DNA from: Streptomyces sp. NBC_01142
GTDB lineage: Bacteria > Actinomycetota > Actinomycetes > Streptomycetales > Streptomycetaceae
Length of the DNA: 64,000 nt
Reading direction: 5' to 3'
Assembly: GCF_026341125.1 (NCBI RefSeq)
Contig: NZ_JAPEOR010000002.1
Coordinates: forward strand, 1,426,001-1,490,000
The position numbers were made by a program, and so were the translations under genes. Positions within the stretch are counted from its first letter, which is position 1. Each line of letters opens with the position of its first letter. Positions 1-64,000 of the stretch are shown piece by piece. Below the pieces are notes generated by a model. It was given only the letters and a program-made list of their open reading frames with translations. It searched no databases and was not told the DNA's origin.

Positions 1-5
1 GGTCC

Positions 6-443
6 ATGCAGTCAGAACCAGCCAATTCGGACGCCCGCGCAGTACCGCCGCTCGAGCAGTCGCACTGGGTGGCGTTCGCCGGGATCCTTCTCCTGCTGAG
101 CGGCCTGTTCGACATCATCAACGGCTTCGTCGCCCTGCTGGACCACGGCTACTACGAGACGACCGCCGATCATGGAAACCGGCTGCTCATCTTCAACTAT
201 GCCGCCTGGGGCTGGGTGTGGATCATCGTCGGCATCGCCCAGGTCCTGGCCGGCGTGGGTGTGTTCGTCGGGTCGAGAGCCGCGCGGATCACCGGCATCG
301 TGCTGGCAGCCGCCTGCATGGTGGGCCAGTTGATCTTCCTCTCCGCCTTCCCTCTGTGGTCGCTGGTCACCATGGCCCTGTCCGTGCTCGTCATCTACGG
401 ACTGGTCGCCGAGCCGCGCCATGTTCCGGGTGCGCGGGTCTGA
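6..443 (+). CDS. DUF7144-type four-helix membrane protein
   Basis: A 145-residue protein with four predicted membrane helices (about residues 22-42, 62-85, 90-108 and 112-133) and a conserved first-helix region containing FAGILLLLSGLFDIINGFVAL. The pattern matches the small actinobacterial family annotated as DUF7144, whose function is unknown. The ATG is only five bases from the window edge, so the ribosome binding site is not visible and a slightly longer N-terminus cannot be excluded. The length is normal for the family, so the gene looks intact. The next gene downstream on the same strand is a decayed regulator, and no operon partner can be recognised. Confidence 0.6.
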   Translation: MQSEPANSDARAVPPLEQSHWVAFAGILLLLSGLFDIINGFVALLDHGYYETTADHGNRLLIFNYAAWGWVWIIVGIAQVLAGVGVFVGSRAARITGIVLAAACMVGQLIFLSAFPLWSLVTMALSVLVIYGLVAEPRHVPGARV

Positions 444-608
444 CCAACTGAGGAAACGCCTGCAGGGCTACAGATGCGTCTCGTTGACCAGCCCGCGAAG
501 CCATCCGCCGTTCCATGGCCGCCCGAACTCGCTGACCGCCCGACCGAAGCCACTCGTCCGGCGGGCCGCGGCCCCTTCGTACCGTTCCGTGCATGTGGTG
601 CAGGCGGG

Positions 609-1333
609 ATGGCCGATCCCGCCGCCGACCTGGGGCTCGCCACGGAGGTGACGGCAGCCAGGCTGAAGTTGCTGGCCGCGTTGCCGGCGGAACTGCGGGA
701 GGAGGCGGCGCGTACGCGGCGGTGTTCCACCTGGACGCTCCGGCCTGGTACCGGGAGCCCGAACAGACGCCGCATCTACCCCTGTTCGTCGACGCCGTGC
801 TCACCCGGCGTGCGGTGGAGGTGCGCTACCGCCGTTGGCGCGCGCCGCAAGAGGTGCATCGCCGCCTTCGCCCCTACGGCCTGGTACTCAAGTCCGGTGT
901 CTGGTATCTCGCGGCCGCTACGGTGAGCCGGATCGCGACCTACCGGGTCGGCCAAGTCCTCGACGCGGTGCTGAGCGACGAGCGGTTCGACCGACCGCAG
1001 GACTTCGACCTGGGCGCGTACTGGACCTCCCACCTCGACGATTTCCGGACGCGCCGCTACATCGGCACAGCCACCATCCGCTTGTCCCCACGGGGACGCC
1101 GACGCCTGCCCGACAACCTTCCCCCGGAGCTGGTGCGGGAAGTCGACTCCACCGCGACCGCCATCGGCGACGACGGATGGGTCGAAGCGGTCATCCCGAC
1201 CGAGAGCACCGAGCACGCGTGCGGTGAACTGCTGCGACTCGGCACCGACGTCGAGGTTGTCGCGCCGGCGGAACTGCGCCGAGCGATGGCCGACACGGTA
1301 GGCGTACTGGCCAGGACCTACGGATATGCCTGA
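609..1333 (+). pseudogene. Broken WYL-domain transcriptional regulator (YafY type)
   Basis: From 723 onward the frame reads a WYL domain (LPLFVDAVLTRRAVEVRYRR, then VWYLAAATVSRIATYRVGQV) followed by the WCX-type C-terminal region ending in VGVLARTYGYA. Such regulators normally have about 310-330 residues with a DeoR-like helix-turn-helix at the N-terminus. Here the helix-turn-helix is missing. The preceding linker (MADPAADLGLATEVTAARLK, from 609) lies in a different frame and joins the WYL part by a frameshift near 712-722. Both a 5' deletion and a frameshift are therefore visible, so this is a relic. A partial dyad at 1350-1371 may be its terminator. WYL regulators commonly control DNA-damage or defence genes, but nothing here shows a target. 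Confidence 0.75.
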
Positions 1334-1770
1334 CACACCAGGACCCCTACCCGGCGGCCATGGCGGCCGGGCTCTCCGGCTGAGGACGAAGTACCACTCA
1401 CCACGACGCCGGCGATCGACCTGGGGTGCACGCGCAGCGAAGGCGAGCGGCTCACTCATCGACCGTGCCTGATCGGGGCGAGTCACCAGCCCATGTCCCT
1501 GGCGACTTCCTCCTGAGCGACGGCAATCTCCTCGGCGGTTGAGCCGGTCAGGTTCACCCCGCCGCTGCCGGCAACGACCTCGAGATCCTGCGAGTGAGAA
1601 CCTCAACGACCAGTGCCCGGAGGACCAGCGGGAGTACTTCTCACTCGTTCACTTCACCCTGGCCCGTTGCGCAGGACCAATCCCCGCCAGGAGGCCCACC
1701 GTCCCCGCCCGCGAGCCCGAGCCGAACTCGCTGACCGCGATGGGCCACCTCTCGAGCGTCCGAGGCACGG
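1334..1770. other. Gene-free stretch with a possible coding remnant
   Basis: No intact gene is seen. On the minus strand, from about 1605 to 1488, a frame reads GGVNLTGSTAEEIAVAQEEV and ends ARDMGW-stop. This looks protein-like but I cannot assign it to a family, and it has no start. On the plus strand near 1610-1660 a frame reads DQREYFSLVHFTLARC, also unassigned. The stretch probably contains debris of deleted genes between the WYL relic and the end of the peroxidase gene. Confidence 0.35.
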
Positions 1771-4032
1771 TCAACCTGTCAGGGACGTCCACATGGTCAG
1801 GGGCCGGTCGTCGACCGTGATCTGGTCCTCGTGGCCACTGCCGTCGCGGATCACGATGATCCGGTACTCGTCCTGGTGGAACACCCAGAACAGACTCATG
1901 CCGTTGATCCGCTGCATGTCCGGTACCGCGAGGAATTCGTCGACCTGGGTGATCCCGTTCAGTGATCGCCACAGGTCGAGCCCGCGGTCGCCGCGCTCGA
2001 GGGCGTCCTGGTGCATCCTGCCGTCGGCGACCGACACGAGCCGGTAGACCTGACGGCCCATGAGGGTGTGGAAGACCCAGTAGTGGCTCTTACCGTTCAC
2101 CCGCTGCATGTCGGGCACCGGCAGGAAGGCGTCCACCCTTTCGACGCCGCTGAACGAGACCCAGGCGGAGAGCGAACGATCCGGGATGTCGATCCCGGCC
2201 GCCTGCTCGGGAGGGAGTCCGGACTCGGCGCCGTCGGCGATCCAGATCCGCCGGTAGACCTGGCGGCCCTCGACGGTGTGGAACAGCCAGAACCGGCTGC
2301 GGCCGTTGATCCGCTGCTCGTCCGGGACGGGCAGGATCGCGTCGACCTTCGTCACCCCGGCGTAGCACGGCCAGGCGGTCAGCGGTCGATCGGGGCGTTC
2401 CCGGACGTCCGTGTGCTCGTCGCCGTCGGCGATGGAGATGGTCCGGCAGACGGCGCCGTCGCTGCCCGCCCCGTACGCCCAGTACCAGCTCTTGCCCTGG
2501 TCCCGCTGCATGCCGGGGACGGGCAGGAAGGCGTCGGTCGGCCGGACGACGGCGGGCGGCTTGTCGGTGAGTCGGCCGTCACCGAGCAGCCGCAGCAGGG
2601 TCAGCGAGGGGACGAAGGCGTAGACGGACCCCTCGGTGACGACGAACTGGCTGAGGATCAGCTGAGTGGTCTTGCCGGGGGTCTCGTAGCTGAGCTTGCC
2701 GGCTGCGCCGACCATTCCGTCGGGGCCGGGCTTGTTGGTCCGGTTGGGCGGAAAGTCCGGGCTGTCGATCCACGCCTTCTGGATGAACTCGAACTGCTGC
2801 ACGAGGTCCGACTGGTAGCAGACGAAGAGCAGGCCGCGCTTCTCGTCGGGCCCGCCGGGCCCCTCCGAGGCAGGGTCGAAGGGTGCGCCGTACGGGGCGC
2901 CGCGGCGGATGATCCGGCGGCGGTCCATGAACGGATTCTCGTCGAGCGGCCGATCGCCGGGCTTCTCCTGCAGGCCGTCCCGGGGGTTGGTGTTGCGCAG
3001 GTGCGAGAAGAGCGGGGTGATGAAGCCCTCGGGGTCGTTGCGGTAGCCGAAGTCATTGTCGTCGCCGGCCAGGGCGTTGGAGGGCCTGTCGGCATGGGGG
3101 CACGTGGCGACGGGGGTGCCGGACCGCCACCGGCCGACGAGGCGGGCGGCCAGCCACTCCGAGGTGGCCTCAGGCGGCACCACCTTGGCCTCCTTGAGCA
3201 CCTTCAGCTGGGCGGCGGCCTGGAACCAGAAGCCCGGGACGTCCTGGCCGAGCCGGCGCACCACCTGGAAGCTGCCGTTGTCGGCCCAGTCGGGCGTCTC
3301 GTGCGGCACGCCGCCGACACGGTCGTGCCCGACGACGAACTCGCCGGGCGGGATCAGCCGGGTGCCGTGATGGCCCTTGACGTACTCGGGCTTGACGGGG
3401 TCCGGCTCGTCGAAGCCGGTCACGCCGGGCTCGCTGACGCCGTCCTTGAAGCCGAAGTGCTCCTTGCCTCTCCGGCTGCCGGGCAGTGTGGCGGCGTCCT
3501 GCTGGAACACGATCACGATCTTGGCCGCGGCGGCGGCCTCGCGCTGCTGTCTGACCGTCGCCTGGAGGTCCTGGACGGTGTCGGAGGCGACGGTGAGGAC
3601 GGCGTGGACGACCTGGCCCTTGCCGTTGCCGAAGAGCCAGATCTCCGGCGAGCTGTCGCCGGTGTCCCCGAGTGCCCGCTTGTCCGAGCCCTGCTTGAAG
3701 GCCTCCAGGCCGCTGCCGGGCTTGACGGAGGGCAGCGGGTCCTTTCCGGTCAGCTCCCGCAGGCCCGCGCAGGTGAAACTGACGTTGATCCAGGTGGCCT
3801 TCAGCGTCTTCGGGTCGTCGCCGGCCGAGGCCTTCCTGGCCTTGCTGAAGGCGGTGTTGAAGGTCGCCACCTGCCTCGTCGTGGAGATCTGCGGTTCCAG
3901 GGTCTTGACCCAGGTACGCGCCCGCGCCGGGTCCTCGAACTTGAGGAACAGCAGGGTCATCTGGTCCTTCTTGAAGCCGGCGATCACATCGCCCTGGATG
4001 TCGTCGCTGTCACGCAGCTTGAGGTCGTCCAT
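1771..4032 (-). CDS. DyP-type haem peroxidase with four C-terminal hemopexin-like repeats
   Basis: Residues 1 to about 480 form a DyP-type peroxidase. The GXXDG signature is present as FGFKDGVSEP, with its catalytic aspartate, and the proximal haem histidine lies in SHLRNTNPRD. Residues about 499-753 are four tandem repeats of 59-70 residues. Each starts near VDAFLPVPD, has an NGKS-x-YWVFH core, then YRxISIADG, and closes with DRPLxxWxSLxGV. The order VDA-F, YW, then PR-PL-W matches blades of the four-bladed hemopexin fold, which I infer. No signal peptide is visible, so the protein is probably cytoplasmic or exported by an unusual route. Start choice: GGAG at 4041-4038 sits five bases before ATG 4032; the alternative GTG at 4038 overlaps that GGAG. 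The gene is divergent from a radical copper oxidase. Confidence 0.8.
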   Translation of the reverse strand: MDDLKLRDSDDIQGDVIAGFKKDQMTLLFLKFEDPARARTWVKTLEPQISTTRQVATFNTAFSKARKASAGDDPKTLKATWINVSFTCAGLRELTGKDPLPSVKPGSGLEAFKQGSDKRALGDTGDSSPEIWLFGNGKGQVVHAVLTVASDTVQDLQATVRQQREAAAAAKIVIVFQQDAATLPGSRRGKEHFGFKDGVSEPGVTGFDEPDPVKPEYVKGHHGTRLIPPGEFVVGHDRVGGVPHETPDWADNGSFQVVRRLGQDVPGFWFQAAAQLKVLKEAKVVPPEATSEWLAARLVGRWRSGTPVATCPHADRPSNALAGDDNDFGYRNDPEGFITPLFSHLRNTNPRDGLQEKPGDRPLDENPFMDRRRIIRRGAPYGAPFDPASEGPGGPDEKRGLLFVCYQSDLVQQFEFIQKAWIDSPDFPPNRTNKPGPDGMVGAAGKLSYETPGKTTQLILSQFVVTEGSVYAFVPSLTLLRLLGDGRLTDKPPAVVRPTDAFLPVPGMQRDQGKSWYWAYGAGSDGAVCRTISIADGDEHTDVRERPDRPLTAWPCYAGVTKVDAILPVPDEQRINGRSRFWLFHTVEGRQVYRRIWIADGAESGLPPEQAAGIDIPDRSLSAWVSFSGVERVDAFLPVPDMQRVNGKSHYWVFHTLMGRQVYRLVSVADGRMHQDALERGDRGLDLWRSLNGITQVDEFLAVPDMQRINGMSLFWVFHQDEYRIIVIRDGSGHEDQITVDDRPLTMWTSLTG

Positions 4033-4375
4033 GCTCACTCCAGAAGATCGACAGCTCTTACGCCGTTATTGCGCAGAGTAGTCAGCAACGTACGCGGCAC
4101 TCATGTGGGCTTCCGGTGGCCGACCGGCCGATGAAGCTGTCCGTCACCCGTTTGTTGTCCGCAAACGTGCTGGTCGGTGGGCACACGAGGTGCGGTGGGG
4201 CGCTTTCGCGGCTCGCGGTCACCCGCCTGCATGACTCGGGGTGACAGCCGAGCAACCCGCCGGAAAGCTGAAGCGTGTCACTTTGCGTGAACGGGTGGCA
4301 GTCCTGGCTCAGCCCGTCCCCGACGCGTCCCCTGGTCGGGGCTGGTGCGCCTTCATCCCTCCGGTAAGGAGTCCC
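4033..4375. promoter_or_regulatory. Divergent intergenic region, peroxidase/copper oxidase
   Basis: This 343-bp gap separates the start codons of two divergent genes and must hold both promoters. I cannot place a convincing -35/-10 pair for either gene. A good ribosome binding site (AAGGAG, 4366-4371) lies at the right edge before the copper oxidase ATG, and GGAG (4041-4038, minus strand) lies at the left edge. No obvious operator palindrome was recognised. Confidence 0.5.
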
Positions 4376-6358
4376 ATGTCCCGCAGTAATCCGCCCCTGC
4401 CCGCCCGCCGACGGCTCGCCGCGGCGATCTCGGTATGCGCCGCCACCGCGATGGCCGCATCCATGGCCCTGGTGTCGGCCGGCCCCGTACTCGCCCACAC
4501 CGGTCACGGAGACGAGGGCGATGCGTTTCCCTACGGCCCGGCCTCCCGGGCGGCGACCGCACCGGTCACCGTCGACCCGGCGGAGGCGGCGACGCTCGGC
4601 AAGGAGCACGCCGAGGAGCACGCCCGTACCCGGGCGGCCATGGCCGGCGTCGGCGAGTACCCGCAGACCACCCGTACGGAGCGGCTCAAGGCGCTGACCG
4701 CCTCCCAGGAGAAGGCCAACGCGTCCTTCGACGCCGCCGAGTTCGGCCGGTTCCGGGAGTACTTCCAGTCCCCGGACTTCGCGGCCCACATCGCGCTGCT
4801 ACCGACCGGCAAGGTCCTGCTGTTCTCCTTCGAGCGGATCGAGAGCAACCCGCAGAAGGAGCCCGCCCCCACCGACACCATCGGCAAGGAGAACGCCGGT
4901 CGCGCCTGGATCTGGGACCCCACCAAGGGGACCGGGCCCGCCGCGTTCACCGAGAAGAAGCCTCCGGTCATCAACATGCCCGACGGCAAGAACGAGCCCC
5001 GCCCGGCCCCGTTCTTCTGCGCCGGCCACTCCTACCTGCCCAACGGCATGCTCGGCGTCTTCGGCGGTAACCTCGGCGGCAACGGAGGCTCCGGCGCCAA
5101 GCTGTCCTTGGTCTTCGACCCCTGGGCGGAGGAGTGGTACCTGAACAAGGACATGTCCGTCGGCCGGTGGTACCCGAGCGTGGTCACCGGCGCCGACGGA
5201 CGTCAGGTGATCATGTCCGGTCAGTCGGAGCTCGGCTGGGGTACCCCCACCCCGGTCGTCGAGCGCTTCCCCGCCGCGACCCAACAGGTGCCGTTCGACA
5301 AGTCGGTCAAGCCGATCGGCTGGGGAGTGGACAAGCTCAAGACCGAAGCCCCGTTCAAGTGGGACTATCCGCAGCTGTTCTCGCTGCGTGACGGGAAGAT
5401 CTACGGTCTCGGCCGCTCCGTGGACCAGCAATGGCTCTTCGACACCGTCGCCGACTCCAAGACCGACCTGCCGAACCGCCCGGACATCAACAAGGACAAG
5501 CCCGGCCCGGACGGCGGGGAGTGGAGGCGCAACTACGGCTCCGCGGTCCCCCTGCCGGCCGGCTTCAGAGGTCCCGACTCGGTCCTGGTCCTCGGCGGCG
5601 ACCGCAATGACCCGAACACCTACCGTCTGGCCGGCGGCAAGTGGAACACCGAGAAGCCCCGCGCCTTCGGGCGGACCCAGGACGACACCCTGCTCCTGCC
5701 GAACGGCAACCTGCTCACCGTCAACGGTGCCTTCGACATCCGCGACTACGGCAACGGACCGTACAACCCCAACGCCGATCTGAAGTACCGCCAGATCGAA
5801 CTGCGCGACGAGAACGGCGACTGGAAACTCGGCCCCGTCCAGCGGCTGCCGCGCGGCTACCACTCCAACGGCGTGGTCCTCCCGGACGGCCGCGTCATGA
5901 TCACGGGCGACGAACTCCAGCAGCTCGCCAACGACCCCGACGTCACCGACAACAACAACGGCAGCATCGAGATCTACGAGCCGGCCTACCTCCACCAGGA
6001 CAGCCGCCCGTCGCTCGGCCTGGTCTTCAACCCCAGCGTCGGCTACAACGAGAAGATCACGGTCAGCACCAGCACGCCCAGCGACGTCACCCGCGCCGTA
6101 CTACTGGCCCCGACCACCGCCACCCACTCGATCAACACCAGCCAGCGTCACCTCGAACTGCGCATCAAGAGCCGCAGCGGCAACTTCCTGGAGCTCCAAG
6201 CCCCGCCGACCGCCGCCGCGGCCCCGCCCGGCTACTACATGCTCTTCCTCCTCAACGAGGAGGGCGCACCGAGCAAGGCCGGCTGGGTCCAGCTCAAGCC
6301 CCCGGCGGCGGCCGCCGCCACGGGTGCCACCGCCGCCGACGTGAAGGCCGGCGACTGA
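4376..6358 (+). CDS. Secreted radical copper oxidase (galactose oxidase/GlxA-like)
   Basis: A 660-residue protein with a signal peptide (ARRRLAAAIS near residues 10-19, hydrophobic stretch, probable cleavage after A40 leaving HTGHG at the mature end). It follows the galactose oxidase plan: a kelch-type propeller and a C-terminal DUF1929 domain. The copper and cofactor residues are all present: C215 in FFCAGHS and Y266 in GRWYPS for the Cys-Tyr crosslink, axial Y495 and H496 in RGYHSNGV, and H584 in THSIN. Such enzymes oxidise alcohols to aldehydes and release H2O2. In Streptomyces, GlxA acts in glycan deposition beside a cellulose synthase-like gene, which is absent here. AAGGAG at 4366-4371 supports ATG 4376. 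The neighbouring divergent peroxidase could consume the peroxide product. Confidence 0.88.
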   Translation: MSRSNPPLPARRRLAAAISVCAATAMAASMALVSAGPVLAHTGHGDEGDAFPYGPASRAATAPVTVDPAEAATLGKEHAEEHARTRAAMAGVGEYPQTTRTERLKALTASQEKANASFDAAEFGRFREYFQSPDFAAHIALLPTGKVLLFSFERIESNPQKEPAPTDTIGKENAGRAWIWDPTKGTGPAAFTEKKPPVINMPDGKNEPRPAPFFCAGHSYLPNGMLGVFGGNLGGNGGSGAKLSLVFDPWAEEWYLNKDMSVGRWYPSVVTGADGRQVIMSGQSELGWGTPTPVVERFPAATQQVPFDKSVKPIGWGVDKLKTEAPFKWDYPQLFSLRDGKIYGLGRSVDQQWLFDTVADSKTDLPNRPDINKDKPGPDGGEWRRNYGSAVPLPAGFRGPDSVLVLGGDRNDPNTYRLAGGKWNTEKPRAFGRTQDDTLLLPNGNLLTVNGAFDIRDYGNGPYNPNADLKYRQIELRDENGDWKLGPVQRLPRGYHSNGVVLPDGRVMITGDELQQLANDPDVTDNNNGSIEIYEPAYLHQDSRPSLGLVFNPSVGYNEKITVSTSTPSDVTRAVLLAPTTATHSINTSQRHLELRIKSRSGNFLELQAPPTAAAAPPGYYMLFLLNEEGAPSKAGWVQLKPPAAAAATGATAADVKAGD

Positions 6359-6667
6359 CACCCGCTGCTCTCTCCGGGACGAGCCCCCAGCCTGGTCACG
6401 GGCACGGCTGGCGGCCCGCACAGCACCGGTGTCGGGTACGGGCGGGTCTGACCTGCCCGGTGATCTCGTCGAGCTGAGAGTGGCTTGATCGAGTCGAGGG
6501 GTCCACCTCCCCGGTGGAGAAGGCGTGGCTGGGCGCAGCACGCCCTGGGCCACGGGCTTCGGGATCAGTCCCGTCGTGTGGTGTGAGGCAGGGAGAAGAA
6601 GGGCAGTCGCGCCTGGTCGGGAGAGGCGCTCGGGGATCAATCGAACCGTGGTTGGCGCTGAGATTGA
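6359..6667. other. Gene-free stretch
   Basis: No gene is seen between the copper oxidase and the recombinase relic. GATCAATC (about 6635) and GATTGATC (about 6661) form an 8-bp inverted pair just past the recombinase stop, which may act as a hairpin terminator or be a mobile-element end. The rest shows no recognisable signal. Confidence 0.3.
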
Positions 6668-7561
6668 TCATGCCCCGGTAGCGGCCGCGGCCTCCAGGGT
6701 GTCGATACGGTTCGCGTATTCGCGGCGGGCCTTGCGCTGGGCCGGGACGACCGTGACGCCCTGGGCGCCGTCGAGGGGTTGGCAGCGGGCCAGGAGCGCG
6801 CGGTGCACGGAGGGGACGGCGCTGACGCGCAGGGTGTAGCCCTGGCCACGCCGTACGGTCGCGCCCTGGTCGAGCGCGGCCTGCTCAGCGGGCTCCGGTT
6901 CGGCGACGCGGAGGAAGTCGGCGACCTTGCCCGGCATGTCGAGGGCGACCGGCAGCTCCGGGGCCGGGACGTCCTCGGGGGCGGCCGTGTACTCGGGCAG
7001 GAGGTCGGCGACGGCCGTACGCACGGCGCCGCGGCTGACGCCGTGCTCGCGGGCCAGGGCAGCGATGGACTGGCCGTCCAGGTACGCGGTGCGCACGGTG
7101 TCGGTGTTCCCGCTCGCGATGGCCGGGCGGCGGCCGCCCTTGTTGCCCTTGGCCTCGGCGGCACGCAGCCCGTCGTAGGTCAGCTCGCGCTGGAGGTCGC
7201 GCTGGAGTTCGCCGGCGGCTGCGAGGGTCTGCACCATGAACTTCACGGTGGACAGCAGCTCTCCGGTGCGCGGGTGGCGGGCGGTGAGGTCCATCGCGGA
7301 GAACGCGCCGTCGTGGATACGCAGGGCGAGACGGTCACGGTGCAGGACGTCGAGCACGTCGAGGATGTGCCCGATGCCGCGTACGAGGCGGAACATCTCG
7401 GAGATGTGCACGGTGTCGCCCGGCCGCGCGTAGGTGAGCAGCTCGCGGAATTTCGGCCGCTGGAGGGGGTGGAGGCGGCTGGAGGTCCCGGGCTCCTCCT
7501 CGAAGACGACCGGGTCCTCGATGCCGGCCTCGTCCAGGACGAGGTTCTGCCGGGCGGTCGA
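6668..7561 (-). pseudogene. Serine recombinase (resolvase/invertase) lacking its N-terminus
   Basis: The readable part begins at the segment STARQNL, which in intact resolvases follows the first beta strand and contains the catalytic serine. It continues through the catalytic domain (EEPGTSSRLHPLQRPKFREL, GDTVHISEMFRLVRG) to a helix-turn-helix (SIAALAREHGVSRGAVRTAV) and a C-terminal extension of about 120 residues. The serine codon is at 7561-7559. Upstream of it the natural start (usually MRLGYARV) has been replaced by an IS30-type transposase fragment on the opposite strand, so no authentic start remains. Such proteins resolve or invert DNA between short sites. This copy is almost certainly dead as a recombinase, although a fusion frame continues into the IS sequence. 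Confidence 0.75.
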
Positions 7562-7732
7562 CTGCTTCGGCAGTACCTTGCCAAGGGCGCGGACCTCCGC
7601 ACGTTCAGCCAGGCCGACCTGGACGCCATCGCCCACGAGCTCAACCATCGTCCGCGCAAGACCCATGGGTACCGCACTCCGGCAGAGGTCTACGCTGACC
7701 TCTTGAACAGCGGTGATGCGCTGACCGCTTGA
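7562..7732 (+). mobile_element. IS30-family transposase C-terminal fragment
   Basis: The plus strand reads LLRQYLAKGADL, then FSQADLDAIAHELNHRPRKT and HGYRTPAEVYADLL, ending at a stop at 7732. This is the conserved C-terminal end of IS30-type DDE transposases, including the final catalytic glutamate region (ELNxRPRKTxG). Only about 56 residues remain and all upstream transposase sequence is missing. The left junction falls immediately beside the catalytic serine codon of the neighbouring serine recombinase. No convincing terminal inverted repeat was found at 7733-7760. Confidence 0.75.
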
Positions 7733-7769
7733 GCTCGCCATCGTTTGCCGACACTCCCGAGCCGGTCGG

Positions 7770-8429
7770 CTAGCTCGGGCGGATTGCGGCCTCGATGTGG
7801 GCGAGTTGGGCGGCGAGGACCTCTTCGAACGCGGCGTGGCGGTCTGCCCCGAGGGGGCGGACGTCGCGGGCGAAGTGGGCCAGGGCGGGGAAGCGTTCGG
7901 GGTCGGCGCCGAGTACCGCGACGCGGAACAGCTCCATGCCCTGTTCGTACTCTTCCTGGGTGATGGTGCTGACTCCGGCCTCGGAGGCGATCAACGAGGC
8001 GATGAGGACCGCGAGCCGGTGGTAGCGCACCGGAATCTCCTCGTCGGGCAGCCCCGACGCGCGCAGCGCCTGCAGCACCTCTTCCATGACCAGCCGGGAA
8101 CCGGCGCCGCCTGACGCATAGCGTCCCCAGACCGCGGCGAGCTGGGGCTGCTGCCCGAACGCCTCTCTCACGCGCAGGGCCAGCGCGGTGATGCGCTGCT
8201 TCCAGTCGCCCTCGGCGCGGTAGCCGTCCATGGACGCCAGGAGGATCCGATCGGCGACTGCGCGCAGCAGTTCTGTCTTGCTGCGGAAGTGCCGGTAGAG
8301 GCTGGAGGAATCGGTCCCGAGGGTCGCGGCGAGCTTGCGCACGCTGAACGACTCCGCGTCGCTCGTGCGCAGCAACTCCGCTGCCGCATCCAGGATTTCC
8401 TCGGTCGACCAACGCCTTCGACCTGCCAT
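7770..8429 (-). CDS. TetR/AcrR-family transcriptional repressor
   Basis: A 219-residue regulator. Residues 9-60 form the TetR helix-turn-helix (ILDAAAELL, then FSVRKLAATLGTDSSSLYRH), followed by an all-helical ligand-binding domain. GAGAGGGG lies just before the ATG at 8429. The gene is divergent from a serine hydrolase gene, and the gap contains a perfect 17-bp palindrome suited to a TetR dimer. It most likely represses the hydrolase and itself. The effector cannot be deduced. Confidence 0.85.
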   Translation of the reverse strand: MAGRRRWSTEEILDAAAELLRTSDAESFSVRKLAATLGTDSSSLYRHFRSKTELLRAVADRILLASMDGYRAEGDWKQRITALALRVREAFGQQPQLAAVWGRYASGGAGSRLVMEEVLQALRASGLPDEEIPVRYHRLAVLIASLIASEAGVSTITQEEYEQGMELFRVAVLGADPERFPALAHFARDVRPLGADRHAAFEEVLAAQLAHIEAAIRPS

Positions 8430-8466
8430 TTCGCCCCTCTCGTCGAACTCAGTCTAACCTATGCAC

Positions 8467-8494
8467 TTGGTGTTGCACGCAGTGCGTGCATAAT
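8467..8494 (+). promoter_or_regulatory. Candidate promoter of the serine hydrolase gene
   Basis: TTGGTG (8467-8472) and CATAAT (8489-8494) are separated by 16 bases and resemble a -35/-10 pair for the housekeeping sigma factor. The -10 matches the consensus at five of six positions and the -35 at three. The spacer is almost filled by the 17-bp palindrome, so a bound repressor would exclude RNA polymerase. Confidence 0.4.
8474..8490. promoter_or_regulatory. 17-bp perfect palindrome, probable TetR operator
   Basis: TGCACGCA, a single G, then TGCGTGCA form two perfect 8-bp half-sites. The element lies between the divergent TetR gene (start 8429) and serine hydrolase gene (start 8615) and overlaps the candidate -10 region. 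The length and symmetry are typical of TetR-family operators. Confidence 0.6.
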
Positions 8495-8614
8495 GAGGAC
8501 ATGAGCGTGCCGAGCGACCCGGCAGCAGGCGGGCCGACGTGCCGGCGTGCCCTGTCACCCGGGTCGGGCGACCGACGTGGAGCTCACCCCGGGAAACACG
8601 AAAGGACGCATGAC

Positions 8615-9733
8615 GTGAAGAACCCACTGGATTCCGCGGCACTGAACGCCGCCATCGAAAACGTCCACCGCGCCGGGATGCCGGGCCTGTTCGCCGAGGT
8701 GCGAGACGGCGAACAGGTCTGGCGCGGCGCCGCCGGGGTCGCCGATGTCGCCACCGGCCGCTCTGTCACCGCCGACATGCGGCACCGAGTCGGCAGCATC
8801 ACCAAGACCTTCACCGCCGCGGCGGTCCTGCAGCAGGTCGAGAGCGGTCGGATCGGTCTCGACACACCGATCGGCCGGTACCTGCCGAAGCTGGTTCCCG
8901 GAGCACGCGGTGACGCGATCACGGTCCGGATGCTGATCAACCACACCAGCGGCCTCGCCGAGTTCCTCCCTTACGCCTACCCCTCCCTCAAGGGGATGCC
9001 CGTCGTCGCGGACACCCGGCCCCAGAGCCTGGACGACCACCGGTTCACACGGTTCGACCCCGTTGAACTGATAGAGATGGGGGTCACCGCACCTGCCGTC
9101 GGCGCCCCGGGCGGTGCTCCGGGGGTGTACTCCAACACCAACTACTTGCTCCTCGCCCAACTCCTGGAAGAGGTGACGGGCACTGCGGCCGAGCGGTACA
9201 TCACCCGCAACGTCATCGAGCGCGCCGGGCTCCGGGACACCGAACTCCCCGCCGGACCGTACGTCGACGGACCGCACTCGCAGCTCTACGAGGCGTGGTT
9301 CGGCATGATCGACCCACCGCGCGACTACAGCGTCTACGACATGTCATATGCGGGGCCAGCGGGCTCCCTGATATCGACCGTCGCGGACCTCAACCGCTTC
9401 TACCGCCTGCTTCTGGCCGGAGAGATCATCAGCCCGTCGTCGCTGGCGCAGATGCAACGCATCGGCCCGGTCATCTCCCAAGAGGGAAAGACGATCGACT
9501 ACGGCCTCGGCCTGCACCCGATGGAGGGTCCCGGTCAGAGCACCTTCTGGGGCCATGGCGGCACGGTCTGGGGTGGTGGAGCACTGGCCATGATCCGTGC
9601 CGACGGCAAACGGCAGATGTCCGTCGCGGTGAACCTGCAGAGGTGGAACAGGCTCGACTCCTCCGGCAAGCCGCAGCCCCATCCCATCGACGACGCGCTT
9701 GCGACTCTTTACCGCGTGGCGATGTACGGCTGA
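8615..9733 (+). CDS. Serine hydrolase of the class C beta-lactamase/DD-peptidase fold
   Basis: A 372-residue protein with the three serine beta-lactamase-fold motifs: SITK (catalytic serine and lysine, about residue 63), YSNTNY (Tyr-x-Asn, near residue 172) and WGHGG (HxG, third motif, near residue 311). No signal peptide is evident from the chosen start. GTG 8615 is chosen because AAAGGA (8601-8606) lies eight bases upstream and similarity begins there; frames from 8486 carry no family-like sequence. The substrate could be a beta-lactam, a D-amino-acid peptide or an ester. Its divergent TetR neighbour and the palindrome suggest induction by a small molecule. Confidence 0.82.
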   Translation: MKNPLDSAALNAAIENVHRAGMPGLFAEVRDGEQVWRGAAGVADVATGRSVTADMRHRVGSITKTFTAAAVLQQVESGRIGLDTPIGRYLPKLVPGARGDAITVRMLINHTSGLAEFLPYAYPSLKGMPVVADTRPQSLDDHRFTRFDPVELIEMGVTAPAVGAPGGAPGVYSNTNYLLLAQLLEEVTGTAAERYITRNVIERAGLRDTELPAGPYVDGPHSQLYEAWFGMIDPPRDYSVYDMSYAGPAGSLISTVADLNRFYRLLLAGEIISPSSLAQMQRIGPVISQEGKTIDYGLGLHPMEGPGQSTFWGHGGTVWGGGALAMIRADGKRQMSVAVNLQRWNRLDSSGKPQPHPIDDALATLYRVAMYG

Positions 9734-9759
9734 CCGGGCCCTGAACCCGTTGGCGGCTC

Positions 9760-10038
9760 TCATTCCTCTTCGTCCTCGTCGAGACCGCCCGCACCCGGGT
9801 CGCGCAGCGGGCGCAGGCCGCCGTCGACCGGGGTGGAGGCGCGGAAGCTGTACCGGCCGAGCACGTTGAGGTTGGCGTGCTTGAGCGGGGAGACGCGGGC
9901 GACGTCCTCGTCCAGGACGTCGTGCTCGCGCTCCTCGGCGGGCAGGGCCCGCAACTCCTCGACTGCGGCGTCGAGATAGCGGGTCGTCCACAGTACGGCG
10001 GCATTCAGCACGAGACCGAGCGCGCCGAGCAGGTCCTC
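9760..10038 (-). mobile_element. Tn3-family transposase C-terminal fragment
   Basis: The minus strand reads EDLLGALGLVLNAAVLWTTR, then YLDAAVEELRALPAEERE, SPLKHANLNVLGRYSF and an acidic tail ending in EDEEE. This is the C-terminus of Tn3-family transposases, which are normally close to 1000 residues. The remaining frame is interrupted by a stop at about 10047-10045 and nothing of the DDE core is left. No Tn3-type 38-bp inverted repeat was recognised nearby. Bases 10039-10277 next to it show no gene. Confidence 0.75.
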
Positions 10039-10277
10039 TGTCGATCAGGCGCACCATCAGTGGAGGCCCGCCGACCGGCCCGGCGGCCTCGGCGTGGAGG
10101 CCTGGCCCGGAGTCACGCGCCCGCCTCGCCCGGCTAGCGGTCGCCGTGGGTACTGACCAGGAGGGCATGGACCACGAGGTTCCTGGAGTACTGGTCGCGT
10201 GGGTGATCGTAGGGGGATCAGGGCCCCCTTGCGATGACGCGCTCGGAGCGGTACCGCACGGATGAGGAGCGCCACCC

Positions 10278-10493
10278 AAGACCGGCGTTATCGACGTCGC
10301 AAAGATCCTCACCGCGGGCGAGACCGCCGTCGGCGTACAGGCGGGCAAAAGCGCCGGGGCGGGAGTCGTGATCGGTATCCTGACCGGTGAGCTGCCGCAC
10401 GAGGCGCTTCAGGGCCGACCGTACAGCCGTGTCCTGGGCAGTGTCGCCGAGGTGCCTGAGCCGGCGGAGACACAACTGGAGGGCTGGACCTGA
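10278..10493 (+). pseudogene. HAD-family hydrolase C-terminal fragment
   Basis: A 71-codon frame reads VAKILTAGETAVGVQAGKSA and later YSRVLGSVAEVPEPAE. This resembles the last alpha/beta units of HAD phosphatases, where a GD-x-x-x-D motif is followed by an ARAAG-x-xx-VGV segment and a final VLxSVADVP helix. The nucleophile DxD motif and most of the protein are absent and there is no start codon. The assignment rests on this short tail only. Confidence 0.4.
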
Positions 10494-10498
10494 TCAGT

Positions 10499-10888
10499 TG
10501 GGGTCGGAAGTAGAAGTGGAGATGGGCGCCTTCCTGGACGCCAAGAACATCCCGGCCGGCGAGCAGGTGATCGTCGCGGGCGACTTCAACGTCGACTCGC
10601 ACAGCGCCGAGTACGCCACGATGCCGGCGGACGGCGGCTTCGCCGACGCCCCCCGCACGGGCCACCCGTACTCCTTCGACACCAACGACAACTCCATCGC
10701 CTCCGAGCGCTACCCCACCGACCCTCGCGAGGACCTCGACTACGTCCTGCACCGCGCGGGCCACGCCCGGCCGTCCGGCTGGACCAATGAGGTCATCAAG
10801 GAGCAGAGCTCCCTGGTCCGTGACCAGCGGGGGCACGGTGCACACGTACACCAACCTCTCGGATCACTACCCGGTGGTCGCCGGCTGA
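10499..10888 (+). pseudogene. Sphingomyelinase C-type phosphodiesterase, truncated and frameshifted
   Basis: The frame reads EMGAFLDAKNIPAGEQVIVA, GDFNVDSHSAEY, GFADAPRTGHPYSFDTNDNS and DPREDLDYVLHRAGHARPSG. These are hallmarks of the endonuclease/exonuclease/phosphatase fold: GDFN is the metal-binding asparagine motif and the later DLDYV carries an active-site aspartate. At about 10810-10816 the frame slips, and the natural ending (TNLSDHYPVVAG, with the catalytic SDH motif) continues in another frame to the TGA at 10886. The first half of the enzyme, with its secretion signal, is missing. A strong hairpin follows at 10952. Confidence 0.75.
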
Positions 10889-10951
10889 ACTGCAAAACTC
10901 GCTCAAGATCAGTGAGAACCGCTGGTCAGCCGTCTATGGTGTCCACACCAT

Positions 10952-10996
10952 CGGACCCGGCCGCCGTCCTCCCCCGTGGGACGGCGGCCGGGTCCG
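10952..10996 (+). terminator. 18-bp perfect hairpin
   Basis: CGGACCCGGCCGCCGTCC at 10952-10969 pairs perfectly with 10979-10996 across a 9-base loop. It lies 63 bases past the sphingomyelinase stop and is probably that gene's original terminator. No long T-run follows, as is common in streptomycetes. Confidence 0.7.
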
Positions 10997-11142
10997 ACTC
11001 GTATGGAGAGCGGGATCTCACCCGCACCCAGGACGGACGTGCGCTGGTGCGGCGACATCACCTGGATCCTTGGATCTCCGCTCCACACCCAACCGGTCCG
11101 GACCGTGCCGACACCATCCGGCGAGCCTCTGCGGTCAGGGCA

Positions 11143-11353
11143 CTACTGCGACATCGCGCGGGGGTGTTCCTGGCGGATGCCTATAGCGGATCGCTCGTGC
11201 GATGTCGGCCCCGCACGCGCGGGGGTGTTCCTGTCGAGGGGCCCGGAGCGTGATCCGGGCCCCAGTCGGCCCCGCACGCGCGGGGATGTTCCAGGACCAT
11301 GCCCGGACCGACGGACAGCTGACGGGTCGGCCCGGCACCCTCCGGGACGTGGG
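11143..11353 (+). CRISPR. Four-repeat CRISPR relic, type I-E-like
   Basis: Two near-identical 28-base repeats lie at 11204-11231 and 11265-11292. They begin GTCGGCCCCGCACGCGCGGG and end GTGTTCC or ATGTTCC, differing at one position. A decayed repeat at 11143-11170 keeps about the last 16 bases, and another at 11326-11353 keeps most of the first 13. All four start exactly 61 bases apart, with three 33-base spacers (11171-11203, 11232-11264, 11293-11325). The repeat has the internal palindrome (CCCCGC...GCGGGG) and length typical of streptomycete type I-E arrays. No cas gene is in the window. Confidence 0.8.
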
Positions 11354-11373
11354 GACGGGGCTCGACTCGGGGG

Positions 11374-12153
11374 CGGCTGGAGTCGGCCGAGGTCCTGCGC
11401 GAATGGAAGGCCAAGCAACAGCGGGAGCGCGAACAGTGGTCCGAGGTCGGCGCCTGGGTCGAGTCCGGTTTGGCCTTCACCCACGAAAACGGTGAGCCGA
11501 TTCACCCGGACTGGGTCAGCCGGCGATTCAAGCGCCTGGTTGAGCTGTCCGGATTGCCCCCGGTCCGCCTCCACGATGCCCGGCACATCTCAGCGAGCCT
11601 TTCATTGCTCGCAGGGAACGACATCAAGGTCGTGCAGGAGAAGCTGGGCCACAGCTCACGGCAGATCACCTCCGACACGTACACCAGCGTCCTGCCCGAG
11701 CTGCTGCGCGCAGAGGCAGAGTCGACGCTGTCCGTCGTCCCGCGCGAAGTGCCCTACAGGGTGCATCAGGCGCTGAAGATCCCGAAGAGTGCGTTTCGGG
11801 ACGGGCTGGCCGTCGTGTACGCCCACGCGGCGAGCTACGGCGACCTCTGGGCGGTAGGCGCCCTGATTCGACACGACGGCGAACTACTGGGAGAGATCAG
11901 AGCCGCCGTGCGCTCTCCCGAGCAGGCGGCGGCTGCCGCAGAGAAGTGGCTGCGCGAGCACTGCACAGAAAGCAGCCTGCAACTGGTCCGAGTCGAGAAT
12001 CTGCACGCGGCCGTACCTGAGGGCCAGCGTCAGCACCTCACCCTTGTGCGTTTCGTGATCGGCCGCGTCACTGCACCAGACGTAGCTGGCTGGCTGGAGC
12101 GATCTCAGAAGGACAACGGCGCGGACGACGGACCGGGCGAAGAAGCCGCATAG
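11374..12153 (+). pseudogene. Tyrosine recombinase (integrase) lacking its N-terminal half
   Basis: The frame resumes at RLESAEVLREWKAKQQRERE and contains most of the catalytic domain: LHDARHISASL (box II histidine and arginine), LGHSS (second histidine) and the nucleophile tyrosine in DTYTSVLPELL. After this come about 160 extra residues without a recognised domain. The first catalytic arginine and the core-binding domain are absent, and no proper start is found except a TTG at 11470 inside the catalytic domain. The coding similarity starts about 20 bases after the last CRISPR repeat. The gene faces the 3' end of a tRNA gene (12306), the usual arrangement for an integrated element attached at that tRNA. 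Confidence 0.75.
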
Positions 12154-12305
12154 CGACACGCCGCTCAGGTGTGTCGTTGCCGCCTCTGTCCACACACTGT
12201 CCACATAATCGGAGGACGGCCGTAGGAACGGCCCGTCACGATCGCCTTCATGATTCGCCCGACCGGCAAAGAAGCTGGTCAGAACGATTCATCACCACTG
12301 GCCTG

Positions 12306-12382
12306 TGGTGGGGCGGGTGGGACTCGAACCCACGGCCGACGGATTATGAGTCCGCTGCTCTAACCGGCTGAGCTACCGCCCC
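12306..12382 (-). tRNA. tRNA with anticodon CAT (Met or Ile2)
   Basis: The minus strand starts GGGGCGGTAGCTCAGCCGG and folds as a cloverleaf. The acceptor is GGGGCGG/CCGCCCC, the anticodon loop is CTCATAA with anticodon CAT, and the T arm is GTGGGTTCGAGTCCCAC. The discriminator is A, followed by an encoded CCA. The CAT anticodon fits elongator methionine tRNA or the isoleucine tRNA whose C34 is modified to lysidine, and I cannot decide between them from sequence alone. It is the probable attachment site of the integrase relic to its left. Confidence 0.9.
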
Positions 12383-12526
12383 TAACGGCGCGTCGCGCAC
12401 ATTTGTGCGCGCCGTCTGCCGCAGCATAGCCGGTCATACGATCTCCTGCCTCGGATGGTCGGCAACGCACAACCGTCAGGACTGCGCTGCCCCCTGCCCG
12501 GTTCCAGAAGTGGCTCAGGACACACG

Positions 12527-12552
12527 AAAAAGGACCCCCAAGGGGCCCTTTT
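12527..12552 (-). terminator. Intrinsic terminator for the tRNA-Asn pair
   Basis: Read on the minus strand, AAAAGGGCCCC, TTG, then GGGGTCCTTTT forms an 11-bp stem with one mismatch, and a run of five T follows. It lies nine bases beyond the 3' end of the nearer tRNA-Asn gene. Confidence 0.7.
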
Positions 12553-12560
12553 CCGCATTG

Positions 12561-12633
12561 CTCCCCCGACTGGACTCGAACCAGTAACCCTCCGGTTAAC
12601 AGCCGAATGCTCTGCCAATTGAGCTACAGGGGA
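12561..12633 (-). tRNA. tRNA-Asn (GTT), copy 1
   Basis: A 73-base cloverleaf on the minus strand beginning TCCCCTGTAGCTCAATTGG, with anticodon loop CTGTTAA (GTT, asparagine), T arm ACTGGTTCGAGTCCAGT and discriminator G. CCA is not encoded. It differs from the second copy mainly in the anticodon stem and variable region. Confidence 0.95.
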
Positions 12634-12638
12634 TCGCG

Positions 12639-12711
12639 CTCCCCCGACTGGACTCGAACCAGTAACCTGCCGGTTAACAGCCGGCTGCTCTGCCAATTGA
12701 GCTACAGGGGA
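12639..12711 (-). tRNA. tRNA-Asn (GTT), copy 2
   Basis: A second 73-base tRNA on the minus strand, only five bases from the first copy, with the same acceptor, D and T arms and anticodon GTT. Its anticodon stem is GCCGG/CCGGC where copy 1 has TTCGG/CCGGA. The two genes are probably co-transcribed and end at the hairpin at 12527. Confidence 0.95.
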
Positions 12712-12885
12712 TTGCTGCGTGTGCACCGAACGTACCTACCCCGGGGCGTCCCGGGGGGCGTGTGCTCGCTGCGACACATACATTAGCGCAAGCAGGGGGG
12801 TGCTCCGCCAATCGGTATGGCCCCGGGTGATCTCGGGCTTCTCCGGGTAGGCGGCCAGCACCGATTCAAGGGAAGGGCGGCAGCC

Positions 12886-13185
12886 ATGCGGTACAAGCTC
12901 ACGTTCGTCATCGGACTGGCCCTGGGCTACGTGATCGGCACGCGGGCGGGCCGCGAGCGCTATGAACAGCTGAAGAAGTCCGCGCGCCAGTTCTCCCAGA
13001 ACCCCGCCGTGCGCAACGCGGCCGAGTCCGCGGCGCAGAGCAGCCGCCAGGTGGCCGGCAAGGCGTTCCACGCGGTGAGCGACAAGGTCGGGGACCGGGT
13101 GCCCGACTCCGTGGCGGAGCGGGTGCGATCGCTGCGGGAGCGGAGCGCGAACGGCGAGGACGACTGGGGAACGACCAACACGTGA
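12886..13185 (+). CDS. Small YtxH-like membrane-anchored protein
   Basis: A 99-residue protein with one N-terminal membrane helix (LTFVIGLALGYVIGTRAG), then a charged helical region rich in alanine, serine and glutamine (ERYEQLKKSARQFSQNPAVR, NAAESAAQSSRQVAGKAF). This resembles YtxH-type proteins common in actinobacteria, of unknown function. ATG 12886 is preceded by a GGAAGGG ribosome binding site. The helical region could form a coiled coil outside or inside the membrane, and the topology is not resolved. Confidence 0.7.
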   Translation: MRYKLTFVIGLALGYVIGTRAGRERYEQLKKSARQFSQNPAVRNAAESAAQSSRQVAGKAFHAVSDKVGDRVPDSVAERVRSLRERSANGEDDWGTTNT

Positions 13186-13221
13186 CGACGTGACCTCGCC
13201 GGTGCGGCAGAATCTGCTGAC

Positions 13222-14667
13222 ATGGGGATAGTCGCCGGGTTGGACAGTTCGTCTGCCTTCACACGCATCGTCGTCTGTGACACGGACACGGGTGCCGTGC
13301 TGCGCCAGGGGTATGCGCCGCACCCTGTCGAGCCGAAGGCCACCGAGATCGATCCGCAGGCGTGGCTGCTGTCGCTCGGCGAGGCGGCGACCGGCGGGCT
13401 GCTGGAGGGCGTACAGGCCATTGGGGTGTCCGCACAGCAGCACGGTCTTGTGGCACTGGACCGGCAGGGCAATCTCGTACGTCCCGCCCTGCTCGGCAAT
13501 GACAGGCGGGCGCAGGTCGCGGCGGCCGATCTGATCGACGCGCTGGGCGGGCGGCAGGCCTGGGCCGAGGCCGTCGGATCGGTGCCGCAGGCGGCGCAGC
13601 CGGTGGCGAAGCTGCGCTGGATGGCCCGTTCGGAGCCCGAGCTCGCGCAGCGCGTCGCCATGGTGATGCAGCCGCACGACTGGCTGGTGTGGCAGCTGCT
13701 CGGCCGGCCGGCCCGCAGGACCACCGACCGCGGCGGCGCTTCCGGGACCGGTTTCTGGTCGGCGGGCACGGGGTCCTACCGGACCGATCTGGTGGAGCTC
13801 GCGCTCGGCCATCAGTGCGCGCTGCCGGAGGTGCTCGGTCCGGCCGACGCCGCCGGGACGACGCCCGAGGGACTGCTGATCTCCGCCGGGACCGGCGAGA
13901 TCATGGCGGCGGCGTTCGGGCTCGGCGTCGCTGTCGGCGACGCGGTGGTGTCGCTCGGCGCCTCGGGTTCCGTCATGGCCGTGCACCATGAGGCGCTGGC
14001 CGATCCGAGCGGGATGATTACGTCGTTCGCCGACGCGACCGGTATGCATCTGCCGGTCGTCCACACGCTCAATGCCGTACGGGCGCTGCGCGGAACCGCC
14101 GAGATGCTGGGTCTGGAGGATCTCGAGGAGCTCTCCGCGCTGGCGATGAAGTCGACGCCGGGCTCGTCCGGTCTGGTGCTGCTGCCGTATCTGGAGGGCG
14201 AGCGCACCCCCCAACTGCCCCACACCGCCGGAACGCTGAGCGGGCTGCGGCGCGAGTCGATGAAGCCCGAGCATCTGGCGCGGGCCGCCTTCGAGGGCAT
14301 GCTCTGCTCGCTCGCGGACGCCATGGACGTGCTGCGCGGGCGCGGTGTCGAGGTGCGCAGGGTCTTTCTGCTGGGGGCTGCCGCCGAGCTGCACGCCGTG
14401 CAGGCCGCCGCACCCGCGATCTTCGGGGCACAGGTCGTCGTACCGCAGCCGGCCGACTATGCGGCGCTGGGCGCGGCCCGGCAGGCCGCCTGGGCGCTCG
14501 GTGTCGCACAGGGGAAGCTCTCTCCCGCGGCGCCGCCCGCCTGGCAGGGCGCGGCGGCGCAGATCCTCGAGCCCGGCGAGGACGCGGCGGTGGGACAGGC
14601 GGTGCGCCAGCAGTACGGCGCGACTCGGGACCACATCCACCCGGGGGCCTTCGGCCCCGCTTCGTAG
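13222..14667 (+). CDS. FGGY-family carbohydrate kinase (xylulokinase-like)
   Basis: A 481-residue sugar kinase. It opens with the phosphate-binding motif GLDSSSAFTRI and has the first FGGY-type substrate segment (GVSAQQHGLVALDRQGN). The ATP-side domain includes SLGASGSVMAVH and the second signature region LLPYLEGERTPQLPHTAGTL, before the helix RAAFEGMLCSLADAMDVL. It fits the xylulokinase branch, which phosphorylates pentuloses, but the exact sugar cannot be read off. The ATG at 13222 lies 36 bases after the previous gene. An exporter operon starts about 118 bases downstream with no evident functional link. Confidence 0.8.
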   Translation: MGIVAGLDSSSAFTRIVVCDTDTGAVLRQGYAPHPVEPKATEIDPQAWLLSLGEAATGGLLEGVQAIGVSAQQHGLVALDRQGNLVRPALLGNDRRAQVAAADLIDALGGRQAWAEAVGSVPQAAQPVAKLRWMARSEPELAQRVAMVMQPHDWLVWQLLGRPARRTTDRGGASGTGFWSAGTGSYRTDLVELALGHQCALPEVLGPADAAGTTPEGLLISAGTGEIMAAAFGLGVAVGDAVVSLGASGSVMAVHHEALADPSGMITSFADATGMHLPVVHTLNAVRALRGTAEMLGLEDLEELSALAMKSTPGSSGLVLLPYLEGERTPQLPHTAGTLSGLRRESMKPEHLARAAFEGMLCSLADAMDVLRGRGVEVRRVFLLGAAAELHAVQAAAPAIFGAQVVVPQPADYAALGAARQAAWALGVAQGKLSPAAPPAWQGAAAQILEPGEDAAVGQAVRQQYGATRDHIHPGAFGPAS

Positions 14668-14785
14668 CCCTGCCTCCCGACTCGCCTTTCTTGACCCGGC
14701 CTTGGGGGAAAACCCTTGGGGTTGTCGGGGTGGAGTGTCGCAGGATGGGGTGACCCCCGATCTTGTCGACCCCGAGAGACTTCGT

Positions 14786-16519
14786 GTGCTGATCCAACTG
14801 GTGCGGACGTATCTGCGTCCGTACAGGAAACCCATCGCCCTGCTGGTGGCGCTTCAGCTGCTGCAGACCAGCGCCACCCTCTATCTGCCCACTCTGAACG
14901 CGGACATCATCGACAACGGTGTCGTGACCGGGGACACGGGCCTCATCCTTCGCCTCGGCGCGCTCATGATCGCCGTCAGCGTCGTCCAGGTGTTCTGCAA
15001 CATCGGGGCTGTCTTCTACGGTGCGCGGACGGCCGCCGCCCTCGGCCGGGATGTCCGGGCCGCCGTCTTCGACCGGGTGCAGAGCTTCTCCGCGCGCGAG
15101 GTCGGGCACTTCGGGGCGGCTTCGCTGATCACCCGCACGACCAACGATGTCCAGCAGGTGCAGATGCTGGTCCTGATGGCGTTCACGCTGATGGTCTCGG
15201 CGCCGATCATGTGCGTCGGCGGCATCATCATGGCGCTCGGGCAGGATGTGCCGCTGTCGGCCGTGTTGCTGGCGGTGGTGCCGGTCCTCGGCATCGCGGT
15301 GTCGCTGATCGTCAAGAAGATGCGGCCGCTGTTCCGGACCATGCAGGTACGTCTGGACACGGTGAACCGGGTGCTGCGGGAGCAGATCACCGGCAACCGC
15401 GTCATCCGGGCCTTCGTACGGGACGAGTACGAGAAGGAGCGGTTCCGCGGCGCCAACAACGAGCTCACGGATGTGTCGCTGTCCACCGGACGGCTGATGG
15501 CGCTGATGTTCCCGACCGTGATGACGGTGGTGAACGTGTCGTCCGTCGCCGTGGTCTGGTTCGGTGCCCACCGGATCGACAGCGGTGCGATACAGATCGG
15601 CGCTCTGACCGCTTTCCTCGCCTATCTGCTGCAGATCGTGATGGCCGTGATGATGGCCACCTTCATGTTCATGATGGTGCCGCGTGCCGAGGTCTGTGCC
15701 GAGCGCATCGAGGAGGTCCTGGGCACGGATTCGAGCGTCGTACCGCCGGCCGAGCCCGTAGGGCAGCTGCGGCGGCACGGCCATCTGGAGATACGGGACG
15801 TCGACTTCCGCTATCCGGGGGCCGAGGAGTCGGTCCTGCGCGGCGTCGGTCTGCAGGCGCGGCCGGGCGAGACGACCGCGATCATCGGGTCGACGGGCAG
15901 CGGTAAGTCGACCCTGCTCGGGCTCGTACCGCGGCTGTTCGATGTGACGGGCGGCGAGGTGCTCGTCGGTGGGGTGGATGTGCGCGAGCTCGACGCGGCG
16001 CTGATGGCGCGGACGGTGGGGCTCGTGCCCCAGAAGCCGTATCTCTTCTCGGGGACCGTCGCCACCAATCTCCGGTACGGAAAACCGGGAGCGAGCGACG
16101 AGGAACTGTGGCAGGCGCTCGAGGTGGCACAGGCCGCCGACTTCGTACGCGAGCTGGAGGGCGGGCTGAACGCGCCGGTCGCGCAGGGCGGCATCAATGT
16201 CTCGGGCGGGCAGCGGCAGCGCCTGGCGATCGCCAGGACCCTGGTGCAGCGTCCGGAGATCTATCTGTTCGACGACTCGTTCTCGGCGCTGGACTACGCC
16301 ACGGACGCGGCGCTGCGCGGGGCGCTGGCGCGCGAGACCGCCGAGGCGACGGTGGTGATCGTCGCCCAGCGGGTGTCCACCATCCGTGACGCGGACCGGA
16401 TCGTGGTACTGGACGAGGGGCAGGTCGTGGGGAGCGGAAGCCATCACGAGCTGATGGCGGGCAACGAGACCTACCGAGAGATCGTGCTCTCGCAGCTGAC
16501 GGAGGCGGAGGCCGCATGA
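14786..16519 (+). CDS. ABC exporter A, subunit 1 (degenerate-site half)
   Basis: A 577-residue half-transporter with six membrane helices (residues 1 to about 310) fused to an ATP-binding domain: Walker A STGSGKST, signature VSGGQRQRL, Walker B YLFDDSFSALD. In Walker B the catalytic glutamate is replaced by aspartate, the mark of the weak site in heterodimeric exporters such as BmrCD or TM287/288. GTG 14786 is chosen because GAGAG (14774-14778) is correctly spaced and the inverted paralogue at 36371 starts at the equivalent residue and has the same length. It overlaps subunit 2 by four bases (ATGA). Likely a drug or lipid efflux pump. Confidence 0.88.
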   Translation: MLIQLVRTYLRPYRKPIALLVALQLLQTSATLYLPTLNADIIDNGVVTGDTGLILRLGALMIAVSVVQVFCNIGAVFYGARTAAALGRDVRAAVFDRVQSFSAREVGHFGAASLITRTTNDVQQVQMLVLMAFTLMVSAPIMCVGGIIMALGQDVPLSAVLLAVVPVLGIAVSLIVKKMRPLFRTMQVRLDTVNRVLREQITGNRVIRAFVRDEYEKERFRGANNELTDVSLSTGRLMALMFPTVMTVVNVSSVAVVWFGAHRIDSGAIQIGALTAFLAYLLQIVMAVMMATFMFMMVPRAEVCAERIEEVLGTDSSVVPPAEPVGQLRRHGHLEIRDVDFRYPGAEESVLRGVGLQARPGETTAIIGSTGSGKSTLLGLVPRLFDVTGGEVLVGGVDVRELDAALMARTVGLVPQKPYLFSGTVATNLRYGKPGASDEELWQALEVAQAADFVRELEGGLNAPVAQGGINVSGGQRQRLAIARTLVQRPEIYLFDDSFSALDYATDAALRGALARETAEATVVIVAQRVSTIRDADRIVVLDEGQVVGSGSHHELMAGNETYREIVLSQLTEAEAA

Positions 16520-18471
16520 GCGGGCCGGGTGGACGCATGATGATGGGCCCCGCCGAACGGTCCATGGACTTCAAGGGCTCGGGCAGACGGCTGCTGCGGC
16601 GGTTCGCGCCGGAGCGGGCCACGCTGGGGGTGATGCTCGCGGCGGGTGTGCTGAGCGTCGCGTTCTCGGTGGTCGGGCCGATGATCCTGGGGTGGGCGAC
16701 CGATCTGGTCTTCGCGGGGGTCGTCGGCCGCGAGATGACGGACGGGACCAGCAAGGCCCAGGCGATCGACGCGCTGCGGGACGAGGGCGACGGCGGGCTG
16801 GCCGAGATGCTCTCCGGGGTCGACTTCGTGCCCGGCCACGGCATCGACTTCGGCGCCGTACGCGAGGTGCTGCTGATGGCGCTGGTGGTGTACGTGGCCG
16901 CCGGGCTGCTGATGCTGGTGTCAACACGGCTGTCGATCCGGGTGATCAACCGGACGATGTACCGGATGCGGGCGGATGTACAGGCGAAGCTCTCGCGGCT
17001 GCCGCTGTCGTACTTCGACCGGGCCAAGCGCGGCGAGGTGCTCAGCCGGGCGACGAACGACATCGACAACATCTCGCAGACCATGCAGCAGACGATGGGG
17101 CAGCTGATCAACTCGCTGCTGACCATCGTGGGCGTACTGGCGATGATGTTCTGGATCTCGCCGCTGCTGGCGCTGGTCGCGCTGGTGACCGTGCCGGTTT
17201 CGGTGTTCGTCGCGACGCAGGTCGGCAAGCGCTCGCAGCCGCAGTTCGTGCAGCAGTGGAAGTCCACGGGCAAGCTCAACGCCCATGTCGAGGAGATGTA
17301 CTCCGGTCATGCGCTGGTGAAGGTCTTCGGGCGGCAGGACGAGTCGGCCGAGGCCTTCGCCGAGCAGAACGAGGCGCTGTACCAGGCAGGTTTCAAGGCC
17401 CAGTTCAACAGCGGGGTCATGCAGCCGCTGATGTTCTTCGTCTCCAACCTCAACTATGTGCTGGTGGCGGTCGTCGGCGGGCTGCGGGTCGCGTCCGGCG
17501 CACTGTCGATCGGAGATGTGCAGGCGTTCGTGCAGTATTCGCGGCAGTTCTCGATGCCGCTGACGCAGGTCGCCTCGATGGCGAATCTGGTGCAGTCGGG
17601 CGTCGCTTCGGCCGAGCGGGTCTTCGAGCTGCTGGACGCTCAGGAGCAGGAGCCCGACGCTGCCCCTGCCTTTGCCTTCGCCGGGGAGGCCCCGTCTTCG
17701 GCCGAGTCGGCGGGCCGGCCGCTGGGGCAGGTCTCACTGGAAGAGGTCGCGTTCCGGTACGAGCCGGACAAGCCGCTCATCGAGGATCTGTCGCTGAGTG
17801 TGGAGCCGGGGCACACGGTGGCGATCGTCGGGCCGACGGGGGCCGGGAAGACGACCCTGGTGAATCTGCTGATGCGGTTCTACGAGGTGACCGGCGGCCG
17901 GATCACTCTGGACGGCGTGGACATCGCGAAGATGTCGCGTGAGGAGCTGCGTTCCGGGATCGGGATGGTGCTCCAGGACACCTGGCTGTTCGGCGGCACG
18001 ATCGCGGACAACATCGCGTACGGCTCCGCCCGCGAGGTGACGCGCGAGGAGATCGAGGAGGCGGCGCGGGCGGCCCACGCCGACCGTTTCGTACGGACCC
18101 TGCCCGACGGCTACGACACGGTGATCGACGACGAGGGCTCGGGCGTGAGCGCCGGCGAGAAGCAGCTGATCACCATCGCTCGGGCGTTCCTGTCCGACCC
18201 GGTGATCCTGGTGCTGGACGAGGCGACCAGCTCGGTGGACACCCGTACCGAGGTGCTGATCCAGAAGGCGATGGCGCGTCTGGCCCATGGGCGTACGAGC
18301 TTTGTGATCGCGCACCGGCTCTCCACCATCAGGGACGCAGATGTGATCTTGGTGATGGAGAATGGCTCGATCGTCGAACAGGGCACGCATGACGGGCTGC
18401 TGGCGGCCGAGGGCGCGTACGCGCGCCTGTACGCGGCGCAGTTCGCGCAGGCGGTGGCCGAGGTCGACTGA
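16516..18471 (+). CDS. ABC exporter A, subunit 2 (canonical-site half)
   Basis: A 651-residue partner of the upstream half-transporter, starting inside its stop codon. It has six membrane helices and an ATP-binding domain with Walker A GPTGAGKTT, a variant signature (SAGEKQL) and canonical Walker B VLVLDEATSSVD with the catalytic glutamate. The variant signature faces the degenerate Walker B of subunit 1, so this pair should have one active ATPase site. Relative to its paralogue (617 residues) it has extra residues between helices 1 and 2 and in the linker before the ATPase domain (about 380-400). Bases 17744-18023 are identical to the paralogue on the other strand. Confidence 0.88.
   Translation: MSGPGGRMMMGPAERSMDFKGSGRRLLRRFAPERATLGVMLAAGVLSVAFSVVGPMILGWATDLVFAGVVGREMTDGTSKAQAIDALRDEGDGGLAEMLSGVDFVPGHGIDFGAVREVLLMALVVYVAAGLLMLVSTRLSIRVINRTMYRMRADVQAKLSRLPLSYFDRAKRGEVLSRATNDIDNISQTMQQTMGQLINSLLTIVGVLAMMFWISPLLALVALVTVPVSVFVATQVGKRSQPQFVQQWKSTGKLNAHVEEMYSGHALVKVFGRQDESAEAFAEQNEALYQAGFKAQFNSGVMQPLMFFVSNLNYVLVAVVGGLRVASGALSIGDVQAFVQYSRQFSMPLTQVASMANLVQSGVASAERVFELLDAQEQEPDAAPAFAFAGEAPSSAESAGRPLGQVSLEEVAFRYEPDKPLIEDLSLSVEPGHTVAIVGPTGAGKTTLVNLLMRFYEVTGGRITLDGVDIAKMSREELRSGIGMVLQDTWLFGGTIADNIAYGSAREVTREEIEEAARAAHADRFVRTLPDGYDTVIDDEGSGVSAGEKQLITIARAFLSDPVILVLDEATSSVDTRTEVLIQKAMARLAHGRTSFVIAHRLSTIRDADVILVMENGSIVEQGTHDGLLAAEGAYARLYAAQFAQAVAEVD
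17744..18023 (+). repeat. 280-bp tract identical to 33239-33518 (inverted)
   Basis: Read by eye base for base, this stretch of the exporter A subunit 2 gene matches the reverse complement of 33239-33518 without a difference, including every third codon position. It covers the start of the ATPase domain through Walker A to DNIAYG. Immediately outside both ends the two genes differ. This is best explained by gene conversion. Confidence 0.92.
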
Positions 18472-18510
18472 AGCACCGGCACATGACGGGGAACACGGGG
18501 GACCGCAAGC

Positions 18511-18804
18511 GTGGAGAACAGCACGAAGGACGGCAAGGCAGGCAACGGGAGTCCGGTGGGCACGGCTATGGCGGCGGGACTGTCGCTGGGGCTGTGCGCC
18601 GGGATCGTCCTCGGACTGCTCGTCTTCGACAACCTGGGTCTGGGCCTTGGGCTGGGGATGTGCCTCGGGGTGGCCGTCGGCGCGGGGATCGATGCGGCGC
18701 GCAAGAAGCGCGAGCCGGACGCTTCGGGCTCTTTGGACTCTTCGGGGGCTTCGGGGGCTTCGGACTCTTCGGGGGCTTCGGGGGCTTCGGGCGAGGACGT
18801 GTAA
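18511..18804 (+). CDS. Small glycine-rich membrane protein
   Basis: A 97-residue protein. Two membrane helices rich in glycine and leucine (MAAGLSLGLCAGIVLGLLVF and LGLGLGLGMCLGVAVGAGID) are followed by a positive stop-transfer sequence (ARKKREP). The tail is low-complexity (GASGASDSSGASGASG), produced by a GGGGGCTTC-like tandem repeat. The GTG at 18511 starts 39 bases after the exporter, so it may be co-transcribed. Function is unknown. The repeat tail probably varies between strains. Confidence 0.6.
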   Translation: MENSTKDGKAGNGSPVGTAMAAGLSLGLCAGIVLGLLVFDNLGLGLGLGMCLGVAVGAGIDAARKKREPDASGSLDSSGASGASDSSGASGASGEDV

Positions 18805-18823
18805 GCCCGGGAATCCGCGGCCG

Positions 18824-18848
18824 GGCCCCGCGCCTGGAGCGCGGGGCC
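18824..18848. terminator. Bidirectional hairpin between convergent genes
   Basis: GGCCCCGCGC (18824-18833) and GCGCGGGGCC (18839-18848) pair perfectly around the loop CTGGA. It lies 20 bases past the small membrane protein and 62 bases past the stop of the convergent sigma factor gene, so it may serve both. Confidence 0.65.
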
Positions 18849-18909
18849 GGGACGGAGCCCAGTTGCGGGAAGGGGCGGGGTGGTACGGGCCCGCGCGGCG
18901 GGAGGCGCG

Positions 18910-20217
18910 TCAGTCCAGATAGCCGCGGAGTTGGTCGGCGAAGGCGTGGTCGCGCAGCTTGCTGAGGGTCTTGGACTCGATCTGGCGGATGCGTTCGCGT
19001 GTCACGCCGAAGATCCGGCCGATCTCTTCGAGCGTGCGCGGCCGGCCGTCGACCAGTCCGTACCGCAGCTGGACGACCTTGCGTTCGCGCTCGCCGAGGG
19101 TGGAGAGCACGGCCTCGAGGTGCTCGCGCAGCAGCAGGAAGGCGGCGGACTCGACGGGCGAGGCGGCGTCGCCGTCCTCGATCAGGTCCCCGAGGGCGAC
19201 GTCGTCCTCCTCCCCCACGGGAGCGTGCAGGGAGACAGGCTCCTGGGCCAGCCGCAGCACCTCGCTGACCCGCTCCGAGGGCAGGTCCAGCTGGCCGGCG
19301 ACCTCTTGGGGAGTGGGTTCGTAACCGCGCTCCTGGAGCATCCGGCGCTGAACCCGTATGACCCGGTTGATCAGCTCGACGACATGGACCGGGACGCGGA
19401 TGGTCCGCGCCTGGTCGGCCAGCGCCCGGGACATGGCCTGGCGGATCCACCAGGTGGCGTAGGTCGAGAACTTGTAGCCGCGGGCGTAGTCGAATTTCTC
19501 AACTGCCCTGATCAGGCCCAGGTTTCCCTCCTGGACGAGGTCGAGCATGGTCAGTCCGCGGCCGACGTAGCGCTTGGCCACGGAGACCACGAGGCGGAGG
19601 TTGGCCTCGATCAGCCGGCGCTTGGCCATCCGGCCCATGACGACCAGCTTGTCGAGATCGACGGCGAGTTGGGAGTCGTCCAGGTCGGGAGTGATGCTGA
19701 GTTTCTCCTCGGCGAACAGCCCCGCCTCGACGCGGCGCGCCAGCTCCACCTCCTCGACGGCGGTGAGCAGCGGAATCCTGCCGATCTCCCGCAGATACTG
19801 GCGGAACAGGTCGGAGGAGGGCCCGCTGTTGTCCGCACGGCTGCCGGACCGCCGTACCGCAGGCTCCGGAACTTCCACGGGATCCTCGACGACGGTCTCC
19901 GGGACCGCTCCCGGCACCGCCTCGGGGTGATGTACGGCCCGGCTCTGCGCGGGGACCTGCGCGGGGACGGACTGCGCGGGGACGGCCGCGACAGTATCGG
20001 TCTCGGTCAGGGTCTGGGTCTGCACGGGGGCGACCTCCAGGGTGATCGCTGCCGGGTCGGGGGTGTGCGGCAGCGGGACGGAGGCGGCCGGGCCGCATTC
20101 CGTCCCGTACACGTTGAGCGGATCCGCGGGGGTGAGAGGGCCACTGTGGGTGGACCGGCCGCGCTCCGGGGACTCAGGCACCGCACCCCAGTGTGGGGTA
20201 CGACACATCGCTGCCAC
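18910..20217 (-). CDS. hrdA: Principal-like sigma factor, HrdA type
   Basis: A sigma-70 protein of about 435 residues. A poorly conserved, proline- and valine-rich N-terminal segment (about 130 residues) precedes region 1.2 ([20 protein letters not shown]). Region 2 follows ([40 protein letters not shown]), then region 3 and region 4 ([20 protein letters not shown]). It lacks the long acidic region of HrdB, so it belongs with the non-essential Hrd paralogues. The position next to dnaG and after an exporter pair is the arrangement I recall for hrdA. The start is uncertain: GTG 20217 and ATG 20208 are both possible and neither has a clear ribosome binding site. Confidence 0.82.
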
Positions 20218-20300
20218 GAGGGGCGTGCGGTGACTTTCTGAGTCCCGTGCGTGACCGGGCGGTTACCCCAGCAGGATCTTCAAGCGGTGGGTGAGGCTCA

Positions 20301-20520
20301 GGGGGTGTCGTTTGGATCAGGCTGGATCAGTGAGCGGGGTCCGGCGATGGGGACACCTCCCGTGCCCGAAGGGCTACGGGGGAGGATCGCAAGGCGGAGG
20401 ATGGGGGTCCCCCCGCCGAAGGCAGGGGGAGAGTCCATGCGGAGCGCCGGCGACTGACGACAACGCAGCGAGGTGCCGTGCCAGGGCACGCGAGCCCGGC
20501 AAGATCCAAACGACACCCCC
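20301..20520. repeat. Long palindromic intergenic element after dnaG
   Basis: The 18-base arm GGGGGTGTCGTTTGGATC at 20301-20318 is perfectly inverted at 20503-20520, ending on the base before the dnaG stop codon. Between the arms are two smaller hairpins: CTCCCGT...ACGGGGGAG near 20356-20382 and a GTCCCCCC/GGGGGGAG type near 20408-20430. A shorter relative lies after the chelatase gene at 25355-25440. This looks like a streptomycete interspersed palindromic repeat that may also terminate dnaG transcription. The remaining bases of the gap (20218-20300) hold the hrdA upstream region. Confidence 0.7.
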
Positions 20521-22431
20521 TTAGAGAGCGTCCGCGCCCTGGTTGCGCAGGGACCGGCCGTACTGCTGGAGCACCCACAGTTCGTTCGCCACGGCCGTGT
20601 GGCGCTCCGGGTCCGCGTTCGGTCCGAGGCGGGCGAGGGTGCCCTGGACGTCGCGGATACGGCGGTCGACCGCACGCAGCCGGACCTGGACGAGCTGCAT
20701 GCCCGCATACGTCTCGTCGACCGTCCGCGCGTGGACGGCTTCGACGGCGAGCTCGGTGACCAGGGCGCGCACGGTGTCGTTCGGTGCGGCCTCGCGGACC
20801 CGCGCGAGGTAGTCGGGGGCGTCCTGGGTGCCCTCTTCGGCGCCGCCCGCCTCCGCGATGGTCTGGCGCACCGCGGCGTACGGCGGTGCGGTGAACTCGT
20901 CGATGCCGTACGCGTCGAAGGCCGGGGAGACCAGGCCCGGGTGCTGGAGGGCGAGCTTGAGCAGCTCGCGCTCGGTGCGGTGGGCGGGGCTGCGCAGATT
21001 GAGCGCGGGGCCGGCGGGTCCTGCCGGAGTCTGCTGGGCGTTCTGGTTCTCGTACGAGGAGGTGGCGCGGGACGGGGCCGCCGGGCCGCGGCCGCCGCGG
21101 TCGCGGGCCCACCGCGCGAGCTGGGCGACCCGCTTGACCACGAACTGGGTGTCGAGAATGCCGAGGATGCCGGCCAGCTGCACGGCCGACTCGTGCTGAA
21201 TGGCGATGTTCTTGATGCCCGCGACGATCGGGGCGGCCTCGTCCAGTGCGGCGGCACGGCCCGCGGGCGTCTCCAGATTGTGGCGGGTCACGACATGGCG
21301 GATCGCGAACTCGAAGAGCGGGGTGCGGGTTTCGACGAGCTTCTGCACCGCGCCGTCGCCCTCCGCCAGACGCAGCTCGCAGGGGTCCATGCCCCCGGGA
21401 GTGATCGCGATGGAGGTCTCCGCGGCGAACTTCTGGTCGTCCTCGAAGGCGCGCAGTGCGGCCTTCTGGCCGGCCGCGTCACCGTCGAAGGTGAAGATCA
21501 CCTCGGCGGTGGCGTTGTCCATCAGGAGCCGGCGGAGGATCTTGATGTGGTCGCCGCCGAAGGACGTGCCACAGGTCGCGATCGCCGTGGTGACGCCCGC
21601 GAGATGGCAGGCCATGACGTCGGTGTACCCCTCGACGACGACGGCCGTGCTGCTCTTGGCGATCTCCTTCTTGGCGAGGTCGATGCCGTACAGCACCTGG
21701 GACTTCTTGTAGATCGCCGTCTCGGGGGTGTTCAGGTACTTCGGGCCGTTGTCGTCGTCGCGCAGCTTGCGGGCGCCGAAGCCGACGACCTCGCCGGTGA
21801 TGTCGCGGATCGGCCACATCAGACGGCCGCGGAAACGGTCGATGGGGCCGCGGCGGCCGTCCTGGGAGAGGCCGGAGAGGATCAGCTCCTTGTCGCTGAA
21901 GCCCTTGCCGCGCAGATAGCGGGTGAGATGGTCCCAGCCCGCCGGGCTGTAGCCGACGCCGAAGTGCTGGGCGGCCCCCTGGTCGAAGCCGCGACCGGCG
22001 AGGAACTTCCGGCCGATCTCCGCCTCGGGGCCGTCCAGCTGTTCGACGTAGAACAGCGCGGCGGCCTTGTGTGCCTCGACCAGACGGATGCGCTCGCCCC
22101 GCTGGTGGGTGGGGTTGTACCCGCCCTCCTCGTAGCGCAGGGTGATGCCCGCCGTCCCGGCGAGGCGCTCGACCGTCTCCGAGAAGGAGAGATGGTCGAT
22201 CTTCATCACGAAGGCGATGGTGTCTCCTCCCTCCTGGCAGCCGAAGCAGTGGAAGAGACCCTTGCTCGGGCTGACCTGGAAGGAGGGGGACTTCTCATCG
22301 TGAAAGGGACAGAGGCCTTTGAGGTTTCCGCCGCCGGCGTTGCGCAGCTGGAGGTATTCGGACACGACGGCGTCGATCGGGACCGCGTCCCGTACCGCCT
22401 TCACGTCGTCGTCGTTGATCCTGCCTGCCAC
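20521..22431 (-). CDS. dnaG: DNA primase
   Basis: A 636-residue replicative primase, which makes RNA primers at the fork. The CHC2 zinc finger uses C41, H44, C62 and C65 (CPFHDEKSPS, LFHCFGCQEGGD). The TOPRIM catalytic core contains VVVEGYTDVMACHLAG (glutamate) and FTFDGDAAGQKAA (DxD). The C-terminal third (after about residue 430) is the helicase-binding domain with the usual low-complexity hinge. It is transcribed toward hrdA on the same strand. The stop codon abuts the arm of a palindromic repeat. Length is normal. Confidence 0.95.
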   Translation of the reverse strand: MAGRINDDDVKAVRDAVPIDAVVSEYLQLRNAGGGNLKGLCPFHDEKSPSFQVSPSKGLFHCFGCQEGGDTIAFVMKIDHLSFSETVERLAGTAGITLRYEEGGYNPTHQRGERIRLVEAHKAAALFYVEQLDGPEAEIGRKFLAGRGFDQGAAQHFGVGYSPAGWDHLTRYLRGKGFSDKELILSGLSQDGRRGPIDRFRGRLMWPIRDITGEVVGFGARKLRDDDNGPKYLNTPETAIYKKSQVLYGIDLAKKEIAKSSTAVVVEGYTDVMACHLAGVTTAIATCGTSFGGDHIKILRRLLMDNATAEVIFTFDGDAAGQKAALRAFEDDQKFAAETSIAITPGGMDPCELRLAEGDGAVQKLVETRTPLFEFAIRHVVTRHNLETPAGRAAALDEAAPIVAGIKNIAIQHESAVQLAGILGILDTQFVVKRVAQLARWARDRGGRGPAAPSRATSSYENQNAQQTPAGPAGPALNLRSPAHRTERELLKLALQHPGLVSPAFDAYGIDEFTAPPYAAVRQTIAEAGGAEEGTQDAPDYLARVREAAPNDTVRALVTELAVEAVHARTVDETYAGMQLVQVRLRAVDRRIRDVQGTLARLGPNADPERHTAVANELWVLQQYGRSLRNQGADAL

Positions 22432-22465
22432 GCGTGAAGTCTACGGTGGCGCGGTGACACTCCTG

Positions 22466-23728
22466 TCAGCCGTCGAGAGATGTGAGCGGTACGGACGGGT
22501 CGCCCAGGGCATCGGGGTTCACCGGTGCTCCGGTACGGATCAACTGCTGGATGGGCTCGGTGACGTCCCACACATTGACGTTCATCCCGGCAAGCACCCG
22601 GCGGTCCTTGAGCCAGAAGGCGATGAACTCCCGTTTTCCGACGTCGCCGCGCAGGACCACCTGGTCGTACGAGCCGGGCGGTGCCCAGCCCGAGTACTCC
22701 AGGCCCAGGTCGTACTGGTCGGAGAAGAAGTACGGAATGCGGTCGTAGGAGACGTCCTGGCCGAGCATGGCGCGGGCGGCGGCCGGGCCGCCGTTGAGGG
22801 CGTTCGCCCAGTGCTCGACGCGCAGCCGGGCATCGAGGAGCGGGTGGTGGGCGGCCGCCACGTCGCCCGCCGCGTAGATGTCCGGGTCGGAGGTGCGCAG
22901 GCTCGCGTCGACGGCGATGCCGCCACCGTGGGCCCGGTCGGCGAGGGCGAGCCCGGCGGCTTCGGCCAGCGCGGCGCGCGGCGCGGCACCGATTGCGGCG
23001 AGGACACCGTGGGCCGGGTGTTCCTCGCCGTCGTCCGTACGGGCCGCGAGCACCACGCCGTCCTGTCCGGTGATCTCGGTGAGGCGGACGCCGAAGTGGA
23101 AGCGGACGCCGTGCTCGGCGTGCAGTTCGGTGAAGACCTGGCCCAGCTCCGGGCCGATGACCTGGTGGAGCGGGGTGGGTTCCGGTTCGACGACGGTGAC
23201 CTCGGCGCCGTAGCCGCGGGCGGCCGCCGCGACCTCCAGACCGATCCAGCCGGCGCCCGCGATGACCAGATGCCCGTTGTCGCGGCCGAGGGCGGTGAGT
23301 ACCCGGCGCAGCCGGTCGGCGTGGGCGAGCCGGCGCAGATGGTGGACACCGGCGAGGCCCGTGCCGGGGATGTCGAGTCGGCGCGGCTCGGCACCGGTGG
23401 CGAGCAGCAGCTTGTCGTAGTGGACGACGGTGGCATCGCCCAGGCGTACCGACTTCGCGTCGCGGTCGATGGCGACGACGGTCTGGCCGAGGTGGAGTTC
23501 GATGTCGGCCTGTGCGTACCAGGCCGGCTCATGGACGAAGACGCTGTCGCGCTCCTCCTTGCCCGTCAGATAGCCCTTGGACAGCGGCGGGCGTTCATAG
23601 GGGTGGTCGCGTTCGTCACCGATGAGGATCACTCGTCCGGTGAACCCTTCGGCACGGAGGGTCTCGGCCGCCTTGGCCCCGGCCAGTCCACCGCCGACGA
23701 TGACGAATGTCCGATGTGCGTCGACCAC
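22466..23728 (-). CDS. FAD-dependent ferredoxin/rubredoxin reductase-like oxidoreductase
   Basis: A 420-residue two-dinucleotide-domain flavoprotein. The FAD-binding motif is VIVGGGLAGAKAAETLRAEG near the N-terminus, and the NAD(P)-binding motif is GAGWIGLEVAAAARGYGAEV. The second FAD contact is TSDPDIYAAGDVA. The C-terminal domain (after about 330) resembles the reductase C domain of ferredoxin reductases that serve dioxygenases and P450s. It probably passes electrons from NAD(P)H to a small iron-sulphur protein, but no ferredoxin gene is adjacent. Its closeness to nitrogen-assimilation genes may be coincidental. Confidence 0.82.
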   Translation of the reverse strand: MVDAHRTFVIVGGGLAGAKAAETLRAEGFTGRVILIGDERDHPYERPPLSKGYLTGKEERDSVFVHEPAWYAQADIELHLGQTVVAIDRDAKSVRLGDATVVHYDKLLLATGAEPRRLDIPGTGLAGVHHLRRLAHADRLRRVLTALGRDNGHLVIAGAGWIGLEVAAAARGYGAEVTVVEPEPTPLHQVIGPELGQVFTELHAEHGVRFHFGVRLTEITGQDGVVLAARTDDGEEHPAHGVLAAIGAAPRAALAEAAGLALADRAHGGGIAVDASLRTSDPDIYAAGDVAAAHHPLLDARLRVEHWANALNGGPAAARAMLGQDVSYDRIPYFFSDQYDLGLEYSGWAPPGSYDQVVLRGDVGKREFIAFWLKDRRVLAGMNVNVWDVTEPIQQLIRTGAPVNPDALGDPSVPLTSLDG

Positions 23729-23928
23729 GTGATGCCTCCTCTTTGCTTCTACGCTGCACAGCCTTCAGCGAGCGTCCCGCACGGAGCGTGAAGGCGGAAG
23801 AGGGAGTGATTCCTGGGCGTGTCATATCGGGCATAACGGTCTCAGGGTGGACCAGGGGGATCAGGACAGCGGCGCAACGTGAGCGCGGCGCGGATCAGGG
23901 GGCGGCGCGGATCAGGCGCGGCGCGACG

Positions 23929-25269
23929 TCAGCGGCGGCCCGTGAGGTGGGCGTGCAGGGCGCGCGCCGAGGCGTCCGTGAGGGAGGCGATATGGTCGAC
24001 GATCACCCGCTTGCGCGCCCTGTCGTCCGGTGCCGTCTCGAACAGGGCCCGGAACTGCGGGTCGAGGCCTTCGGGGGCGCGGGCCGTGAGAGCCTCGGCG
24101 AGCTCGGCCAGCACGATGCGCTGATCGGCGCGGAGGGCCTCCTGCTCGGAGCGCTGCATCACATAACGGTCGGCGACGGCCTTGAGGACCGCGCATTCGT
24201 TGCGGGTGGCGAGCGGGACGACCAGCTCGGCGGCGTACCGGGTGAGCCGCCCGGTGCCGTACGCCCGGCGGGTTGCGCCCTCGGCGGCAAGACAGAAACG
24301 GCCGATGAGCTGGCTCGTCGCGTCCTTCAGCCGGGCCTGGGCGACGGCTGAGCCGTCGTAGTGGTGCGGCCACCACTCCTGGCCGACGAGGCGGTCGAGG
24401 GCGTCGGCGAGCTCCTGCGGGTCGGTGTCCTCGGGGACGTACCGCCCGATCGCCACCGCCCAGATGGCGCTGCGCTCCTGCTCGGAGAGGAGGGCGCCGG
24501 GGTCGACATGGCCGGCGTGCAGGCCGTCCTCGAAGTCGTGCACCGAATACGCCACATCGTCCGACCAGTCCATGACCTGGGCCTCGAAGCACTTGCGGTG
24601 CTCGGGTGCGCCCCGGCGGACCCATTCGAAGACCGGCAGGTCGTCCTCGTACACCCCGAATTTCACCGAGCCGGGCTCGGTGGGGTGCCCGCCGCGCGGC
24701 CAGGGATATTTGGTGGCGGCGTCCAGGGTGGCCCGGGTGAGATTGAGGCCGACGCTGACCAGCTCGCCCTCGGTCGCGGCAGCACCCGATGCCACAGCGT
24801 CGCTGTGGACGAACCGCTTGGGCTCGATCCGGGTCAGCAGCCGCAGCGACTGGGCGTTGCCCTCGAAGCCGCCGCAGTCCTTGGCGAAGTCGTTGAGGGC
24901 CTGCTCACCGTTGTGCCCGAAGGGCGGATGGCCCATGTCGTGGGCGAGGCAGGCGGCCTCGACCAGATCGGGGTCGCAGCCGAGCGCCGCGCCCAGTTCG
25001 CGCCCGACCTGGGCGCATTCCAGGGAGTGGGTCAGCCGGGTGCGCGGGCTGGCGTCCCAGACCTGGGTGCGTGTGCCGGGGGTGACCACCTGGGTCTTGC
25101 CGGCGAGGCGGCGCAGTGCGGAGGAGTGCAGCACGCGCGCGCGGTCGCGCTGGAAGGCGGTACGGCCGGGGCGTTTGTCCGGCTCGGCCGCCCACCGGAC
25201 GGTGGCCGCCTCGTCGTACACATCGGGGTCGTATGAATCGTATGAGGTGGTGCTGGTGGTGCCTTCCAT
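23929..25269 (-). CDS. dgt: Deoxyguanosinetriphosphate triphosphohydrolase-like HD enzyme
   Basis: A 446-residue HD-domain protein that removes triphosphate from dGTP-type nucleotides. Metal ligands are visible as [16 protein letters not shown] (H) and [16 protein letters not shown] (HD), with a later aspartate in [16 protein letters not shown]. The ATG at 25269 is preferred over an upstream start at 25323 because similarity begins at the low-complexity [19 protein letters not shown] segment and the upstream part is not family-like. It lies on the same strand as dnaG and the FAD oxidoreductase and may affect nucleotide pools at replication. Confidence 0.88.
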
Positions 25270-25354
25270 GCACCGACGGTATCCGGAGCCGGTGACAGGC
25301 GGGTGACGGTGGTGGCTGCGCACGGGCGAGTTCGCGCCGCTGAGTGCGGTGGCC

Positions 25355-25440
25355 AGGGGTGCCTTTGGATCAGGCGGGGACAGGCGGGGTCAGGCGGGAT
25401 CAGGCGGGGGCAGCCCGGCACGATCCGGAAGACACCCCCT
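25355..25440. repeat. Palindromic intergenic element after the chelatase gene
   Basis: AGGGGTGCCTTTGGATC (25355-25371) is imperfectly inverted as GATCCGGAAGACACCCCCT (25422-25440). Between them run CAGGCGGGA/T-type units about 10 bases long. It is related in arm sequence to the element at 20301-20520 and, like that one, ends exactly at the stop codon of a minus-strand gene. The inner CAGGCGGG units also resemble the 9-base repeat inside nasA. Confidence 0.6.
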
Positions 25441-26335
25441 AGGCAGAGGCGAGTTCGCGGTGCTGAGTGGGGTGCGACGTGGTCAGCGCCTCCTCGTAGC
25501 GGTGCAGCAGCAGCCGGGCCAGGGCCGGGTGCGCGCCGAGCGGGGCGGCGGCGATCCACGGCGAGGCGGCGGCGCTGCGGGTGGCGAACAGGCCCGGGGA
25601 GGCGAAGTAGGAGGCCACGGCGATCCGGTGCCGGCCGCGGGCGGCCAGCGCGCGCACGGCCGCGGGGACGGCGGGCGCGGCGGCGGAGGCGTACGCGGGG
25701 ACGACGGGCACCCCGCCGAGGCGCTCGCTGAGCAGGTCGGCGGTGCGCCGGGCGTCGGCGGCCGAGTCGGGGTCGCGCGAGCCGGCGGCGGCCAGGACGA
25801 CTCCGGCGCTACGGCTGGTGCCGTCCTCGGGGCGCCAGCCCGCCTCGGTCAGCCGGGAGCAGAGCGCCTCGACGAGGAGCGGGTGGGGGCCGAGCGGGGC
25901 AGCGATGCGTATGTCGGCACCGGGGACGGCTGCGGCGGCCTCCGGCAGATCGTGCTTGACGTGGTAGCCGCGGCCCAGCATCAGCGGTACGAGAACGGCC
26001 CGGTGGGGCCGTGTGTCCAGCGAAGCGAGGGTGTCGGGCAGCAGGGGCTCGTTCAGTTCGATGTGGCCGAGGCGGACATCGAGACCGGGGCGCAGTTCGC
26101 GGACCCGGTCGAGGAGGGTGGTGACGGTGTGCAGGGCGCGCGGGTCACGGCTGCCGTGGGCGACGGCGACGAGGGTCGGCCGGTGGGCGGGCCCTGCGGT
26201 GGGAGGCATGCGCATGCGGGTTCCGTTCAGTCTGACGTGACTCAGCTGGGTGCCGAGCTGCGTGGTGATGCGCGAGAGCAGCTGCGCCGTGCTGTCGAGG
26301 GGCAGGGACTCACGAAGGTGTGCCGGCTCCGTCAT
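25439..26335 (-). CDS. Sirohydrochlorin chelatase-like protein (CbiX family)
   Basis: A 298-residue protein with two CbiX-type domains in tandem. The first opens with LVAVAHGSRDPRALHTV, with the metal-site histidine, and the second with VVLAAAGSRDPDSAADA, where the histidine is replaced by alanine. The segment PLMLGRGYHVKHDLPEAA supplies the second metal-site histidines. Two-domain CbiX proteins insert Fe or Co into sirohydrochlorin to make sirohaem or a cobalamin precursor. Since NirB in this window needs sirohaem, a ferrochelatase role is plausible. The N-terminal 50 residues are variable. Confidence 0.8.
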   Translation of the reverse strand: MTEPAHLRESLPLDSTAQLLSRITTQLGTQLSHVRLNGTRMRMPPTAGPAHRPTLVAVAHGSRDPRALHTVTTLLDRVRELRPGLDVRLGHIELNEPLLPDTLASLDTRPHRAVLVPLMLGRGYHVKHDLPEAAAAVPGADIRIAAPLGPHPLLVEALCSRLTEAGWRPEDGTSRSAGVVLAAAGSRDPDSAADARRTADLLSERLGGVPVVPAYASAAAPAVPAAVRALAARGRHRIAVASYFASPGLFATRSAAASPWIAAAPLGAHPALARLLLHRYEEALTTSHPTQHRELASA

Positions 26336-26765
26336 GGACCGATCCTGCCGGGCGCAGGTTGCCGGGTCATTGCGTGAGGGTGACGGGTGTTTTCCATGGC
26401 CTCACGGGCTCCCCGGCGGCACTGTCAGACACCTCACCCACTGCGACCGACATCGGGACGGGGAGCATCGAGTCGGGAAGGGGTCGGGACGGGAGGGGCG
26501 GGGGAGGCGGTCCCGCCATGGGCCGGACCGAGCCGGACCGAGCCGGACCGAGCCGGTGGATACCCGGTGGATGCGTTCGCGGCCGCTGCCGGGGGCCCGG
26601 ACGCGCGGAGTGGCCGAACGCGGATGTGGCGGGCAGCAGCCCGGCCCGCGGGCCGCCGCCGTGACGCCCCGGCCCGCTGCTGTCCGCCCGGGGCGCACGC
26701 CTTCGACCCGCTTCTCTGCCCGCCGGTTCGGACGCCTTCGCGGCGGGCCGGCCCGGGACCGCGGT
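26336..26765. other. Gene-free stretch with short tandem repeats
   Basis: This 430-bp gap lies between two minus-strand genes and holds the chelatase promoter region. Three exact copies of CCGGACCGAG stand in a row near 26523-26553. The rest is G+C-rich sequence without recognisable features. Confidence 0.4.
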
Positions 26766-27602
26766 CTACGACTCGGCGGCGGCCGGTCCCCCGTTGCCCG
26801 CCTCCTGGCCGGCACCCGGCCCGGATGCGAGCCACACCCGCAACGGACCGGCCGGCACACAGCCATGACGAACCGCCGCGGCCAGATCCTCGCCCTGCTC
26901 GTACCCGACGACCGGCACCCCCGGCCACCACCGGGCCACCGCCGCCAGACACCCGGCCCAGGCGCCGTCCAGGCCCCCGCCGGGCTCGTTGCCCGATGCG
27001 TCGCCTGTCCCGTTGCCCGGATCGCCGTTCACGGTGAACAGATTGGAGATGCCCGTCGCATCCGGACTCCGGCTCGCCACCGCGCCCGCGACCATCCGCC
27101 CGTCGGTGTCGTGCGCGGCGAGAACCGACGTCGCGACGTCGGCCAGCAGCTCCGACCGGAACAGGCCGGTCAGGCCCTGTCCGCCGTCCCGGGCCGCGTC
27201 CCAGGCAAGCAGCTCCTCCGCCGTCCGCAGCCTCGCCCACTGGATCCCCCGCGGCCCTACGGGAGCCGCCAGACCCGCCGGCCGGTACAGCCACTCCGCC
27301 TCGAAGAGCACCTCGAAGCCGTCCTGGGCCAGGTCCAGACACGCGAAACTGTCCTTGACCGAGCACCCCGGCGCGCCGGTGTCGATCCCGCCCAGGACCT
27401 CCCCCTCCGACGCGTCCGCGACCAGCGTCACGGCGTCGGGGTACAGCGGCGGGGTCCGCCGCGCGCTGGCCCAGGCGCGGTCGCCGAACGTACCCGGGAG
27501 CCCGTGAGCACGGCACATGGCGTCGCACCACTCGGCGTTGTTGCGGGCGGCCGTACGCACCCACGAGTCCTTGTCGATTCCCGTGATCATGAAGCAGATC
27601 AT
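26766..27602 (-). CDS. GNAT-like hypothetical protein
   Basis: A protein of about 278 residues. The N-terminal half (SWVRTAARNNAEWCDAMCRA, then FEVLFEAEWLYRP) is not assigned. The C-terminal half reads like a GNAT acetyltransferase fold, with a strand-helix ending in VPVVGYEQGEDLAAAVRHGC and GPLRVWL, where acetyl-CoA-binding GNATs usually end. The GNAT idea is an inference from this ending and from the segment VAGAVASRS. Starts at 27602 and 27590 are both possible, with no ribosome binding site to choose; the longer frame to 27785 is less likely because its upstream part is arginine-rich and not protein-like. Confidence 0.55.
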   Translation of the reverse strand: MICFMITGIDKDSWVRTAARNNAEWCDAMCRAHGLPGTFGDRAWASARRTPPLYPDAVTLVADASEGEVLGGIDTGAPGCSVKDSFACLDLAQDGFEVLFEAEWLYRPAGLAAPVGPRGIQWARLRTAEELLAWDAARDGGQGLTGLFRSELLADVATSVLAAHDTDGRMVAGAVASRSPDATGISNLFTVNGDPGNGTGDASGNEPGGGLDGAWAGCLAAVARWWPGVPVVGYEQGEDLAAAVRHGCVPAGPLRVWLASGPGAGQEAGNGGPAAAES

Positions 27603-27775
27603 GGCCCGGCGCATGCCGCGATGGCCAGTGCGAGGTCGGGTTCGCGTGCCGCGGTCTCCGGTTGCCGCGGTCCGCGCGACAGGTCGCGACAGGTCTCCGG
27701 CCGGCGCGGTTCCCGTTGGCCGGTTCGGGTGGGCGCCGACCGAACCGATCCGCCCCGGTCGGCGTCTGACCAGGC

Positions 27776-28483
27776 GTGAAGACATCGAAGAGGCCCCGAG
27801 TGAAGCGGCCGGCTCTCCCGGGACTGCCGCGCACCCGGCGCGCCCAGCGGCGAGGCGTGCAGGCGGTCATGCTCGGGTGCGTCCTCGCGCTCGCGCCCGC
27901 GACCTGGATGCACGCCGTGGCCGACAGCCGCGTCCGTACCGTCGCGCAGGTCCCGGCACAGGACGTCGCCGTCGTCTTCGGGGCAGGGCTGTGGCAGGGC
28001 CGCCCCACGCCCTATCTCGCTCACCGGCTCGACGCCGCCGCCGAGTTGTACCGGGCGGGCAAGGTCAAGGTCGTGCTGGTCACCGGGGACAACAGCCGGG
28101 TGGAGTACGACGAGCCCGACGCCATGCGCACGTATCTCACCGAGCGCGGGGTGCCGGACGGGCGGATCGTCAGCGACTACGCCGGGTTCGACACCTGGGA
28201 CTCGTGCGTACGCGCCAAGAAGATCTTCGGGGTGGAGCGGGCGGTCCTGGTGACTCAGGGATTCCACATCCGGCGGGCCGTCGCGCTCTGCCAAGCGGCA
28301 GGGGTCGAATCGTACGGAGTCGGGGTCGCCGAGCCTCACGACGCGACCTGGTTCTACGGCGGGGCGCGGGAGCTGTTCGCGGCCGGCAAGGCGGCGCTGG
28401 ATGCGGTGCTCACACCGGATCCGCGGTTCCTGGGGACCGAGGAGGCGGGTGTGCGGGACGCGCTCGCCGCGGCCGGTCGCTGA
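27776..28483 (+). CDS. DUF218/SanA-family membrane-anchored protein
   Basis: A 235-residue protein. A basic start is followed by one membrane helix (AVMLGCVLALAPATWMHAVA) and then a DUF218 domain: VAVVFGAGLWQGRPTPYLAH, VVLVTGDNSR, FDTWDSCVRAKKIFGVERAV and LVTQGFHIRRAVALCQAAG. SanA in enterobacteria affects envelope permeability to vancomycin; the biochemical role of the family is not settled. The GTG at 27776 is divergent from the GNAT-like gene. The HIRRA segment with the preceding VTQGF is the family's conserved pocket. Confidence 0.75.
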   Translation: MKTSKRPRVKRPALPGLPRTRRAQRRGVQAVMLGCVLALAPATWMHAVADSRVRTVAQVPAQDVAVVFGAGLWQGRPTPYLAHRLDAAAELYRAGKVKVVLVTGDNSRVEYDEPDAMRTYLTERGVPDGRIVSDYAGFDTWDSCVRAKKIFGVERAVLVTQGFHIRRAVALCQAAGVESYGVGVAEPHDATWFYGGARELFAAGKAALDAVLTPDPRFLGTEEAGVRDALAAAGR

Positions 28484-28627
28484 CCCGGCGCGCAGGGTGT
28501 GACACGGGTGCCCCGCGGCGGCGCGCGGCGGCAGGCGGCGTGACGCGGTGATGCCCCGTGGCGACACGACAGCCACACCGGGCCGACAGATCTCGCGCCG
28601 GCATCCCCGGCAGGGAACAGTGACTGT

Positions 28628-29209
28628 ATGGAAAACGATGTGGCAGCCCTGCTCGCCCGGCACACCGAAGCGCTCGCGCTCTTCACCGACCGCGTCCACT
28701 CCGTGCAGGCCGACCAGTGGGACGACCCGACGCCCTGCACCGACTGGTCCGTACGCGATCTCGTCAACCATCTCACCGGGGAACAGCTGTGGGTCCCCGA
28801 CCTGGTGAGCGACGGGGCCACCATCGAGGACATCGGCGACTCCTACGACGGCGATGTCCTCGGCCGGAACCCGCGGGCCACCTGGGACGCCGCCGCCCGC
28901 GCCGCGCGCAAGGCCTTCGCCGCCGAGGGCGCGCTGGAGCAGACCGTCGAGCTGTCGTACGGGGAGACCCCGGCCGTCGCGTACTGCGCGCAGATGATCA
29001 CGGACGCCGTCGTACACACCTGGGATCTGTCCCGCGCGATCGGCGCGGACGAGCGGCTGCCGGACGTGCTGGTGCATTTCGCGCTGGACGAGGTCACACC
29101 GTACGCAGCGGGCCTGTCGAAATCCGGCCTCTTCGCCGCGCCCATCGAGCCGCCACCGGGCGACAGCCCGCAGACGAGGCTGCTCGCCCTGTTGGGCCGC
29201 CGCGCCTGA
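28628..29209 (+). CDS. TIGR03086-type metal-binding protein (mycothiol-dependent/DinB fold)
   Basis: A 193-residue protein of the DinB-like four-helix fold. The pattern WDDPTPCTDWSVRDLVNHLT carries the first metal-ligand histidine, and the later segment DAVVHTWDLSRAIGAD carries the second. Members are annotated as TIGR03086 and share the fold of mycothiol-dependent maleylpyruvate isomerase. The substrate is unknown, but a thiol-transfer reaction with mycothiol is a reasonable guess for an actinobacterium. The gene stands alone between the SanA-like gene and nasA. Confidence 0.75.
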   Translation: MENDVAALLARHTEALALFTDRVHSVQADQWDDPTPCTDWSVRDLVNHLTGEQLWVPDLVSDGATIEDIGDSYDGDVLGRNPRATWDAAARAARKAFAAEGALEQTVELSYGETPAVAYCAQMITDAVVHTWDLSRAIGADERLPDVLVHFALDEVTPYAAGLSKSGLFAAPIEPPPGDSPQTRLLALLGRRA

Positions 29210-29357
29210 AGCGGCGCCGACAGACAGACCGACCTACCGGACAGGCCGACCTACCGGGCAGGCCGGCAGGCGGGGCGGCCGGCGGGCGGGGCGGGCGAAC
29301 CGGGCAGCAGAGGCGGGCAGCACCTCACGGGAGCGGAGAGGGACGGCGGAGGTGGGC

Positions 29358-29395
29358 GTACCCCGGCCGTAATCCGGAGCGCCCGTCCGCGTAAC
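29358..29395 (+). promoter_or_regulatory. GlnR-like box upstream of nasA
   Basis: Four 5-base elements spaced by six bases each match the GlnR pattern (GTnAC-n6-GAAAC twice): GTACC (29358), GTAAT (29369), CGCCC (29380, poor) and GTAAC (29391). The last base is 22 bases before the nasA ATG. From GTAAC onward, 22 bases are the same as upstream of the nir operon with two differences. Confidence 0.6.
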
Positions 29396-29417
29396 ACAGA
29401 CGTCGCACGCTGGCTGT

Positions 29418-31781
29418 ATGCCCGACGAGACCACCCCGACCCACTGTCCCTACTGCGCTCTGCAGTGCGGCATGAATCTGCGCGGCGGATCCGAGGCGGT
29501 CGAGGTGGTGGAGCGCCCCGACTTCCCCGTCAACCGGGGTGCGCTGTGCGGCAAGGGCCGCACAGCCCCCGCGCTGCTCTCCTCCCGGGTGCGCCTGACC
29601 GAGCCCCTGGTCCGACGCCCCGCCACAGGCAGGCTCGAGCCGGCCACCTGGGAGGAGGCCCTTCGGACGGTCGCGGAGGGGCTGCGGCGTACGCGGACGG
29701 AGTACGGACCCGATGCGGTGGGCGTCTTCGGGGGCGGGGGCCTGACCAACGAGAAGGCGTACACGCTCGGCAAGTTCGCCCGCGTGGTGCTCGGCACGTC
29801 GCAGATCGACTACAACGGACGCTTCTGCATGTCGTCGGCCGCCGCGGCGCACCAGCGGGCGTTCGGCCTCGACCGCGGGCTGCCGTTCCCGCTGGAGGAC
29901 ATTCCGCGCGCCGGCTGCGTGATCCTCGTCGGCTCGAACCTCGCCGAGACGATGCCGCCCGCGCTGCGCTATCTGACCGAGCTCCGGGGGAACGGCGGCA
30001 AGCTGATCGTCGTCGATCCGCGCCGGACCAGGACCGCGGAGCAGGCCGATCTGCATCTGGCACCCCGGCCGGGGACGGACCTGGCGCTCGCGCTCGGGCT
30101 GCTGCATGTGGTGGTGGCGGAGGGGCGTACGGACGAGGAGTTCATCCGGGACCGTACGAGCGGATGGGGAGAAGCCAGGGCGGCGGCGATGGCGCACTGG
30201 CCCGAGTTCGTCGAGCGGATCACCGGCGTCGGTGTTCCCGAACTGCGGGAAGCGGTACGGATGTTCTGTGACGCGCCGACCGGGATGGTGCTCACGGCGC
30301 GCGGCCCCGAACAGCACTCCAAGGGCACGGACACCGTCAGCGCCTGGATCAATCTCTGCCTCGCGACGGGGCAGGCGGGGCGGCCGCTGTCCGGCTACGG
30401 CTGTCTGACCGGTCAGGGCAACGGACAGGGCGGCCGCGAACACGGCCAGAAGGCGGACCAGCTGCCGGGCTACCGGAAACTGGACGACCCGGCGGCGCGG
30501 GAGCATGTTGCACGGGTGTGGGGCGTGGAGCCGGAGACACTGCCGGGGCCGGGGCGCAGTGCGTACGAGCTGCTGGACGCGCTGGGCGGGGAGGTGAAGT
30601 CGCTGCTGCTGATGGGCTCGAACCCCCTGGTGTCGGCGCCGCGCGCCGCGCATGTGGAGGGGCGGCTGCGCTCGCTGGACTTCCTCGCGGTCGCGGATGT
30701 GGTGCTGTCCGAGACGGCGGCGATCGCCGATGTGGTGCTCCCGGTCACGCAGTGGGCGGAGGAGACGGGCACGACGACGAACCTCGAGGGCCGGGTCCTG
30801 CTGCGCCGCAAGGCGGTACAGGCACCCCCGGGAGTCCGCAGCGACCTGGAGGTACTGGGCGGGCTGGCGGCGCTGCTGGGCCACGAGAAGGGTTTCCCGT
30901 CGGACGCGGAGGAGATCTTCGAGGAACTGCGCAGGGCGTCGGCGGGCGGCCCGGCGGACTACTCGGGCATCACATACCGCAGGATCGCGGAGGAGGACGG
31001 GGTGTTCTGGCCCTGCCCCGAGGAAGCGCATGCGACGGGGGAAGCGGATGCGACGGAGGAAGCCGCGACCGGCGATCCGGGCACCCGCGCCGACGCCCCG
31101 GGGCCCGGGGCCGTGGTCCGGCCCGGCGGCGGGTCAGGCGGGTCAGGCGGGTCAGGCGGGTCAGGCGGGTCAGGCGGGTCAGGCGGGTCAGGCGGGTCAG
31201 GCGGGTCAGGCGGGTCAGGCGGGTCAGGCGGGTCAGGCGGGTCAGGCGGGTCAGGCGATCGTGCGCCCGGTGTCGGCCCCGGGTCCCACCCCGGGACGCC
31301 CAGGCTCTTTCTCGAGCGGTTTGCCACAGCTGACGGGCGGGCTCGGTTCGTTGCCGTGGGGCATCGGGCCGCCGCCGAGGAGACCGATGCCGACTATCCC
31401 GTACTGCTGACCACCGGACGGGTCGTCGCCCAGTATCAGTCGGGGGCACAGACCCGGCGGATCGACGAGCTCAATGCCGCTGCCCCCGGGCCCTTCGTCG
31501 AGCTTCATCCGCAGCTCGCCGAGCGCCTCGGCGCCACCGAGGGTGAGCCCCTCGCCGTCGTCTCGCGGCGCGGGCGGGCCGTCGGCTCCGCCCGGATCAC
31601 CACCAAGATCCGGCCGGACACCGTCTTCATGCCCTTCCACTGGCCGGGCGAGGGCCGGGTCAACTCGGTGACGAACCCGGCGCTCGACCCGACCTCGCGG
31701 ATGCCGGAGTTCAAGGTGTGCGCGGTACGAGTGGAGCGCGCGGAGCAGCCTGCACCCGCAGAAGCCCTGGTCACCGGCTGA
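29418..31781 (+). CDS. nasA: Assimilatory nitrate reductase, molybdopterin catalytic subunit
   Basis: A 787-residue Mo-bisMGD oxidoreductase. The N-terminal 4Fe-4S ligands are in HCPYCALQCGMNLR and, about 25 residues later, LCGKGRT. The molybdopterin domains follow (NGRFCMSSAAAAHQRAFG with a cysteine in the Mo-ligand region, VGSNLAETMPPALRYL, GCLTGQGNGQGGREHGQKAD). The C-terminal cofactor domain is LLTTGRVVAQYQSGAQTRR and PFHWPGEGRVNSVTNPALDP. It reduces nitrate to nitrite for assimilation, feeding the nirBD reductase. Between these domains, residues about 572-613 are 14 Gly-Gly-Ser units from a 9-base tandem repeat. The GlnR-like box upstream suggests activation under nitrogen limitation. 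Confidence 0.88.
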   Translation: MPDETTPTHCPYCALQCGMNLRGGSEAVEVVERPDFPVNRGALCGKGRTAPALLSSRVRLTEPLVRRPATGRLEPATWEEALRTVAEGLRRTRTEYGPDAVGVFGGGGLTNEKAYTLGKFARVVLGTSQIDYNGRFCMSSAAAAHQRAFGLDRGLPFPLEDIPRAGCVILVGSNLAETMPPALRYLTELRGNGGKLIVVDPRRTRTAEQADLHLAPRPGTDLALALGLLHVVVAEGRTDEEFIRDRTSGWGEARAAAMAHWPEFVERITGVGVPELREAVRMFCDAPTGMVLTARGPEQHSKGTDTVSAWINLCLATGQAGRPLSGYGCLTGQGNGQGGREHGQKADQLPGYRKLDDPAAREHVARVWGVEPETLPGPGRSAYELLDALGGEVKSLLLMGSNPLVSAPRAAHVEGRLRSLDFLAVADVVLSETAAIADVVLPVTQWAEETGTTTNLEGRVLLRRKAVQAPPGVRSDLEVLGGLAALLGHEKGFPSDAEEIFEELRRASAGGPADYSGITYRRIAEEDGVFWPCPEEAHATGEADATEEAATGDPGTRADAPGPGAVVRPGGGSGGSGGSGGSGGSGGSGGSGGSGGSGGSGGSGGSGGSGGSGDRAPGVGPGSHPGTPRLFLERFATADGRARFVAVGHRAAAEETDADYPVLLTTGRVVAQYQSGAQTRRIDELNAAAPGPFVELHPQLAERLGATEGEPLAVVSRRGRAVGSARITTKIRPDTVFMPFHWPGEGRVNSVTNPALDPTSRMPEFKVCAVRVERAEQPAPAEALVTG
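31131..31256 (+). repeat. 14 perfect copies of GGGTCAGGC inside nasA
   Basis: Fourteen exact 9-base units run head to tail and are read in frame as Gly-Ser-Gly repeats. Because nine is divisible by three, copy-number change lengthens or shortens the linker without breaking the gene. The repeat sits between the main molybdopterin domains and the C-terminal cofactor-binding domain. Confidence 0.95.
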
Positions 31782-32226
31782 GCCGGCCACTCCAGTCGCC
31801 GCCGGGGACGGGGGTGCCGGTCGCCCTCAGCTTCCCGGCGACGCTCGGCGCGGCGACGTAGACCCACGCCCGTACCGCCGTGCCGTCCGGACGGACGACG
31901 TCGCGCGCCACCCGCTCGTACAGATTGCGCGGGTGGCCCGGCGCGACGTACTCCTCGAGGTGGTCGAGTACGGCGAGCAGCTCCCCGTACTCCCCCTCCG
32001 CCGCCGTCACCACCTCACCCGCGACCGTGCCGCCGCCCTGATCATCGACCGCGTACGGATAGCCCGGGCCCTCGTAGAGCACCGCGTCCACCAGCCGCGC
32101 CGGCTCCTCCACCGCCGTGCGGCCCTGCAGGAACAGCTCGTGGTTGCACTCGCCGGGACGCAGCGTGCCGTAGACGAAGAACGGGAGCTGCCCCTCGGTT
32201 CTGGACACCGACGTGGACCCGGTCAC
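31771..32226 (-). CDS. Gamma-glutamylcyclotransferase-like (AIG2) protein
   Basis: A 151-residue protein with the AIG2/GGCT start FFVYGTLRPGECNHELFL (YGTLRxG pocket) and the segment LLAVLDHLEEYVAPGHPRNL, where the conserved acidic catalytic residue and the EEY motif lie. It may cyclise gamma-glutamylamines; the true substrate is unknown. The GTG at 32226 overlaps the TGA of cutA (GTGA), so the two are translationally coupled. Its end overlaps the convergent nasA end by 11 bases. Confidence 0.8.
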   Translation of the reverse strand: MTGSTSVSRTEGQLPFFVYGTLRPGECNHELFLQGRTAVEEPARLVDAVLYEGPGYPYAVDDQGGGTVAGEVVTAAEGEYGELLAVLDHLEEYVAPGHPRNLYERVARDVVRPDGTAVRAWVYVAAPSVAGKLRATGTPVPGGDWSGRLSR

Positions 32227-32582
32227 GGCGCAGCGGTCTCCGCGTCGATCCACGCCAGGTACGCCGCGCTGCCGCGCACCACCGGCGTCGCGATGATCTC
32301 CGGGGTGTCGTAGTCGTGGGCAGCCACGAGATGCGCTTCCAGCTCGGCGTAGCGGGCCTGTGACGTCTTGAACAGAACCTGCCACTCCTCGGCGGTCTCG
32401 ATCGCGTTCTGCCAGTGGTAGACGGACGTGACCGGGGCGGAGATCTGGGCGCAGGCGGCCAGCCGCGCCTCCACCGCGCCCCGCGCCAGCGCTTCCGCCT
32501 TCTCGGCGCTGTCGGTCGTGGTCAGTACGGTCAGAGCAGCCAGTACTGTCGGTGCGGTCGGTGCGGTCGGTGCCAGGGACAC
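32223..32582 (-). CDS. cutA: CutA-type divalent ion tolerance protein
   Basis: A 119-residue CutA1 homologue. Conserved segments are TTTDSAEKAEALARGAVEAR, LAACAQISAPVTSVYHWQNA (with the cysteine and the W-Q-N signature), EEWQVLFKTS and DTPEIIATPV. CutA1 proteins form stable trimers and are linked to copper tolerance, though the mechanism is debated. The protein has a short alanine-, proline- and threonine-rich N-terminal lead (APTAPTAPTVL) from a small nucleotide repeat (GGTGCGGTC). It overlaps the downstream cyclotransferase-like gene by four bases. Confidence 0.88.
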   Translation of the reverse strand: MSLAPTAPTAPTVLAALTVLTTTDSAEKAEALARGAVEARLAACAQISAPVTSVYHWQNAIETAEEWQVLFKTSQARYAELEAHLVAAHDYDTPEIIATPVVRGSAAYLAWIDAETAAP

Positions 32583-32787
32583 AGGACAGGCTCCTCGTCA
32601 GGGTCGTCAGCGGTCGTCGAGGTTGGTTCAGCGGTCGTCAGGGCTCGCAGGGACGGGATCCAAGTCTCCTACTGATCACTCACGCCACCGTACGCACGGC
32701 TGTTGCACCACGTCCCGCTGTTCGTGATGAGCACGTCCCGGCCGCCCGCCCTGCCGGGGCTTCGCCCCAGCCCCCTGAGGGGACGCC
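32583..32787. other. Intergenic region with a common Streptomyces C-rich motif
   Basis: The gap contains GGGGCTTCGCCCCAGCCCC and, further on, CGCCTCAAACGCCGGACGG (about 32786-32804, reaching the end of the exporter gene). Both strings are widespread in streptomycete intergenic DNA in my experience. The first forms a GGGGC-TTC-GCCCC hairpin that could end transcription of the exporter B operon. No gene is seen. Confidence 0.45.
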
Positions 32788-34641
32788 TCAAACGCCGGAC
32801 GGACTTGAGGCCGCGGCGAACTGAGCCGCGTACAGCCGGGCGTATGCCCCTCCCGCCGCCAGCAGCTCCTCGTGCGTGCCCTGTTCGACGATGTGTCCCG
32901 CCTCCATCACCAGGATCACGTCCGCGTCCCTGATGGTGGAGAGCCGGTGCGCGATCACAAAGCTCGTACGGCCCCGGCGCAGCGACGACATCGCGCGCTG
33001 GATGAGCACTTCGGTACGGGTGTCCACCGAGCTGGTCGCCTCGTCCAGCACCAGGATCGACGGCTCGGTGAGGAACGCCCGAGCAATGGTGATCAGCTGC
33101 TTCTCGCCCGCGCTCAGGCCACCGCCCTCCTCGTCGACCACGGTGTCGTAGCCGCCGGGGAGCGTACGGATGAACCGGTCGGCGTGGGTGGCCATGGCCG
33201 CTTCGACGATCCGCTCGCGCGAGACCTCGCCCGGCACCCCGTACGCGATGTTGTCCGCGATCGTGCCGCCGAACAGCCAGGTGTCCTGGAGCACCATCCC
33301 GATCCCGGAACGCAGCTCCTCACGCGACATCTTCGCGATGTCCACGCCGTCCAGAGTGATCCGGCCGCCGGTCACCTCGTAGAACCGCATCAGCAGATTC
33401 ACCAGGGTCGTCTTCCCGGCCCCCGTCGGCCCGACGATCGCCACCGTGTGCCCCGGCTCCACACTCAGCGACAGATCCTCGATGAGCGGCTTGTCCGGCT
33501 CGTACCGGAACGCGACCTTCTCGAAGGAGACCCTGCCGGTGACCCGGTCGGGGCGCTGCGGGAAGGCGGGCGCCGGGGACTCCTCCTCCGCGTCGAGCAG
33601 ATCGAAGACGCGCTCCGCGGAGGCCACCCCCGACTGGAGGAGGTTGGCCATCGCCGCGACCTGTGTGATCGGCCCGTTGAACTCGTACGAGTACTGGACG
33701 AAGGCCTGCACATCGCCGATGGAGAGCGATCCCGAGGCGACCCGCAACCCGCCGATCACCGCGATCAGCACATAGTTGAGGTTGCCGACGAAGGTCATCG
33801 CGGGCTGGATGACACCCGAGATGAACTGGGCCCTGAAGCTCGCCTCGTACAGCTTCTCGCCGAGCTCGTCGAAGGTCTGCACGGCCTCCTTCCTGCGGCC
33901 GAAGACCAGCACCTCGGCATGGCCGGTGTACATCTCCTCGATATGGCCGTTCAGCTTGCCGGTGACGGACCACTGCCGTACGAACTGCGGCTGGGCCCGC
34001 CTGCCGATCCGTACCGCCAGCAGCACCGACAGCGGGACGGTCGCCAGCACGACCAGCGCCAGCAGCGGCGAGATCCAGAACATCATCGCCAGTACGCCGA
34101 CGATGGTCAGCAAGGCCCGCACCATCTGGATGAAGGCCTGCTGCATGGTCTGGGTGATGTTGTCGATGTCGTTGGTGGTGCGGGAGAGGATCTCGCCGCG
34201 CGGCTGCTTGTCGAAGTAGGAGAGCGGGAGCCGCGCCAGCTTGGTCTCGGCCTGCTCGCGCAGCCGGTAGCCGACGCGCTGCACCATGACCATCGCCAGT
34301 CGCAACTGCACCCAGGTGAAGGCGGCGGACACAACGACCACACCGATGACGACGGCCAGGACCTGGGCCAGCGCCGGGAAGTCGACGCCGCTCGGGCCTC
34401 CGGCACCGGAGACGACGAGGTCGGTGGCGTGGCCGAGGATCTTCGGGCTCAGTACGGAGAGGGCGACGCCTGCCGTGCCGGCGGCGAGGACGGCGAGGAG
34501 CAGAGCACGTTCGGGAGCCATCATCCGCAGCAGGCGCAGGCCGGAGCCGCGGAAGTCGAGGGAGCGTTCCAGGGCGGGGGTGCTCATGGCTCCCGGACCG
34601 CGCACCGGCGCGGGCCCCCGGCGCTCGGGGACAGCACTCAT
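32788..34641 (-). CDS. ABC exporter B, subunit 2 (canonical-site half)
   Basis: A 617-residue half-transporter, paralogous to the 16516-18471 product. It has six membrane helices and an ATPase domain with Walker A GPTGAGKTT, variant signature LSAGEKQL and Walker B VLDEATSSVD with the catalytic glutamate. It lacks the insertion between the first two helices seen in exporter A. Its ATG sits in the four-base overlap (ATGA) with the upstream partner gene. Part of the coding sequence (33239-33518) is identical to that of exporter A. Confidence 0.88.
   Translation of the reverse strand: MSAVPERRGPAPVRGPGAMSTPALERSLDFRGSGLRLLRMMAPERALLLAVLAAGTAGVALSVLSPKILGHATDLVVSGAGGPSGVDFPALAQVLAVVIGVVVVSAAFTWVQLRLAMVMVQRVGYRLREQAETKLARLPLSYFDKQPRGEILSRTTNDIDNITQTMQQAFIQMVRALLTIVGVLAMMFWISPLLALVVLATVPLSVLLAVRIGRRAQPQFVRQWSVTGKLNGHIEEMYTGHAEVLVFGRRKEAVQTFDELGEKLYEASFRAQFISGVIQPAMTFVGNLNYVLIAVIGGLRVASGSLSIGDVQAFVQYSYEFNGPITQVAAMANLLQSGVASAERVFDLLDAEEESPAPAFPQRPDRVTGRVSFEKVAFRYEPDKPLIEDLSLSVEPGHTVAIVGPTGAGKTTLVNLLMRFYEVTGGRITLDGVDIAKMSREELRSGIGMVLQDTWLFGGTIADNIAYGVPGEVSRERIVEAAMATHADRFIRTLPGGYDTVVDEEGGGLSAGEKQLITIARAFLTEPSILVLDEATSSVDTRTEVLIQRAMSSLRRGRTSFVIAHRLSTIRDADVILVMEAGHIVEQGTHEELLAAGGAYARLYAAQFAAASSPSGV
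33239..33518 (-). repeat. 280-bp tract identical to 17744-18023 (inverted)
   Basis: The reverse complement equals 17744-18023 at all 280 positions by manual comparison. The two copies face each other 15.2 kb apart, so homologous recombination between them would invert the segment carrying hrdA, dnaG, dgt and nasA. Confidence 0.92.
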
Positions 34642-36371
34642 GCGGCTTCCTCCTCGGTCAGCTGGGAGAGGACGATCTCCCGGTAGGTGGGGTTGGACCG
34701 CATGAGCTCTTCATGGGTGCCGGAGCCCACGACCCGGCCCTCGTCGAGGACGACGATCAGGTCGGCGCCGCGGATGGTGGAGACACGCTGCGCGACGATG
34801 ACGACGGTCGAGTCTGCGGTCTCCCGCTCCAGGGCGGCTCGCAGGGCCGCGTCGGTGGCGTAGTCGAGTGCGGAGAAGGAGTCGTCGAAGAGGTAGACGG
34901 AGGGGCGGGTGACGAGCACCCTGGCGATGGCGAGGCGCTGGCGCTGTCCGCCGGAGAGGTTGGAGCCGCCCTGGGCGACCGGTGCGTCCAGGCCTTCCGT
35001 CAGTTCCCGTACGAAGTCGGCGGCCTGCGCGGTCTCCAGGGCTCGCCACAGTTCCTCGTCGCTCGCGGCGGAGTTTCCGTAGCGCAGATTGGAGGCGACG
35101 GTGCCGGAGAAGAGGTACGGCTTCTGCGGTACGAGTCCGACGGTGCGGGCCAGCAGTCCGGGCTCCACGTCCCGTACGTCCACACCGCCCACCCGGATGT
35201 CCCCGCCGGTCGCGTCGAACAGCCTGGGCACCAGGTTGAGCAGGGTGGTCTTGCCGCTGCCGGTGGATCCGATGACCGCGGTGGTGCGGCCGGGGCGGGC
35301 GATCAGGTCGACGCCGCGCAGGACCGGCTCCTCGGCGCCCGGGTAGCTGAAGTCGGCGCCTCGGATCTCCAGTCGGGCTGCTCCGCGCAGTTCGGTCACC
35401 GCGGCGGCGGGCGGGGTGACGGACGGCTCGGTGTCCAGGATCTCCTGGATGCGCTCGGCACTGACCTGGGCCCGCGGTACCTGCATCAGCAGGAAGGCCG
35501 TCATCATCACGGCCATCAGGATCTGCATCAGATAGCTGAGGAAGGCGATCAGCGAACCGGCCTGCATATCGCCCGAGTCGAGGCGGTGACTGCCGAACCA
35601 GATGATCGTGACCATGGCGAGTTCCCAGACGATGACGACGGTCGGGAACATCAGTGCCTGGAGCCTGCCGGCCCGCAGGGCGACGGTCATCAGGTCCTGG
35701 TTGGCGTCGGCATAGCGCCGCTGCTCGTGCGCGTCGCGGACGAAGGCCCGTACGACGCGGATGCCGGTGATCTGCTCCCGCATCATCCGGTTGACCTGGT
35801 CGATGCGCTTCTGCATACCGCGGAAGAGCGGCGGCATCCGCCGCATGATCAGCCCGATGGCCCCACCGAGCAGCGGCACGAAGATCAGGAGCAGCAGCGA
35901 GAGCGGCACATCCTGGTTGACCGCCATCACGATGCCGCCGAGGCAGGTCAGCGGGGCGGCGACCAGCATGGTCAGGCCGAGCACCGTCAGCGTCTGCACC
36001 TGTGTCACATCGTTGGTGGTGCGGGTGATGAGGGAGGAGGCGCCGAATCGGCTCATCTCCCGTACGGAGAAGTCCTGGACGCGGGTGAAGACGGCGGAGC
36101 GCAGATCACGGCCGACGCCCATGGCGACGCGGGCACCGAAGTAGACGGCTGCCGCGGCGCACAGGATCTGGAGCAGGGTGACGGCGACCATCACCCCGCC
36201 CATGGACAGCACATGGCCGGTGTCGCCGGTGAGTACGCCGTTGTTGATGACGTCGGCGTTGAGGGTGGGCAGATAGAGGGTGGAAAGGGTCTGGGTCAGC
36301 TGGAGGAGAACGACCAGCACGATCGTCCTGGAGTAGGGGCGCAGCCGTTCGCCCAGGAGCCTGATCAACAT
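34638..36371 (-). CDS. ABC exporter B, subunit 1 (degenerate-site half)
   Basis: A 577-residue half-transporter paralogous to, and the same length as, exporter A subunit 1. Similarity starts at the first residue: MLIRLLGERLRPYSRTIVLV here, with TLYLPTLNAD shared soon after. The ATPase domain has STGSGKTT, LSGGQRQRL and YLFDDSFSALDYATD, again with aspartate in place of the catalytic glutamate. It forms a heterodimer with the downstream gene. No substrate is indicated. The FMN reductase gene lies 12 bases upstream on the same strand, so the three genes may be one transcript under the SoxR box at 37101. Confidence 0.88.
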   Translation of the reverse strand: MLIRLLGERLRPYSRTIVLVVLLQLTQTLSTLYLPTLNADVINNGVLTGDTGHVLSMGGVMVAVTLLQILCAAAAVYFGARVAMGVGRDLRSAVFTRVQDFSVREMSRFGASSLITRTTNDVTQVQTLTVLGLTMLVAAPLTCLGGIVMAVNQDVPLSLLLLIFVPLLGGAIGLIMRRMPPLFRGMQKRIDQVNRMMREQITGIRVVRAFVRDAHEQRRYADANQDLMTVALRAGRLQALMFPTVVIVWELAMVTIIWFGSHRLDSGDMQAGSLIAFLSYLMQILMAVMMTAFLLMQVPRAQVSAERIQEILDTEPSVTPPAAAVTELRGAARLEIRGADFSYPGAEEPVLRGVDLIARPGRTTAVIGSTGSGKTTLLNLVPRLFDATGGDIRVGGVDVRDVEPGLLARTVGLVPQKPYLFSGTVASNLRYGNSAASDEELWRALETAQAADFVRELTEGLDAPVAQGGSNLSGGQRQRLAIARVLVTRPSVYLFDDSFSALDYATDAALRAALERETADSTVVIVAQRVSTIRGADLIVVLDEGRVVGSGTHEELMRSNPTYREIVLSQLTEEEAA

Positions 36372-36383
36372 GGTCCGTGGCCC

Positions 36384-37085
36384 TCAACCCGCGTACGGGT
36401 GCGTGGACTTGGCGTTCCGCAGGGCGTGGCCCCACCAGGCGATCTGGTCGAGCATCGCCTTTGCGGCGGCATCGGGGGCGGCGGGGTCCTTGTGCTGCCC
36501 GTTGCTGTCGAAGTGCGTGGCGGCGTTGTGGAAGGAGACGGTGTCGCGGACGGTGACGGCGTGCATTTCGGCGAAGACCTGGCGCAGTTGCTCGACGGCG
36601 CGCAGCCCGCCGGACATTCCGCCGTACGAGATGAAGCCGACGGGCTTGGCCTGCCATTCGCCGAAGTGCCAGTCGATGAGGGACTTGAGGGAGGCGGGGA
36701 AGGAGTGGTTGTACTCGGGTGTGATGACGGCAAAGGCGTCGGCGTCCTCCAGCTTCGGGGAGACCTTGGCGAGTTCGGCCTGCACCTCGGGGGTGGGCCT
36801 GAAGGAGAGGGCGCTGGGCAGCTCCGACGCGGCCAGATCGACCAGCTCGACGGTGAAGTCGTCGCGCTCCGCGACCCGGGAGAGGAACCAGTCGGAGATG
36901 ACGGGACCGAAACGGCCCTCGCGGTTGCTGCTGAGGATGACGGCGAGCTTCAGAGGAGCGGTGGCGGGGCTCTCCCGGGTGCCTTCCGGGATGCTTTCCG
37001 GGGCGCTTTCCGCGGCGCTCGGGATGGTCTCCCCGGTGCTTTCCTGCGTGATTTCCTGCGTGTTTTCCTGCGGCGTGGTGTCCAT
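36384..37085 (-). CDS. NADPH-dependent FMN reductase
   Basis: A 233-residue flavodoxin-like reductase. The core starts at about residue 45: LKLAVILSSNREGRFGPVIS (phosphate-binding loop), AVITPEYNHSFPASLKSLID (FMN site) and GFISYGGMSGGLRAVEQLRQ. The first 44 residues are a low-complexity threonine-, serine- and glutamate-rich lead with short internal repeats, unusual for the family. The promoter holds a 20-bp SoxR-type box ending 16 bases before the ATG. I recall a related reductase in S. coelicolor (SCO2478) as a SoxR target, in the same chromosomal neighbourhood. It likely helps handle redox-cycling compounds. Confidence 0.85.
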   Translation of the reverse strand: MDTTPQENTQEITQESTGETIPSAAESAPESIPEGTRESPATAPLKLAVILSSNREGRFGPVISDWFLSRVAERDDFTVELVDLAASELPSALSFRPTPEVQAELAKVSPKLEDADAFAVITPEYNHSFPASLKSLIDWHFGEWQAKPVGFISYGGMSGGLRAVEQLRQVFAEMHAVTVRDTVSFHNAATHFDSNGQHKDPAAPDAAAKAMLDQIAWWGHALRNAKSTHPYAG

Positions 37086-37100
37086 GGAGAAGAGCCTCGT

Positions 37101-37120
37101 ACCTGAAGCTTGGTTGAGGT
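37101..37120. promoter_or_regulatory. SoxR box
   Basis: On the minus strand the 20 bases read ACCTCAACCAAGCTTCAGGT. The half-sites ACCTCAA and TTCAGGT are inverted with one mismatch, agreeing with the SoxR pattern ACCTCAA-n6-TTGAGGT. The box lies 16 bases upstream of the FMN reductase ATG, with a TTGACC -35-like sequence overlapping its upstream edge, as expected for this activator that remodels the promoter spacer. Confidence 0.8.
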
Positions 37121-37514
37121 CAAGCGGCTCTTGCGACGAGGTGGAGCACGCGGCCGACGCGGATCCGATGAAGACGGTGCGGGCTGCGTACGACGCAGTG
37201 GAGTGGGACCTGATCCGACGGCCGGCGCCTCCGGCGCCCTTCCCCTTTCACCTCTTCCCCCGTTCACTCGTTCACCCGTTCACCTCGTCCCCTCTCCCCC
37301 TTCGCTCCCTCACCCGTTCAGCACGCCTGGCCCCTCAGGCCATCCGATCCCTTGTCACCGCCGATGACCTGCGGGGACACTTCCCGTCCAGTGCGACACG
37401 CCGCACCGGGCCGGTGAATCTGATTGCCCATCAGCAGGCAGGGTGTGACGGCTGCGCCTTACCTCGGTAGAGAAGACGATCCGGTGCACCACCGCGCTTC
37501 CCCGGAGGACCGCC
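37121..37514. other. Gene-free stretch, pyrimidine-rich on the + strand
   Basis: Bases about 37240-37325 are a C/T-rich run with CGTTCAC-type repeats (CGTTCACTCGTTCACCCGTT). No gene or clear hairpin is seen. The right end carries GGAGGA before the small secreted protein. Confidence 0.4.
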
Positions 37515-37727
37515 ATGCGTACCACCGCCCGCCTGCTGACCGGTACCGCGTCGGCAGTCGCCTGCACGGGCTTCGCCGGCCCCGGGGCGCACGCGGGAGA
37601 CTCCGAGTCGCCGGAGGTGAACCCGGCGACCACCCAGATCGCGGCGGGTGCGGCCGTACTGGCCGCGGCCGCCGTCGGCGGGACCATGCTCCTGCGCCGC
37701 CGGGCGAGCGGCGCGCAGGGCAGTTGA
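37515..37727 (+). CDS. Small exported protein with C-terminal membrane helix
   Basis: A 70-residue protein. It has a signal-like start (MRTTARLLTGTASAVACTGF, probable cut after AHA) and a short polar stretch (GDSESPEVNPATTQ). A hydrophobic helix (IAAGAAVLAAAAVGGTMLLR) and a basic end RRRASG follow. The hydrophobic-plus-basic end resembles the tail of a sortase substrate, but no LPXTG-type motif precedes it. GGAGGA supports the ATG. It lies 92 bases before a sortase gene on the same strand and is probably co-transcribed, so a functional link is possible. The function is unknown. Confidence 0.65.
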   Translation: MRTTARLLTGTASAVACTGFAGPGAHAGDSESPEVNPATTQIAAGAAVLAAAAVGGTMLLRRRASGAQGS

Positions 37728-37819
37728 GGGCAGGCCTCCACCGTCCCTCGTACCGCCATGTCCCCGCTCCCGCCAGGCCCCGAGCCGGCGGGAGCGGGGG
37801 AGATTCACCCGGAGGAGCC

Positions 37820-38446
37820 ATGACCGCCAAGAGCAGGGGCTGGGGCATGGCCATCGCCCTGTGTGTCGGGGTGTGGCTGGTGCAGAACGGCTCCAAGGAC
37901 GTGACGACCCCGCCGGTACCGTCCGCCGCCGAGGCCTTCGCCGCCGGGCCCGGGCGCCACACGGATGCGGCCGCCGACCCGATGCCGCCGTCCGCGCCCG
38001 TACGGCTTCGCATACCCGAAATCGGCGTCGACGCCCCGGTGATGCGGCTGGGACTGGGCCGGAACGGCAGCCTGGACGTCCCGCCGACCGGCAACCGCAA
38101 CGTCACCGGCTGGTACGGGGACGGCACTCCCCCGGGCGCCAAGGGCACGGCGATCGTCGCCGGACACGTCGACAACACGCAGGGCCCCGCCGTCTTCCAC
38201 GACCTGGGCACGCTGAAAAAGGGCCACCGGATCGACGTGACCCGCAAGGACGGCCGCACCGCGGTGTTCACCATCGACGCCGTAGAGGTGTACGAGTCCG
38301 ACGACTTCCCGGACGAGAAGGTCTACGGGCCGAGGGACCGGGCGGAGCTGCGGGTGATCACCTGCGGGGGCGGGCGCTCGAAGAAGACCGGCCACCAGGG
38401 CAATGTGGTGGCGTACGCGCATCTCCTCGGGGTGCGGCCGGCCTAG
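37820..38446 (+). CDS. Sortase, class F-like
   Basis: A 208-residue single-pass sortase: membrane anchor (WGMAIALCVGVWLVQN), linker, and a sortase fold from residue 55. The catalytic histidine is in IVAGHVDNTQGPAVFHDL, the cysteine in LRVITCGGG, and the arginine probably in the C-terminal end. The fold and TCGGG ending fit the actinobacterial class F group, whose substrates are poorly known. GGAGG at 37811-37815 supports ATG 37820. The small exported protein upstream is the likely partner or substrate. Confidence 0.85.
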   Translation: MTAKSRGWGMAIALCVGVWLVQNGSKDVTTPPVPSAAEAFAAGPGRHTDAAADPMPPSAPVRLRIPEIGVDAPVMRLGLGRNGSLDVPPTGNRNVTGWYGDGTPPGAKGTAIVAGHVDNTQGPAVFHDLGTLKKGHRIDVTRKDGRTAVFTIDAVEVYESDDFPDEKVYGPRDRAELRVITCGGGRSKKTGHQGNVVAYAHLLGVRPA

Positions 38447-38455
38447 GGCGAGGGC

Positions 38456-38545
38456 TGCCTCCGGACCGGCGTCGCCCCGGACCGATGTCGCCCGGACCGG
38501 CATGCACCCCAAACCGGCATGCGCCCCGGACCGGCATGGGTCCCG
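38456..38545. repeat. Degenerate tandem repeat, about 17-bp unit
   Basis: Five imperfect copies of a unit like GGACCGGCATGCRCCCC follow each other between the sortase stop and the convergent ArsR gene. No gene is present in this gap. Confidence 0.6.
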
Positions 38546-38554
38546 GCGTGAGGC

Positions 38555-38902
38555 CTAGTCGAGGCTGTCGGGGCGCAGGACCAGGTCGAGCAGCCCGGGG
38601 AAGCGCGCATCGAATTCCCCGCGGCGCAGCCGGTTGACCCGCTTGGGCCCCTCATCACGCTGTTCGACCAGGCCGGCGCCGCGCAGCACCGTGAAGTGGT
38701 GGCTGATTGCCGCCTTGCCGACAGGGACGTCGAAGCTGCCACAGCGGCGCGTCCAGTCGGGCGAGCCCGCCAGCTCGCGAATCAACTGGATGCGTACGGG
38801 ATCGGCGAGCGCGGACAGCGCGGTCACGAGGGACACCTTTTCGGGATCCGTGTGCACCGGTGCGGCGCGGTGCCCTCCGCCGCCCGCCATCTGGTCCGGC
38901 AT
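38555..38902 (-). CDS. ArsR-family transcriptional regulator
   Basis: A 115-residue winged-helix regulator. The DNA-binding part is LADPVRIQLIRELAGSPDWT then VPVGKAAISHHFTVLRGAGL. There is no obvious metal-binding cysteine pair (only a cysteine at CGSFD), so it is likely a non-metal-sensing member. GAGGAGAG precedes the ATG at 38902. It is divergent from a quinone oxidoreductase, and two dyads lie between the starts, so it probably represses that oxidoreductase. Confidence 0.88.
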   Translation of the reverse strand: MPDQMAGGGGHRAAPVHTDPEKVSLVTALSALADPVRIQLIRELAGSPDWTRRCGSFDVPVGKAAISHHFTVLRGAGLVEQRDEGPKRVNRLRRGEFDARFPGLLDLVLRPDSLD

Positions 38903-38921
38903 TCCACTCTCCTCTTGCGAA

Positions 38922-38970
38922 GTGTTCGATGGCGATCTTACACTCCGAGTGTTCGCTTTCCATTGAACAC
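38922..38970. promoter_or_regulatory. Nested dyads between ArsR and quinone oxidoreductase
   Basis: GTGTTCGATGG (38922-38932) is inverted as CCATTGAACAC (38960-38970) with one mismatch. In between, ACACTC-C-GAGTGT (38940-38952) is a perfect dyad. GTGTTCG recurs at 38949-38955. These are likely operator half-sites for the ArsR regulator. Confidence 0.55.
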
Positions 38971-38992
38971 ATATCGAAGGGTGCGTGCTGCC

Positions 38993-40012
38993 ATGCGTGC
39001 GGTCGAGTTCCACGAGTACGGCGGTCCCGAGGTACTGAAGCTCGTACAGGCCCAGATCCCCGTGCCGGGGCCGGGCCAGGTCACCATCGACGCCGTATAC
39101 GCCGGCGTGAACTTCGCCGACCTCAAGGCGCGGGCCGTGGGCTACCGGGTGGAATCCCTGCCCTACGTCCCCGGCCTGGAAGTCTCGGGACGGATCCGGT
39201 CCGTCGGCCAGGGCGTCGAGGGGCTGCGGCCGGGGCAGGAAGTCGCCGCCCTCACCGGCGGCGGCGCGTACGCGGAGGTCGTGGTTGCCGAGGCCGTCAC
39301 CGTCTTCCCCCTCCCGGAGGGCGTCGACCTGCGGACCGCGGCCACACTCCCCACCGTGCTGCCGTCCGCGCATGCGCTGGTGCACGAGGTGGGGCGGCTG
39401 CGCGCCGGAGAGAGCGTGCTGGTGCACGGCGCGGCAGGCGCTGTCGGCACGGTGGCCGGGCAGTTGGCCCGGGCGGCGGGCGCGGGCGCGGTGTACGGCG
39501 TGGTCTCCTCGGCGGCCAAGGCCGGGCACGCCCTCAAGTACGGCTACGACGAGGTGTTCGTGAGCGACTCCTTCACGGACGGTCTCGGCGAGGAGATCCG
39601 CCGCGCCACCGGCGGCAGGGGGGTCGACCTGGTGCTCGACCCGGTGGGTGGCGACACCCTCCGCCGCGGCATCGACGCGCTGGCCGTCTTCGGACGCCTG
39701 GTGTCCTTCGGCAACGCGAGTGGGGCAGAGCCGTGGCAGGCCGGGCCGCCCGAGCTCTATGCGCGGGGCCGTTCGGTCGCGGGTTTCTCCATCCTGGCGC
39801 TCGCCCAGTCGGCTCCCGAGGCAGTGCGATCTCTCGCCGAGCGCGCGTTCCGCACCGTCGTCGACGGAGTCGTGGAGCTTCCGGTCACCGCGGAGTTCCC
39901 TCTGTCGGAGGCGTCGGCGGCCCACACGCTGATGGGCGGGCGCACCTCCACCGGCAAGTTGCTGCTGCGGGTCGCCGACGCCGGGCCCGCTGCGGAAGGA
40001 TCACCCGCATGA
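38993..40012 (+). CDS. NAD(P)H:quinone oxidoreductase, zinc-independent MDR family
   Basis: A 339-residue medium-chain dehydrogenase/reductase of the quinone oxidoreductase branch. The substrate domain includes FHEYGGPEVLKLVQAQIPVP and GVNFADLKARAV. The cofactor domain has LVHGAAGAVGTVAGQLARAA (GxGxxG-type) and GVDLVLDPVGGDTLRRGIDA. The catalytic-zinc cysteine is absent, which fits quinone reductases using NADPH. GAAGGG lies upstream of the ATG at 38993. It is divergently paired with the ArsR regulator and probably induced by electrophiles or quinones. Confidence 0.88.
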   Translation: MRAVEFHEYGGPEVLKLVQAQIPVPGPGQVTIDAVYAGVNFADLKARAVGYRVESLPYVPGLEVSGRIRSVGQGVEGLRPGQEVAALTGGGAYAEVVVAEAVTVFPLPEGVDLRTAATLPTVLPSAHALVHEVGRLRAGESVLVHGAAGAVGTVAGQLARAAGAGAVYGVVSSAAKAGHALKYGYDEVFVSDSFTDGLGEEIRRATGGRGVDLVLDPVGGDTLRRGIDALAVFGRLVSFGNASGAEPWQAGPPELYARGRSVAGFSILALAQSAPEAVRSLAERAFRTVVDGVVELPVTAEFPLSEASAAHTLMGGRTSTGKLLLRVADAGPAAEGSPA

Positions 40013-40164
40013 GGATCCTGGTCGTCGGCGCCGCAGCCACGGGAGGCTTCTCAGGCGCCCGCCTCGTCCGGGCAGGACGGGATGTCACCTTCCCGGTCCG
40101 CCCGCACCGCGCCGACACCCGCGCCGACACCCGCGCCGCGAAGATCCCCGGACAGAACACCTAG
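40009..40164 (+). pseudogene. PanE/ApbA-type ketopantoate reductase N-terminal remnant
   Basis: A 51-codon frame starts MRILVVGAAATGGFSGARLV and continues AGRDVTFPVRPHRA, the N-terminal Rossmann motif of 2-dehydropantoate 2-reductases (normally GAGATGGYFGGRL). It then runs into an Arg-Ala-Asp-Thr repeat and stops. A full enzyme has about 300 residues. The start overlaps the oxidoreductase stop by four bases (ATGA), suggesting that an intact gene once followed in the operon. The stop TAG shares a CTAG with the stop of the convergent TauE gene. Confidence 0.7.
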
Positions 40165-40946
40165 GCAGTCCACTGGTCGAAGGCCAGCTTGGCGACCAGT
40201 GAGAAGACGACGACGAGCAGCACGCCACGGACGAACTCGCTGCCCTTCCTGAGCGCCATGCGGGCGCCGAACATGCCGCCCGCCAGGTTGAACACCGCCA
40301 TCACCGCGGCCAGTTGCCACATCACCGTGCCCTGGTAGGCGAACATCCCCAGCGCCCCGCCATTGGTGCAGACGTTGACGATCTTGGCGGTGGCTGAGGC
40401 GGTCACCAGGTCGAGATGGAGTACGGCGGTGAGCGCGAGGACCAGGAAGGTGCCGGTGCCGGGCCCGAACAGACCGTCGTAGAAGCCGATCCCGCCGCCG
40501 ACAAGGACGATCGCCGTGATGGCGCGGGCCCGGGTGACAGGGCCTTTGCCCGTGTCCGCCGCGGTGCCGAAAGAGGGGCGCAGCATGACGAAGGCCGCGA
40601 CGCCGAGCAGCACCACCATGATCACGGGGCGGAGTACGTCGCTGCTGATGCCGGCCGCGAAGAACGCGCCGCCCATCGAGCCGGCAAGGGCCGCGAGCCC
40701 GATCCGTACCGCCGTCTTCACCTGCACCGGCGCCTTGCGGACATAGGTGACGGCGGCGCCCGAGGTACCGACGATGGCAACGGCCTTGTTGGTGCCGAGG
40801 ATCTGCGCGGCCGGGACCTGCGGCAGGCCGAGCAGGAGGGCGGGCAGGAGCAGCAGCCCTCCCCCGCCCACCACCGCGTCGATCCAGCCCGCCACGGCTG
40901 CGGCGAGGCAGAGGAACACGAGGGTGGTCAGCGATATGTCGGGCAT
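40161..40946 (-). CDS. TauE/SafE-family anion exporter
   Basis: A 261-residue integral membrane protein of seven to eight helices. The first half has AAAVAGWIDAVVGGGGLLLL, the TauE signature (G-x-IDAxVGGGGG), and LGTNKAVAIVGTSGAAVTYV. The second half has the repeated signature GGGIGFYDGLFGPGTGTFLV and NVCTNGGALGMFAYQGTVMW. The family moves sulfite, sulfoacetate or other organosulfur anions out of the cell. The start at 40946 (ATG) is chosen because similarity begins there; frames to 41078 are not family-like. Confidence 0.85.
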   Translation of the reverse strand: MPDISLTTLVFLCLAAAVAGWIDAVVGGGGLLLLPALLLGLPQVPAAQILGTNKAVAIVGTSGAAVTYVRKAPVQVKTAVRIGLAALAGSMGGAFFAAGISSDVLRPVIMVVLLGVAAFVMLRPSFGTAADTGKGPVTRARAITAIVLVGGGIGFYDGLFGPGTGTFLVLALTAVLHLDLVTASATAKIVNVCTNGGALGMFAYQGTVMWQLAAVMAVFNLAGGMFGARMALRKGSEFVRGVLLVVVFSLVAKLAFDQWTA

Positions 40947-41147
40947 GATCGCGACCCTACGAAGCGGATCGGTGTGCCGTCCATCGATCCCGGGAGAGTT
41001 GAGCGGCCTCTGAGGTTCCTGCGGCGGGCCCGCGGGGCGGGTGGGCCGCGAGCGACGAGTGGCCCGGGCAACGGCCACGGAATCCTCACTTCCCGTACCC
41101 CCGCGATCGGGTAGTGTTGCCGACTTCAGCAGTGAACGACCGAGGAG

Positions 41148-41216
41148 GTGGGACCCATTACCGCTGTATCAGGCTGGGTGCTCCCCCTCACGGCCGCGCG
41201 GTTCATCCGGCATTAG
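41148..41216 (+). other. Possible 22-codon open frame upstream of the methyltransferase
   Basis: GTG 41148 opens a 22-codon frame (GPITAVSGWVLPLTAARFIR) ending at TAG 41214. AGGAGG at 41143-41148 is well placed for an ATT start at 41157 rather than for the GTG. It could be a leader peptide or simply untranslated. No function is recognised. Confidence 0.25.
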
Positions 41217-41256
41217 GTGACCGCGGGAGCGCCCTCAGGCGCCCCGGAAGGCTCTT

Positions 41257-42057
41257 ATGTCGGCTTCACCCTCACTTCTCCCCCACTCCGTCATCGTCAC
41301 CAGGCTTCGTGCCGCCGGCTGCGTATTCGCCGAGGACGAGGCGCAGTTGCTCATCTCCACGGCACGGACACCGGACGACCTCGCCACCATGGTGGACCGG
41401 CGGGTCGATGGCCTGCCCCTCGAACACGTCCTGGGCTGGGCCGAGTTCTGCGGTCTGCGGATCATGATGGACCCCGGTGTGTTCGTACCCCGGCGACGCA
41501 CCGAGTTCCTCGTCGGCCGAGCCGCCGTCCTCGCCCCGCCCCGCGCCGTCGTCGTCGACCTGTGCTGCGGCTCGGGCGCGCTGGGCGCGGCACTGGCCGC
41601 GGCCCTGGACCGGGTCGAGCTGTACGCCGCCGACATCGACCCCGCCGCCGTACGGTGCGCCCGCCGCAATGTCGCTGCCGCCGGTGGCCAGGTGTACGAG
41701 GGGGATCTCTACGAGCCCCTGCCCGCCGCACTGCGGGGCCGCGTCGACGTCCTGCTCGCCAACGTGCCCTACGTACCCACCGAAGAAATCGAGCTGCTCC
41801 CCGCCGAGGCCCGCATCCACGAGGCGCGGGTGGCGCTCGACGGTGGCTCGGACGGGCTGGACGTCCTACGGCGGGTGACCGCCGCAGCGTCGCGGTGGCT
41901 GACACCGGGCGGCAGCCTGCTGTTCGAGACGAGCGAGCGCCAGGCGCCGCACGCGGTCGAAACCGTCGCCCGCAGCGGGCTGATCCCGCGCGTGGTCACT
42001 TCCGACGAGCTGTACGCCACCGTCGTCATCGCAACGAGGCCCTCGACGAAGCCCTGA
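41257..42057 (+). CDS. PrmC-like protein (glutamine-N5) methyltransferase
   Basis: A 266-residue methyltransferase with the SAM site VVVDLCCGSGALGAALAAAL and the acidic post-II segment LYAADIDPAAVRCARRN. The catalytic motif reads LLANVPYVPTEEIELLPAEA. PrmC/HemK normally has NPPY; here it is NVPY, which I believe is typical of the actinobacterial TIGR03704 group of unknown substrate. It is probably not the true PrmC, which methylates release factors, though the fold is the same. The gene stands alone and converges on a response regulator across a tandem-repeat spacer. Confidence 0.8.
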   Translation: MSASPSLLPHSVIVTRLRAAGCVFAEDEAQLLISTARTPDDLATMVDRRVDGLPLEHVLGWAEFCGLRIMMDPGVFVPRRRTEFLVGRAAVLAPPRAVVVDLCCGSGALGAALAAALDRVELYAADIDPAAVRCARRNVAAAGGQVYEGDLYEPLPAALRGRVDVLLANVPYVPTEEIELLPAEARIHEARVALDGGSDGLDVLRRVTAAASRWLTPGGSLLFETSERQAPHAVETVARSGLIPRVVTSDELYATVVIATRPSTKP

Positions 42058-42144
42058 CCGGCGGCGCCTTCCCGTCTTCCCGGTGATCGCCGCCCGTGCC
42101 TCCTGCACCTGAGCACGGACGGCAACCAGCGGCAAGCGGCCGGC

Positions 42145-42332
42145 GAAGCTCAGGAGCGGGACGAAACTCAGGGGCCCAAGAAACTCAGGGGCCCAAGAAG
42201 CTCAGGGGCCCAAGAAGCTCAGGGGCGCAGGAAGTTCAGAGGCGCAGGAAGTTCAGGGCCGCGCAAAGCTCAGGGGCCCAAGAAGCTCAGGGCCGCGCAA
42301 AGCTCAGGGGCGGGGCGAAGTTTCAGGGGCGG
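42145..42332. repeat. Minisatellite of about 17 bp, eleven imperfect units
   Basis: Units such as AAGCTCAGGGGCCCAAG, GAAGTTCAGAGGCGCAG and AAAGCTCAGGGCCGCGC follow head to tail between the methyltransferase stop and the response-regulator stop. The repeat runs into the last codons of the regulator gene. It has no coding character, and it may vary between strains. Confidence 0.8.
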
Positions 42333-42973
42333 GCGTCCAGGTACCGCAGCACCGCAAGGACCCTGCGGTGCCCCGACTCCCCCGGCGGCAGGCCCAGCTT
42401 GGTGAAGATGTTCGCGATGTGCTTCTCCACCGCCCGCTCCGACACCACGAAGCTCTCCGCGATCGAGTGGTTCGTACGGCCCTCGGCCATCAGGCCCAGC
42501 ACCTCACGCTCCCGCGGCGTCAGCGTGTCCAGTGCCGAGGTGCGGCGGCTCGCGCCGAAGAGCTGGGCGACGACCTCCGGATCGAGCGCCGTGCCGCCCG
42601 ACGCGACCCGCTCCAGCGCCGACACGAACTCGCCGATGTCCACGACCCGTTCCTTCAGCAGGTAGCCGACGCCCGCGCCACCGTTGCCCAGCAGCTGGGT
42701 CGCGTACCTCGTCTCCACGTACTGGGAGAAGATCAGCACCCCGACCCCCGGCCATGAGCGCCGTATCTCCACAGCCGCCCGCAGGCCCTCGTCCGTGTGG
42801 TCCGGGGGCAGCCGGATGTCGACGACCGCCGCCTGCGGGCGGTGTTCGGCGACCGCGGCCAGCAGTGAGGCCGCGTCGCCCACCGCCGCGGCCACCTCCA
42901 CCCCCCGCAGGGTGAGGAGTTGGACGAGTCCCTCGCGCAGCAGCGCGGAGTCCTCGGCGATGACCACGCGCAT
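42323..42973 (-). CDS. NarL/LuxR-family response regulator
   Basis: A 216-residue regulator. The receiver domain opens VVIAEDSALLREGLVQLL, the phosphoacceptor aspartate is in AAVVDIRLPP, and the conserved lysine follows in GYLLKERVVD. The LuxR-type helix-turn-helix is LTPREREVLGLMAEGRTNHS to SERAVEKHIANIFTKLGL. ATG 42973 is preferred over 42982 because GAAGGA then lies at normal spacing. It follows its histidine kinase by 12 bases. Its C-terminal end overlaps a minisatellite. Confidence 0.9.
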   Translation of the reverse strand: MRVVIAEDSALLREGLVQLLTLRGVEVAAAVGDAASLLAAVAEHRPQAAVVDIRLPPDHTDEGLRAAVEIRRSWPGVGVLIFSQYVETRYATQLLGNGGAGVGYLLKERVVDIGEFVSALERVASGGTALDPEVVAQLFGASRRTSALDTLTPREREVLGLMAEGRTNHSIAESFVVSERAVEKHIANIFTKLGLPPGESGHRRVLAVLRYLDARP

Positions 42974-42985
42974 GGGCGGCATCCT

Positions 42986-44239
42986 TCATCGGTCCGGGAG
43001 GCGGTACGGAAGTACGACGGTGACCACCGTAGGGCCTCCCGCCGGGCTGTCGCAGGTCAGCGCCCCGTCGACGGTACGGGCCCGGGCGAGCAGCCCGGTC
43101 AGCCCGCTGCCCGCGCCCACCGCCGCTCCCCCGCGCCCGTCGTCCCGTACGGACAGCCGCAGTTCACCGTTCCCGCACGACACCTCGATCTCCCCCTGCG
43201 TGGCGTGCGCGTGCTTGACCACGTTCGCGAGGAGTTCCGCTGCGCAGAAGTAGGCGATGGACTCCAGCGCGGGGGAAGGCCGTTCACGGATGTGTGCGGT
43301 GAGCGAGACCGGCAGGGCGACATCCGCCGCGAGCGTGGCCAGCGCCGCGTCCAGACCCTGGTCCAGGACCGGCGGATGGATGCCCCGCACCAGATGCCGC
43401 AGATCCGCGACCGCCTGCGTCGCGTTCGTACGGGCCGTCTCCACCACGCCCAGCACCCGCTCCCGGTCCGCGTCCGCCGCGATCAGCTCGCCGATCAGGG
43501 TCAGGTGCATCCCGAGCCCGACGAGCCGCACCTGCGTGCCGTCGTGCAGGTCCCGCTCGATGCGGCGCAGGGTCGCCGCCGCGTCGTCGACGGCCAGCGC
43601 CCGGGTCTCCTCCAGTGTGCGAATGCGCCGGCCCGTCCCGTCCGGGCCGAGCAGGGAGCTCAGCATCAGCCGGTGCGGGACGAGGGCGTGGCGCAGCAGC
43701 CAGGGAGCGGCGTACAGCAGCAGCGCGCCCGCCGCGACGACCGCGAGCCACCGTGGCCAGGAGTCGAACTGCACGCCGAAGAACTGGAGCGACACCTGGC
43801 GTACGGAGCCGTCCGGCTCGCGCACGGTCGTGTAGTTCCAGTGCTTGAGGATCGGATGGAGAAGGAACAGCAGCCCGTATACACAGCCGGCCACCACGGC
43901 GGCGAACGGCAGCACTGCGGTCAGCGGCGCGGCCAGCGCGCATCGGACCGCGCGCCACCCGGCCCGGTCCCCCAGCACCGCCCGCCGCCAGCCGAACGCC
44001 CCCGGCTCGTCGCGTCGTACGGGCGGCTCGATGTCGAGCCCGAGCAGGGCGCGGGCAAGCGTGCGCTGGAGCGCGCCGAGGGCCAGCGCGCCGCGCACGC
44101 TCAGGGCGATCAGCCACGGCCCGAGCGGCGTCACCGACAGCAGGCCGCCCACCAGCAGCCCGACGAGGACGAGCAGCATGCCCACCAGGGCGAGGGGCAG
44201 TGCCAGGAGGGCGTAGAGGAGGGCACGCAGTCGATGCAT
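42986..44239 (-). CDS. Sensor histidine kinase (HisKA_3 type)
   Basis: A 417-residue membrane kinase. The N-terminal part has membrane helices (LLYALLALPLALVGMLLVLV, VLPFAAVVAGCVYGLLFLLH, WLAVVAAGALLLYAAPWLLR) around a variable loop. The dimerisation segment holds the phosphoacceptor histidine in RIERDLHDGTQVRLVGLG. The ATPase domain has ELLANVVKHAHA (N box) and VRDDGRGGA (G box). It forms an operon with the sensor-domain protein upstream (21-base gap) and the regulator downstream. The start is ATG 44239 or TTG 44248. The signal sensed is unknown. Confidence 0.88.
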   Translation of the reverse strand: MHRLRALLYALLALPLALVGMLLVLVGLLVGGLLSVTPLGPWLIALSVRGALALGALQRTLARALLGLDIEPPVRRDEPGAFGWRRAVLGDRAGWRAVRCALAAPLTAVLPFAAVVAGCVYGLLFLLHPILKHWNYTTVREPDGSVRQVSLQFFGVQFDSWPRWLAVVAAGALLLYAAPWLLRHALVPHRLMLSSLLGPDGTGRRIRTLEETRALAVDDAAATLRRIERDLHDGTQVRLVGLGMHLTLIGELIAADADRERVLGVVETARTNATQAVADLRHLVRGIHPPVLDQGLDAALATLAADVALPVSLTAHIRERPSPALESIAYFCAAELLANVVKHAHATQGEIEVSCGNGELRLSVRDDGRGGAAVGAGSGLTGLLARARTVDGALTCDSPAGGPTVVTVVLPYRLPDR

Positions 44240-44260
44240 GAGGCTCAACCTAGAACTGAC

Positions 44261-44854
44261 CTAGAACTGGTGGATGATGGGGACGGACAGGACGGAGCAC
44301 AGCGCGGCGATGCCCAGCGCGATCCCGGTGGTCCGCAAGAGTCCGGAGCGGTCCGTGCCGAGGAGGCCGGTGACCAGCCGCGCCTGCACCGTGGTGAACC
44401 CCTTGACGACCCACGGTGTGAGGAACAGGAAGGGCACGCCGCCGCTGATTCCGTGCACGGCCCAGGCGCCGGCCATGGTGGGGCCGCCCCACGACTGGGT
44501 GGGGTCGTTGTCGGGCCGCAGTGGAAAGCCGAGGTTGATCGCCACGACCAGCCAGAAATAGCAGGTGACCGTGGCTGCTGCGACATTGATCGGCAGGCTG
44601 ATCACCGCGTGCGCGAGGGCGAGCGGGCCGGTGCGGGCCGGCTCCCCGGTCTCCAGTCCGAGAAGTCGCCCGGCGAGCCCCCGCTGTATGCGCCCGGCCG
44701 GGCCGCCGACGAGGGCGAGGGGGATGCACAGGATGCCGACCGGAAGGGCGAGCACGACGTACGCGACCCTCTTCCAGGTGTCGGCCGTAAAAGGGGCGCG
44801 GAGGATCTCGCGCGTCCGGCTCTCGACGGCCGGCGGCTGCTGTGTGGTGTCCAT
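44261..44854 (-). CDS. Putative-sensor-domain membrane protein
   Basis: A 197-residue protein with four membrane segments (VAYVVLALPVGILCIPLALV, LPINVAAATVTCYFWLVVAI, GAWAVHGISGGVPFLFLTPW, TTGIALGIAALCSVLSVPII). This is the layout of the 'putative sensor' domain (PF13796) that is often fused to streptomycete histidine kinases. Here it is a separate protein before the kinase gene, so it may be a sensory partner of that kinase. ATG 44854 is the first in-frame start with a family-like beginning. The divergent gene is the nir operon. Confidence 0.75.
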   Translation of the reverse strand: MDTTQQPPAVESRTREILRAPFTADTWKRVAYVVLALPVGILCIPLALVGGPAGRIQRGLAGRLLGLETGEPARTGPLALAHAVISLPINVAAATVTCYFWLVVAINLGFPLRPDNDPTQSWGGPTMAGAWAVHGISGGVPFLFLTPWVVKGFTTVQARLVTGLLGTDRSGLLRTTGIALGIAALCSVLSVPIIHQF

Positions 44855-44972
44855 GCGCCAAGGTTCCCGCCCGGGCGGCCCCGCATCGATCGTGCCAGTA
44901 CGGAGGTGGCAGGTGGGGTAAACCGAACCCCCGCCGCCCTCACACCCGAGCCCCCGGCATGCTGAGGGCAGC

Positions 44973-45010
44973 GTTCCCCGCGGGAAACAGACGGGGACCT
45001 GCCGGGTAAC
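44973..45010 (+). promoter_or_regulatory. GlnR-like box upstream of the nir operon
   Basis: GTTCC (44973), GAAAC (44984), GGACC (44995) and GTAAC (45006) are separated by six bases each, matching the arrangement of two a-sites and two b-sites in GlnR boxes. The last base is 22 bases upstream of ATG 45033, the same distance as in nasA. Confidence 0.7.
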
Positions 45011-45032
45011 ACCGACGACGCACGCTGCAGGC

Positions 45033-46226
45033 ATGGCTTCAGAGATCGTGGTGATCGGCGGCGGGACGGCGGGCGCACAGCTGGCGCGCCGGCTCGGCGG
45101 CGCGGGCATCTCCGTCACCGTTCTCGGCGAGGAGCCGCACGCCCCGTACAACCGGGTGCTGCTCGCGGAGGTCCTCGCCGGGCGGTACGGCCCCGAGGTG
45201 ATCGCTCTGCCCGAGGTGCCGGTACGGCGCGGTGTGCGGGCGACCTCCATCGACCGGGACCTGCGGCTGGTGCACTGCGCGGACGGCACCTCGGTTCCGT
45301 ACGAGCGGCTGGTGCTCGCGACCGGCTCCAACCCGGTGCTGCCGCCGCTGCGCGGAATCTCCGGCGGGCTGCCCGACGGCGTGCATCCCTTCCGTACTCT
45401 CGACGACTGCGCGGCGCTGTCGGCGGCCGTACGACCGGGCATCCGCGCGGTCGTCGTCGGCGGCGGGCTGCTCGGTGTCTCGGCAGCCCGCGCCCTGGCC
45501 TCGCGCGGCGCCAAGGTGGTGCTCGCCCAGCAGGGCGAGCACCTCATGGAGCGCCAACTCGACGTTTCCGCGTCGGTGTTGCTGCGTGACCACCTCGAAG
45601 CGCTGGGTGTGGAGATCCACACGGAGTGCCGCGTACGCGGCCTGCACGGCACGAACGTCGAGCTCGCCGACGGGTACGTCCTCGCCTCCGAACTCGTCGT
45701 GCTGGCATGCGGCGTACGTCCCCGGGTCACCCTTGCGCTGGACGCCGGGCTGGACGTCCGCAAAGGCATCGTCGTCGACGACGAGCTGCGCACCTCGGAC
45801 CCCTGCATCCACGCCATCGGCGACTGCGCGGAACACGCGGGGGTCGTCCAGGGCCTGGCGGGCCCTGCGCTGGAACAGGCGGACGTCCTGGCGTCCGTGC
45901 TCACCGGGACGGCCGCCCGCTACACCGGCACCCGCGCCCTGACCCGGCTGACCCTCACCGGGGAGGGTGCCGCCTCCGCCGGCCCGCTCGATCTCGCCGC
46001 GTTCGGCGATCCGACGCCCCGCCCCGGGGACGACGTCGTCCAGCTCGCCGATGCCACCCGGGGCGCGTACCGCAAGGTCGTCGTCCGCGGGGACCGGCTC
46101 GTCGGCGGGGTACTGCTCGGGGATCTCGCCGCAGTCGGCGCGCTCGCCCGTGCCTGGGAGGGCGACGAGGCCCTGCCGGACTCCGTGCCCCTGCTCCACC
46201 TGCTCACCAATGATGGAGGCCTCTGA
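45033..46226 (+). CDS. FAD-dependent pyridine nucleotide oxidoreductase of the nir operon
   Basis: A 397-residue flavoprotein resembling the N-terminal FAD/NAD module of NirB. The FAD loop is IVVIGGGTAGAQLARRLGG, the NAD loop is AVVVGGGLLGVSAARALASR, and TSDPCIHAIGDCAEHAG is the second FAD contact. It lacks the iron-sulphur and sirohaem domains. It is the first gene of the nir operon, followed by nirB after one base, so it is likely expressed with nitrite reductase and may deliver electrons or be an assembly helper. The GlnR-like box lies directly upstream. Confidence 0.82.
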   Translation: MASEIVVIGGGTAGAQLARRLGGAGISVTVLGEEPHAPYNRVLLAEVLAGRYGPEVIALPEVPVRRGVRATSIDRDLRLVHCADGTSVPYERLVLATGSNPVLPPLRGISGGLPDGVHPFRTLDDCAALSAAVRPGIRAVVVGGGLLGVSAARALASRGAKVVLAQQGEHLMERQLDVSASVLLRDHLEALGVEIHTECRVRGLHGTNVELADGYVLASELVVLACGVRPRVTLALDAGLDVRKGIVVDDELRTSDPCIHAIGDCAEHAGVVQGLAGPALEQADVLASVLTGTAARYTGTRALTRLTLTGEGAASAGPLDLAAFGDPTPRPGDDVVQLADATRGAYRKVVVRGDRLVGGVLLGDLAAVGALARAWEGDEALPDSVPLLHLLTNDGGL

Positions 46227-46227
46227 C

Positions 46228-48825
46228 ATGCCTGCGATGTCCACCCCCACGACTCCCACCATCGTGGTCGTCGGCCATGGCATGGTCGGCCAGCGATTCC
46301 TCGAGGCCCTCGCCGAGCGGGGCGTGGCCGGGCGAGCCCGGATCGTCGTACTCTGTGAGGAGCCCCGCCCGGCCTACGACCGGGTCCAGCTCACCTCCTA
46401 CTTCTCGGGCCGCACTCCCGACGATCTCTCCCTCGTCGAGGGGGACTTCATGGAGCGCCACGGCATCGAGCTGCATCTCGACGACCCGGCCGAGACCCTC
46501 GACCGGGCGGCCCGCACGGTCACCTCGCGGGCCGGCCGGACGTTCACGTACGACACGCTCGTCCTCGCCACCGGCTCGTACCCCTTCGTGCCGCCGGTGC
46601 CGAACAAGGACGCCGAGGGCTGTTTCGTCTACCGCACGATCGAGGATCTGCTCGCGATCGAGGAGTACGCCAAGACGGCCCGCACCGGCGCGGTCGTCGG
46701 CGGCGGGCTGCTCGGCCTGGAGGCGGCGGGTGCCCTCAAGGGCCTGGGCCTTCGGACGCACGTCGTGGAGTTCGCGCCCCGGCTGATGCCGGTGCAGGTG
46801 GACGACGGAGGCGGCGCGGCGCTGCTGCGCACCATCGAGCGGATGGGGCTGAGCGTCCACACGGGCACCGGCACCCAGGAGGTCACCGTCGACGAGACGG
46901 GGGCGGTCAACGGCATGGCCCTGTCGGACGGTTCGGTCCTGGCCACCGATCTTGTGGTCTTCTCGGCGGGCGTACGGCCCCGCGACCAGCTCGCCCGCGA
47001 CGCGGGCCTGGAGGTGGGTCAGCGCGGCGGCATCGTGGTCGACGAGCAGTGCCGTACGTCCGACCCCGCGGTGTTCGCGATCGGCGAGTGCGCGCTGGCA
47101 TCGGACGGCCGGGTGTACGGACTGGTCGCGCCCGGCTACGAGATGGCCGAGACCGCGGCCGCCGCGCTGGAGGGCGAGGTCAAGACCTTCACCGGTGCCG
47201 ACATGTCGACCAAGCTCAAGCTCCTCGGCGTGGACGTGGCCTCCTTCGGTGACGCGCACGGCACGGCCGAGGGCTGCCTCGACGTCGTGTACTCCGACTC
47301 CCGCTCCGGCATCTACAAGAAGCTGGTGGTCGACCCGGAGGGCACGCTGCTCGGCGGCGTGCTGGTCGGCGACGCCGACTCGTACGGCATGCTGCGCCCG
47401 CTCACCGGGTCCGTGCTGCCCGTCTCCCCCGAGCAGCTGGTGCTGCCGGCCGGCGCGGGCGCACCCGCCGCTCTCGGCCCGTCCTCGCTGCCGGACGACG
47501 CGGTCATCTGCTCCTGCCACAACATCACCAAGGGCACCATCCGCGGCGCGGTCACCGAGCACTCCTGCACGACCGTGCCCGAGGTGAAGAAGTGCACCAA
47601 GGCCGGTACGGGCTGCGGCAGTTGCGTCAAGGTGCTCGGCCAGCTGGTCAACGCCGAGCTGGAGGCATCGGGCGTCGAGGTCGACAAGGGCCTGTGCGGC
47701 TGCTTCGGCCAGACCCGTCAGGAGCTGTACGAGATCGTCCGGGCGCTGCGCATCACCTCGTACGAGCAGCTTCTCGACTCGCACGGCCGCGAGCCGGCCC
47801 GCGGCGGCAACGGCTGCGAGATCTGCAAGCCGGCCATCGGCTCGATCATCGCCTCGCTGGCGCCGACGATCGGCGCCGACGGCTACGTACTGGAGGGCGA
47901 GCAGGCCGCGCTCCAGGACACCAACGACCACTTCCTCGCCAATATGCAGAAGAACGGCTCGTACTCGATCGTGCCGCGCATCCCGGGCGGCGAGATCACC
48001 CCCGAGAAACTGATCGTGATCGGTGAGGTGGCCCGCGACTACAACCTCTATACGAAGATCACGGGCGGCCAGCGGATCGACCTGTTCGGCGCACGCGTCG
48101 ACCAGCTCCCGCAGATCTGGGCTCGGCTGGTGGACGCCGGCTTCGAGTCGGGGCATGCGTACGGAAAGGCACTGCGTACGGTCAAGTCCTGTGTGGGGCA
48201 GACCTGGTGCCGCTACGGCGTGCAGGACTCGGTCAAGATGGCCATCGACCTGGAGCTCCGCTACCGGGGCCTGCGCTCCCCGCACAAGCTGAAGTCCGCG
48301 GTCTCCGGCTGCCAGCGCGAGTGCGCGGAGGCGCAGAGCAAGGACTTCGGGGTCATCGCCACCGCCAACGGCTGGAACCTGTACGTCGGCGGCAACGGCG
48401 GCGCGACCCCGCGCCACGCGGATCTGCTCGCCCAGGATCTTTCGGACGCCGAACTGGTCCGGCTCATCGACCGGTTCCTGATGTTCTACATCCGCACCGC
48501 CGACCGTCTCGAGCGCACCTCGACCTGGCTGGAGCGGATCGAGGGCGGCCTCGACCATGTGCGGGACGTGGTCGTCCATGACTCGCTGGGCATCTGCGCG
48601 GAGCTCGAGGCGCTGATGGCGGCCCATGTCGCCGGCTACCGCGACGAGTGGTCCGAGACCATCAACGACCCCGAGCGGCTGCGCCGCTTCGTCTCCTTCG
48701 TCAACGCACCCGAAGTCCCCGACCCGACAGTGAAGTTCGTGCCCGAGCGCGACCAGGTCAAGCCCGATCTGCCGCTGCTGTCCATCCGTCCGCTGCAAGC
48801 CCTGGAAGGTACCGCCGCCCGATGA
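46228..48825 (+). CDS. nirB: Assimilatory nitrite reductase, large subunit
   Basis: An 865-residue NADH-dependent nitrite reductase, which reduces nitrite to ammonium. Order: FAD domain (IVVVGHGMVGQRFLEALA), NAD domain (GAVVGGGLLGLEAAGALKGL), BFD-like [2Fe-2S] segments (ICSCHNITKGTIRGAV, then CTKAGTGCGSC), a second small cysteine pair (CEICKP), and the sirohaem-4Fe4S domain. The last uses CVGQTWCRYG and SGCQRECAEA for its four cysteines. ATG 46228 follows GGAGG (46215-46219) at good spacing. It overlaps nirD by four bases. Sirohaem is needed, consistent with the CbiX-type gene at 25439. Confidence 0.95.
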   Translation: MPAMSTPTTPTIVVVGHGMVGQRFLEALAERGVAGRARIVVLCEEPRPAYDRVQLTSYFSGRTPDDLSLVEGDFMERHGIELHLDDPAETLDRAARTVTSRAGRTFTYDTLVLATGSYPFVPPVPNKDAEGCFVYRTIEDLLAIEEYAKTARTGAVVGGGLLGLEAAGALKGLGLRTHVVEFAPRLMPVQVDDGGGAALLRTIERMGLSVHTGTGTQEVTVDETGAVNGMALSDGSVLATDLVVFSAGVRPRDQLARDAGLEVGQRGGIVVDEQCRTSDPAVFAIGECALASDGRVYGLVAPGYEMAETAAAALEGEVKTFTGADMSTKLKLLGVDVASFGDAHGTAEGCLDVVYSDSRSGIYKKLVVDPEGTLLGGVLVGDADSYGMLRPLTGSVLPVSPEQLVLPAGAGAPAALGPSSLPDDAVICSCHNITKGTIRGAVTEHSCTTVPEVKKCTKAGTGCGSCVKVLGQLVNAELEASGVEVDKGLCGCFGQTRQELYEIVRALRITSYEQLLDSHGREPARGGNGCEICKPAIGSIIASLAPTIGADGYVLEGEQAALQDTNDHFLANMQKNGSYSIVPRIPGGEITPEKLIVIGEVARDYNLYTKITGGQRIDLFGARVDQLPQIWARLVDAGFESGHAYGKALRTVKSCVGQTWCRYGVQDSVKMAIDLELRYRGLRSPHKLKSAVSGCQRECAEAQSKDFGVIATANGWNLYVGGNGGATPRHADLLAQDLSDAELVRLIDRFLMFYIRTADRLERTSTWLERIEGGLDHVRDVVVHDSLGICAELEALMAAHVAGYRDEWSETINDPERLRRFVSFVNAPEVPDPTVKFVPERDQVKPDLPLLSIRPLQALEGTAAR

Positions 48826-49181
48826 CGATCGCCGCTGAGAAGCCCGAGAAGACGGATACACAGGTCCAGCTCCGCCTGGGCGGGGAGTGGTTCCCGCTCT
48901 GCGCACTGTCCCAGCTCACCCCGGGCCGCGGGGTCGCGGCCCTGCTGCCGGACGGCCGCCAGGTGGCGGTCTTCCTGGACCGCGCGGGCACACCGTACGC
49001 CATCGACAACCGCGACCCGTTCTCCGGCGCCCGGGTGCTGTCCCGGGGGCTGGTCGGCTCGTCGTCCGGCCGCCCCTTTGTCGCCTCGCCACTGCTCAAG
49101 CAGCGCTTCGACCTGGAGACGGGCCGCTGCCTGGACGACGAGACGGTATCGGTGACCGCCTACGAGGTGCGGATGGGGTGA
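48822..49181 (+). CDS. nirD: Nitrite reductase small subunit
   Basis: A 119-residue NirD protein with a Rieske-like fold: LCALSQLTPGRGVAALLPDG, VAVFLDRAGTPYAIDNRDPF, SGARVLSRGLVGSSSGRPFV and ASPLLKQRFDLETGRCLDDE. As usual for NirD, the Rieske cluster ligands are absent. It partners NirB. Its ATG overlaps the nirB stop (ATGA), so translation is coupled. Confidence 0.92.
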   Translation: MTIAAEKPEKTDTQVQLRLGGEWFPLCALSQLTPGRGVAALLPDGRQVAVFLDRAGTPYAIDNRDPFSGARVLSRGLVGSSSGRPFVASPLLKQRFDLETGRCLDDETVSVTAYEVRMG

Positions 49182-49237
49182 AAAGCGGCACACCCCTCAC
49201 GCCGTCGTCGGGCCGGCACGGCGACGACAATGGGCGG

Positions 49238-50092
49238 GTGGACACCGCGAAGACCCCACCACGAGGCGACGGCTGGGCTCGGTACTGGCGCGACCCGGAC
49301 CGCCCGCTGGAGGCCATGCACGCGCACTTCTTCCAGCACGTCTACCACCCGCACAGCCATGACGCGTACTCCTTCGGGATCACCGAGGCGGGTGCCCAGC
49401 GCTTCAGCTGCCGGGGCGGGGCGCACATCAGCGGCGCGGGCATGGTCATGGCGTTCAACCCGGACGACGCACACGACGGGCGGGCAGCGGCCGACCTCGG
49501 ATACCAGTACCGGATCGTGCACATCGGCCCCGATCTCGTACGCGACGTACTCGCCGACGCGACCGAAGGCCGGGGCGCGATGCCGCTGTTCGCGCAGCCC
49601 GCGCTGCACGACCCCGAGCTGCGGACCGCGCTGCTGAGGCTGCACACCGCGCTCGTCGGCGAGGCGGATCCGCTGGTACGGGACGAGCGGCTGACCGCGA
49701 CCGTCACGGCGATGGTCCGGCGCAGCGCGACGCGTCCGCTGCGGGCGCCTGAACCGGCGCAGGGCGGCCGGACCCGGACTGCCGCGCGCCGGGCGCGGGC
49801 GCTGCTCGACGAGGCGTACGCGGAGCAGATCCCGGCCCAGCGGCTCGCCGAGGCCGCCGGCTGCAGCCGCTTCGCGCTGTACCGCGCCTTCCACACCGAG
49901 TACGGCATGTCGCCCAGCGACTGTCAGCGGCTGCTGCGGCTGCGCCGGGCGCGCAGGCTGCTGGCGGGCGGCAGTTCGGCCGCGGATGCGGCGGCAGCAT
50001 CCGGCTTCACCGACCAGAGTCACTTCCACCGCTGGTTCGTGCGCTGCTTCGGGGTGACCCCGGGCGCGTACCGGAAGGCCCATCTATCTTGA
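49238..50092 (+). CDS. AraC-family transcriptional regulator
   Basis: A 284-residue regulator. An N-terminal cupin-like arm (FFQHVYHPHSHDAYSFGITE, AFNPDDAHDGRAAADLGY) is followed by two helix-turn-helix motifs (LAEAAGCSRFALYRAFHTEY and ADAAAASGFTDQSHFHRWFV). The arm pattern is that of the AraC ligand-binding family that detects small molecules. GTG 49238 is used since similarity begins there. It lies 56 bases after nirD on the same strand and could be read through, but no functional link to nitrite is evident. Confidence 0.85.
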   Translation: MDTAKTPPRGDGWARYWRDPDRPLEAMHAHFFQHVYHPHSHDAYSFGITEAGAQRFSCRGGAHISGAGMVMAFNPDDAHDGRAAADLGYQYRIVHIGPDLVRDVLADATEGRGAMPLFAQPALHDPELRTALLRLHTALVGEADPLVRDERLTATVTAMVRRSATRPLRAPEPAQGGRTRTAARRARALLDEAYAEQIPAQRLAEAAGCSRFALYRAFHTEYGMSPSDCQRLLRLRRARRLLAGGSSAADAAAASGFTDQSHFHRWFVRCFGVTPGAYRKAHLS

Positions 50093-50125
50093 CCGCTCGT
50101 TCCAGATAGGGCTACGGTTCCTTCC

Positions 50126-50710
50126 GTGGCCAGGACCAAGGAATTCGATCCGGACGCCGCGCTCCAGGCGGCTCTCGAGCTGTTCTGGCGGCGCGGATAC
50201 GAAGCGACGTCGATGGCGGACCTGGTCGAGCATCTCGGCATCGGCCGCGCCAGCATCTACGCCACCTTCGGCAACAAGCACGCGCTGTACCTGAAGGCGA
50301 TGGACCGGTACGCCGAGACGTGCCACCCGCAACTGTTCGACGAACTCTCACAGCCCGGGCCCGCGCTGCCCGCCGTGCGCGCGGTGGTGCGGCGGTTCGC
50401 TACCGAGTCCACCGCCGACGAGGGCCGCCGGAACGGCTGTTTCGTGACGAACACCGCGGCCGAACTGGGCCCGCACGACGCGGACGCGGCCCGCCGGGTC
50501 GAGATCAGCTGGGAGAACATCGAGACACTGATCCACTCGGCGCTGGTGCGGGCCCAGGCCCAGGGGGAGCTGGACAAGGACCGCGAACCGCGGGCGCTCG
50601 CCCGGATGCTGCTCGTTCTCATGCAGGGCATGCGGGTGGTCGGCAAGACGTCCGGCGACCCGGGCAGGGTCGGGGACGCGGCCGAGCAGGCACTGACCCT
50701 GCTGGACTGA
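50126..50710 (+). CDS. TetR-family regulator
   Basis: A 194-residue TetR regulator: AALQAALELFWRRGYEATSM then ADLVEHLGIGRASIYATFGN is the DNA-binding domain. The rest includes RRNGCFVTNTAAELGPHDAD, typical of the TetR_C group that controls oxidoreductases. It lies 33 bases after the AraC gene and just upstream of an SDR gene on the same strand, and likely represses it. A candidate operator lies around 50752-50766 (GGAACGATCAGTC). Confidence 0.85.
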   Translation: MARTKEFDPDAALQAALELFWRRGYEATSMADLVEHLGIGRASIYATFGNKHALYLKAMDRYAETCHPQLFDELSQPGPALPAVRAVVRRFATESTADEGRRNGCFVTNTAAELGPHDADAARRVEISWENIETLIHSALVRAQAQGELDKDREPRALARMLLVLMQGMRVVGKTSGDPGRVGDAAEQALTLLD

Positions 50711-50845
50711 TCGACGGACGCCATCGGGCGCCTTTTCGTCTGCCCCAATAATGGAACGATCAGTCAAAAAAGGGGAGGTCGCGGCTGCCTTCACCCTCCT
50801 CTCCGCACTCGTCCGCCCGCACCTCCGCACTTCCGTACCTGCGCA

Positions 50846-50882
50846 TCACATACACACATCCACATACACATACACATATCCA
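50846..50882. repeat. A/C-rich microsatellite-like tract before the SDR gene
   Basis: A run of CACATACACA-type units interrupts the G+C-rich sequence between the TetR and SDR genes. It is in the SDR untranslated leader, 18 bases before the ATG, and may keep the mRNA unfolded. Base composition is unlike the surroundings. Confidence 0.6.
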
Positions 50883-50899
50883 CCAGGGGAGTTACCGAT

Positions 50900-51661
50900 A
50901 TGTCCGCTCGCTTCACCGGCAGGACCGTCCTCGTCACCGGCGCCGGAACCGGTCTCGGCCGCGCCATCGCTCTCGCCTTCGCCGCCGAAGGGGCCTCGGT
51001 CGTCGCCGCGGGCCGCAGCGCCGGCACCCTCGGCGAGACCGTCGCGCTGATCGAGAAGGAGGGCGGCACGGCCGCAGCCGTCATCGCCGACGTCACCCGC
51101 TCCGACGATGTACGCGACCTGGTGCGGGCCACCGTCGACCGCTTCGGCGGGCTGGACATCGCCGTCAACAACGCCGGGATCCTGCGCGGCACCGTGCCCG
51201 TCGGCGAGGTGAGCGAGGAGGACTGGGACGCCGTGCTGCGCACCAATGTCACCGGCGTCTGGCTCGCCATGAAGCACCAGATCGCCCACATGAAGGAGAA
51301 CGGCGGCGGCTCGATCGTCAACATCTCCTCCAATCTGGGCACGCATCTGCGGATCCCGAACCTCGCCGCCTACATCACCTCCAAGGCCGCCGTCACCGCG
51401 CTGACCCGCGCCGCCGCGCTCGACCACATCCACCAGGGCATCCGGATCAACGCGGTCAGCCCCGGCGCGTCCGTCGCCCCCATGTCGCTGCGGTCCGGCG
51501 AGAGCGAGGCGGACCGCGCCGAGCGGATGAAGTCGCAGACCCCGCTGGGCAGGGCCGCGGAGGCGGCCGAGGTGGCGGCCGCGGTGCTCTACCTCGCCTC
51601 GCCGGACGCGGGTGCGGCCGTCGGCACCGACCTCGTCGTCGACAGTGGCTCCTCGGCCTGA
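50900..51661 (+). CDS. Short-chain dehydrogenase/reductase
   Basis: A 253-residue classical SDR. The cofactor loop is VLVTGAGTGLGRAIALAFAA, and NNAG occurs in AVNNAGILRGTVP. The catalytic serine is in GGSIVNISSNLGTHL, and tyrosine and lysine in AYITSKAAVTALTRAAALDH. GGGGAG sits upstream of ATG 50900. The substrate cannot be deduced. Expression is probably controlled by the TetR gene immediately upstream. Confidence 0.9.
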   Translation: MSARFTGRTVLVTGAGTGLGRAIALAFAAEGASVVAAGRSAGTLGETVALIEKEGGTAAAVIADVTRSDDVRDLVRATVDRFGGLDIAVNNAGILRGTVPVGEVSEEDWDAVLRTNVTGVWLAMKHQIAHMKENGGGSIVNISSNLGTHLRIPNLAAYITSKAAVTALTRAAALDHIHQGIRINAVSPGASVAPMSLRSGESEADRAERMKSQTPLGRAAEAAEVAAAVLYLASPDAGAAVGTDLVVDSGSSA

Positions 51662-51673
51662 CCACACGGTGAC

Positions 51674-51706
51674 GTACGAGGGCCTCATGGCCTGAGGCCC
51701 TCGTAC
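51674..51706. terminator. Bidirectional hairpin
   Basis: GTACGAGGGCCTCA (51674-51687) pairs perfectly with TGAGGCCCTCGTAC (51693-51706) across a 5-base loop. It lies between the SDR stop and the convergent VOC gene stop and can serve both. Confidence 0.8.
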
Positions 51707-51734
51707 CCGTGGGGGCGACCGGCCGGCGGGGGTG

Positions 51735-52151
51735 TCAGCACTGGCCTTCGGCCGTGGCCGCCTCGACGTCCATCCACACGACTTCCCACAGGTGGTTGTC
51801 GGGGTCCTGGAACGAGCGGCCGTACATGAAGCCGTGGTCCATGGGCTCGTTGGCGGGGGAGCCGCCGGAAGCAAGGGCCGCGTCGGCCAGCTCGTCGACC
51901 TTCTCGCGGCTGTCGGCGCTCAGACAGAGGATGACCTCGGTGGACGTGGAGGCGTCCGCGATCTCCTTCTTGGTGAACTCCTTGAACCGCGGCTGGGTGA
52001 TCAGCATGGCGAAGATCGTGTCGCTGATGACCAGACATGCCGTGGTCTCGTCGCTGAACTGCGGGTTGAAGGAGTAGCCGAGCTTGCTCCAGAACGACTT
52101 GGTGGTCTCGAGGTCGTTCACCGGCAGGTTGACGAAAATCAGCTGGGACAT
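51735..52151 (-). CDS. VOC (glyoxalase/bleomycin-resistance fold) protein
   Basis: A 138-residue VOC protein. It starts MSQLIFVNLPVNDLETTKSF and has the paired beta-alpha-beta units (YSFNPQFSDETTACLVISDT and STSTEVILCLSADSREKVDE). It ends with DPDNHLWEVVWMD, where the metal-ligand histidine and glutamate of the family appear. No specific substrate is predicted. ATG 52151 is the start. It converges on the SDR gene. Confidence 0.85.
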   Translation of the reverse strand: MSQLIFVNLPVNDLETTKSFWSKLGYSFNPQFSDETTACLVISDTIFAMLITQPRFKEFTKKEIADASTSTEVILCLSADSREKVDELADAALASGGSPANEPMDHGFMYGRSFQDPDNHLWEVVWMDVEAATAEGQC

Positions 52152-52466
52152 GGCTGTCTCTCTTCTCTCATCGGCGTGCTCTGGTGTTGCCGTCGAAGGG
52201 GTAGACCGCGGGGCGGCGCGAGACTCATCGCTCACCCCGAAAGAACCTCGTCATGTCGTCATGTCGCCACGTCGCCACGTAGTCACTGTCACTGCCACGG
52301 CCGGCGCGACGGGACGGCGGGACGGCGCCGGGACCCCGATGACTCGACCGCTGCATGTCACCGGTTGTTGAGGCTCTGTCAATTCGGCAGTCTTAGGTTC
52401 CGGAAGCGCGCGACCCCGCGCGCCGGCCGGTGCTGCGGGGCGGTCACCAGCCCCCTGGAGTGACAA
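52152..52466. other. Divergent intergenic region, VOC protein/PhoX phosphatase
   Basis: Bases 52249-52280 hold short direct repeats (CGTCATGT twice, then CGCCACGT twice). No PHO-box-like GTTCACCC direct repeat was recognised, although the downstream gene is a PhoX-type phosphatase. No gene is seen. Confidence 0.35.
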
Positions 52467-53624
52467 GTGGAACGTCGCAGTTTCCTGCGCGGAGCGGTCA
52501 TCAGCACCTCCGCCGCCGCGTTCGGCGGCACCCTGTGGCGCGGAGCGGCGCACGCCGACCCCGCCCAGCCGGGCGCCGGTCCTTACGGGGCACTCGGCTC
52601 GGCGGACGCCAACGGCATCCAGCTGCCCGGCGGGTTCACCAGCAGGGTCGTCGCCCGCTCCGGGCAGACCGTCAGCGGCACCGCGTACACCTGGCACAAC
52701 GCACCCGACGGCGGCGCCTGTTACACCGACGGCTCCGGCTGGATCTATGTCTCCAACTCGGAGATCAACCCCTCCGGCGGCGCCGGCGCGATCAGGTTCT
52801 CCTCCTCCGGGGCCATCACCGGCGCGTACCGCATCCTGTCGAACACCCGGCAGAACTGTGCGGGCGGGAAGACGCCGTGGAACACCTGGCTGTCCTGCGA
52901 GGAGGTCAGCCTCGGTTATGTCTACGAAGCCGACCCGTGGGGTGTGAACGCCGCCGTCCGCCGTGACGCGATGGGCCGGTTCAAGCACGAGGCGGCCGCC
53001 GCCGACCCGGTCCGCCAGGTGATCTATCTGACCGAGGACGAGTCCAACGGCTGCCTGTACCGGTTCGTCCCCACCACCTGGGGCAGCCTCGCCTTCGGCA
53101 CGCTCCAGGTACTCAAGGCCGGCACGGCCACTTCGGGCAGCTTCACCTGGGCGAACGTGCCCGACCCCGACGGCTCCCCGACCGCGACCCGCAGCCAGGT
53201 CTCCGGTTCCAAGAAGTTCAACGGCGGGGAGGGCTGCCACTACGCCGACGACAAGGTGTGGTTCACCACCAAGGGCGACAACCGTGTCTGGCAGCTGAAT
53301 CTGACGAACAGCACCTACGAGCTGGCCTACGACGACTCACTGGTCAGCGGCAGCGCACCGCTGACCGGCGTCGACAACATCACCGGCGCTTCCTCCGGCG
53401 ATCTGTACGTCGCGGAGGACGGCGGCAGCATGGAGATCTGCATCATCACGCCGGACGACGTCGTCGCGCCGTTCCTGCGGATCAACGGCCAGTCCGGGTC
53501 CGAGATCACCGGACCGGCCTTCTCGCCCAACGGCACACGGCTGTACTTCTCCAGCCAGCGCGGCACGAGCGGCTCGTCGTCGGGCGGCATCACCTACGAG
53601 GTGACCGGACCGTTCCGGGCGTAG
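52467..53624 (+). CDS. PhoX-type alkaline phosphatase, Tat-exported
   Basis: A 385-residue protein of the DUF839/PhoX group. The Tat signal is RRSFLRGAVISTSAAAFGG (twin arginine plus hydrophobic region), cut probably after AHA. Conserved PhoX segments include NTWLSCEEVSLGYVYEADPW, FKHEAAAADPVRQVIYLTED and GGEGCHYADDKVWFTTKGDN, where PhoX binds Ca/Fe, and TGVDNITGASSGDLYVAEDG. PhoX hydrolyses phosphomonoesters outside the cytoplasm. The length is at the short end for the family. The last 31 bases overlap the convergent ArsR-like gene. Confidence 0.85.
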   Translation: MERRSFLRGAVISTSAAAFGGTLWRGAAHADPAQPGAGPYGALGSADANGIQLPGGFTSRVVARSGQTVSGTAYTWHNAPDGGACYTDGSGWIYVSNSEINPSGGAGAIRFSSSGAITGAYRILSNTRQNCAGGKTPWNTWLSCEEVSLGYVYEADPWGVNAAVRRDAMGRFKHEAAAADPVRQVIYLTEDESNGCLYRFVPTTWGSLAFGTLQVLKAGTATSGSFTWANVPDPDGSPTATRSQVSGSKKFNGGEGCHYADDKVWFTTKGDNRVWQLNLTNSTYELAYDDSLVSGSAPLTGVDNITGASSGDLYVAEDGGSMEICIITPDDVVAPFLRINGQSGSEITGPAFSPNGTRLYFSSQRGTSGSSSGGITYEVTGPFRA

Positions 53625-54613
53625 CCCGCGGCCTCCGGTGCGGCGCCGCCCCGCAGGAGGGCGGCGCCCAGCGGAGTGAGCGTGTGCAGGACGGCGTTGC
53701 CGTGGCGCAGCGTCACCACCAGGCCGGCCTCGCGCAGGACCGCCGCATGCTGGCTGGCGGAGGCGAGGGACACTCCTGCCCTGCGGGCCAGTTCACTGGT
53801 CGTACCGCCGTTGCGGATGGCCTGCAGGACGGCGGAGCGGGTGTGGCCGACGAGCTTGCCGAGCGAAGTGCCGCAGGCCTCGCCGAACGCCGGCTCGCAG
53901 GCGTGGGCGACGGGGTAGACCAGGACCGGCGGGAGCGCGGAGTTGCGGTAGACCACCGGGGTGCCGCGGCAGAAGAACGACGGCTGGAGCAGCAGACCCC
54001 GCCCGTTCAGATGCAGTTCGCGCTCGACGGGGTAGTCGGCCTCCAGGACCGGCGGCCGCCAGCGCAGCACCGGGGGCAGCGAGGCGAGCAGTTCGTCCGC
54101 GCCACCGTCCAGCAGCGCGCGGCCCCTGACGGCGCGGTCCGCCTCGACCCTGGCCTGGAGATGCGGCCAGTACGGCTCCACGGCCGCCCGGTAGTAGCTG
54201 CGCAGCACTCCGATGAGCCGCGCGAGCGGCTCGGACCTGCCCTCCGCGAGGGCGGCCAGCCGGCCGGGCAGTACTGGCACGGAGCCGCGGCGCGCGGCCA
54301 CCAGAGCGAGCTCGGTGTGCAGGCGCCCGGGTGCCGTGGCACGCAGCGCCTCCAGCCCCGCGTCGAGCCCGTGCCGCGCCTCGGGGGGCGTCAGAAAGTC
54401 CGGGAAATAGCCCCGTGGGGGAACCAGCGCGGCAAGCAAGCGTGTTTCACCATTCAACCGGGCGCGCGTTTCCGAGCGCCATTCCCCGAAGACGGTGGCG
54501 CCGCGCCGGTCCCTCAATCGGTGAAAGCTGAGAATCGTTTCCCACAAAACATCCGGTCTGGCCGCCATCCTCACTCTCGCTAGGTCGTCCGCAGTGAAAT
54601 GGATACGCAGCAC
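53594..54613 (-). CDS. ArsR/winged-helix regulator with N-terminal DUF5937-like part
   Basis: A 339-residue regulator. The N-terminal 230 residues (LRIHFTADDLARVRMAARPD, ELALVAARRGSVPVLPGRLA) form a domain often found in streptomycete regulators. The C-terminal winged helix is VLQAIRNGGTTSELARRAGV then SLASASQHAAVLREAGLVVT. GTG 54613 is chosen as start because similarity to family members begins at LRIHFT. It overlaps the PhoX end on the opposite strand. The target genes are unknown. Confidence 0.8.
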   Translation of the reverse strand: MLRIHFTADDLARVRMAARPDVLWETILSFHRLRDRRGATVFGEWRSETRARLNGETRLLAALVPPRGYFPDFLTPPEARHGLDAGLEALRATAPGRLHTELALVAARRGSVPVLPGRLAALAEGRSEPLARLIGVLRSYYRAAVEPYWPHLQARVEADRAVRGRALLDGGADELLASLPPVLRWRPPVLEADYPVERELHLNGRGLLLQPSFFCRGTPVVYRNSALPPVLVYPVAHACEPAFGEACGTSLGKLVGHTRSAVLQAIRNGGTTSELARRAGVSLASASQHAAVLREAGLVVTLRHGNAVLHTLTPLGAALLRGGAAPEAAGYARNGPVTS

Positions 54614-55061
54614 CGAACCCCCACCTGGTTGCATCTGTTGCATCCGCAATCGCCCCGATCACTGAGTATGCATGCCATCACAGGACGTCACCACGGAGTT
54701 TCAGCCACAGTTGAAACGCCTCGCGGGGTCAGGTGTCCAACCGAAAGGCTGTACGACGTCGGGCACGAAACCTGTGTCACCGATGTGACGTCGCGAAGGC
54801 CGTGGGGGGCTTTGCGCGTCCGGCGGCGGTTGACGGAGGTTGCGGCTCCGTGTCCGGCACGGGTAATGGGGCGCGGTCGGCGGGTGGGGATCCGCAGGCC
54901 GCGCTCCGCCCAGTTCTTTGCGCAATGAATGGCAGAAATTCGATTGCTGTTGGACGTACGTAATTCAACAGGGAATCGGCGTGTGCCGGCGAATCAGCCT
55001 GTAGCGAATCGGGCCGTCGCGACCGGGGCCGCGCCGCAAAAGGACAAGCGGCAGGACAAGC
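54614..55061. other. Gene-free stretch upstream of the ArsR-like regulator
   Basis: No gene is recognised. GTCAC-CGAT-GTGAC (54776-54789) is a short perfect dyad, and GTTTCA...TGAAAC (54698-54717) is another. Both could be operators for the divergent-reading regulator or noise. The A+T-richer part near 54930-55000 shows nothing more. Confidence 0.35.
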
Positions 55062-55100
55062 GGATGGGGCGGGCGCCCCGCACAGGCGCCCGCCCCATCC
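55062..55100 (-). terminator. 16-bp perfect hairpin after ppdK
   Basis: GGATGGGGCGGGCGCC (55062-55077) and GGCGCCCGCCCCATCC (55085-55100) pair perfectly. The hairpin lies 96 bases past the ppdK stop on the minus strand and is its likely terminator. Confidence 0.75.
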
Positions 55101-55195
55101 TCTTTGGTGTTCCGGAGCCGCCACCGGACCGGTGAGGGTTGAGGTACCGGTCATCCGGGGGCAGGCCCCTGGACCCCGGTGACGGCTCCGGCGGT

Positions 55196-57904
<2,709 letters not shown>

Positions 57905-57950
57905 GGGTCTCGACTCCTCGAGGACTCGGTGGCTGCCCTGACGGCGAGGA

Positions 57951-57981
57951 ACATACCCAGATCGAAGGCGTCTGGGTATGT
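57951..57981. promoter_or_regulatory. Perfect 11-bp dyad before ppdK
   Basis: ACATACCCAGA (57951-57961) is perfectly inverted as TCTGGGTATGT (57971-57981) with nine bases between. It lies 47-77 bases upstream of the ppdK start and may be an operator or a transcript hairpin. Confidence 0.65.
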
Positions 57982-58162
57982 CCACTCGAGCGTCATACGG
58001 CCTTAACCACTCGTCCGCCAGCAGATCGAAAGCACCTGGGGAGGGCGAAGGCATGGACCCTTTGATTCAACTCTTGAAGACATCACTACGTGCGGTGGCA
58101 TGATCAACCGATACCGCATACGCAGCGTCACATTTTGATCGATCATCTGAAGACCAAAGGGA

Positions 58163-58177
58163 TGGCACTCAGTGCCA
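58163..58177. promoter_or_regulatory. 15-bp perfect palindrome upstream of ppdK
   Basis: TGGCACT-C-AGTGCCA is perfectly symmetric about its middle base. It lies about 260 bases before the ppdK start and beyond the dusB stop, with no gene in between (58055-58298). It has the size of a dimeric repressor site, and I do not recognise the protein. Confidence 0.5.
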
Positions 58178-58298
58178 CCCTTTGAGAGATGCAGCCGTCC
58201 GCAAAGTGCTCATCTGAGCGGACCCCCTATCAAGGGTGGCGAGAATCACGCCGCTCGGCCGGGCGAAATTCCATCATCCGGACCCGCGCCGGGGCCGG

Positions 58299-59450
58299 TC
58301 AGCCGCCTGACGTGTCGAGTTCCGCGTCCGCACCGACACCGGCGCAGTCGTACGGATCCTTCAGCCAGCCGTCCGGGAGCACGACCCGGTTGTTGCCCGA
58401 CGTGCGCCCGCGCGGCCCGTCCGCGCCCACCGGCCACGGCTGGTCCAAATCGAGCTCGCTCAGATGAGCGTCTATCTCAGCGAGCGAAGAGGTGATCGCC
58501 AGCTTCTTGCGCATCTCCGAACCGACCGAGAACCCCTTGAGGTACCAGGCCACATGCTTACGGAAGTCGATCACGCCGCGCGCCTCGTCGCCGATCCACT
58601 CCCCCAGCAGCTCCGCGTGCCGCCGCATCACGACCGCGACCTCCTTGAGCGTCGGCGTCGCGTACGTCCCCGTCCCCTCGAAGCCCGCCACCAGATCGCC
58701 GAAGAGCCACGGCCGCCCCAGGCACCCGCGCCCCACGACCACCCCGTCGCAGCCCGTCTCGCGCATCATCCGCAGCGCGTCGTCCGCCGACCAGATGTCG
58801 CCGTTGCCCAGCACCGGGATCTCCGGGACGTGCTCCTTCAGCCGTGCGATCGCGTCCCAGTCGGCCGTACCGCCGTAGTGCTGCGCCGCCGTACGCCCGT
58901 GCAGCGCGATCGCCGTCACGCCCTCCTCGACCGCGATCCGGCCCGCGTCGAGATACGTGATGTGGTCGTCGTCGATGCCCTTGCGCATCTTCATCGTCAC
59001 CGGCAGATCCCCGGCACCGGTGACCGCCTCGTGCAGGATCGCGCGCAGCAGCGGCCGCTTGTACGGAAGGGCGGAGCCGCCGCCCTTGCGCGTCACCTTC
59101 GGCACCGGGCAGCCGAAGTTCAGATCGATGTGGTCCGCCAGGTTCTCGTCCACGATCATCCGTACGGCCTTGCCGACCGTCGCGGGATCCACTCCGTACA
59201 ACTGGATGGAGCGCGGCGTCTCGGTCTCGTCGAAGTGGATGAGCTGCATGGTCTTCTCATTGCGCTCGACCAGCGCCCGCGTCGTGATCATCTCGCTCAC
59301 GAACAGCCCCTTGCCGCCGGAGAACTCACGGCAGAGAGTGCGGAAGGGCGCATTCGTGATGCCGGCCATGGGCGCGAGCACCACCGGCGGCTGGACGGCG
59401 TGCGGGCCGATCCTGAGCATCGAGGACGTGGACGGGGCGAGCGTGGTCAT
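58299..59450 (-). CDS. dusB: tRNA-dihydrouridine synthase
   Basis: A 383-residue flavoenzyme that reduces uridine to dihydrouridine in tRNA. The barrel starts VVLAPMAGITNAPFRTLCRE, the FMN site has IQLYGVDPATVGKAVRMI, and the catalytic cysteine is in IDLNFGCPVPKVTRKGGGSA. LHGRTAAQHYGGTADWD and VLGNGDIWSADDALRMMRET follow. ATG 59450 is used. It starts about 50 bases from the divergent MFS gene. Confidence 0.92.
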   Translation of the reverse strand: MTTLAPSTSSMLRIGPHAVQPPVVLAPMAGITNAPFRTLCREFSGGKGLFVSEMITTRALVERNEKTMQLIHFDETETPRSIQLYGVDPATVGKAVRMIVDENLADHIDLNFGCPVPKVTRKGGGSALPYKRPLLRAILHEAVTGAGDLPVTMKMRKGIDDDHITYLDAGRIAVEEGVTAIALHGRTAAQHYGGTADWDAIARLKEHVPEIPVLGNGDIWSADDALRMMRETGCDGVVVGRGCLGRPWLFGDLVAGFEGTGTYATPTLKEVAVVMRRHAELLGEWIGDEARGVIDFRKHVAWYLKGFSVGSEMRKKLAITSSLAEIDAHLSELDLDQPWPVGADGPRGRTSGNNRVVLPDGWLKDPYDCAGVGADAELDTSGG

Positions 59451-59502
59451 CCGCCCATTGTCGCGCACTGCCGGAGTCGTTCGTCAGACGTACGATCCGC
59501 GT

Positions 59503-60957
59503 ATGCCCGAGCTCACACACCGGCGGCGGATGCTGGTGCTGGCGATCTGCTGCATGAGCCTGCTGATCGTCAGCCTGGACAACACCATCCTCAATGCCGC
59601 CCTGCCCGCGATGCAGAAGGAGCTGAACGCCTCCGTCGCCGGCATGCAGTGGACCATCGACGCCTACACCCTGGTCCTCGCCTCCCTGCTGATGCTCTCC
59701 GGCTCCACCGCCGACAGGATCGGCCGTCGCAAGGTCTTCCAGACCGGGCTCGCTCTCTTCACCCTCGGCTCGCTGCTCTGCTCCCTCGCCCCCAGCCTCG
59801 AATCGCTCGTCGTCTTCCGCATGGTGCAGGCCGTCGGCGGCTCGATGCTCAACCCCGTCGCGATGTCGATCATCACCAACACCTTCACCGAGCCGCGCGA
59901 GCGCGCCCGTGCCATCGGAGTGTGGGGCGGGGTCGTCGGCATCTCCATGGCCGCGGGGCCGCTCGTCGGCGGAATCCTGGTCGACACCGTCGGATGGCGC
60001 TCTGTCTTCTGGGTGAATCTGCCCGTCGGAATCGCGGCGATGCTGCTCACCTGGCGCTATGTACAGGAGTCCCGCGCGCCCCGGCCGCGCCGCTCCGACC
60101 CGGTCGGCCAGCTGCTGGTCATCGCGCTGCTCGGCTCACTGACGTACGCGATCATCGAAGCGCCCACGGCAGGCTGGACCTCGCCGCTGATCCTCACCCT
60201 CGGTGTGGTCACGGTCCTCTCGCTCGCCGGACTGCTGCTGTACGAACCCAGGCGCGCCGAGCCCCTCATCGATCTGCGTTTCTTCCGCAGCGCACCGTTC
60301 AGCGGCGCCACCGTCATCGCGGTGTGCGCGTTCGCCTCGCTCGGCGGCTTCCTCTTCATCAACACCCTGTACCTGCAGGACGTCCGCGGTCTGACCGCTC
60401 TGCACGCCGGTCTCTACATGCTGCCGATGGCGGCTATGACCTTCGTCTGCGCGCCCGTGTCGGGACGGCTCGTCGGCAGCCGCGGTCCCCGCCTCCCGCT
60501 GCTGATCGGGGGCATCGCCATGGCGGCATGCGGTGTGCTGTTCGCCGCGTTCGAGGCCGAGAGGTCCGACGGGCTGCTCTTCCTCGGGTACGCGCTGTTC
60601 GGCCTCGGCTTCGGCATGGTGAATGCGCCGATCACCAACACCGCCGTTTCCGGAATGCCCCGCTCCCAGGCCGCGGTGGCCGCCGCTGTCGCCTCGACCA
60701 GCCGGCAGGTCGGCCAGACGCTCGGTGTCGCCGTCATCGGGGCGGTACTGGCGGCCGGAGTGTCCGCCGCGTCCTACACCGACGGCTTCGCCGAGGCGAG
60801 CCGCCCCGCCTGGTGGGTGATCGTCGGATGCGGGCTGTGCGTCCTGGTGGTGGGGGCGCTGACCAGCGGAGCCTGGGCTCGGGAGACGGCACGGCGCACC
60901 GCCGAGCGGCTGGAGGCCCCGGAGCGGGAGAAGTCGCCGTCCCCCGCGCGCGCATAG
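59503..60957 (+). CDS. MFS drug exporter (DHA2, 14-helix type)
   Basis: A 484-residue permease. The first helix region ends with the family motif LDNTILNAALPAMQ (motif D1 of DHA2). MLSGSTADRIGRRKVFQTGL is motif A, FRMVQAVGGSMLNPVAMS is motif B, and GVVGISMAAGPLVGGILVDT is the antiporter motif C. The 14 hydrophobic segments fit proton-driven multidrug efflux of the EmrB/QacA group. ATG 59503 has no strong ribosome binding site. A very strong hairpin follows the stop. Confidence 0.88.
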   Translation: MPELTHRRRMLVLAICCMSLLIVSLDNTILNAALPAMQKELNASVAGMQWTIDAYTLVLASLLMLSGSTADRIGRRKVFQTGLALFTLGSLLCSLAPSLESLVVFRMVQAVGGSMLNPVAMSIITNTFTEPRERARAIGVWGGVVGISMAAGPLVGGILVDTVGWRSVFWVNLPVGIAAMLLTWRYVQESRAPRPRRSDPVGQLLVIALLGSLTYAIIEAPTAGWTSPLILTLGVVTVLSLAGLLLYEPRRAEPLIDLRFFRSAPFSGATVIAVCAFASLGGFLFINTLYLQDVRGLTALHAGLYMLPMAAMTFVCAPVSGRLVGSRGPRLPLLIGGIAMAACGVLFAAFEAERSDGLLFLGYALFGLGFGMVNAPITNTAVSGMPRSQAAVAAAVASTSRQVGQTLGVAVIGAVLAAGVSAASYTDGFAEASRPAWWVIVGCGLCVLVVGALTSGAWARETARRTAERLEAPEREKSPSPARA

Positions 60958-60963
60958 CCCGGA

Positions 60964-61012
60964 CATGACCGTGGGCCCGGACCGCGTCGTGCGGTCCGGG
61001 CCCACGGTCATG
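60964..61012. terminator. 22-bp perfect bidirectional hairpin
   Basis: 60964-60985 (begins CATGACCGTGGGCCCGG) pairs perfectly with 60991-61012 across the loop GTCGT. It lies six bases past the MFS stop and one base before the stop of the convergent small gene, so it can terminate both. Confidence 0.9.
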
Positions 61013-61013
61013 A

Positions 61014-61208
61014 TCAGGCCTGCTCGTCCTGCGGCGCCTCCGACTGGCCCTGGGCGCGCTCGCGCATCTTGCGTACGAGGTCCTGCTTCTGCTCGGCGGC
61101 CGTCTTGCGATCGGCGTTGCGCGCGGGACCGTTGCCCTGCTGATCGGCGCGGGACAGCTTCTTGCGCTGTCCGCCCACGCCGAGGAGATTGTTCCGGCTC
61201 TTGGCCAC
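61014..61208 (-). CDS. DUF6243-type small basic protein
   Basis: A 64-residue hydrophilic protein, MAKSRNNLLGVGGQRKKLSR then AEQKQDLVRKMRERAQG. It matches the small streptomycete family I know as DUF6243, whose function is unknown. It has no membrane segment, and the helical, charged middle may bind nucleic acid, but this is conjecture. ATG 61208 is the start. Confidence 0.7.
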   Translation of the reverse strand: MAKSRNNLLGVGGQRKKLSRADQQGNGPARNADRKTAAEQKQDLVRKMRERAQGQSEAPQDEQA

Positions 61209-61413
61209 GGGGTTCTCCGTCGTGGTGAGAAGTGACTTCGGGAATCGTCAGATGGGGGCGGGGGTGGACCGCCGCCCTCTCACTCGTAGATCTGGAAGAA
61301 CGAAGACATGCAGGTGACGGTACCCCGCCGGAGAGCGTCTCGGTACCAGTTTTCGGGCGAGCGCCGTCGGCCGACGACGTGACGGGCCCGCTGCCACGAG
61401 CGCGTGGGAGGGG

Positions 61414-61617
61414 TCAGGCGCCGGGGTCCACCGTCGCCTGATGCGCCCCGGCCAGGTGCTCCTCGGCCTTGAGCCACGGCAGGAACTGCGCCCCCTTGCG
61501 CCAGCCGCATGTGACGCAGGTCAGCATCCGCTGCATCCCCGACTTCTGGACGTGGACGACATGCTCGCGGCCGTGCTGATCCCATCTGCTGACCTTGCTG
61601 GTGGTCGTGGACGGCAT
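61414..61617 (-). CDS. Small zinc-ribbon-like hypothetical protein
   Basis: A 67-residue protein with a likely metal site: CVTCGWRKG (Cys-x2-Cys) and later EEHLAGAHQ (His-x4-His). The order C-x2-C ... H-x4-H could bind zinc. The first half (SKVSRWDQHGREHVVHVQKS) is basic. It appears to be a short conserved streptomycete protein of unknown function. The gap 61209-61413 has no other gene. Confidence 0.6.
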   Translation of the reverse strand: MPSTTTSKVSRWDQHGREHVVHVQKSGMQRMLTCVTCGWRKGAQFLPWLKAEEHLAGAHQATVDPGA

Positions 61618-61710
61618 CGCTCCTCCTGGTGATGATTGCGCCCAGTGTGCAGTACGGACAACATCAACAGGGTTTTCTTCTCGCCCCGTTGTCCAGGCTT
61701 CACTTCGTGC

Positions 61711-62358
61711 TCAGGCGCCCCGCTCCAGAAAACGCAGCACCGCCAGCACCCGGCGGTGGTCGGCGTCGGCGCGTGGCAGGTCCAGCTTGGCGAGGATGCT
61801 GTTGATGTGCTTGGCCACGGCGCTCTCGCTGACCACCAGCCGGCCCGCGATTCCTGCGTTGGAGCGCCCCTCCGCCATCAGCGCGAGCACCTCCCGTTCG
61901 CGCTCGGTCAGCCGCTCCAGCGGATCGCTCTGCCGTCGCACCAGCAGCTGTGCGACGACCTGAGGGTCCAGGGCCGTTCCGCCCTCGGCGACCCGCCGCA
62001 GCACCTCGATGAACTCCTCGACGTCCGCGATCCGTTGCTTGAGGAGGTAGCCGACGCCGCTGGTGTGGGTGGCGAGCAGCTCGGCGGCGTACCGCTCCTC
62101 GACGTACTGCGAGAGCATCAGTACCGCGGTCTGCGGCCACTGCCGCCGAAGCTGCAGTGCGGCACGTACGCCCTCGTCGGTGAAGCCCGGCGGCATCCGG
62201 ACGTCGACGACGGCGATGTCCGGGCGGTGTTCCTCGACCGCGGCCAACAGCGCCTGTGCATCGCCGACTTCCGCGGCGACCTCGAATCCGGCCATCTCCA
62301 GGATCTTGACCACGCCGACCCTGAGCAGTACGGAATCCTCGGCAATCACGGCACGCAC
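61711..62358 (-). CDS. NarL/LuxR-family response regulator
   Basis: A 215-residue regulator. The receiver reads VIAEDSVLLRVGVVKILEMA, the phosphoacceptor aspartate is in IAVVDVRMPPGFTDEG, and the lysine is in GYLLKQRIAD. The helix-turn-helix is LTEREREVLALMAEGRSNAG to SESAVAKHINSILAKLDL. GTG 62358 is chosen because the family starts M-R-x-V-I-A-E-D, and the gene then overlaps the kinase gene by 13 bases. It resembles the regulator at 42323 closely. Confidence 0.9.
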   Translation of the reverse strand: MRAVIAEDSVLLRVGVVKILEMAGFEVAAEVGDAQALLAAVEEHRPDIAVVDVRMPPGFTDEGVRAALQLRRQWPQTAVLMLSQYVEERYAAELLATHTSGVGYLLKQRIADVEEFIEVLRRVAEGGTALDPQVVAQLLVRRQSDPLERLTEREREVLALMAEGRSNAGIAGRLVVSESAVAKHINSILAKLDLPRADADHRRVLAVLRFLERGA

Positions 62359-63557
62359 GGCAGCTCCACGGTCATGGCGGTCGGGCCCCCGGTGGGGCTG
62401 CTCATCCGGAAGGTCCCGTCGACGGATCCCACGCGCTGGGAGAGCCCCTTGAGGCCGGTGCCGCCGGACGGGTCGGCACCTCCGACGCCGTCGTCGGCGA
62501 TGACCACGCGCAGCAACTCTCCCAGCCGGGACACGGTCACATCGGCGCGGGTGGCGCGGGCGTGCTTGGCGATGTTGGTCAGCGCTTCGGAGACGACGAA
62601 GTAGGCGACGGCCTCGACGGCGGGCGCCGCGCGCCGGGTCATGTCGACACGCAGCCGTACGGGCAGGGGCGCCCGGGCGGCCAGTCCCGACAGGGCGGCG
62701 TCCAGGCCGAGTTCGTCCAGTACGGCCGGGTGCAGGCCCCGTACGAGGGTGTTGAGCTCCTCGATCGATTCCTTGGCTTCGCGGTGTGCGTCGTCGATGA
62801 CCTGCCGGGCCTCGGGTGGCAGGTCCTTGAGCGTGATTTTGGCGATACCCAGGTTGAGGGCGAGCGAGACGAGCCGTTGCTGGGCGCCGTCGTGCAGATT
62901 CCGTTCGATGCGGCGGCGTTCGGCATCGGCGGCGTCGACGGCTCCGGCCCGGCTTTCCGTGAGGTCCTCGACCCGCTGCTTGAGCTCTTCGGCCGGGCCG
63001 TCCTTGAGCAGCCCGGGGGCGATGCGGTTCTCGAGGCGTACGAGCGCTCCGGCGAGGCCCGGCGTGGCGGACAGTGCGAGGACGCCCGCGGCCATGACGT
63101 AGGCGGCCTGGGTGGTGTAACCGGGGTGGCCTGTCCGCCAGTCCACCGGCAGCAGCATGATCCACGCGTAGACGGTGGTCGCGGCCGTGCCCGCGACCAG
63201 CAGGGCGAGTACGAGCAGTTCGAGTACGCCGAGGCAGGGCGCCACGAGGCAGTTGTAGCCGAGCTGCCGCCCGGCGACGGCGAACCGCAGCCGGGGCAGA
63301 TCCACTCCGCACAGTTCCCGGTAGCGCCACCGGTGGGCTTGGGTGAGCCCGAATCCGGCGATGACGATCAGGGCGGCGGGGACGGGCAGGACCGCCGGGG
63401 CTGCGCTGGACGTTCCTTGCACGGTCCGGGCGATGAGCGTCACGGCCCACAGGAACAGCGGCGCGGTGATCAGGTGCAGTGGCACCCCGGAGGCGATGAA
63501 GAGGAGGTCGCGCCGCAGCCACGTGAGTGAGCGGCGCAGCCGGGGCGGGATGGTCAT
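62346..63557 (-). CDS. Sensor histidine kinase (HisKA_3 type)
   Basis: A 403-residue kinase. The first 190 residues contain about four membrane helices (LITAPLFLWAVTLIARTVQG, VLELLVLALLVAGTAATTVY, YVMAAGVLALSATPGLAGAL). The phosphoacceptor histidine is in RRRIERNLHDGAQQRLVSLA. The ATPase domain has SEALTNIAKHARATRADV (N box) and VVIADDGVGGADPSGGTGLK (G boxes). It forms a translationally coupled pair with the regulator. The start lies 186 bases from the divergent partial gene. The stimulus is unknown. Confidence 0.9.
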   Translation of the reverse strand: MTIPPRLRRSLTWLRRDLLFIASGVPLHLITAPLFLWAVTLIARTVQGTSSAAPAVLPVPAALIVIAGFGLTQAHRWRYRELCGVDLPRLRFAVAGRQLGYNCLVAPCLGVLELLVLALLVAGTAATTVYAWIMLLPVDWRTGHPGYTTQAAYVMAAGVLALSATPGLAGALVRLENRIAPGLLKDGPAEELKQRVEDLTESRAGAVDAADAERRRIERNLHDGAQQRLVSLALNLGIAKITLKDLPPEARQVIDDAHREAKESIEELNTLVRGLHPAVLDELGLDAALSGLAARAPLPVRLRVDMTRRAAPAVEAVAYFVVSEALTNIAKHARATRADVTVSRLGELLRVVIADDGVGGADPSGGTGLKGLSQRVGSVDGTFRMSSPTGGPTAMTVELPCVP

Positions 63558-63743
63558 GATCCAACCGTATGTGCCGGCGTCGGCCTGCGGCGAGGAGGCC
63601 AGTTACCGGATCGGGGGTGCAACTGGTGCCACCCCAAGTGGGCAAGCAGTGTTACTGACTGTGCGCGCCCGGAACTGGAGTGTTGATCACGAGCCCGACG
63701 GCCGGGTTCGTGACGTTCGTGACAGCGGAACGAGGCACACTCC

Positions 63744-64000
63744 ATGGCTCTCCTCGCCTTCAACTCCCCCTGCGGAACAGCCCGGTTGCGCACCTGGCAG
63801 GCCCGGCTGCTGACCGGTGCCGGCCTTGCGCTGCTGCCGTGGATGGGGTTCCTCGCCGCGACCCTGCCGCCGGGCCGGGCGGCGGCGTGGGTGGCGCTCG
63901 ACTCCCTGGAGGCGGCCTGTCTGCTGACGGCGGGTACCCGGCTCGCTCGGGGCGGGGGCGGCCATCGGGTGGCGGCGGCCGGCGCCGCGCTGCTGCTGGC
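63744..64000 (+). CDS. Membrane protein, 3' end outside the window
   Basis: An open frame of 85 full codons runs off the right edge. It begins MALLAFNSPCGTARLRTWQA and has membrane helices near LTGAGLALLPWMGFLAATL and an Ala-rich VAAAGAALLL. CGAGG precedes the ATG. The start resembles small streptomycete membrane proteins of unknown function. The complete length and family cannot be judged. Confidence 0.6.
   Translation, partial: MALLAFNSPCGTARLRTWQARLLTGAGLALLPWMGFLAATLPPGRAAAWVALDSLEAACLLTAGTRLARGGGGHRVAAAGAALLL

Follow-up and report, generated by a model that had tools for sequence, protein, structure and literature searches.

Haemopexin holds its haem between two propellers by means of two His ligands, and in animal hemopexin-like domains a disulfide usually joins blades 1 and 4. 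The fold recurs in stand-alone plant proteins such as the legume seed albumins of chickpea (3s18) and LS24 (3lp9), which we take to be of the PA2 type. DyP-type peroxidases lacking a propeller are ordinary haem enzymes.

A DyP that works with a copper radical oxidase is known from Streptomyces lividans, where GlxA makes the H2O2 used by DtpA; the two proteins showed no strong physical contact (PMC4736821), and DtpA is a Tat-exported class I DyP encoded in a copper-chaperone (Sco/ECuC) gene cluster. Here, we analyzed a 64,000-nt stretch (hereafter “the window”) from Streptomyces sp. NBC_01142, a soil bacterium, in which a DyP gene likewise lies with a gene for a copper radical oxidase (Table 1), and for which we propose a similar transfer of H2O2. 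Unlike DtpA, however, the window DyP is of class V, adjoins its oxidase, carries a predicted propeller and has no visible export signal, and no Sco-type protein was matched among the six window proteins scanned (positions 6–9730), i.e., this is not a pair of the GlxA–DtpA type. Among the best-matching titles and abstract openings of the open-licence literature, we found no description of a DyP–propeller fusion or of a DyP–oxidase gene pair.

Table 1 Features of the DyP–oxidase locus, in window coordinates (fractions are aligned rows with the residue)
Feature	Positions	Strand	Basis
DyP–hemopexin-like fusion gene, 753 aa	1771..4032	-	Open frame
DyP peroxidase domain, residues 8–484 (class V, D-type)	2581..4011	-	Pfam, TIGR01413, solved relative
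Asp197, distal, GxxDG motif	3442..3444	-	51/51
His344, expected haem ligand	3001..3003	-	51/51
Arg376-Arg377	2902..2907	-	Both 51/51
Linker, residues 485–496	2545..2580	-	pLDDT <50 at 492–496
Blade 1, residues 497–561	2350..2544	-	AlphaFold model, repeat alignment
Blade 2, residues 562–631	2140..2349	-	AlphaFold model, repeat alignment
Blade 3, residues 632–695	1948..2139	-	AlphaFold model, repeat alignment
Blade 4, residues 696–753	1774..1947	-	AlphaFold model, repeat alignment
Intergenic region between the divergent DyP and oxidase genes	4033..4375	.	Open frames
Galactose-oxidase-like copper radical oxidase	4376..6358	+	PF09118 1e-22; GlxA 4unm 6.5e-27
Oxidase secretion signal	4376..4495	+	RRR ahead of hydrophobic stretch, by eye; relatives
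Oxidase Cys232, expected Tyr-Cys partner	5018..5020	+	46/46
Oxidase Tyr283, expected Cu ligand	5171..5173	+	46/46
Oxidase Tyr512-His513, expected Cu ligands	5858..5863	+	46/46
Oxidase His601, expected Cu ligand	6125..6127	+	46/46

A class V DyP with a predicted four-bladed tail

The first-pass annotation had read the gene as a DyP peroxidase fused to a tail of four tandem hemopexin-like repeats, and both its coordinates and this reading held. Translation starts at the ATG at 4032, with a GTG two codons upstream as a possible alternative, and stops at 1773..1771. The N-terminal part matches DyP_N (residues 11–165) and Dyp_perox_C (residues 371–423; PF21105, 6e-18; PF20628, 9e-6), its TIGR01413 match (1.5e-33) exceeds the family cut-off, and its closest solved relative is 7anv, an ancestral D-type DyP that aligns over residues 8–481 with an E of 4e-62. 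Together with these domains, the GxxDG motif, the His and the Arg that mark a class V DyP are all present. Since Asp197, His344 (which we take to be the haem ligand), Arg376 and Arg377 (one of them presumably the distal Arg) are invariant across 51 family members, the protein is expected to work as a haem enzyme. PMC8197335 points to the importance of the Asp in the DyP GxxDG motif. The core of the domain was modelled poorly, with block pLDDT of 43–60 near residues 181–200 and 301–350. The assembly holds a single copy of the whole fusion protein, and in a plasmid search none of the 90 matching records covered 80% of it, the match being confined to the DyP part among the 20 records listed.

The four repeats of the tail (65, 70, 64 and 58 aa) align with one another at 45–55% identity in all six pairings (z 19–32, 500 shuffles per pair) and thus do not resemble each other by chance. 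They share an Asp in strand 1 followed by P-D-x-Q, a YW or FW in strand 2, an Arg in strand 3 and a final Trp, and W518, W582, W716, R594, R664 and R724 are kept in 51/51 aligned rows. The His of a DG-x-x-H-x-D pattern is more variable: it occurs in 21, 47 and 50 of the 51 rows for blades 1, 3 and 4, respectively, and in the window protein blade 2 lacks it. The AlphaFold model of the tail (pLDDT 93.7, pTM 0.90) has four strands and a short helix in each blade, and the tail is accordingly predicted to be a four-bladed hemopexin-like propeller. We infer that the ring closes from an alignment over model residues 11–267. The four-bladed propeller anticipated from the repeats was recovered by structure prediction, which could have returned another fold. 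A disulfide joining blades 1 and 4 is impossible here, because the only two cysteines of the tail both lie in blade 1.

A predicted hemopexin fold, linked through intermediates

When the tail model was compared with solved structures, VIA-align placed hemopexin-fold proteins well ahead of all others, the closest being titled as a plant albumin that shows hemagglutination. Foldseek did not make this separation: its top 50 listed matches began with glycosidase and nuclear-pore propellers (TM by query 0.2–0.5) and included no hemopexin entry, so that the hemopexin fold stands out by VIA-align alone. In sequence, the tail is remote from both classical groups. It is only 13–15% identical to the PA2-type albumins, which also differ in their plant origin and in standing alone, and a PDB profile search up to E 10 returned six matches, mainly to designed Pizza propellers (about 34 positions, best 2e-4), with no hemopexin and no albumin among them; membership of the albumin family by sequence was accordingly set aside. 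Unlike the hemopexin and vitronectin domains of PF00045, the window tail had no Pfam match of any kind, and PF00045 was absent from the 17 families listed in a scan of 13 diverse tails at E up to 10, these families being weak and scattered, with no E better than 0.003 and none occurring in more than two tails. With no match in the window protein or in the 13 tails, PF00045 membership by sequence was rejected, and an hhalign comparison of the tail with a gappy four-row alignment of Pfam-positive bacterial hemopexins gave a probability of 0.3%.

The link to hemopexin runs instead through a set of actinobacterial proteins. A profile built from four Ser/Thr kinases (L044, L045, L061 and L064) together with an HTH protein (L063) spans all four blades when aligned with the tail (probability 99.7%, E 6e-26). 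PF00045 in turn matches 5/5 of these proteins with E no higher than 1, the best being 3.7e-9, although two of the three rows shown fall below the cut-off. The hemopexin assignment thus rests on the predicted structure and on these intermediates rather than on a direct PF00045 match. The profile searches that the first-pass annotation had called for therefore gave a divided answer, negative for Pfam hemopexin itself and positive by way of the kinase-type proteins, while its view that the blades are hemopexin-like agreed with the VIA-align ranking, and no other repeat family explains the tail. Overall, the tail propellers define a hemopexin-fold family that Pfam misses.

Carriers of the tail

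A region search with the tail matched 89 protein clusters, 87 of which exceeded 700 aa and had a precomputed DyP_N domain; the proposed survey of DyPs with this tail thus found it to be conserved. Named carriers include Streptomyces, Kitasatospora, Streptacidiphilus and Actinospica. Searching with the tail alone gave eight matches (two known already), including two PLAT–tail fusions. The tail profile matched 15 of 293 genomes of the order and 20 of 295 genomes of the genus, with intact DyP fusions in eight and 11 of them, and the remaining matches include a PLAT fusion, kinases, an HTH protein and a ricin-B-like protein. The latter is an 814-aa frame (L062:1114–3555) with a ricin-B-like stretch, below cut-off, followed by tail-like repeats. 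Six Ser/Thr kinases (L044–L047, L061 and L064) combine a kinase domain and a membrane segment, seen by eye, with C-terminal hemopexin-like repeats that are shorter than those of the window tail and, unlike it, match PF00045; from their sequences, they are candidate receptor kinases in which a propeller would serve as the sensor.

Probable replacement of a lectin by a propeller

Propellers are not the only tails in this DyP group. A search with the DyP part returned 449 proteins, and the 120 listed comprise 90 with a propeller (61 known, 29 new), 27 with a bulb-type lectin and three with neither. Lectin-tailed class V DyPs, e.g., P0131 (named for S. pristinaespiralis), belong to the same DyP clade as the window protein and are 49–66% identical to it in the DyP part, and some adjoin the same oxidase, whereas their tails are lectins of ~110–145 aa instead of a propeller of ~260 aa. 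PF01453 was precomputed for 24 of the 27 lectin-tailed DyPs among the matches listed; the lectin of P0131 scores 32.1 bits, just below Pfam's 32.4.

We built a tree from 72 DyP domains, in which all 44 rows with a propeller fall in one clade nested among lectin-tailed rows. One tail-less row lies inside this clade and the lectin row P0145 is its sister. The key branches have SH-aLRT values of 93 and 98, although a long outgroup branch makes the rooting unsure. Because of this nesting, the lectin was probably replaced by the propeller once, a single replacement being the simplest reading of the tree.

Pairing with a copper radical oxidase

The gene next to the DyP encodes an oxidase that aligns to GlxA. 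Its likely start is at 4376, the first in-frame start being a GTG at 4241, and the Tyr-Cys and copper-ligand residues of a galactose-oxidase-like copper radical oxidase are all in place across 46 rows (the oxidase and its relatives, with positions aligned to GlxA): Cys232 is presumably the Tyr-Cys partner, and we take Tyr283, Tyr512, His513 and His601 to be the copper ligands. No sigma-70-like site was found in the intergenic region (4033..4375). Flanking the DyP gene on the side away from the oxidase is a WYL/WCX-domain regulator (593–1333, + strand), to which tblastn found no match in 31 relative stretches. Further along are a serine recombinase (PF00239; 6671–7741, - strand), a remnant of a CRISPR-like array (11143–11303; two full 28-nt repeats and a diverged third, 61-nt spacing) in which the open frames are probably spurious, an integrase-like fragment recognized by eye (11470–12153, + strand), and three tRNA genes (12309–12711); the recombinase and integrase-like fragment near tRNA genes mark a possible integration site.

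Adjacency of the two genes is conserved. Among 20 relative stretches fetched (L065–L084), 16 (L065–L080) have an intact propeller DyP, and in 17/17 intact loci, the window included, the oxidase adjoins it, either divergently (12) or co-directionally with the oxidase upstream (5); in the 16 relatives, the matched ends are 81–358 nt apart. As for the other four stretches, L081 retains a decayed DyP next to what is left of an oxidase, L082 lacks the DyP and keeps an incomplete oxidase, and a PLAT fusion (L083) and another protein (L084) have no oxidase match. Searches at the same setting for each query across 295 genomes of the genus (E up to 1e-80 for the DyP, up to 1e-60 for the oxidase) found DyP relatives in 33 genomes and oxidase relatives in 37, i.e., both in 24, DyP only in nine, oxidase only in 13 and neither in 249, a co-occurrence with a Fisher p of 8e-19 when kinship is ignored.

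Outside the propeller group, pairing is looser. From 35 DyP places in these genomes, 30 loci were examined for tail and oxidase: all 11 propeller-tailed loci have an oxidase within 1.5 kb, compared to 9/18 lectin-tailed loci (tails assigned by eye, the lectin profile being built from them), and the single tail-less DyP has none. In addition to the 30, a DyP with a lectin tail, encoded within an open frame of 1269 aa (L086, G012), had no oxidase match in its 14-kb stretch. Conversely, among 30 oxidase stretches outside the propeller group, 25 had no DyP match and five had one, four lectin-tailed and one distant and without a tail. With half of the lectin-tailed loci lacking an oxidase within 1.5 kb and 25/30 oxidase stretches lacking a DyP match, pairing is not obligatory for the wider families. 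The distant case (L154, G400), a 30%-identity oxidase near a 27%-identity tail-less DyP, suggests that oxidase–DyP pairing may extend beyond the propeller/lectin clade.

Export signals

Inspection by eye of the first 25 residues of 88 propeller proteins revealed no signal peptide except in P0028, whose longer N-terminus contains RR, and none was seen in the propeller DyPs of the 11 genus loci. A propeller DyP without a visible signal may thus never meet a secreted oxidase. Among seven lectin-DyP N-termini, likewise judged by eye, four, all tree-basal, carry twin-arginine signals of the RRTV type (L175, L177, L180 and L183), two have no signal, and L179 is cut off before that point. On the oxidase side, RR precedes a hydrophobic stretch in 13/16 propeller-paired oxidases vs 11/29 others (p 0.011), a crude test on 16 non-independent loci that include close kin, and one in which the hydrophobic segment was put in the wrong place for L080 and probably also for L079; a stricter pattern gave 11/16 vs 3/29. 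Beside lectin DyPs, 4/5 oxidases lack RR, and 4/5 of these DyPs lack a signal too. The RR excess in propeller-paired oxidases weakly hints at co-export through Tat.

Discussion

The locus encodes a class V DyP with a hemopexin-fold module that appears to replace a lectin, in a conserved pair with a copper radical oxidase. We propose that the two genes form an oxidase–peroxidase module, a reading whose chances we consider evenly balanced. The secreted oxidase would oxidize an alcohol or an aldehyde, probably one borne by a sugar or glycan, and release H2O2. The DyP, which would have to meet the oxidase outside the cell, would use this H2O2 for one-electron oxidations, while the propeller would take over the job of the bulb-type lectin of related DyPs and, through its repeated binding sites, tether the enzyme to a ligand on a surface, with a glycan as the most likely candidate. 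This module reading draws on the propeller fold and its profile link, the adjacency in every intact locus, the conserved residues, the co-occurrence and the lectin replacement, as well as on a closest fold that is a hemagglutinating plant albumin and on the GlxA–DtpA precedent. Against it stand, above all, the DyP without a visible signal, and also a pairing that is not obligatory, the nine of 33 DyP-bearing genomes with no oxidase match at the cut-off, and the poor model of the DyP core.

The role of the propeller admits other readings. It may be a protein-docking module that attaches the DyP to its oxidase or to some other partner, in which case the DyP may hitchhike through Tat with the oxidase: the unbroken adjacency, the RR excess, the twin-arginine signals that basal lectin DyPs carry themselves and the known cooperation of GlxA with DtpA all fit, but the RR test is crude and confounded by kinship, most oxidases beside lectin DyPs lack RR (although their DyPs are mostly signal-less as well), and DtpA and GlxA showed no strong contact. 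We consider docking unlikely. The lack of a signal peptide in propeller DyPs would also fit a cytosolic enzyme, functionally unrelated to the oxidase, whose propeller shapes the oligomer only; an adjacency that survives a change in orientation, the co-occurrence and the replacement of a lectin speak against this, and we regard it as improbable.

The first-pass annotation had left haem, a metal, a glycan or a partner protein as ligands. Binding of haem or metal as in hemopexin, with haem delivered to the DyP or metal held nearby, now seems the least likely of these, and we consider it improbable: the window protein has one propeller where haemopexin has two, and hemopexin-like haem capture was rejected as a first choice, as was membership of the haemopexin-type haem carriers (two propellers, two His). 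Likewise, on the tree the propeller takes the place of a lectin, its other known carriers are of PLAT and kinase type instead of haem proteins, and DyPs manage as haem enzymes without it. A glycan ligand, in contrast, gains support from the probable replacement of a lectin. More speculatively, and in our estimation unlikely as a whole, the glycan-tethered module may constitute a two-gene extracellular system of the Streptomycetaceae and their relatives, in which the oxidase would feed H2O2 to a glycan-aimed class V DyP, an undescribed hemopexin-fold lectin subfamily would have replaced the bulb-type lectin, and the signal-less DyP would be exported with the Tat oxidase.

Little is known about the physiological role of bacterial class V DyPs or about their substrates, and a conserved partner expected to make peroxide, together with an interchangeable tail, offers a direct route to the substrate, i.e., finding the ligand of the tail. 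The change from lectin to propeller is a natural experiment that predicts a lectin-like function for a hemopexin-fold domain. Since the family is common to peroxidases and PLAT proteins and, distantly, to membrane kinases, what is learned from a single binding assay could apply to several systems.
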